25,073 bases of DNA. It comes from a virus. The notes under the pieces are model-generated. The model made no database searches and was not told where the DNA came from. It was given only the letters and a program-made list of their open reading frames with translations. Positions 1 through 25,073 of this stretch are shown piece by piece. Every line of letters starts with the position of its first letter. Within the stretch, counting starts at the first letter, position 1. The stretch covers positions 1-25,073 of the IMG/VR virus record IMGVR_UViG_3300043099_000301. The stretch is one strand, 5' to 3'. The position numbers and the translations under genes were made by a program.

Positions 1-2
1 TA

Positions 3-2483
3 CCTCTTTCTGCTGCAACCGTTAAGGCAAAAGATTTTACAAAAGCACAAGAAGAATTAGCAGCAATAACAAAAGGGCAGGCTGAGGCAGCAGCAAATAC
101 CTTTGCAGGTAAACTAACAACACTAAGATTAAGATTTAATCAAGTAACAGAAAGAGTTGGATACGCTTTAATTCCAGTACTTGAAAAACTTGTAGATCGT
201 TTGGAAAATGATGTTTTTCCTGCTTTTGACAAATTTATCAGAATGAACCAGAATGATATTGTTGATGCCTTTGCTGGTACCATTGCTCTTGCTGAAAAAG
301 CCGTAAGAGCATTTATTAAAATTGCTGAGGTATTAAAAGCACTACAACCACTTTTGATGGTTCTTGGTTCTGGTATTTTGGCAATTGTTGGTTATGCAAA
401 ACTATTATCAGTAACTCTATCTTTGCAGGGATTCCTTCAATTTTTATCAGGTGCAACTAAAGAATTTACAAGAAGCGTGATGGGTGCAGGTGCTGCAGCA
501 GGCAAAGCATCTGGAGAGTTTGTTATCTTGGGTCTTGATATGAAGAAGTTGGGCACAGGTATGCAAGGACTTAAGAGTGCTCCAACCATAATGAATAAAA
601 TGACTATTGCTGCATCAGCGTTCTGGTTGGCTATGTCTCCTGCTTCAAAGTTTCTTTTAGTAATTGGTGCACTTATTGCTGCATTTACTCTTCTTTGGAA
701 GGGTCTTGGAAGGCTATCAGATAAATTTGTCAGGGATGATAGAAAAAGAGCAGCCCAAAGAAAAATAGAACTTGAAAAAGAAAAGCAAAGTATTCAAAAC
801 CTTGGCATGACCATGGTAAATTATGCTGAACAAGTAAAGAGATCACAGAATGCAATGTCTAATTCAGCAGCATCACACCTTGCAGATTTAAATCGTCTTA
901 CAGATGCAATGAAAGATGCTCAAAAGCAAGCACGACTTGATGCTATTGATGCAGCAAGAAATGCAAGATTGCAGGCAGAACAATTAGCAGATGAACAAAA
1001 GAGACTTTATATTCAGGGCTTGGAGAAAAAAGGTGCTCAAAAACTTCTAACTTTAAATAGAACTCTTCTTACAGATAAAAAGAAGATGGAAGTTCAACTT
1101 GCTGCAATTAAGGCAAAGAATGCCAAGTTAGACAAGGCTGGAATTAAACTTACAGATCCTGATGAGATGACTGCTATCCAAATGGAAGCAATCTATCAGA
1201 ACCTTCTAAAAAACGGTAAAGTATTATTAGCAGAAACAACCAAGCAACAAAAGGCATTAGACGAATTAAAACAAAAGGCTGCAGAAGAATATAACAAAAC
1301 ACTATTGCGTCAAGCAGATATTGTTCAGCACCTTGATAAACTAAGAGCAAACGACATAGTTGTAATTGGATATTTGGCTAATAAGTGGGAAATGACCACT
1401 GAGGCTGCTGATATGTATATTAAGAGCGTATTGGCAATAGGCGAAGTAAAGATGGATGATTCTGGAATCCTGGCCATAAGAATGGCGTGGGGAATGTCTG
1501 GAGATCAAGCAAAGAAGTATCTTGAATTTACTGCTGCTATTAAAGAAGGTCATGGCAACATAGGTAAAGAAAAACTTGAAGAACTTGGAAGAAAATGGTT
1601 TAAAGATTCTGACAATCCTTATGATGCTGCACTTAAATATTCTCAAGCACTTACTGTCTTAGCAGATCAGCAAGTTGGTGCAGATGAAGTTAAGGCATTA
1701 GCAGAAGCCTGGAATATAACTCCAGATGCAGTTGCTGCATATCTACTTGAAGTTGGAAAGCCATTTACCTTAACAGATGATGCAAAACTTATATTATCTG
1801 CAGATATGGTCAGTAAAATTGCTGGGCAATGGGATGCAGCAAGATTGGCTTTGATAGCCTATCTAAATGCAGCAAAAGGATTTACCTTCCCTAATCCAAG
1901 TGGCACACCAAATGCTGGTAGTCCAAGCATAACAGGATGCCCTGCTGGAACCACAATGGTTAATGGAAAGTGTACACCAATAACTACTCCTAAACCTAAC
2001 GATTCTTCAGGAACAACTTCATCAACAGCAGCCTCTTCAGCAGCAGCAGCAATAACATATGCTGTAGCAAAGGCTACAGGAGATATGAATGCAGCAGCCA
2101 TAGCAGCAGCAGGAGTTCGTCCAAGTGATCTTGCATTGGGTGAAAGCGGAGCAATAGGAGCAGCATCAATAGCAAGACAACTTGCAGATGCAGAGAATCA
2201 AGTAAGAATAGCATCATCATTAGCAGCGTTTAAGGCTAAGGAGGCAGCAGATTTAGCAGCATCTCAAGCAGCAGCAAGAACGATGGACTATGATGAAAAA
2301 TTTAGATTTAGATCATTTAGTGCACCTACTGCAGACGCACCACCAGCACCTTCACCAACACCTAAGACAAGTGATTTAAAAATAACTATTGATGCAACAG
2401 GAGACGAATTATCTACTGCGATTAGAAACAGCCTCTTGTTCTCACAGTCTAATGGTAGCCAAATAACATTGCAGGCAATTTAA
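3..2483 (+). CDS. Tail tape measure protein, C-terminal part (5' end outside window)
   Basis: The reading frame is open from base 3, so the gene starts before the window; the TTG at 201 is an internal codon, not the start. The 826 visible residues have the tape measure pattern: an opening AGKLTTLRLRFNQVTERVG / ALIPVLEKLVDRL segment typical of the end of the conserved TMP domain, then long hydrophobic helices (around bases 270-440 and 590-700), a long charged Lys/Glu/Gln coiled-coil stretch (about 740-1330), and an Ala/Ser/Pro-rich tail. Tape measure proteins set tail length and occupy the tail lumen. A minor tail protein gene follows after 1 base, as in actinophages. A short Cys-containing CPAGTTMVNGKC loop near base 1938 is unusual here. 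Family assignment is confident; the exact subfamily is not visible. Confidence 0.85.
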   Translation, partial: PLSAATVKAKDFTKAQEELAAITKGQAEAAANTFAGKLTTLRLRFNQVTERVGYALIPVLEKLVDRLENDVFPAFDKFIRMNQNDIVDAFAGTIALAEKAVRAFIKIAEVLKALQPLLMVLGSGILAIVGYAKLLSVTLSLQGFLQFLSGATKEFTRSVMGAGAAAGKASGEFVILGLDMKKLGTGMQGLKSAPTIMNKMTIAASAFWLAMSPASKFLLVIGALIAAFTLLWKGLGRLSDKFVRDDRKRAAQRKIELEKEKQSIQNLGMTMVNYAEQVKRSQNAMSNSAASHLADLNRLTDAMKDAQKQARLDAIDAARNARLQAEQLADEQKRLYIQGLEKKGAQKLLTLNRTLLTDKKKMEVQLAAIKAKNAKLDKAGIKLTDPDEMTAIQMEAIYQNLLKNGKVLLAETTKQQKALDELKQKAAEEYNKTLLRQADIVQHLDKLRANDIVVIGYLANKWEMTTEAADMYIKSVLAIGEVKMDDSGILAIRMAWGMSGDQAKKYLEFTAAIKEGHGNIGKEKLEELGRKWFKDSDNPYDAALKYSQALTVLADQQVGADEVKALAEAWNITPDAVAAYLLEVGKPFTLTDDAKLILSADMVSKIAGQWDAARLALIAYLNAAKGFTFPNPSGTPNAGSPSITGCPAGTTMVNGKCTPITTPKPNDSSGTTSSTAASSAAAAITYAVAKATGDMNAAAIAAAGVRPSDLALGESGAIGAASIARQLADAENQVRIASSLAAFKAKEAADLAASQAAARTMDYDEKFRFRSFSAPTADAPPAPSPTPKTSDLKITIDATGDELSTAIRNSLLFSQSNGSQITLQAI

Positions 2484-2484
2484 A

Positions 2485-3762
2485 ATGACTCAGCCAACAA
2501 TAAAAGTAGAAATTGACTTCTCAAGTGGACCATCGTTTGGGTTCCCGTTTATTTTGGACAGTGGCTCTTTTGGTATTTTGGATACAAATGTTTTAGCAGA
2601 TAGTCCCTTAGATCTTGTAGATATTACTCCTCAAGTTAGAAGAGTAACTACTCGTAGAGGTCGTAACAGACTACTTTCCCAGTTTGAGGCTGGAACTGCA
2701 ACAGTAATACTAAATGATCCTAATTCTGACTTTAACCCTCAGAATACAGCATCACCATATTATGGTAAATTGTTTCCTTTGCGTAAGATAAGAATCTATG
2801 CAGACACAATACTTGCTGGACGCACTGTTCAGGTTACTATATTTTCAGGATACATCAGTTCATTTGATACCTCATTTTATTCAGGCACTACAGAAAATGC
2901 TACAGTTACACTACAATGTGTAGATGCATTCCGCCTATTCTCAAATGTTTCTACTGAAATACCTCCAATTCCAGGAGCCACATCAGGTCAATTATCTGGA
3001 GCAAGAGTAGAAACTTTGTTAAACTTTGGAGATTTTCCTGACTCTATGATAAATGCAAGTGTTGGACAATCTCAAATGCAAGCAGATCCAGGTGGAAATA
3101 GGTCTCTCTTACAAGCAATTCAGACAATAGAACAGTCAGAATTTGGTGCTTTCTTTATGGGTAGAAATGGTCAAGCACAGTTTTTAGACAGAGAACAGAT
3201 TTCTAAGTTAGCAGATATAATTTCAGGTGAATTTTCAGATCTTAATCCTTTACCTGCAGGTCAATTTCCTTATTCTCAAGTTGACTTTGCCTATGATGAT
3301 CAACAAATTCTAAATGATGTTGCAGTTCAAGCATTGGGTGGGCCAGTATATATTGCAACTGATGCAGACAGTATTCTTAAATATTCTTATAAATCAGCAA
3401 ATAGAAATGATCTTCTTATGTTAAACACATCAGAAGCAGAAGATCAAGCAAAAATGATTGTTGCTACTCGTAAGAATGCTGACATTAGAATTGACTCCAT
3501 GCAATTAAACATGAACTCTGCTATTAATGAAAATAATATTTTGCTACAGTTATCAATGGATATTTATTTTACAATTAACATTACAAAAACAATGCCTGGT
3601 GGATCTTTTATTACAAAAGAAGTTTTTGTTCAAGGAGTTACTCACGATGTTACTCCAGAGCAATGGAATACAACAGTCTACACTGCAGAACCTATTATTC
3701 AAGCATTTATCCTGGATTCGCCAACTCAGGGTATACTTGATACTAACGCTTTATCATACTAA
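2485..3762 (+). CDS. Minor tail protein (tape-measure-adjacent, actinophage type)
   Basis: The 425-residue protein starts at an ATG one base after the tape measure stop. The segment VDITPQVRRVTTRRGRNRLLSQFEAGTATVILNDPNSDFNP (split here only by position, residues about 46-86) is the hallmark of minor tail/tail-tip proteins encoded just after the tape measure in actinophages. The middle and C-terminal regions, with ends such as EVFVQGVTHDVTPEQW, resemble the baseplate-hub-like beta domains of these proteins. It probably forms part of the distal tail or tail tip. A short motif, ILDSxxxGILDTN, occurs at residues 23-35 and again at 409-421, as if N- and C-terminal edges copy each other. The role is known from family context and synteny, not from a catalytic motif. 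Confidence 0.75.
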   Translation: MTQPTIKVEIDFSSGPSFGFPFILDSGSFGILDTNVLADSPLDLVDITPQVRRVTTRRGRNRLLSQFEAGTATVILNDPNSDFNPQNTASPYYGKLFPLRKIRIYADTILAGRTVQVTIFSGYISSFDTSFYSGTTENATVTLQCVDAFRLFSNVSTEIPPIPGATSGQLSGARVETLLNFGDFPDSMINASVGQSQMQADPGGNRSLLQAIQTIEQSEFGAFFMGRNGQAQFLDREQISKLADIISGEFSDLNPLPAGQFPYSQVDFAYDDQQILNDVAVQALGGPVYIATDADSILKYSYKSANRNDLLMLNTSEAEDQAKMIVATRKNADIRIDSMQLNMNSAINENNILLQLSMDIYFTINITKTMPGGSFITKEVFVQGVTHDVTPEQWNTTVYTAEPIIQAFILDSPTQGILDTNALSY

Positions 3763-3777
3763 CATAAGGAGAAGAAT

Positions 3778-4500
3778 ATGCCTACAGGCAGTCCAAACGC
3801 TGGGTACAAGACCTTCAATACAGGCGATGTATTAACAGCAGCACAGGTCCAGTACTACCTGCAAAATCAGTCAATCATGTACTTTGCTAATGCTGCAGCA
3901 AGAGACGCTGCCCTGACAGCACCTATTCGTCAAGAAGGTATGTTTGCCTATCTTGCTGATACAAACGCTACTACATTTTATGACGGTACAACATGGCAAG
4001 GATTTGGTACTGGAGACATTACTGGTCTAACTGCAGGTACTGGAATTACTATTACTTCAGCAACAGGACCTGTTCCAACCATTTCTGTATCAACAAATGC
4101 AACACTAACATCACCAAAGGAAACAGTTGAAATTGTTCCTGCTGGATCAACAGGTACTATTAATATTGATACTTTAACAGCATCTGTTGAATACTATACT
4201 GGTGCTGCTACAGCCAACTGGACATTAAATGTTCGTGGAAGTGGTGCAGCAACCCTTGACTCAACAATGGCAGTTGGAGAACAAATCTCTGTTGTTTATC
4301 TTAATACAAACACTGGAACAGCATACTATCCAACAGCATTTACTATTGACGGTACAGCAGTTGGAGTAACTCTAAAGTGGTTAGGTGGAACTGCACCTTC
4401 TTCAGGAAATATTAACGCAATAGATGCATATGTTTATACAATTATAAAGACTGCAGCATCAACATATACAGTTCTTGCATCACAAAACAGATTTGCATAA
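3778..4500 (+). CDS. Minor structural / tail fibre-type protein
   Basis: The 240-residue protein starts at an ATG preceded by AAGGAG (about 3767). Its N-terminus, with NTGDVLTAAQVQYYLQNQS followed by a RDAAL...G..AYLADT...YDGTTW pattern, is the attachment module seen at the start of many actinophage tail-fibre or minor structural proteins. The rest is Thr/Gly/Ser-rich beta-type sequence without Cys. It lies between the minor tail protein and the PPPIIA-repeat protein, so a peripheral tail or fibre role is likely. No enzymatic motif is visible. The assignment is by pattern and context. Confidence 0.6.
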   Translation: MPTGSPNAGYKTFNTGDVLTAAQVQYYLQNQSIMYFANAAARDAALTAPIRQEGMFAYLADTNATTFYDGTTWQGFGTGDITGLTAGTGITITSATGPVPTISVSTNATLTSPKETVEIVPAGSTGTINIDTLTASVEYYTGAATANWTLNVRGSGAATLDSTMAVGEQISVVYLNTNTGTAYYPTAFTIDGTAVGVTLKWLGGTAPSSGNINAIDAYVYTIIKTAASTYTVLASQNRFA

Positions 4501-4519
4501 TAATAACTAAGGAGAAAAA

Positions 4520-5014
4520 GTGAGTCCATTATTTCGTAACCCCAGTGGTATTGGTGTGACATTAAGACTTGTTACGCCTCCAACCCCTCCTCCTATTATT
4601 GCGACTCCTCCTCCTATTATCGCTACTCCACCACCAATTATCGCTACACCACCACCTATCATAGCAACGCCACCACCTATCATTGCTACGCCTCCCCCAA
4701 TTATTGCTACGCCTCCACCTATCATCGCAACGCCTCCACCTATCATTGCGACACCACCTCCAATCATTGCAATCATTGCAACACCTCCACCAATCATTGC
4801 AACTCCTCCACCAATTATAGCGACCCCACCTCCTATAATTGCTACACCTCCTCCAATAATTGCAACACCTCCGCCAATTATTGCGACACCACCACCTATT
4901 ATCGCAACTCCTCCACCTATCATTGCGATCATAGCATTACCGTATGAATGTGGTAATGGTTATACGCCTTGTCCAATTGGATTTGGAGATTGTGACAATC
5001 CGTGTGGGTTCTAA
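4520..5014 (+). CDS. Proline-rich repeat protein with 16 PPPIIA units, Cys-rich C-terminus
   Basis: The start is GTG at 4520, placed 5 bases after AAGGAG. The 164 residues form three parts: an 18-residue head (MSPLFRNPSGIGVTLRLV), a 7-residue repeat TPPPIIA present 16 times (residues 23-136) with an extra IIA after unit 9 and after unit 16, and a 25-residue tail with four Cys (CGNGYTPCPIGFGDCDNPCGF). The repeat is identical at protein level while its codons vary widely. Such a block should form an extended polyproline-type rod. It has no signal peptide. It lies among tail genes, directly before a block of prolyl-hydroxylase-like genes, so I infer it is a virion rod or adhesin and the main candidate substrate of that block. 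The family is not recognised. Confidence 0.75.
   Translation: MSPLFRNPSGIGVTLRLVTPPTPPPIIATPPPIIATPPPIIATPPPIIATPPPIIATPPPIIATPPPIIATPPPIIATPPPIIAIIATPPPIIATPPPIIATPPPIIATPPPIIATPPPIIATPPPIIATPPPIIAIIALPYECGNGYTPCPIGFGDCDNPCGF
4586..4927 (+). repeat. 16 tandem 21-bp coding units (PPPIIA-T)
   Basis: Sixteen 21-bp units encode PPPIIAT with no amino-acid change. No two full 21-bp units are identical; units 8 and 16 share their first 18 bases. Every difference is synonymous (Pro CCT/CCA/CCC/CCG, Ile ATT/ATC/ATA, Ala GCA/GCT/GCG, Thr ACT/ACA/ACG/ACC). A 9-bp IIA insertion follows units 9 and 16. The opposite strand also stays open across the array (about 4507-4932), a by-product of the periodicity. 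Confidence 0.95.
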
Positions 5015-5022
5015 ATATAAAA

Positions 5023-5055
5023 GTGGCAGCCTATGTGCGGGGCATAGGTTGCTAC
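5023..5055 (+). promoter_or_regulatory. 13-bp stem-loop between tail genes
   Basis: Arms at 5023-5035 and 5043-5055 pair over 13 bp around a 7-base loop (TGCGGGG). Two of the pairs are G-U, so the structure favours plus-strand RNA. AATATAG, not a U-tract, follows, so it does not look like a classical intrinsic terminator. It may be an RNA processing or stability element or a weak attenuator between the repeat protein and the next gene. Confidence 0.55.
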
Positions 5056-5099
5056 AATATAGTTTCAATGATACAATTAAGTAAATTTAAGGAGAGATA

Positions 5100-5522
5100 A
5101 TGTACGCTTGCGTAGTAAAAAATGAATACGGAACTTGGGATATTTATCGTGTTCTTAATTACACAATTCCTCAAGAAAAAGAGCAGATATTGATAGATGC
5201 TGTTGCAAGTGGTCTTCCAATTGTTCCAATGAACCTTACTGAGTACAGGGATGCTGCCGCAACAGGTGCAACTTGGACTGGCACAGAATGGGTTGGCGGA
5301 CATAAGGTTAAGTTTCCTGATGAATATGAATGGGATGCAACAGAAATTTATTCTTATGTTTGCAACAATCAAATTATTATGTCAGTGCTTTGTATGCAAC
5401 CTAATCATAAAGAGCAGTATGCAGCAATTTTTAGTGAAGAAACAACAATTGTAGATATTCCAGATGATCAACCTTTTAAGGTTGGCGATATTTGGGATGG
5501 CGAGAATATTATTCAGCAGTAA
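5100..5522 (+). CDS. Hypothetical phage protein (140 aa)
   Basis: The start is an ATG after AAGGAGAGATA (5089-5099), a good ribosome binding site. The protein is acidic, without membrane segments or a signal peptide. It contains a TGATWTGTEWVGG stretch around residues 55-68 and ends VGDIWDGENIIQQ. I do not recognise the family. Its place between the PPPIIA protein and the modification block suggests a tail accessory or fibre-assembly role, but this is only context. Confidence 0.6.
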   Translation: MYACVVKNEYGTWDIYRVLNYTIPQEKEQILIDAVASGLPIVPMNLTEYRDAAATGATWTGTEWVGGHKVKFPDEYEWDATEIYSYVCNNQIIMSVLCMQPNHKEQYAAIFSEETTIVDIPDDQPFKVGDIWDGENIIQQ

Positions 5523-5544
5523 AAACAGAAATCAAAGGGGAAAC

Positions 5545-5772
5545 ATGTCAAAATGGCAAGAATGGAAAAAGGCTCAAGGAGAAACAAGACCTTGGCACTT
5601 ATTAGATAAAGAAAAAATAATAACAGATCACAAAATAATTGAAGATAGATTAGCCATCTGTGCTGAATGTCCCTTTCTAATTAAAGCAACAAGCCAATGC
5701 AAGAAATGTGGCTGTTTTATGAATCTTAAAACAAAACTTACAACGGCTCAATGTCCAATAGGAAAGTGGTAA
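5545..5772 (+). CDS. Small zinc-ribbon protein (75 aa)
   Basis: I chose the ATG at 5545 (SKWQEWKK...), 5 bases after AAAGGGGAAA, over the ATG at 5464, which would lie inside the previous gene. Six Cys at residues 39, 42, 52, 55, 57 and 70 sit in CAECPF...QCKKCGCFM...CPIGKW, a zinc-ribbon pattern seen in small proteins of many environmental phages. Its function is unknown. It ends 1 base before the first oxygenase gene, so it heads the same operon and may be an accessory or scaffold for it. Confidence 0.7.
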   Translation: MSKWQEWKKAQGETRPWHLLDKEKIITDHKIIEDRLAICAECPFLIKATSQCKKCGCFMNLKTKLTTAQCPIGKW

Positions 5773-5773
5773 G

Positions 5774-6340
5774 ATGTTTAATGCACATGTGATAGAAAAC
5801 TTTGTATCAAAAGAAGACTGTCAGTATTTAATTAATGCTGCAGTTGCTTCAGATCTATGGCAAACTGCTGGACACGAGTTTTGGGATAACCGTACAATTA
5901 ACTATACTAATATGCTGGTCTTTGATAAGAAGGCTGCTGATATTATGATGGATGCTCTTATTCGTTGTAAAGAAGAAATTAAACAAGCATATGGGTTAGA
6001 TGAGATTTATCCTGACCTTCTTCAGGTAATCCGTTGGTTTCCTGGCATGAGTCAAACACCACACTCAGATGATATGAGCCATACAGATATAACTGGCCAT
6101 GAGCATAGAGCGTTTGGTTCTGTTCTTTACCTCAATGATGACTATGAAGGTGGACACACTTACTACCCAAACTTCAACTTTGATATAACTCCAAAGGTTG
6201 GTGCACTGGCATTTCATCCAGCAGATGTAGAGCATCTTCATGGAGTGACAGAGGTTAAAGAATCAGTAAGGTACACAATTGCTTCATTTTGGACAAAACA
6301 ACAAAATATGGAAATGAAATACGGAGGGGAATTGAGATGA
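5774..6340 (+). CDS. Prolyl 4-hydroxylase-like 2OG-Fe(II) oxygenase A
   Basis: This 188-residue protein has the double-stranded beta-helix oxygenase signature: HxD at H97-S98-D99 (TPHSDD), the strand SVLYLNDDYEGG at 116-127, the distal His within EHLHGV (H156) and the 2-oxoglutarate-binding Arg R166 (VRYTIASFW). The spacing and the YLNDxYxGG strand match prolyl-4-hydroxylase alpha-subunit-type enzymes, which hydroxylate proline using O2 and 2-oxoglutarate. The start ATG is one base after the zinc-ribbon stop, and the next gene overlaps by ATGA. Substrate is unknown; a protein substrate is inferred from the family and neighbours. DNA or small-molecule hydroxylation is the alternative. Confidence 0.85.
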   Translation: MFNAHVIENFVSKEDCQYLINAAVASDLWQTAGHEFWDNRTINYTNMLVFDKKAADIMMDALIRCKEEIKQAYGLDEIYPDLLQVIRWFPGMSQTPHSDDMSHTDITGHEHRAFGSVLYLNDDYEGGHTYYPNFNFDITPKVGALAFHPADVEHLHGVTEVKESVRYTIASFWTKQQNMEMKYGGELR

Positions 6341-6906
6341 AAGAATTAGCACCAGGCATAGTAATATTTGAAGATGTATTTCCTGATTCAATGGAATACC
6401 TTAAGAAAATAGAAGAATCAGACTCATCCTGGATACCTGCAGGAGTATTGCTTACAAACGAACCAGGAAACAAAGTTGGCACAGACTACAAGAGCAGAGA
6501 TACAGACTTGGTTATTCTTCCTGAACATGGAGATACTGCTGATAACCCTTTGTCTAACTTCACAAGAGCATTTTATGAAAGCATGAAGCCTTGTTTAGAT
6601 AAATACATTAACGCCTACGGTGCAGTAATAGAACACATTCAGGCTCCCCAACTTTTGCGGTATGGAAAAGAACAGAAGTTTCATGACCATGTAGACGATC
6701 ATCCACTATTTACAAGAAGAATATCAATGACTTACTACCTAAATGACGATTATGAGGGTGGAGATGTAGAGTTTAGCAAGTATGGGTTAAGGTTTAAGGC
6801 AAAGAAGAACGACCTTTTAATCTTTCCTTCAAACTTTATGTATAACCATGCCGTTCATCCAGTAACAGATGGCCTAAGATATGTGGTGGTTCAATGGACA
6901 CGATAA
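6337..6906 (+). CDS. Prolyl 4-hydroxylase-like 2OG-Fe(II) oxygenase B
   Basis: I use the ATG at 6337, which overlaps the previous stop as ATGA and follows GGAGGGGA (6322-6329), giving 189 residues; an upstream ATG at 6289 lies inside gene A. Iron-binding candidates are H118-V-D120 (HDHVDD) and H174 (HAVHPV), with R181 (LRYVVVQW) for 2-oxoglutarate. The strand YYLNDDYEGGDVEF at 133-146 nearly copies that of enzyme A, so the two are paralogues. This is the prolyl-4-hydroxylase-like family. It is translationally coupled to its neighbours on both sides. Confidence 0.85.
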   Translation: MKELAPGIVIFEDVFPDSMEYLKKIEESDSSWIPAGVLLTNEPGNKVGTDYKSRDTDLVILPEHGDTADNPLSNFTRAFYESMKPCLDKYINAYGAVIEHIQAPQLLRYGKEQKFHDHVDDHPLFTRRISMTYYLNDDYEGGDVEFSKYGLRFKAKKNDLLIFPSNFMYNHAVHPVTDGLRYVVVQWTR

Positions 6907-7460
6907 ACAGAGAAGTTGGATTAATTAAGAATGTCTTAAGTCCTTATGACTTTGACAGACTTCGTATGCATTTTAAGAATAATCCTATTTTAGATTCTAT
7001 GGGCACAGACGAGTTTGGCAGAAAATTGCTGGGAGACAAAGCAGAGCCAATACTACAAGAATTTAGTGAACTACTATTACCAAAGGTAAGAGAATACTTT
7101 AACACAAATACCTGCGTTACATCATATTCACTGTTTGCAGAATATTCTGATGAAACTATCAGTTTAGAAAAGCACAAAGATGTGAACGCCTGTACATATA
7201 CACTTGATTTGGTTCTCTATCAAGGAGATCCATGGGCACTTTACATAGAAGGAAAGCCTTATATAGCCAAGCCAAATGAGGCAATTTTATTCATGGGTGA
7301 GGAATACGAGCATTGGAGAGAAACTCTCTATAACAATACTGGTAAAATAGGAGTAGTCTTTTTCCATTATGTAGAGCCAGATCATTGGTTTATAACTGAA
7401 CCTAAAGAAAAGCACGATGAGATTAGACAACAGATGGCTATTGAGAGGAACTTAAAATGA
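6894..7460 (+). CDS. Divergent 2OG-Fe(II) oxygenase-like protein C
   Basis: The 188-residue protein starts at an ATG inside the end of gene B (13-base overlap). It keeps an HxD candidate at H94-K-D96 (LEKHKDVN), a beta strand run YTLDLVLYQGDPWALYIEGK, the turn AKPNEAILFMGEEYEHWRE with a candidate distal His H140, and VVFFHYV. It lacks the YLNDDYEGG strand of A, B and D and has no obvious downstream Arg like theirs. It is probably a diverged member of the same fold, active or not. Length, position and motif order support this; substrate is unknown. Confidence 0.65.
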   Translation: MDTINREVGLIKNVLSPYDFDRLRMHFKNNPILDSMGTDEFGRKLLGDKAEPILQEFSELLLPKVREYFNTNTCVTSYSLFAEYSDETISLEKHKDVNACTYTLDLVLYQGDPWALYIEGKPYIAKPNEAILFMGEEYEHWRETLYNNTGKIGVVFFHYVEPDHWFITEPKEKHDEIRQQMAIERNLK

Positions 7461-8239
7461 AATTAGAAAAGCACTGTGATGGAAAAGTTTTAATATTTGA
7501 AGACTTTTTAACACCAGAAGAGGTTAATTTGTTAGACTCATTTATGAGGAACTTTAACTATGACGGATTACAGGAACACGAATTTAAGTATTGGGGCAAG
7601 CGTTTAATCAACAATCATCAGATGAAGTTAAATCCAGGATATGAAAATATTATGGACGATGTAATGCCTACTCTAAGCCTTATTCAACAGAGAGTTAAAG
7701 ATGTTCTTAATGAGCATGATCACGAAGCAGACTGGGCTCCCTCTGAACATAATTTAATTAAAATGTTTGATGGAGCAAGCGATTCATTTTACAATGGAAA
7801 CACTGAATTAGAAATGTTTGTCCATATAGATAATCAAGGACACATGGAAAGCCCAATTATGTGGGGCAGCGTTATTTATCTCAATGATGACTACGAAGGT
7901 GGAGAAATCTACTATCCAGATTATGATTATTGGTATAAGCCAAAAGCAGGATCTATGGCTATGCATGAAGGAAATACTCGTCATGGAGTTAAAAAAGTAA
8001 TTTCAGGTGAGCGTTTTTGTGCAGCATCATTAGTTACAATTAGAGGCAACTGGAACGAAAACCCATTGCCAACAAGAACTGACAACCCAGAAAATCCTTA
8101 TCATTATCCACCAGGATATTGGGGCAATCGTTATAAACTTGATCCCATTCAAGGGGAAGTTAAGAACCTTAGAAGCGATGGCTCAGTAGCAGCATTTAAT
8201 CCAGACCCAGAATTGGGAAGGGCAGACGGTAATGCCTAA
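7457..8239 (+). CDS. Prolyl 4-hydroxylase-like 2OG-Fe(II) oxygenase D (C-terminally extended)
   Basis: The start overlaps the previous stop by ATGA. In 260 residues it shows H123-I-D125 (FVHIDNQGH), the strand VIYLNDDYEGGEIYYPDY at 139-156, distal His H176 (TRHGVKKV) and R186 (GERFCAASLV). The last 60 residues, Pro/Asn/Tyr/Gly-rich (NPLPTRTDNPENPYHYPPGYW), extend beyond the usual catalytic core and may contact a substrate or partner. The strand is almost the same at DNA level as in enzyme A, which suggests duplication. Family assignment is strong, the role is inferred. Confidence 0.83.
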   Translation: MKLEKHCDGKVLIFEDFLTPEEVNLLDSFMRNFNYDGLQEHEFKYWGKRLINNHQMKLNPGYENIMDDVMPTLSLIQQRVKDVLNEHDHEADWAPSEHNLIKMFDGASDSFYNGNTELEMFVHIDNQGHMESPIMWGSVIYLNDDYEGGEIYYPDYDYWYKPKAGSMAMHEGNTRHGVKKVISGERFCAASLVTIRGNWNENPLPTRTDNPENPYHYPPGYWGNRYKLDPIQGEVKNLRSDGSVAAFNPDPELGRADGNA

Positions 8240-8807
8240 TATTATTCACATAGATAAAGATTCTATTACTCAACAACACATTCTGGATGCTAAAGAAAAT
8301 CTTGACCTTCTCTACATTCCAAACATAATTCCTTCAACAACTGGTTGGCACGAGTTTATTTATCATTGTGACTATACAGTTAAGCGTCCAGAAATTACAC
8401 TGCCAAGCCCAGTAAAGGTTATTGGTTCTTTACAGATTTGGGATGACCTATTTGTTGCAGGGTATCGTGTTGAAAAAGGAGATTGTTTTAGCCAGTTACC
8501 AGAGGTATTTGCAAAGACAACAGAATTATTTGGAAGAGAGCCAAACAGTGGCTGCACACTTATTAACTTTGTTGGACAGCAAAATACAATTCCAATTCAC
8601 ACAGACTCAAGAGATTCATTCTTGTGGCAGGCAATAGGCTCTGTGGAGTGGAGAATTTTTGAGACAACTGAAGAAGATTCTCCGTATCAAAGTTTAGGAG
8701 TACATGCTGGAGATATGTTATTTGTACCTTCTGGACTTATTCACACAGTGTTTTGTGAAAATCCAAGAGCAGGAATATCAATCTTCTACGATAAACAAGT
8801 TGAGTAA
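8232..8807 (+). CDS. Cupin / JmjC-like oxygenase E
   Basis: The ATG lies 8 bases inside gene D. The 191-residue protein has NTIPIHTDSRDSFLWQAIGSVEWRIF (H123-T-D125), then GDMLFVPSGLIHTVFCENPRAG (distal His H171). That HxD...H arrangement, with GDMLFVPSGxxH, is typical of JmjC/cupin_8-like Fe(II)/2-oxoglutarate hydroxylases, some of which hydroxylate protein side chains (for example ROXA-type and FIH-type enzymes). It differs in fold detail from A-D, so the block holds two oxygenase subfamilies. Substrate unknown. Confidence 0.72.
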   Translation: MPNIIHIDKDSITQQHILDAKENLDLLYIPNIIPSTTGWHEFIYHCDYTVKRPEITLPSPVKVIGSLQIWDDLFVAGYRVEKGDCFSQLPEVFAKTTELFGREPNSGCTLINFVGQQNTIPIHTDSRDSFLWQAIGSVEWRIFETTEEDSPYQSLGVHAGDMLFVPSGLIHTVFCENPRAGISIFYDKQVE

Positions 8808-8809
8808 AA

Positions 8810-9745
8810 ATGATCAGACTTGTTCAGTTAGATCCTAACGGATTATGTAACCTTGGCTGCTGGTTTTGCCCTGTAGCCTATGAAGAAAATCCAGTCATTG
8901 GCAGAAACACAATGTCTATTGACACTATTAGGTCTGTTATTGAACAATTAAAGGCTGGTGTTGGAGATTTTGTAGATCCAAACTTCTCTTTTATTTACAC
9001 AGCACACTACAACGAAGTCTTGCTTTACAAGCACTTCCAGGAGATGCTTGATTTGTTTAGAGAACATGGAATCAAAACAATGGTTCTAACGAATGGTTCT
9101 CCATTAACAAAAGACAAAATGGACATTATCAAAGAATACAGCGATGTAGTTGATTTGATCCATTTCAATACACCTTCTGCAGATGCTGCAACTTGGGCAA
9201 AAATGACGGGGAAGCCTGAAAAGATGCACCAAAGAGTAATGGATAACATAAGATACGCCATAGACAACTTTCCAAACGATAGAGTTACAATGCAGGTAAA
9301 TGGAATTAATGAAACATCTCTTGGCTACATGGAGTTATTACCAAATGCACCAGAGATTGACTTAGACGACAATACTGGTGATACGGCTACTGCTGTTAAA
9401 CAGATGAAAGAAGCCTTTCCAGGAATTAATATTTTTGCAAACACATCATTAGTTGATAGAGCAGGATATCTTGATACTCGTGGAATCATGAAGAATCAGA
9501 TAACTGGCAAAGGTAAGGTAGTTGGCTGTAACAATATGGGAGGCAGACCTGATGCATGGATTCATATCAATGCTAATGGTGCTGTATTCCTATGTTGCAA
9601 TGACTATGACTTTGAAACAGTATTTGGAAATATAAACGATACTCCAATAAAGCAAATTTGGGAAAGCCAAGAAAGACAAGACATGATTAAGCATTCCTAT
9701 GAAAACTTTTGTACAACTTGCATCCATGCTATCTGGAAAGAATAA
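8810..9745 (+). CDS. Radical SAM / SPASM-domain enzyme
   Basis: The 311-residue protein has the radical SAM CxxxCxxC cluster motif near its N-terminus (C13-NLG-C17-WF-C20), which binds a [4Fe-4S] cluster and S-adenosylmethionine. Its C-terminal 70 residues look like a SPASM-type auxiliary cluster region: C240, C262, C263, C301 and C304, with the usual INANGAVFLCCND...GNINDTPIKQIWES pattern. Enzymes of this kind often modify peptides or proteins, also sugars and cofactors. It starts 2 bases after gene E and its stop overlaps the glycosyltransferase start (TAATG), so it belongs to the same unit. Reaction unknown. Confidence 0.88.
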   Translation: MIRLVQLDPNGLCNLGCWFCPVAYEENPVIGRNTMSIDTIRSVIEQLKAGVGDFVDPNFSFIYTAHYNEVLLYKHFQEMLDLFREHGIKTMVLTNGSPLTKDKMDIIKEYSDVVDLIHFNTPSADAATWAKMTGKPEKMHQRVMDNIRYAIDNFPNDRVTMQVNGINETSLGYMELLPNAPEIDLDDNTGDTATAVKQMKEAFPGINIFANTSLVDRAGYLDTRGIMKNQITGKGKVVGCNNMGGRPDAWIHINANGAVFLCCNDYDFETVFGNINDTPIKQIWESQERQDMIKHSYENFCTTCIHAIWKE

Positions 9746-10659
9746 TGAAGAAAAGCATATTTGTCCAAATATCAAGTTATCATGATAATGAAATTGAAAA
9801 GACTGTAAGAAACGCCTTATTAAAATCATCAGGTGAAAATCATATAGTATTTGGGATTCACTCAATATTTTATGAAGACAATAGTTGGCTAAACACTCTT
9901 AAGCAATTACCAGACATAAGAATAATTGAATCCAAAGCCCCTGAAAATATTGGGGTAGGCATAGGAAGAAGCATTGCCCATCAACTATATGCTGGAGAAG
10001 ACTACTACTTTCAAATAGATGCTCACAGTAGATTTGATCAAAATTGGGACACATTTTTAATTAATGAAATAAATAGGCATAAATCCAACGGATTTAATAA
10101 GCCATTAATCACGCAATATCCAAAGCCATTTTGGTATGAGGGCGATGAAGAAAAAACAAGACAAGCCAAAGAAGAAGTTACTCAATTTTATTGGAAAGAT
10201 AAGCAAAGATTTAAACAATATAGAATTCCTATGCAAGGAACTATACAAAATCCAGAAGGAAACATCCACTCCATATCTGTATCTGCTGGATCATTATTCA
10301 CAGAAGGCGAATTCTTAAAGCCTAACAAATTAATGTTTTTTGATGGAGAAGAATTACTAATGGCTGCAAGAGCCTATACTCATGGGTATGATTTATTTGT
10401 ACCAAGCCAGATGTTTATGTATCACTTATATTACGGTGCAGAAGGTTATTATAGAAGAAGGCTTGTTCCAAGCGATTGGCCAGATCAAGCAAAAGAATTA
10501 GAAGAAAAATCTAATCAAGAAGTAAGACTTGTTCTAACTGGTGAAGGCGTAGTTGGAGAAGGAAGACTTGGGACTGAAAGAACACTTCAAGACTATGGAA
10601 AATTCTGTGGTCTTGATTTTAACACTGGAGAGATTCTCTCTAACTACCAACACACATAA
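9745..10659 (+). CDS. GT60-like glycosyltransferase (polypeptide hydroxyproline GlcNAc-transferase family)
   Basis: I use the ATG at 9745 (overlapping the previous TAA), giving 304 residues; an ATG at 9709 would lie inside the radical SAM gene. Recognisable family features, in order: an N-terminal SIFVQISSYHDNE strand, GRSIAHQLYAGEDYYFQIDAHSRFDQNWD (residues 74-102, with a metal/nucleotide motif D92-A-H94), and FFDGEELLMAARAYTHGYDLFVP (198-220). These match the GlcNAc (PF11397)/CAZy GT60 group, whose studied member in Dictyostelium adds GlcNAc to a hydroxyproline made by a prolyl 4-hydroxylase. Its place after a run of prolyl-hydroxylase-like genes fits that two-step chemistry. Sugar donor and acceptor are inferred. 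Confidence 0.85.
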   Translation: MKKSIFVQISSYHDNEIEKTVRNALLKSSGENHIVFGIHSIFYEDNSWLNTLKQLPDIRIIESKAPENIGVGIGRSIAHQLYAGEDYYFQIDAHSRFDQNWDTFLINEINRHKSNGFNKPLITQYPKPFWYEGDEEKTRQAKEEVTQFYWKDKQRFKQYRIPMQGTIQNPEGNIHSISVSAGSLFTEGEFLKPNKLMFFDGEELLMAARAYTHGYDLFVPSQMFMYHLYYGAEGYYRRRLVPSDWPDQAKELEEKSNQEVRLVLTGEGVVGEGRLGTERTLQDYGKFCGLDFNTGEILSNYQHT

Positions 10660-10669
10660 GGAGTAACAC

Positions 10670-10897
10670 ATGAGCATAGAGCAGTGGGCAGGCTTTATAG
10701 TATCTGCAATCTCAATAGCAGTTGCATTTGTAGGAGCAGTTAGATGGTTAGTCAAGCACTACCTTTCTGAACTGGTCCCAAATTCTGGGAAAAGCATGAA
10801 AGACCAGATTACCAGACTTGAGGAAAGAGTGGACCAAATAATGCTACTTTTAATTCAAGCAAATAATAAACCTAAAAAAACAAGGAATGACCTGTAA
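10670..10897 (+). CDS. Small membrane protein with coiled coil, lysis-associated
   Basis: The ATG follows TAAGGAG closely. The 75 residues hold one N-terminal hydrophobic segment (about 7-27) and then a short amphipathic coiled coil (MKDQITRLEERVDQIMLLL, 43-61) with a basic tail. The stop overlaps the endolysin start (TAATG). The topology and the place directly before the endolysin suggest a holin or holin-partner protein. I cannot tell which of this and the 11366 gene is the main holin. Confidence 0.6.
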   Translation: MSIEQWAGFIVSAISIAVAFVGAVRWLVKHYLSELVPNSGKSMKDQITRLEERVDQIMLLLIQANNKPKKTRNDL

Positions 10898-11373
10898 TGC
10901 AAAAATCACAAAATGGATGGCCAGCATCTAAAGATCAAAAGGAAATAGACATAAAGATCTTTAAAGTCAAAGGCACTGATAGAAAAATGAGACTACAGAA
11001 AGACGCAGGAGTAATCTTGACTGCCTTTGCTGCTGAGTTTCACGCTCAGGTAGAGCCTATTGACACTGGAGTGTTTGACGATTGGGCATACGCTTATAGG
11101 GATGTTAGAGGTAGTGATTCTGATTTGAGCAATCACGCATCAGGCACAGCCATAGACCTCAACGCTACTAAGCATCCCCTACATGCAGAAAACACATTTT
11201 CCAAGCAGCAGGCTGCTACAATTAGAGAATTATGTAAGAAGTACGGCATTCGTTGGGGGGGAGACTATACAAAACGCAAGGATGAAATGCATTTTGAAAT
11301 AGTTGAGACACCTGACGAAGTAAAAGCAAGAATAAAAACAATGAAGTTAAAAAAGGAGAACAAAGATGGCTAA
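10897..11373 (+). CDS. M15-family peptidase, endolysin (L-Ala-D-Glu / D-Ala-D-Ala type)
   Basis: The 158-residue protein has the M15 (VanY/peptidase_M15_4) zinc site: H80 and D87 in SNHASGTAIDLN, and H132 in DEMHFEIV, with GIRWGGDY before it. These enzymes cleave peptide links in peptidoglycan. It has no signal peptide, as expected when a holin delivers it. It is flanked by two small membrane proteins with overlapping starts and stops, a standard lysis cassette. Specificity within M15 is not visible. Confidence 0.88.
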   Translation: MQKSQNGWPASKDQKEIDIKIFKVKGTDRKMRLQKDAGVILTAFAAEFHAQVEPIDTGVFDDWAYAYRDVRGSDSDLSNHASGTAIDLNATKHPLHAENTFSKQQAATIRELCKKYGIRWGGDYTKRKDEMHFEIVETPDEVKARIKTMKLKKENKDG

Positions 11374-11581
11374 GGCCAAAATCGTAAAATCCAATAAAGA
11401 AAAGGCAATTGCTATGGCTCAGTCATGGGCAAGAGCATCTTTTGCATCAGTTGTAGCCCTCTACATGAGCGGAATTACAGATCCAAAGGTGTTGGCAAAT
11501 GCATTTTTAGCAGGTCTTCTTGGACCTTTAGCAAAGGCTCTACAGCCTAACGAAAAAGAGTTTGGACGAAATTCCAAATAA
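11366..11581 (+). CDS. Holin-like protein
   Basis: The ATG lies 8 bases inside the endolysin gene, after AAAAGGAG. The 71 residues carry a basic N-terminus and two hydrophobic segments (about 21-34 and 42-59, ending GLLGPLAKALQP), close to the layout of short r1t-type phage holins. It would form inner-membrane lesions that release the endolysin. It is the last gene of the late transcript, followed by a hairpin terminator. The call rests on topology and position. Confidence 0.7.
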   Translation: MAKAKIVKSNKEKAIAMAQSWARASFASVVALYMSGITDPKVLANAFLAGLLGPLAKALQPNEKEFGRNSK

Positions 11582-11656
11582 CTGGTAAAATTAATACTTA
11601 AGATCACAACGCTACACACACCTAAAGGGATATTTGAGCGATTCAGGTCTTAAAGG

Positions 11657-11690
11657 TGGCCCTGGAGCAATCTGGGGCCATTTATTATTT
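11657..11690 (+). terminator. Intrinsic terminator after lysis genes
   Basis: TGGCCC at 11657-11662 pairs with GGGCCA at 11675-11680, extendable by a G-U pair, and is followed by TTTATTATTT. It lies 75 bases after the holin stop and should end the long late transcript. Confidence 0.7.
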
Positions 11691-11705
11691 CAACTTGTAA
11701 GACTT

Positions 11706-11729
11706 CCCCTACAGTGCCTCAAATAGGGG
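11706..11729. repeat. Inverted repeat CCCCTA/TAGGGG
   Basis: A 6-bp perfect inverted repeat (11706-11711 with 11724-11729, 12-base loop) lies between the late terminator and the convergent minus-strand gene. No U-tract follows. It may be a backup stem for either transcript; nothing else in 11582-11811 looks coding. Confidence 0.35.
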
Positions 11730-11793
11730 TCTCAGAGCCTGATAGAGACACGAACAGACAGTCAGTGTGAAAAAGTATGGGTGCCAAATCTAA

Positions 11794-11814
11794 AAGGCTC
11801 CTATAAGGCTCCTA
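11794..11814. repeat. Tandem 10-bp repeat, 11-bp period (AAGGCTCCTA)
   Basis: AAGGCTCCTA occurs at 11794-11803 and 11805-11814, one base apart. The second copy covers the stop codon of the minus-strand gene. The period of about one helical turn suggests a protein binding site, but its place at a 3' end is unusual. Confidence 0.6.
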
Positions 11815-12078
11815 CGCTTGGACTAAGGTAAATTCCCATCTTGGGTCCTTATCATTTCTGCTTTTATATATAACAGAGCCAAATTTGTTAATTAATTTAA
11901 TTAATTTAGCATCTTTAGGGCTTAGGCAAACTCTTTCAGTTATTTTTCCAGAACGATGTTTGTCTCCTGCTGCAGTAGTAGCAAAATTTAAATGACAGCC
12001 ACTGCAAACTTCTACAGATTGTGCCAGGATTTCTCCTGTGAATTTATTTCTATGATGATTTGTTGGTAATTTATTCAT
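11812..12078 (-). CDS. FDxHR-type small zinc-binding protein
   Basis: This is the only credible minus-strand gene. The 88 residues contain VCSGCHLNF (C25, C28), AAGDKHRSG (H41) and ITERVCLSP (C51), the CxxC...DxHR...RxCL pattern of small zinc proteins common in actinophages (FDxHR family); function unknown, perhaps nucleic-acid binding. A near-consensus promoter ends 7 bases before its ATG, so the mRNA probably begins at the A of ATG (leaderless). It converges on the late transcript. Confidence 0.75.
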   Translation of the reverse strand: MNKLPTNHHRNKFTGEILAQSVEVCSGCHLNFATTAAGDKHRSGKITERVCLSPKDAKLIKLINKFGSVIYKSRNDKDPRWEFTLVQA

Positions 12079-12084
12079 AATTCT

Positions 12085-12114
12085 ATTCTACATGCACCTG
12101 TCAAATACTGTCAA
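12085..12114 (-). promoter_or_regulatory. Sigma70 promoter P1 for the minus-strand gene
   Basis: Read on the minus strand: TTGACA (12114-12109), 18-base spacer, TAGAAT (12090-12085). The expected start point, 7 bases after the -10, is the A of the ATG at 12078. TTGACAG is repeated 10 bp away within the spacer (12104-12098), so an operator could overlap it. Confidence 0.75.
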
Positions 12115-12142
12115 GTAAGGTAGAATAGGTTAGGGGACACTC

Positions 12143-12175
12143 ATGGGGTTATTCATGGGGCTTAAAAAGGAGTAA
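12143..12175 (+). other. Mini-ORF that may be the true 5' end of the transglycosylase
   Basis: ATG at 12143 has a good site, AGGGGA (12132-12137), 5 bases away, and reads MGLFMGLKKE before TAA. Its last codons run through AAAAA. A one-base change or slip there would continue into the transglycosylase frame and supply a basic start before the membrane helix. A plausible -10 (TAGAAT, 12121-12126) with a weak -35 (CTGTCA) lies upstream. Confidence 0.45.
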
Positions 12176-12179
12176 TCTA

Positions 12180-12584
12180 ATTATAAGCAAAAATACATTC
12201 ATAGGAGCATTATTCGTAGTAATAACAGTTTTATTGTTACAAATAACTAATCCTCAACCAGCAGTTCCAGTAGTATATAAAGACAGGCCACCTTTGATGC
12301 AGGTATCTGCAAAGCAGGTAGCCCAGGAATTGCTCAATAAAGAACAATATAAGTGCTTTACCAAGTTGATAGGAAAAGAATCAGCCTGGAATCCTAAAGC
12401 GCAGAATCCAATTTCTACAGCCAGTGGAATAGGCCAAATGCTTGACTCTACAGTAAGTAGTTTAGGCATGAAAAAATCCAATGCAGGTGTTGCACAATTA
12501 GTAGCAACTCTGTCTTATATTTCAAGAAGACATGTTCATCCATGCAATGCTTGGGAACACTTCAAAAATAAAGGCTGGTATTAG
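12180..12584 (+). CDS. Lytic transglycosylase-like protein, 5' end unresolved
   Basis: The catalytic part reads LIGKESAWNPKAQNPISTASGIGQM, the SLT-type lysozyme core with the likely catalytic Glu in KESAWNP, and ends AWEHFKNKGWY, as in phage SLT proteins. The frame upstream encodes a hydrophobic anchor (NTFIGALFVVITVLLLQI) but has no ATG or GTG; the first TTG (12234) would cut the anchor off and has no ribosome site. GGAG at 12169-12172 sits 7 bases before ATT (12180), a possible rare start. Alternatively the ATG at 12143 is the start and the frame is broken at an A5 run. It probably acts on peptidoglycan from the membrane. Confidence 0.65.
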   Translation: MISKNTFIGALFVVITVLLLQITNPQPAVPVVYKDRPPLMQVSAKQVAQELLNKEQYKCFTKLIGKESAWNPKAQNPISTASGIGQMLDSTVSSLGMKKSNAGVAQLVATLSYISRRHVHPCNAWEHFKNKGWY

Positions 12585-12587
12585 AAT

Positions 12588-12617
12588 TTGACATGATACA
12601 AGTGCCTATGTTATAAT
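12588..12617 (+). promoter_or_regulatory. Perfect-consensus sigma70 promoter P2
   Basis: TTGACA (12588-12593), 18-base spacer, TATAAT (12612-12617), both hexamers exact. The expected start is about 12624, the first base of a hairpin. No coding region follows before the terminator at 12726, so it appears to drive a small RNA. Confidence 0.82.
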
Positions 12618-12623
12618 AATTAC

Positions 12624-12726
12624 AGTTGATTGCCTCCTAAGTGTCAACTTTGTGAATTTTATTCACATACTACGGGAAGTCCTCCAAGTGCTTACTCTCA
12701 TTCTCGCTTGGAGGGCTTTCTTTTTT
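12624..12726 (+). ncRNA. Candidate ~100-nt small RNA with CCUCCU loop
   Basis: Between an exact promoter and a strong terminator lie three hairpins. The first (AGTTGA 12624-12629 / TCAACT 12644-12649) exposes CCTCCT (12633-12638) in a 14-base loop, the anti-Shine-Dalgarno core found at the 3' end of 16S rRNA. The second is a perfect 7-bp stem with a TTT loop (12651-12667). The third is the terminator. No ribosome site plus ORF of useful length is visible. I infer an RNA that could pair with GGAGG sites of mRNAs. It matches no RNA family I recognise. Confidence 0.6.
12677..12726 (+). terminator. Strong intrinsic terminator
   Basis: A 12-bp stem (12679-12690 with 12705-12716, three G-U pairs), extendable by two A-U pairs, has a 14-base loop and is followed by TTTCTTTTTT. 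Orientation is plus. It closes the small RNA unit and insulates the next promoter 8 bases downstream. Confidence 0.88.
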
Positions 12727-12733
12727 ATAGAAT

Positions 12734-12763
12734 TTGACAATAGAAAAACTCTTCTGCTACAAT
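12734..12763 (+). promoter_or_regulatory. Sigma70 promoter P3
   Basis: TTGACA (12734-12739), 18-base spacer, TACAAT (12758-12763). The expected start point coincides with the ATG at 12770, the same -10-to-ATG distance as for the minus-strand gene, implying a leaderless message. Confidence 0.78.
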
Positions 12764-12769
12764 GGTGCT

Positions 12770-12826
12770 ATGAGGTTTTTAGGAAAGTTACTCATTAAAA
12801 AAACTACCATACAACTGAATAGATAA
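12770..12826 (+). CDS. Possible leaderless 18-residue peptide
   Basis: ATG at 12770 lies exactly 7 bases after the -10 of P3. It reads MRFLGKLLIKKTTIQLNR, basic and mildly amphipathic, then TAA. It could be a leader peptide for the next gene, a small effector, or chance. The start distance is the only support. Confidence 0.35.
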   Translation: MRFLGKLLIKKTTIQLNR

Positions 12827-12914
12827 ATATGGGCATAAGTATATGACGATCACAGATAGTTTTATACGCAAGAAGGTTTCTTTACCCAAAGGCGTTTATC
12901 CCTTCGCCCATATT
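12826..12914. repeat. Perfect 9-bp inverted repeat around a start codon
   Basis: AATATGGGC (12826-12834) and GCCCATATT (12906-12914) are perfect inverted repeats. The loop holds the ATG at 12843, so pairing in the P3 transcript would enclose the start region of the 68-residue ORF. Confidence 0.5.
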
Positions 12915-13049
12915 AGAAAAAATTATAAATTCATCCGTACCATTAAGGATGACCTAACCACTCTTGGTCGTGTCACTGCGAGGATCAAGGTGTTCTGTGT
13001 TAAATATAGAAATGTATTTAGTGAACTCAGCAGGTCAATAAAACATTGA
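12843..13049 (+). CDS. Hypothetical basic protein (68 aa), uncertain
   Basis: The ORF reads MTITDSFIRKKVSLPKGVYPF... and is rich in Lys/Arg with no membrane segment and one Cys. No ribosome site precedes its ATG and its stop overlaps the -35 of promoter P4. It lies downstream of P3 in a region with an inverted repeat, so it may be a real small early protein or part of an untranslated structured RNA. If it is not coding, 12585-13178 holds only the small RNA, promoters and inverted repeats. Confidence 0.4.
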   Translation: MTITDSFIRKKVSLPKGVYPFAHIRKNYKFIRTIKDDLTTLGRVTARIKVFCVKYRNVFSELSRSIKH

Positions 13050-13074
13050 CAGTTAGTAGAATGGTGTATATATT
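13046..13074 (+). promoter_or_regulatory. Sigma70 promoter P4
   Basis: TTGACA (13046-13051), 17-base spacer, TATATT (13069-13074). Start expected near 13081, giving a leader of about 100 bases with a TA repeat and a 7-bp inverted repeat (TAACCTT 13077-13083 / AAGGTTA 13123-13129) before the gene at 13179. It should drive the run of small genes up to the GT4 gene. Confidence 0.7.
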
Positions 13075-13178
13075 GTTAACCTTATATATATATATTTAAA
13101 TAACCGTTTTATTAAAGGACACAAGGTTAGGGCCTTTCCTGCAATAAACATTAAAAAAGAAAACAATTAGGGGGAAAG

Positions 13179-13415
13179 ATGAAAGAACCAGGAATAGTAA
13201 GTAGATTCTGGAAAGACAATAATCCAGCAATTCTAAACACTATGGATGATGAGCAGGTATTGCAACTAATTGATGAATACCTTGAAAGATATATCACTTC
13301 ATATCAAAAGCGGAATCCAGGAAAAGACCTACCTAACATAGGTACTACACTTGCTGAAGTAAGAAACAAAAGAACAAATATCAGCAAAGGACCAAGGATT
13401 GTTAAAAATGCATAA
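13179..13415 (+). CDS. Hypothetical protein (78 aa)
   Basis: ATG after TAGGGGGAAAG, a strong ribosome site. The protein is soluble, acidic in the middle (MDDEQVLQLIDEYLERY) and basic at the end. It is first in a set of four overlapping short genes under P4 that ends with the GT4 gene. Family not recognised. Confidence 0.6.
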   Translation: MKEPGIVSRFWKDNNPAILNTMDDEQVLQLIDEYLERYITSYQKRNPGKDLPNIGTTLAEVRNKRTNISKGPRIVKNA

Positions 13416-13545
13416 AGGACCAAGAAGATACTTTTGGAGAGCAATGTATGAAATGCACTACTCAAAGCCAAAAAAGAAAAGCACAGTACAGAAACTTTTT
13501 GGTACAATTAGGGACATGAGAAAGATGAAGCGACGCAATGGATAA
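13408..13545 (+). CDS. Hypothetical basic protein (45 aa)
   Basis: ATG at 13408 overlaps the end of the previous gene and its TAA overlaps the next ATG (13538) by 8 bases. It reads MHKGPRRYFWRAMYEMHYSK... and is about one third Lys/Arg, so it may bind nucleic acid or acidic partners. The double overlap supports it as real. Family not recognised. Confidence 0.5.
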   Translation: MHKGPRRYFWRAMYEMHYSKPKKKSTVQKLFGTIRDMRKMKRRNG

Positions 13546-13732
13546 CAAATGGTTCTTTTACAATGGAGATATTATTCTTCAATCAGAAGATCAAGAACAA
13601 TTGGAAATGGCTAATGCATGGATAGTCGCTTTGAAAGAAATAATACGAGAACAACTAATGGAGGAATTAAATGGGGGGAATGAGTTATCCAATGGATACG
13701 AACAACCAGAATTACCAGAAGACATTATCTGA
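13538..13732 (+). CDS. Hypothetical acidic protein (64 aa)
   Basis: It reads MDNKWFFYNGDIILQSEDQEQ... with a helical middle (ANAWIVALKEIIREQLMEEL) and an acidic end (PELPEDII). It overlaps both the 45-residue gene before it and the 51-residue gene after it. Function unknown. Confidence 0.55.
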   Translation: MDNKWFFYNGDIILQSEDQEQLEMANAWIVALKEIIREQLMEELNGGNELSNGYEQPELPEDII

Positions 13733-13826
13733 AGCGAAAGAAAGCATTAATAAATCTATTCAGACAATAGACAAAATCATCTACTTGTTAGAAAATGAAT
13801 GCTGTAAAGGTAGTTGCTGCAAATGA
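13671..13826 (+). CDS. Hypothetical protein with CC-KGS-CC tail (51 aa)
   Basis: ATG at 13671 follows GAGG (13661-13664) with 6 bases between; ATG at 13680 is a possible alternative in the same frame. It lies in a different frame from the 64-residue gene it overlaps. A predicted helix (YQKTLSEAKESINKSIQTIDKIIYLLE) is followed by ECCKGSCCK, four Cys that could bind metal or form disulfides. The TGA overlaps the GT4 start (ATGA), so translation is coupled to it. Confidence 0.55.
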   Translation: MGGMSYPMDTNNQNYQKTLSEAKESINKSIQTIDKIIYLLENECCKGSCCK

Positions 13827-14881
13827 GATTTCATGTTATAGGACTCCCGCACACAAATACAACTGAGGCATTTGAGAATTGTGCCTATACCAATAAGATA
13901 GTTAACTTTTGCAACATGATGACTTCTCTTGATCATGAGGTTATTTTATACGGCGGAACAGAAAATGAAGCCAATGTGTCAGAATTCGTATCATGTATGC
14001 CAGAAGAAGAAAGACTTGCATTATTAGATGGCAAGCATTTTTTACATGTTGCATATGATGCTGAATTAGAAGGATGGCAGTATTTTAACAATGCCGTCAT
14101 AAAAGCAATCAAGGAAAGATTAGAGCCTAAAGACTTTATATTGTTTATTGCTGGTTCTACCCAAGTAAGCATTGCTAATGAGTTCCCTAAAAATTTAAGA
14201 GTAGAGTACGGCATTGGTTATGCAGGAACATTTGCACCATTTAGAGTATTTGAATCTGAAGCCTGGAGACATAGTATTTATGCCATGCATAAGAATCCTA
14301 CAACTGTAGATGGTAATTTCTTTGATGATGTAATTCCAGGTTATTTAGATCCTGCCAAGTACCCTTTGCAAGAGACAAAGGAAGATTATTATTTATATGT
14401 GGGCAGACTTATTCCAAGAAAAGGAATTGATGTGGCTGTTCAGGTCTGTGAGAAATTAGGCAAGCGTTTAATTCTTGCAGGTGTTGGAGATTTTAAAACT
14501 GAGTATGGCGAGTACATAGGTCCAGTCTATGGCAAAGAGAAGGCTGATCTTATGGGTAAGGCCATAGCAGTATTTACACCCACATACTACATTGAGCCAT
14601 TTGCAAATGTACATGTTGAAGCCCAAGTCTGTGGCACTCCTGTAATTACTACACCATGGGGTGTTTATTCAGAGACTGTTATTAATGGCTTAAATGGCTA
14701 TAAGTGCCATACCTTCAAAGATTTCCTAAAAGCGGCGGAAGATGTAAAAAACCTTAATCCAAGACTAATACATGAAAGAGCAGTAGAACTATACTCAGTG
14801 GATAATGTCAGATATAAATATGAGACATATTTTAAGCGTCTATACACTCTACATGATAAGGGATGGTACAGCCTTGACTAA
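13823..14881 (+). CDS. GT4-type glycosyltransferase (GT-B fold)
   Basis: I use ATG 13823 (overlap ATGA with the previous gene) over the TTG at 13814. In 352 residues the C-terminal Rossmann half is clear: YVGRLIPRKGIDVAVQV (191-207), LILAGVGD, and EPFANVHVEAQVCGTPVITTP (258-278) with the donor-binding E258 and E266 of the E-x7-E motif. GT4 enzymes use nucleotide sugars. Nearby oxygenase genes are 3.5 kb away under another promoter, so it may modify host surface, nucleotides or virion proteins separately. Donor and acceptor cannot be read from sequence. Confidence 0.85.
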   Translation: MRFHVIGLPHTNTTEAFENCAYTNKIVNFCNMMTSLDHEVILYGGTENEANVSEFVSCMPEEERLALLDGKHFLHVAYDAELEGWQYFNNAVIKAIKERLEPKDFILFIAGSTQVSIANEFPKNLRVEYGIGYAGTFAPFRVFESEAWRHSIYAMHKNPTTVDGNFFDDVIPGYLDPAKYPLQETKEDYYLYVGRLIPRKGIDVAVQVCEKLGKRLILAGVGDFKTEYGEYIGPVYGKEKADLMGKAIAVFTPTYYIEPFANVHVEAQVCGTPVITTPWGVYSETVINGLNGYKCHTFKDFLKAAEDVKNLNPRLIHERAVELYSVDNVRYKYETYFKRLYTLHDKGWYSLD

Positions 14882-14907
14882 TATTATCTCAGGAAATTCA
14901 CAGGATA

Positions 14908-14928
14908 TTGTTATCAATTTGTTATCAA
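14908..14928. repeat. Tandem 10-bp repeat upstream of P5 (TTGTTATCAA)
   Basis: TTGTTATCAA occurs at 14908-14917 and 14919-14928, an 11-bp period, ending 15 bases before the -35 of P5. The spacing and place look like an activator or repressor site. Confidence 0.6.
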
Positions 14929-14943
14929 AATAAGGCCCTTTAT

Positions 14944-14973
14944 TTGACAATATACAAACTCCAATGGTATACT
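14944..14973 (+). promoter_or_regulatory. Sigma70 promoter P5
   Basis: TTGACA (14944-14949), 18-base spacer, TATACT (14968-14973). Start expected near 14980, at the base of a GNRA hairpin. It should drive the block from 15025 to about 18505. Confidence 0.78.
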
Positions 14974-14980
14974 TAGTATG

Positions 14981-14998
14981 TGCAGTTGAGAAACTGTA
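14981..14998 (+). promoter_or_regulatory. 5'-terminal GNRA hairpin in leader
   Basis: TGCAGTT and AACTGTA pair over 7 bp (one G-U) around a GAGA tetraloop, directly at the expected 5' end of the P5 transcript. Such hairpins commonly stabilise mRNA 5' ends. A CTTAGGAGATTAGA ribosome site follows before the ATG at 15025. Confidence 0.6.
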
Positions 14999-15024
14999 GA
15001 ACTACAACAACTTAGGAGATTAGA

Positions 15025-15171
15025 ATGAGAACTTTAGATAGTTTAATGTGCATTTTTTGCGAAGGACATATCGCTGATGCATTAGATTACAGCAAGACCC
15101 AATATTGTGAGCCTTGCCAGGAATACAAGGGCATAATCACTTATCGTGAATTTAACGAGGTGTATGCATAA
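15025..15171 (+). CDS. Small two-CxxC protein (48 aa)
   Basis: ATG follows TTAGGAGAT. The protein has CIFC near its start (C9, C12) and CEPC (C28, C31), a likely single zinc site, and ends EFNEVYA. Its TAA overlaps the next ATG (TAATG). It is first in the P5 operon. Function unknown. Confidence 0.65.
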   Translation: MRTLDSLMCIFCEGHIADALDYSKTQYCEPCQEYKGIITYREFNEVYA

Positions 15172-15827
15172 TGAATACAAAAACTTGTTCAGATTGTAAA
15201 GAAGAAAAAGACCTATCGCAATTCTATTCTGGTCATGCTTGGAGAACATTAAAGTATGGTCATGATCGTCTTTGCAAGAGTTGCAGAAATGGTTACAACT
15301 TAAAAATGTCAAGAACGCAAGGAAGCAAGAGTTGCACAGTTGATGATTGCGATAAGAGACATTATGCAAAAGGTTATTGTCGTGTGCACTATGATCGTGT
15401 AAGATTAACTGGTCAGACTGATTCAATGTTAGAAATCATTGGTGCCAATCAAGAAAAGAAAGTTTACAGGAATGTAAATGGAAAACAAGTATATGCCTAT
15501 TCATACTCACTTAAATCAAGACTTAAGTATAAATACAATCTAACTGTTGAACAGTGGAATGCTCTTTCAAAAGATGGTTGCAATGTTTGTGGTTCTAAGC
15601 AAGAGTTAGACACAGATAGAAATTTGCATGTAGACCACGACCATGCTTGCTGTCCAGGAAAGTCATCTTGTGGTAAGTGCGTTAGAGGTGCTGTTTGCAA
15701 TAAGTGCAACACTGCAATAGGAAGATACGAAAAGAATACTCTTCGTGAAGATTATCCAAATAGAGAAAAGATTATTGGTTATCTCGTCAATTACGATATT
15801 CGTCGTAAAAGAGAGGAGGCTAACTAA
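15171..15827 (+). CDS. Recombination endonuclease VII-like nuclease
   Basis: The 218-residue protein has three zinc-type regions: CSDC...CKSC (C6, C9, C35, C38), CTVDDC...GYCRVHY (C55, C60, C70, H73), and the catalytic region CNVCG...LHVDHDHACC...VRGAVCNKCN (C137, C140, D155-H156-D157-H158, C176, C179, N180). The last is the His-Me finger (HNH) core of endonuclease VII, which resolves branched DNA during phage packaging and recombination. Start and stop both overlap neighbours. Confidence 0.85.
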   Translation: MNTKTCSDCKEEKDLSQFYSGHAWRTLKYGHDRLCKSCRNGYNLKMSRTQGSKSCTVDDCDKRHYAKGYCRVHYDRVRLTGQTDSMLEIIGANQEKKVYRNVNGKQVYAYSYSLKSRLKYKYNLTVEQWNALSKDGCNVCGSKQELDTDRNLHVDHDHACCPGKSSCGKCVRGAVCNKCNTAIGRYEKNTLREDYPNREKIIGYLVNYDIRRKREEAN

Positions 15828-16060
15828 TGAAAGAATTAAAGCCAGAAGAAGAAGTAGTTTACGCAAAGCAGGAACAATATGATGCAGAAGCATTAATTAG
15901 ATCCTTAATTCCAGGCGTTACTATCCTACCAAGTTCATCAAGATCTGATTATGCAACTGATGAAGATTATGAAAGAGCAATGAAGAAGCATCATGAACTT
16001 GCAGCACTTCGTCCAAGTAAATTTAATTGGAACGATTACGATGTGAATGGTGAGTGGTAA
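15827..16060 (+). CDS. Hypothetical acidic protein (77 aa)
   Basis: ATG overlaps the previous TAA (TAATG). The protein reads MKELKPEEEVVYAKQEQ..., without Cys or membrane segments, and ends FNWNDYDVNGEW. Not recognised; a small early protein translated with the endonuclease. Confidence 0.55.
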   Translation: MKELKPEEEVVYAKQEQYDAEALIRSLIPGVTILPSSSRSDYATDEDYERAMKKHHELAALRPSKFNWNDYDVNGEW

Positions 16061-16065
16061 ATGAC

Positions 16066-16461
16066 ATGGATAAAAGAGTTTGTATCAAATGTGAAATTAC
16101 ATATCCTTTGGAAGATAAATACTTTGCCTTGGCTCATAAATCAGGTACAAGAAGAGTTACAGTCTGCAGAGAATGTAGGAAAGAATACGACAGGCAGTAC
16201 AGAGAAGCCAAGCAAGAAGAGGAAGTAGGCAACGGTATGTACGAGATAAAAGAAATACCAGAACAAGTACAAAAGCGTAATCTATTAAAAGCATTCAATT
16301 ATATACACTTACAAGCGTTTGGAGAACAGATGACTGAGATGATATACTGGTGCAAGGCAGATGATTGTGTTCAGATATCTGACGACAACTGCGGTAAATG
16401 CAACAAAACTATGGAGAAAATTGGCTTCATAGACTACAACGAGGATGAGGAGAAAAAGTAA
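16066..16461 (+). CDS. Zinc-finger protein, N-terminal endonuclease VII-like finger
   Basis: I choose ATG 16066; a GTG at 16054 in the same frame would extend it by four residues and overlap the previous gene. The opening CIKCEITYPLEDKYFALAHKSGTRRVTVCRECRKEYDRQYRE is the same CxxC...CxxC finger that opens the neighbouring endonuclease, and CxxxxxxxxxCGKC follows in the second half. There is no catalytic HNH core, so it could be a DNA-binding partner. Function unknown. Confidence 0.6.
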   Translation: MDKRVCIKCEITYPLEDKYFALAHKSGTRRVTVCRECRKEYDRQYREAKQEEEVGNGMYEIKEIPEQVQKRNLLKAFNYIHLQAFGEQMTEMIYWCKADDCVQISDDNCGKCNKTMEKIGFIDYNEDEEKK

Positions 16462-16847
16462 TGAGTAAGAAAATTAAGGCTAAGAAGTTAAACAATCTAC
16501 AACTAATAGGAACATTTTTTGTTGACTCAGGTCAAGCAATGATTGGCGATCCATTGTATTTAGATAAGTGGAAGTCCTATGATGATGAAGAAAACTTTGA
16601 TCTTGAAGACCATGTAAACAGAGTAGGCGAGTACAGTTACATGGGTGCTGCTAATGCCACACTAACTAATGGCTTTGGTACTTTAGGTGATCATGATGCA
16701 ACTGTATTTTCTACAGGCAATGGTGATGGACTCTATCCAGTCTATGCACAGATTGAAGAGTTTGATGAATGGGGTCCACGAGTATGGGCAGTAGTCATTG
16801 ACATGAGCAGAGATGGTAGATATGTAAAGGACGACATGTCGCTATGA
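16461..16847 (+). CDS. DUF4241-like phage protein
   Basis: ATG overlaps the previous TAA. In 128 residues it has FVDSGQAMIGDPLYLDKW and later TGNGDGLYPVYAQIE, the conserved pattern of DUF4241-like proteins found in many phages and bacteria. Biochemical role is not established to my knowledge. No membrane segments. Confidence 0.6.
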   Translation: MSKKIKAKKLNNLQLIGTFFVDSGQAMIGDPLYLDKWKSYDDEENFDLEDHVNRVGEYSYMGAANATLTNGFGTLGDHDATVFSTGNGDGLYPVYAQIEEFDEWGPRVWAVVIDMSRDGRYVKDDMSL

Positions 16848-17104
16848 CTATCTTATGGATGTTGCTAACAGCATCAGTAGCATTAGTCTATGCAAGAAGT
16901 ATCCTTATCTGGACATTCGTAGCATATCTTGTTGGGCCATGGGCATTGTTATTAACATTGCTTGGACCTAAGAAGGGTGCTTGGGAGAGAAGACTGAATG
17001 CAGTAAAAGCATTTAAAGAAGAAATAGAAAAGGTTACTACACCATCAGAGTACAAAGACTTTGACACAGTTGATGACTTGATGAAACAATTAGATAGAAA
17101 ATAG
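16844..17104 (+). CDS. Small membrane protein (86 aa)
   Basis: The ATG overlaps the previous TGA (ATGA). Residues 1-40 form two closely spaced hydrophobic segments (TILWMLLTASVALVYARS, LIWTFVAYLVGPWALLLTLLG), followed by a charged helical tail. It should sit in the inner membrane with the tail in the cytoplasm; a superinfection or membrane role is possible. Family not recognised. Confidence 0.55.
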   Translation: MTILWMLLTASVALVYARSILIWTFVAYLVGPWALLLTLLGPKKGAWERRLNAVKAFKEEIEKVTTPSEYKDFDTVDDLMKQLDRK

Positions 17105-17114
17105 GGGTAGACAA

Positions 17115-17870
17115 ATGGAATGTCAGTTATGTCAGCACCATGCAAAAGATGAGAAGTATCTATGCAGAAAGTGCGAAAGCGTATTAAGAGATCAACTCTC
17201 TGACATTCCTACCCTGCAACAAGAATCAAAAGGATTCCTGGTTCCAGGCAGGACAGGAACAGGATCTCGTAACTCAGAAAGATCATTGGGGTTCAATGTG
17301 GCAGCGATGGATTACTCTACAGCAGTAGATACTCTACCTATGCTACATAAGTATGAGGCCATGATTCGTAGAGCGAGAAATCTCACGCCACCAGCCCTGC
17401 TTAAGAGACAGCCAAGTATTGAGGCAGAGGTTGCTGCAACAGCCCAGTTCCACATTACTCATTTAGGTTGGACCTTACAGCAGGACTGGTCTGGTGAATT
17501 TGCGAGGGAAGTCAAAGTAATCCACTCTAAAGGATTATCAGTAACTAAAGCATTCGTAGAGACAACAAGAAGAATCCCATGTCCTACAGAAGACTGTAAG
17601 AATAAGGTAGCAATAGACATTGAGAATATCCTTGCTGATGTATTTTGTCTAAAGTGTAAGGGTTCTTGGACCCTATATAGATTGCTACAGTTGGCTATGG
17701 ATAACCCTGATAAGAGGTTTTACCTTGATCTTGAGGCTATTTGTCTATGGCTAAATATCACCAAGAAGCAGGCACTGAAGGTTATAGATGAGTACGATAT
17801 ACCTAAACGCAATGGTTTATATGACTTATCTACTATGGTAAGAGTAAGGAATGAAGTTGCAAGTTTCTGA
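17115..17870 (+). CDS. Zinc-finger protein with C-terminal HTH
   Basis: ATG after TAGGGGTAGACAA. The 251-residue protein starts with CQLC...CRKC (C3, C6, C17, C20), has a helical middle, a second zinc ribbon (C156, C161, C178, C181), and ends with a likely helix-turn-helix/MerR-like segment (LDLEAICLWLNITKKQALKVIDEYDI, about 205-230). This layout fits a DNA- or RNA-binding regulator of actinophages. Target unknown. Confidence 0.65.
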   Translation: MECQLCQHHAKDEKYLCRKCESVLRDQLSDIPTLQQESKGFLVPGRTGTGSRNSERSLGFNVAAMDYSTAVDTLPMLHKYEAMIRRARNLTPPALLKRQPSIEAEVAATAQFHITHLGWTLQQDWSGEFAREVKVIHSKGLSVTKAFVETTRRIPCPTEDCKNKVAIDIENILADVFCLKCKGSWTLYRLLQLAMDNPDKRFYLDLEAICLWLNITKKQALKVIDEYDIPKRNGLYDLSTMVRVRNEVASF

Positions 17871-17970
17871 TTTATCTGGTAAAATAAGAGAGCCTGTACT
17901 TCGTGCACCCAAAATCAGGACGATATGTAAAGAGTACCAATCAATCCCAATAAAGGAATCATATGTATAG
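17851..17970 (+). CDS. Possible small protein (39 aa)
   Basis: ATG at 17851 lies inside the end of the previous gene and the TAG overlaps the next ATG by 8 bases. It reads MKLQVSDLSGKIREPVLRAPK... and fills the otherwise empty 92 bases. No ribosome site at good distance (AAGGA touches the ATG). Real or chance cannot be told from one sequence. Confidence 0.35.
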   Translation: MKLQVSDLSGKIREPVLRAPKIRTICKEYQSIPIKESYV

Positions 17971-18193
17971 TATGCATCTTGTAGTAGGTCCTTCTCAAGT
18001 CCATATAGAAACAGATGAGAAATTATCATTTGATGGTGTTGAGTCATTATTAAATAGAGGCACCCTAACTGCCCTAACATTACTCAATGCCCATATGGCT
18101 GCTGCCTTTAAGTATGATCAAGCAATTGAACAGGATCATGACTGTGAAGAGTGCCAGTTAGAAGCATCTGATATTAATCCAGACTTAGAATAA
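17963..18193 (+). CDS. Hypothetical protein (76 aa)
   Basis: ATG after TAAAGGAATCAT. It reads MYSMHLVVGPSQVHIETDEKL..., has a helical middle and ends DHDCEECQLEASDINPDLE. Not recognised. Confidence 0.55.
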   Translation: MYSMHLVVGPSQVHIETDEKLSFDGVESLLNRGTLTALTLLNAHMAAAFKYDQAIEQDHDCEECQLEASDINPDLE

Positions 18194-18205
18194 TAAATAA
18201 TAAAT

Positions 18206-18505
18206 ATGAAAAGGTTTAACTCCCCCTGCCTATACTGTGGAGTAATTTCAAGGGGTGGGGTATGCAGGCAGTGCAGAGCAGCGATAGAGTCAAAGGATAT
18301 AAAAAGACGGGAACGCAATAGAGCATATGATTATGAATGGAATAAACTAAGTAGACTTGCAAGACAAATACAACCATGGTGTTCAAGATGTGGAACAAAT
18401 AAAGACCTAACGGCAGATCATATTTTAAGTCTGGCTAATGGTGGAAGTAATATTTTAGAAAATATCATGGTTCTTTGTAGAAGATGCAACAGTTCTAAGG
18501 GTTAA
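18206..18505 (+). CDS. HNH endonuclease next to terminase
   Basis: The 99 residues open with a CLYC...CRQC zinc finger (C8, C11, C20, C23) and close with the HNH core WCSRCG...LTADHILSLANGGSNILENIMVLCRRCNSSKG (C59, C62, D71-H72, C91, C94, N95). HNH proteins next to terminase genes help cleave cos DNA in several phages. It lies 195 bases before the small terminase. Start: ATG 18206, weak ribosome site. Confidence 0.85.
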   Translation: MKRFNSPCLYCGVISRGGVCRQCRAAIESKDIKRRERNRAYDYEWNKLSRLARQIQPWCSRCGTNKDLTADHILSLANGGSNILENIMVLCRRCNSSKG

Positions 18506-18531
18506 AATATATTTAAATAAATAACAAACAA

Positions 18532-18560
18532 GCAGGAAACCCCTGCCTCCCTCCTGGCAG
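18532..18560. repeat. Overlapping, mutually exclusive hairpins
   Basis: GCAGG (18532-18536) can pair with CCTGC (18542-18546), or CTGCC (18543-18547) with GGCAG (18556-18560) around a TCCCTCCT loop. Both cannot form together. They fill part of the 195-base non-coding gap before the small terminase, a place where cos or pac signals are expected. Confidence 0.45.
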
Positions 18561-18619
18561 AGAGTGGGTATGGGTGTTTTTCTACGCTTGTAAAATTGTT
18601 GTATACCCCGTCTGCCCTG

Positions 18620-18647
18620 TTCTGTATTTCTCTGCGAAATTACAGAA
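18620..18647. repeat. 11-bp bulged inverted repeat upstream of terS
   Basis: TTCTGTATTTC (18620-18630) and GAAATTACAGAA (18636-18647) pair over 11 bp with a single bulged T (18640) and a 5-base loop. No U-tract follows. It is a candidate terminase recognition site or regulatory stem. I see no confident promoter in this gap. Confidence 0.55.
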
Positions 18648-18700
18648 ATAGTATTTTTGTGTATAAATTACGCAAAACGGACATTGGAGAAAAAAATAAA

Positions 18701-19231
18701 ATGACTGCAGGAAGACCACCAAAACCAACGGAACTTAAAAGATTATTGGGCAATCCTGGGCAAAGACCTTTACCAGATTTAAATAATATTACGCACTTGC
18801 CCATGGCCAGAGAAATCCCAACACCACCTGATACTCTTGGTGAGACAGGAATTAATCTTTGGAATCGTGCTTGGGGTATGGCTGTTACTTGGCTTAGTCC
18901 TGTTAGTGATATTGATGCAATTTCTAATGCTGCATTTTTGGCTGATGCTTCAGAGGCAGCAAGAAATAAATATATGGCTACCCTTGAGAGCAACGATGGT
19001 AGAGCCTTTGTCGCAATTAATAAAGCATACACTGATGCGTTAGCATCTCTTGGCTTTGATCCTATTGCGAGATCACGCTTAGGCGTTGCAGAGGTCAAGG
19101 CTGCAACCTCTATTGACAAACTTTTGGAAAGAAGGCACAACAGAGCCAATGCTGCTACAATTATTGTAGAGGCTGAATCTGAATTGATAGAAACAGGGGA
19201 TGAAGTAATAAATGAAACAAATAGCAATTAA
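18701..19231 (+). CDS. terS: Terminase small subunit (P27-type)
   Basis: I start at ATG 18701, 11 bases after GGAG, since the protein then opens MTAGRPPKPTELKRLLGNPGQRPLP, the classical N-terminus of P27-family small terminases. An earlier in-frame TTG (18596) would translate the hairpin region. It has 176 residues, helical, with the usual WxxAWGMAVTWLSPVSDIDAISNAAFLAD segment. It recognises phage DNA ends for packaging. It overlaps the S1-domain gene by 20 bases, not the large terminase directly, which is unusual. Confidence 0.83.
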   Translation: MTAGRPPKPTELKRLLGNPGQRPLPDLNNITHLPMAREIPTPPDTLGETGINLWNRAWGMAVTWLSPVSDIDAISNAAFLADASEAARNKYMATLESNDGRAFVAINKAYTDALASLGFDPIARSRLGVAEVKAATSIDKLLERRHNRANAATIIVEAESELIETGDEVINETNSN

Positions 19232-20012
19232 CGATATAGGAACGGCAGAGGATTTTATGGCTGCCATAGATGCATCCATGAAGACCTTTAAGATCAAGGA
19301 GCCAGTATCTGGCACAGTTGTTCAAATTGGTCGTGATGGTGCACTTGTGGATATTGGCGATAAGACAGAAGCCTTTATCCCAAAGACTGAAATATCAAAT
19401 CGTAAGGATGCCTATATCTATGATGTGCTCCAACTTGGGCAGGTAGTAGAAGCAATAGTCCTAAATAAGAATGAAGAAGGACAGTACATACTATCCCTAA
19501 AACAGAATGAAGTAGAATCCATGTGGGAAGATCTTCAAAAGAGTTTTGAAATGTCTTACCCTATTATGGGCAAGGTTGTTAAAATGGTCAAAGGTGGCCT
19601 AATTGTTGATATTGGAATTAAGGCCTTTTTGCCTGGTTCTCTAATTGATGTAAATAGAGTTACAGACTTTGAATCATATATTGGACATGAGGCTGAATTC
19701 TTAATTCACTCAATTGATAGAGCAAAAGGAAGTATCGTTCTTAATCGCCGTTCACTTATTGAGCAAATGCAAAAGGAAGATAAGCAAATTGAATTTGCTA
19801 AATTAGCCATAGGCCAAGTACATAAGGCTAAGGTTTCAGGAATAACTGACTATGGTGTGTTTGTTGAAATGGGAATGCTTGCAGGTCTTGTTCATAAGTC
19901 CAAGATGGGCCAATCATTACCTGAGTCCTATACTATGGACCAGGAAGTAGAAGTTGAAATTATAGATATTGACTTTGAAAAGAACAGGCTTTCGTTAGCA
20001 TTTAGAGGTTAG
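19212..20012 (+). CDS. Three-domain S1 RNA-binding protein (bS1-like)
   Basis: The 266 residues hold three S1-type OB domains: about 29-98 (GTVVQIGRDGALVDIGDKTEAFIP), 115-182 (GKVVKMVKGGLIVDIGIKAFLPGS) and 199-265 (HKAKVSGITDYGVFVEMGMLAGLVHKSK). This resembles a shortened ribosomal protein S1. S1 proteins bind single-stranded RNA and help start translation; phages also use host S1. It lies between the two terminase genes, overlapping terS by 20 bases and ending 1 base before terL. It may help translation of phage mRNA or bind nucleic acid during packaging; which is unknown. Confidence 0.85.
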   Translation: MKQIAINDIGTAEDFMAAIDASMKTFKIKEPVSGTVVQIGRDGALVDIGDKTEAFIPKTEISNRKDAYIYDVLQLGQVVEAIVLNKNEEGQYILSLKQNEVESMWEDLQKSFEMSYPIMGKVVKMVKGGLIVDIGIKAFLPGSLIDVNRVTDFESYIGHEAEFLIHSIDRAKGSIVLNRRSLIEQMQKEDKQIEFAKLAIGQVHKAKVSGITDYGVFVEMGMLAGLVHKSKMGQSLPESYTMDQEVEVEIIDIDFEKNRLSLAFRG

Positions 20013-20013
20013 C

Positions 20014-21522
20014 ATGACTTGGCCTCCAACATATTTATCGCCTGTTTCAGAAACTGAGTTGTCTAACTCTCGTGGTCATGAGGTTATAGACTTTATTGAG
20101 ACTCTATGCCATTTAACTGAAGACTCTATCGCTGGTAAGACTGGCGAGAAGTTTATTCTTAGACCCTGGCAAAAAGAACTTCTTGTAAATCTTTATGCTG
20201 AAAGAGAAGATGGGTTGCTCAAGCACCGTCGTGCTTTGATTGGCGTTCCACGCAAGAATGGAAAGTCAGCCCTAATTGCTTCTCTTGTTTTAGAGCAAAT
20301 TGTTTTAGGCGTTAATGGTGGTCAGATTTATTCTGCTGCTGCTGATAAAGAACAGGCTCGTATCATTTTCAAAACGGTAAAGAAGATGATTGAACTTGAA
20401 CCAGAGTTAAAAGATATCTTAGAAGTATACCAAAACACTATCTATAACCCTTTAACTGGTTCTGTTTATAGAGCATTATCATCTGAATCTTTTACAAAAG
20501 AAGGTTTAAACTCTACTTTTATTGTTATAGATGAGTTACATGCACAGCAAAATAGAGAACTTTACGATGTTTTATCACTATCTATGGGTGCAAGATTAGA
20601 GCCAATGCTGGTTGCAATCACTACAGCAGGCACTAAATATGACTCTGCAGGTAAGGATTCTATCTGTTATCAGATGTACAACAGAGGAATTCAGATAGCA
20701 AAAGGCGAGATTGAAGACCCTTCTTTCTTCTTTGCCTGGTATCAGGGTGATGAAAAACTCAATTACAAGGATCCTGAGAACTGGTATTTAGCAAATCCTT
20801 CAATGGGAGATATCGTATCTGAAGAGGATATGCTTTCCGCATCATTGCTTACACCTGAATCAGAATTTAAAACTAAGAGACTAAACATCTGGACCTCTAC
20901 TGGTCAATCATGGATTCCGTCAGACGCTTGGGATGCACTGCTACTTAAGGATAGAGAAATCATTCCTGGAGAAGATGTTATCTTGGCCTTTGATGGTGCT
21001 TTTTCAAACGACTCTACTGCTATAATTGCCTGGTACTTAGGTGGAGAAAAGCCACACTTAAAGATAGTAGGCTTATGGGAACTACCAGAGGTAGACCCAG
21101 ATCCACTTTGGTCAGTGCCAATTGCAGAGGTTGAGAAGACTATTGTTGATACTTATAGAGATCCAAATATAAGCGTCAGAGAAGTTACTTTTGATCCTGC
21201 TCGTTGGTCAAGAACATTTATGTTACTTGATGAGGAAGGTATGCCTGTCATATCTTATCCTAACTCAGCAGAGCGTATGGTTCCAGCCACACAGAAATTT
21301 TACGAGGCAGTTATGAATCAATCATTTACACATGATGGTGATGAAAGACTTGCCAGACATATATCTAACACAGTTACCAAGACTTCTTCAAGAGGTCTAA
21401 TGGTAGCAAAGGCTACAAATAAGCGTAAGATTGACGCTGCTGTAGCAGCAATATTTGGCTATGATCGTGCAACAGCACCAAAGCCACCTAAACAACCTGT
21501 AGCAAGGTTTCATTCAATATAG
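20014..21522 (+). CDS. terL: Terminase large subunit
   Basis: The 502-residue protein has a Walker A-like GVPRKNGKSALIAS (K84, S85), Walker B FIVIDELHA (D173, E174), and the nuclease domain start VILAFDGAFSNDSTAIIAW (D327). The N-terminal FILRPWQKELL is the adenine-binding region. It is the ATP-driven packaging motor and cuts DNA into genome units. It starts 1 base after the S1-domain gene. Confidence 0.93.
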   Translation: MTWPPTYLSPVSETELSNSRGHEVIDFIETLCHLTEDSIAGKTGEKFILRPWQKELLVNLYAEREDGLLKHRRALIGVPRKNGKSALIASLVLEQIVLGVNGGQIYSAAADKEQARIIFKTVKKMIELEPELKDILEVYQNTIYNPLTGSVYRALSSESFTKEGLNSTFIVIDELHAQQNRELYDVLSLSMGARLEPMLVAITTAGTKYDSAGKDSICYQMYNRGIQIAKGEIEDPSFFFAWYQGDEKLNYKDPENWYLANPSMGDIVSEEDMLSASLLTPESEFKTKRLNIWTSTGQSWIPSDAWDALLLKDREIIPGEDVILAFDGAFSNDSTAIIAWYLGGEKPHLKIVGLWELPEVDPDPLWSVPIAEVEKTIVDTYRDPNISVREVTFDPARWSRTFMLLDEEGMPVISYPNSAERMVPATQKFYEAVMNQSFTHDGDERLARHISNTVTKTSSRGLMVAKATNKRKIDAAVAAIFGYDRATAPKPPKQPVARFHSI

Positions 21523-21529
21523 GAGCATA

Positions 21530-21673
21530 ATGAAAAAACTAAAGATAGACTGGCCAGTAATAACAGAAGTGACTGGTGTAGGTCTTGCAACATATGGACT
21601 TTTCCTAATCTTTCCACCAGTTAGTTTTATAGCATTAGGCTTATTTTTAGTTTATATTACGGAAAAGGAGTAA
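21530..21673 (+). CDS. Small membrane protein (47 aa)
   Basis: ATG after TAGGAGCATA. The 47 residues hold a basic start (MKKLKIDWP) and two hydrophobic segments (TGVGLATYGLFLIF, PPVSFIALGLFLVYIT), then TAA just before the next gene. The place after terL is unusual for a membrane protein. Function unknown. Confidence 0.6.
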   Translation: MKKLKIDWPVITEVTGVGLATYGLFLIFPPVSFIALGLFLVYITEKE

Positions 21674-21675
21674 TC

Positions 21676-22022
21676 GTGGCAATCGCAGGCATATACAACT
21701 TTACTCTTGATCAAGGCTCTACATGGACACTACAAATAGTTTACAATAATCCTTCTGGAACACCAATCAACTTGACTGGCTACACAGCAGAGATGCAGAT
21801 TCGTCGTAAGTTTGATTCTGAGAACCCTGTATTGACTCTATCAACTTCAAACGGTGGCATTACAATTGTGCCATTGACAGGAACATTAAATTTAATAGCA
21901 ACAGACGAGCAAGCAGATATTGATCCAGGTCTTTATGTTTATGACTTAGAATTAAATATTGGTGGAGTTAGAACTCGTTTAATTCAAGGAACAGTCACAG
22001 TTAGTGGAGAGGTTACAAGATA

Positions 22023-22023
<1 letters not shown>
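21676..22023 (+). CDS. Beta-sandwich structural protein (115 aa)
   Basis: Start is GTG 21676, 6 bases after AAAGGAG. The 115 residues are beta-rich ([17 protein letters not shown]...[22 protein letters not shown]...[12 protein letters not shown]...[15 protein letters not shown]), a pattern widespread in small phage virion-associated proteins. Its stop overlaps the start of the giant fibre gene (TAATG), so it may be a fibre adaptor or baseplate accessory. Confidence 0.65.

Positions 22024-25073
<3,050 letters not shown>

Follow-up and report, generated by a model that had tools for sequence, protein, structure and literature searches.

We describe here a phage locus in which the gene of a tandem-repeat protein with 16 PPPIIA units is followed by genes for predicted hydroxylases, a radical SAM enzyme and a glycosyltransferase. 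Most probably, the locus constitutes a self-contained maturation cassette for a single phage protein, which hydroxylates and glycosylates the phage's own tail-region repeat protein. The window analyzed is a 25 kb virus record (IMGVR_UViG_3300043099_000301, 25,073 nt), in which the repeat gene and the block of modifying enzymes are located between tail genes and endolysin/lysis genes.

The repeat gene and the enzyme genes downstream

The following features were assigned in this part of the window:

4520..5014, + strand: PPPIIAT tandem-repeat protein, the candidate substrate (164 aa, GTG start after AAGGAG)
4586..4936, + strand: repeat array, (PPPIIA[T/I])16
5100..5522, + strand: small protein of unknown function; only some of the relatives encode it at this position (40-48% identity)
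5545..5772, + strand: DUF6171 Cys-rich (zinc-ribbon-like) protein (PF19668, 6e-10)
5774..6340, + strand: P4Ha, prolyl-4-hydroxylase-like 2OG-Fe(II) oxygenase (Pfam 2OG-FeII_Oxy_3, 9e-9)
6337..6906, + strand: P4Hb, prolyl-hydroxylase/PKHD-like 2OG-Fe(II) oxygenase (ATG at 6337; Pfam 2OG-FeII_Oxy_3, 2e-16)
6894..7460, + strand: OXc, diverged 2OG-Fe(II) oxygenase (double-stranded beta-helix in an AlphaFold2 model, HxD..H motif)
7457..8239, + strand: P4Hd, 2OG-Fe(II) oxygenase (PHROG oxygenase profiles, conserved HxD..H..R)
8232..8807, + strand: JmjC_2/cupin-type 2OG oxygenase (3e-9)
8810..9745, + strand: radical SAM (CxxxCxxC) and SPASM enzyme (8e-14 and 3e-12)
9745..10659, + strand: GT60-family glycosyltransferase (PF11397 (GlcNAc), 1.7e-35, score 123.6 against a cut-off of 21 bits; no PDB relative found by sequence)

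The repeat protein is composed of a conserved N-terminus (VSPLFRNPSGIGV), the 16 PPPIIA units, of which 14 are complete PPPIIAT units, and a Cys-rich C-terminus. All 14 full units are distinct at the DNA level, with invariant first and second codon positions and variation at the third position only. Thus, the PPPIIAT peptide itself is under selection, and the array is not a product of slippage. An antisense GGGVAII frame was rejected as a gene, as it is the shadow of the PPPIIA repeat. The repeat gene is separated from the enzyme block by the small gene at 5100-5522 and by the DUF6171 gene, neither of which had been named in an earlier, sequence-only reading of this DNA. The DUF6171 gene is usually the first gene of the cassette and is kept in nearly every relative.

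For P4Ha, a profile comparison with the PDB returned essentially prolyl hydroxylases only. Its model (pLDDT 90) found the chlorovirus PBCV-1 enzyme vCPH as best Foldseek match (1e-11) and was superimposed on human P3H1 (Z 20.2, rmsd 2.6, 177 aligned residues) and on algal Cr-P4H with bound (Ser-Pro)5 (Z 18.0, rmsd 2.7, 165 aligned residues), so that its double-stranded beta-helix fold is nearest to that of protein prolyl hydroxylases. P4Ha therefore models as a predicted prolyl hydroxylase. The P4Hb profile matched the P4H of B. anthracis (5e-10) and PKHD hydroxylases (9e-7), a result that does not separate P4H from PiuC-like PKHD enzymes. OXc gave no sequence match in the PDB, and the SnoN, HalB and PHD2 rows obtained with its model lie within about 1.5 Z of each other; matches of both OXc and P4Hd to prolyl hydroxylases are weak or tied. 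The putative catalytic residues are invariant across 14 homologues in P4Ha (H97, D99, H154 and R166, with Arg replacing the usual Lys as the basic 2OG-binding residue) and in OXc (H94, D96 and H140, the usual basic 2OG ligand not being obvious), and they are likewise invariant in P4Hb (H118, D120, H171) and P4Hd (H123, D125, H176, R186).

These results bear out the sequence-only reading in several respects. It had described a real PPPIIAT repeat protein, and the enzymes that it had named, i.e. prolyl-4-hydroxylase-like oxygenases with one diverged relative, a JmjC/cupin-like protein, a radical SAM enzyme and a GT60-like glycosyltransferase, were recovered by profiles, model and motifs as four 2OG-Fe(II) oxygenases, JmjC_2, radical SAM/SPASM and GT60, encoded by genes that overlap or abut. 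Also in line with its proposal, P4Ha and P4Hb group with protein prolyl hydroxylases and not with DNA or small-molecule hydroxylases, and none of the four oxygenases has lost its catalytic residues.

Exchange of repeats together with enzymes

In related viral contigs the locus is kept, and the repeat is replaced by PPIIAVT, TPIIAT, PT, PPVV, APTPV, poly-P or Thr-rich sequences. A scan with a pattern for the N-terminus, which is blind to repeat and enzymes, gave 46 matches, every one of them (46/46) with proline-containing repeats and, wherever the contig was long enough, with a repeat gene followed by DUF6171 and modifying enzymes. Among the DUF6171 cassettes with a P4H, a Pro-repeat protein is found upstream in 33/35; in L021, one of the two misses, it lies farther upstream. 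L242 contains P4Hs, but no repeat was found there.

P4Hd is present with PII-type repeats in 15/15 cases and with other repeats in 0/38; Fisher tests on such repeat-enzyme associations ignore kinship, and the contigs are related. For 20 complete cassettes, the Jaccard index of the enzyme sets is 0.53 within and 0.20 between repeat classes with the backbone controlled (permutation p=5e-5, the floor of the test). Because the repeat classes had been named after inspection of the data, a class-free dipeptide test was run as well, and it agrees (r=0.42, p=5e-5). Backbone identity does not predict cassette content (r=-0.08). The pairing of repeat protein and enzyme block, which the sequence-only reading had proposed from a single locus, is thus supported both by their co-occurrence in related contigs and by an enzyme set that tracks the repeat unit independently of the backbone.

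Individual pairs of relatives illustrate the exchange. The N-termini of L008 and L069 are identical at 111/114 positions, yet PT repeats stand against PPPIIAT repeats and the enzymes differ. In L084/L096 and L175/L170, the N-terminus (94%) and the C-terminus (98%) are shared, while PPPIIAT stands against PPIIAVT, the enzymes are just 48-60% identical and two JmjC genes have been gained. The JmjC gene accompanies PPPIIAT and PPIIAVT repeats and is missing with TPIIAT. The tail region clearly recombines, and since repeat and enzyme genes are neighbours, shared inheritance accounts for part of the association. That it accounts for all of it, repeat gene and enzymes being carried along on the same recombining segments with no functional interaction, appears quite unlikely to us: unrelated pairs follow a convergent logic (Thr-rich repeats with GT60 and no P4H, PPFF repeats with 4-11 P4Hs, poly-P with P4Ha and GT61), and cassettes of the same class recur on backbones of 51-62% identity.

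Glycosyltransferase, oxygenase and radical SAM genes are frequent phage cargo, and a large number of phage 2OG oxygenases are not accompanied by such repeats. In cultured cyanophages, DUF6171 and 2OG oxygenases are present as well, partly near tail or tail fibre genes, and no Pro repeat was found at the cyanophage 2OG-oxygenase loci examined. The enzymes might accordingly have another target, such as sugars of the host surface, the cell wall, DNA or some small molecule, their place next to the repeat gene being a coincidence at a variable cargo site beside the tail genes. Such an arrangement predicts neither enzyme contents that track the repeat unit nor swaps between constant flanks, and it does not fit the grouping of P4Ha and P4Hb with protein prolyl hydroxylases; we consider it unlikely.

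A different substrate within the window is conceivable as well:

22023-25073: collagen-like tail fibre (95 Gly-X-Y triplets in long runs; matches to phage tail fibre families)

Collagen is the classical P4H substrate, and animal and mimivirus collagens are precedents for hydroxylation of a collagen-like protein. Classical collagen P4H, however, acts on X-Pro-Gly, and proline occupies 0/95 Y positions of the fibre, which was therefore rejected as the main substrate. Furthermore, its gene stands at the opposite end of the window, and no link between it and cassette content was seen, whereas that content tracks the adjacent repeat; the fibre is highly improbable as the real target.

Since the enzyme set changes whenever the repeat changes, the phages probably decorate their own repeat protein, and its predicted hydroxylation by the cassette is well supported.

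The GT60 acceptor and the proposed maturation pathway

In the Skp1 pathway of Dictyostelium, members of the P4H and GT60 (GnT1) families act in one modification path, and from this pairing the sequence-only reading had taken hydroxyproline as the residue glycosylated by the phage GT60. The genomic context does not favor this assignment. Several cassettes with PPPIIAT or PPIIAVT repeats (L079, L074, L083) lack GT60, and in L333 it occurs with TTTTTTPAP repeats and no hydroxylase at all. GT60 without P4H adjoins oligo-Thr proteins in 13/24 cases as compared to 8/208 background windows, and most loci with DUF6171 plus GT60 but no P4H have Thr-rich tracts when a wider stretch is viewed. GT60 was thus rejected as a defining partner of PPPIIA, being optional in relatives, and the context makes threonine the simpler and likelier acceptor. 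Trypanosome polypeptide alpha-GlcNAc-transferases of family GT60 act on Thr of mucin-like repeats, in agreement with the Thr tracts found next to phage GT60 genes, although these transferases are eukaryotic membrane enzymes without hydroxylases, unlike the phage cassettes. In Dictyostelium, a single proline of a non-repetitive protein is modified, whereas in the phages GT60 accompanies Thr-rich repeats even where P4H is absent.

The genes present, their co-occurrence and covariation with the repeat, and the folds and catalytic residues of the enzymes are direct results; the reactions, their order, the residues modified and the role in the virion we infer as follows. The tandem-repeat protein, here PPPIIAT x16, would be made from the tail gene region and modified inside the host cytoplasm by the enzymes encoded directly downstream. 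P4Ha, P4Hb, P4Hd, OXc and JmjC would hydroxylate repeat residues, P4Ha and P4Hb acting on proline, and P4Hd, which goes with the PII motif, and OXc on either proline or isoleucine. A further change of unspecified kind would be introduced by the radical SAM enzyme, and GT60 would then add N-acetylhexosamine to the repeat, on threonine more likely than on hydroxyproline. The product may be a stiff, sugar-coated rod, anchored by the conserved N-terminus at one end and with a variable Cys-rich tip at the other, that serves the virion tail as a stalk or adhesin. When recombination changes the repeat unit, the enzyme set would be exchanged along with it.

Instead of a virion component, the repeat protein could be the precursor of a RiPP-like cluster, which is modified, cleaved and released as a toxin, a signal or a peptide against competitors. 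As in RiPP clusters, a ribosomal substrate is encoded together with co-varying tailoring oxygenases and radical SAM/SPASM enzymes; the small size and the Cys-rich end of the protein and the Hint-like domains at the C-terminus of some relatives (L092, L149, L158, L186) also suit a precursor. However, repeats of the same kinds form fusions in relatives with Fn3 and PASTA domains and with proteins of several hundred residues (L014, L020), the locus lies between tail and lysis genes, no leader was seen, and the genes assigned in the cassettes include no protease or exporter. A released peptide is thus very unlikely, and we retain the modified virion protein as the preferred interpretation.

It is an evenly balanced matter whether phages have, independently of plants, evolved a large modular class of hydroxylated and glycosylated tail repeat proteins with co-exchanged, unit-specific sets of hydroxylases, radical SAM enzymes and glycosyltransferases. 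Thr-rich, mucin-like proteins (with GT60) would belong to this class, as would PPFF-type proteins accompanied by as many as 11 P4H paralogues, and the enzyme sets could be read as an enzyme-residue code, including isoleucine hydroxylation in PII units.

Relation to known systems

Tail proteins of mycobacteriophages are glycosylated, and actinobacterial phages encode glycosyltransferases beside their tail genes; we know of no hydroxylase cassette or matched repeat swapping in the mycobacteriophage case. In cultured phages, tblastn found neither P4Hd nor the radical SAM protein, and GT60, P4Ha, P4Hb and DUF6171 have remote homologues only. Bacterial genomes contained no P4Hd orthologue, the matches being at most 30% identical over long alignments or short fragments. 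The open-licence literature yielded no paper tying phage P4H to Pro repeats and no description of a phage system of this kind. The novelty thus lies in the linked, interchangeable system of substrate and cassette, each enzyme family being already known.

Prolyl-hydroxylase-like enzymes are widespread in phages, a 2026 survey having found more phage protein matches to human EGLN3 than to any other human protein (PMC12774648), and viral use of prolyl hydroxylases has been called 'cryptic' (PMC9301287). Because the likely substrate adjoins the enzymes and changes with them, the question is directly testable with short synthetic repeats. If the proposal holds true, hydroxyproline-type glycoproteins, until now a hallmark of plants, algae and animals, would also occur on the virions of phages, in this case uncultured water phages, and the matched sets of repeats and enzymes would offer a natural repertoire of hydroxylases and glycosyltransferases with sequence specificity.

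The PBCV-1 enzyme vCPH is a virus-encoded P4H like P4Ha, and its substrates include viral Pro-rich repeat peptides. It acts on Pro-containing peptides (PMC7019647, citing Eriksson 1999). Hydroxyproline was not found in PBCV-1 virions, the role of vCPH, the one viral enzyme that has been studied, being unknown (PMC7019647). PBCV-1 differs from the phages described here in that it is an algal virus with a single such enzyme and without a known cassette.

The hydroxyproline-rich glycoproteins of plants comprise extensins, arabinogalactan proteins and proline-rich proteins (reviewed in PMC4132260). They have in common with the phage system a repetitive Pro-rich protein (PPPP, TPTP, APAP and PPV-like units), hydroxylases of the P4H family, glycosyltransferases and, probably, the form of stiff sugar-coated rods. 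The phage system differs by other glycosyltransferase families, by the lack of a secretory pathway, by its confinement to a single locus and by the extra JmjC and radical SAM enzymes. In relatives, the radical SAM/SPASM gene often adjoins a glycosyltransferase gene of family GT60 or GT61.

Gene order and repeat of the window phage

The window corresponds to a viral record of 25 kb. The closest relative of its terminase is that of Pontimonas phage phiPsal1 (46%), and the M15 endolysin is similar to many actinophage lysins; judged from these sequences, the host is therefore likely to be actinobacterial. The gene order is as follows.

Tape measure (phrog_991, 1e-8)
tailA and tailB, tail-region genes without assigned function (names coined here)
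4520-5014 (+), PPPIIAT tandem-repeat protein
One unassigned gene
5545-5772, Cys-rich DUF6171 protein
5774-8239 (+), 2OG-Fe(II) oxygenases P4Ha, P4Hb, OXc and P4Hd
JmjC_2 protein
8810-10659, radical SAM/SPASM protein and adjoining GT60
Holin-like gene
M15 endolysin

The 14 PPPIIAT units are encoded by 14 distinct DNA sequences, and in all of them the third codon position varies while positions 1 and 2 are constant. Thus, the amino acid repeat is under strong selection.

Elsewhere in the window, a protein with three S1 domains resembling ribosomal protein S1 (19212-20012; NCBIfam PRK07899, 1e-70, under its cut-off) is encoded immediately ahead of the terminase, with a counterpart in the related contig L018 at 51%. 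A collagen-like tail fibre gene (22023-25073), which extends past the contig end, encodes 95 Gly-X-Y triplets in long runs, with Thr at position Y in 71 and Pro in none.

Recurrence of repeat protein and cassette in related phages

A pattern for the N-terminus only, in which neither repeat nor enzymes were used, gave 46 matches, including identical or near-identical contigs and some that stop within the repeat. All 46 contain proline-containing tandem repeats, in the forms PPPIIAT, PPIIAVT, TPIIAT, PPPPIIIAT, PT, PPVV, PPVT, APTPV, APPV, PVPV, poly-P and TTTTTTPAP; at GT60 loci without PPPIIA, a (PT)n-type protein occupies the corresponding position. With GT61, UDP-glucose dehydrogenase, epimerases, carbamoyltransferase, sulfotransferase and Asp/Asn hydroxylase as further genes in relatives, the cassette content is that of a glycoprotein-type tool kit.

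The DNA pattern for PPPIIATPPPIIA matched 17 viral stretches, and looser IIA-repeat patterns brought in further ones. The proteins found in this way differ in their N-terminal parts (VSPLFRxPSGIGV, Fn3 or PASTA repeats), and their C-terminal part is either a variable Cys-rich tail or a Hint-like domain; DUF6171 and oxygenases follow downstream wherever the contig extends. The recurrence of proline-repeat protein and DUF6171/oxygenase cassette agrees with the pairing of enzyme block and repeat protein in the sequence-only reading, according to which the phage hydroxylates and glycosylates its own repeat protein. PPIIAVT loci have two JmjC genes; P4Ha and JmjC are missing from TPIIAT loci, where a sugar epimerase and a weakly O-fucosyltransferase-like protein (8e-4, below cut-off) are encoded in their place. 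From the gene position and the Fn3 and PASTA fusions, we infer that the repeat protein is part of the virion, as stalk, shield or adhesin.

DUF6171 is almost always the first cassette gene, and it also occurs ahead of GT60-only sets and close to tail genes of a cultured cyanophage. In one cassette version DUF6065 (PF19541, 1e-36) replaces P4Hb (L079 3691-4482, L083 2007-2762 and others). The Hint-like (hedgehog/intein-type) domain, whose Pfam intein match is weak (0.024), directly follows the repeat in L092 (2083-4164), L149 (2732-3757), L158 (1-1191) and L186 (5593-6975), which suggests self-cleavage.

More distant phage P4H clusters, with up to 11 P4H-like genes per locus, accompany PPFF, PPGFF or PPYF repeats. 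Some proline repeat, in a few cases collagen-like, is present in 38 of 52 such loci; for P4H loci of bacterial genomes the count is 2 of 41. In this second, larger phage locus group (L189-L256, e.g. L237, L239, L248, L231, L255), the repeat proteins are of the PPFF/PPGFF/PPYF/PPHF type, several of them contain Fn3 domains, and 4-11 prolyl-hydroxylase-like genes lie beside them.

Covariation of repeat class and enzyme set

Among 20 cassettes complete from repeat gene through holin, the similarity of enzyme sets was 0.53 for cassettes of one repeat class and 0.20 for cassettes of different classes. This effect was retained when tailB or tailA identity was regressed out (permutation p = 5e-5, the floor at 20,000 permutations); backbone identity and cassette content were uncorrelated, and a class-free test on dipeptide composition gave r=0.42 (p=5e-5). 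P4Hd was present in 15/15 cassettes with PII-type units as compared to 0/38 others, counted over all deduplicated DUF6171 cassettes having a repeat and uncorrected for phylogeny.

Two swaps, in which repeat and enzymes are exchanged together between constant flanks, are especially telling. L008 and L069 share 111/114 N-terminal residues, whereas their repeats are PT and PPPIIAT and their enzymes P4Hb-OXc2-radical SAM-GT60-epimerase and P4Ha-DUF6065-OXc2-P4Hd, respectively. L084/L096 (PPPIIAT) and L175/L170 (PPIIAVT) are identical at 217/231 N-terminal and 46/47 C-terminal residues, with DUF6171 90% identical, whereas the enzymes are just 48-60% identical and two JmjC genes have been gained. 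The enzyme set thus tracks the repeat class and not the backbone, as the proposed pairing implies, and modification of the adjacent repeat protein by the cassette is well supported.

Viral use of prolyl 4-hydroxylase "remains cryptic" (PMC9301287); the role of the PBCV-1 enzyme is unknown, with hydroxyproline undetected in virions (PMC7019647), and EGLN-like oxygenases are widespread in phages (PMC12774648). No description of a repeat-matched cassette was found in the open-licence literature searched, and P4Hd and the radical SAM protein were absent from the cultured phage records searched by tblastn.

Enzyme families and probable acceptors

In profile searches against the PDB, nearly all P4Ha matches are prolyl hydroxylases (P3H1, PBCV-1, Chlamydomonas P4H; B. 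anthracis P4H at 4e-7). Its AlphaFold2 model (pLDDT 90) has PBCV-1 vCPH as top Foldseek match; a second structural comparison aligned it with P3H1 (Z 20.2, rmsd 2.6, 177 aligned) and with algal P4H bound to (Ser-Pro)5 (Z 18.0, rmsd 2.7, 165 aligned). P4Hb matches P4H (5e-10) and PKHD-type hydroxylases. The prolyl hydroxylase affinity expected of the oxygenases is therefore seen for P4Ha and P4Hb, whereas P4Hd has only weak matches (P3H1, P4H, PiuC) and OXc, of 2OG-Fe(II) fold, fits no single subclass. Each of the four oxygenases has iron ligands that are constant across 12-14 homologues. For a reaction at the P-I-I part of the repeat, P4Hd and OXc are the foremost candidates. JmjC_2, radical SAM/SPASM and GT60 are clearly assigned by Pfam.

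In DUF6171 cassettes with enough upstream sequence, a proline-repeat protein lies within 4.5 kb in 33/35 with P4H as compared to 8/20 without (background, 2.7% of ORFs); L021, one of the two exceptions, has a TPTP protein farther upstream. Near GT60 genes without P4H, oligo-Thr proteins are found in 13/24 cases as compared to 8/208 background windows. Hydroxylases therefore follow proline and GT60 follows threonine. Proline of the repeat is likely hydroxylated, and for GT60 hydroxyproline, the acceptor originally proposed, is less likely than threonine. GT61 occurs in poly-P cassettes without Ser or Thr (L321), where its acceptor would need to be hydroxyproline.

GT60 adjoins oligo-Thr, mucin-like proteins, without any hydroxylase, in L024, L025, L027, L034, L037, L044, L045 and L333. 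As in the window, the radical SAM/SPASM gene often immediately adjoins GT60 or GT61 (L329, L336, L338, L321), hinting at a joint step.
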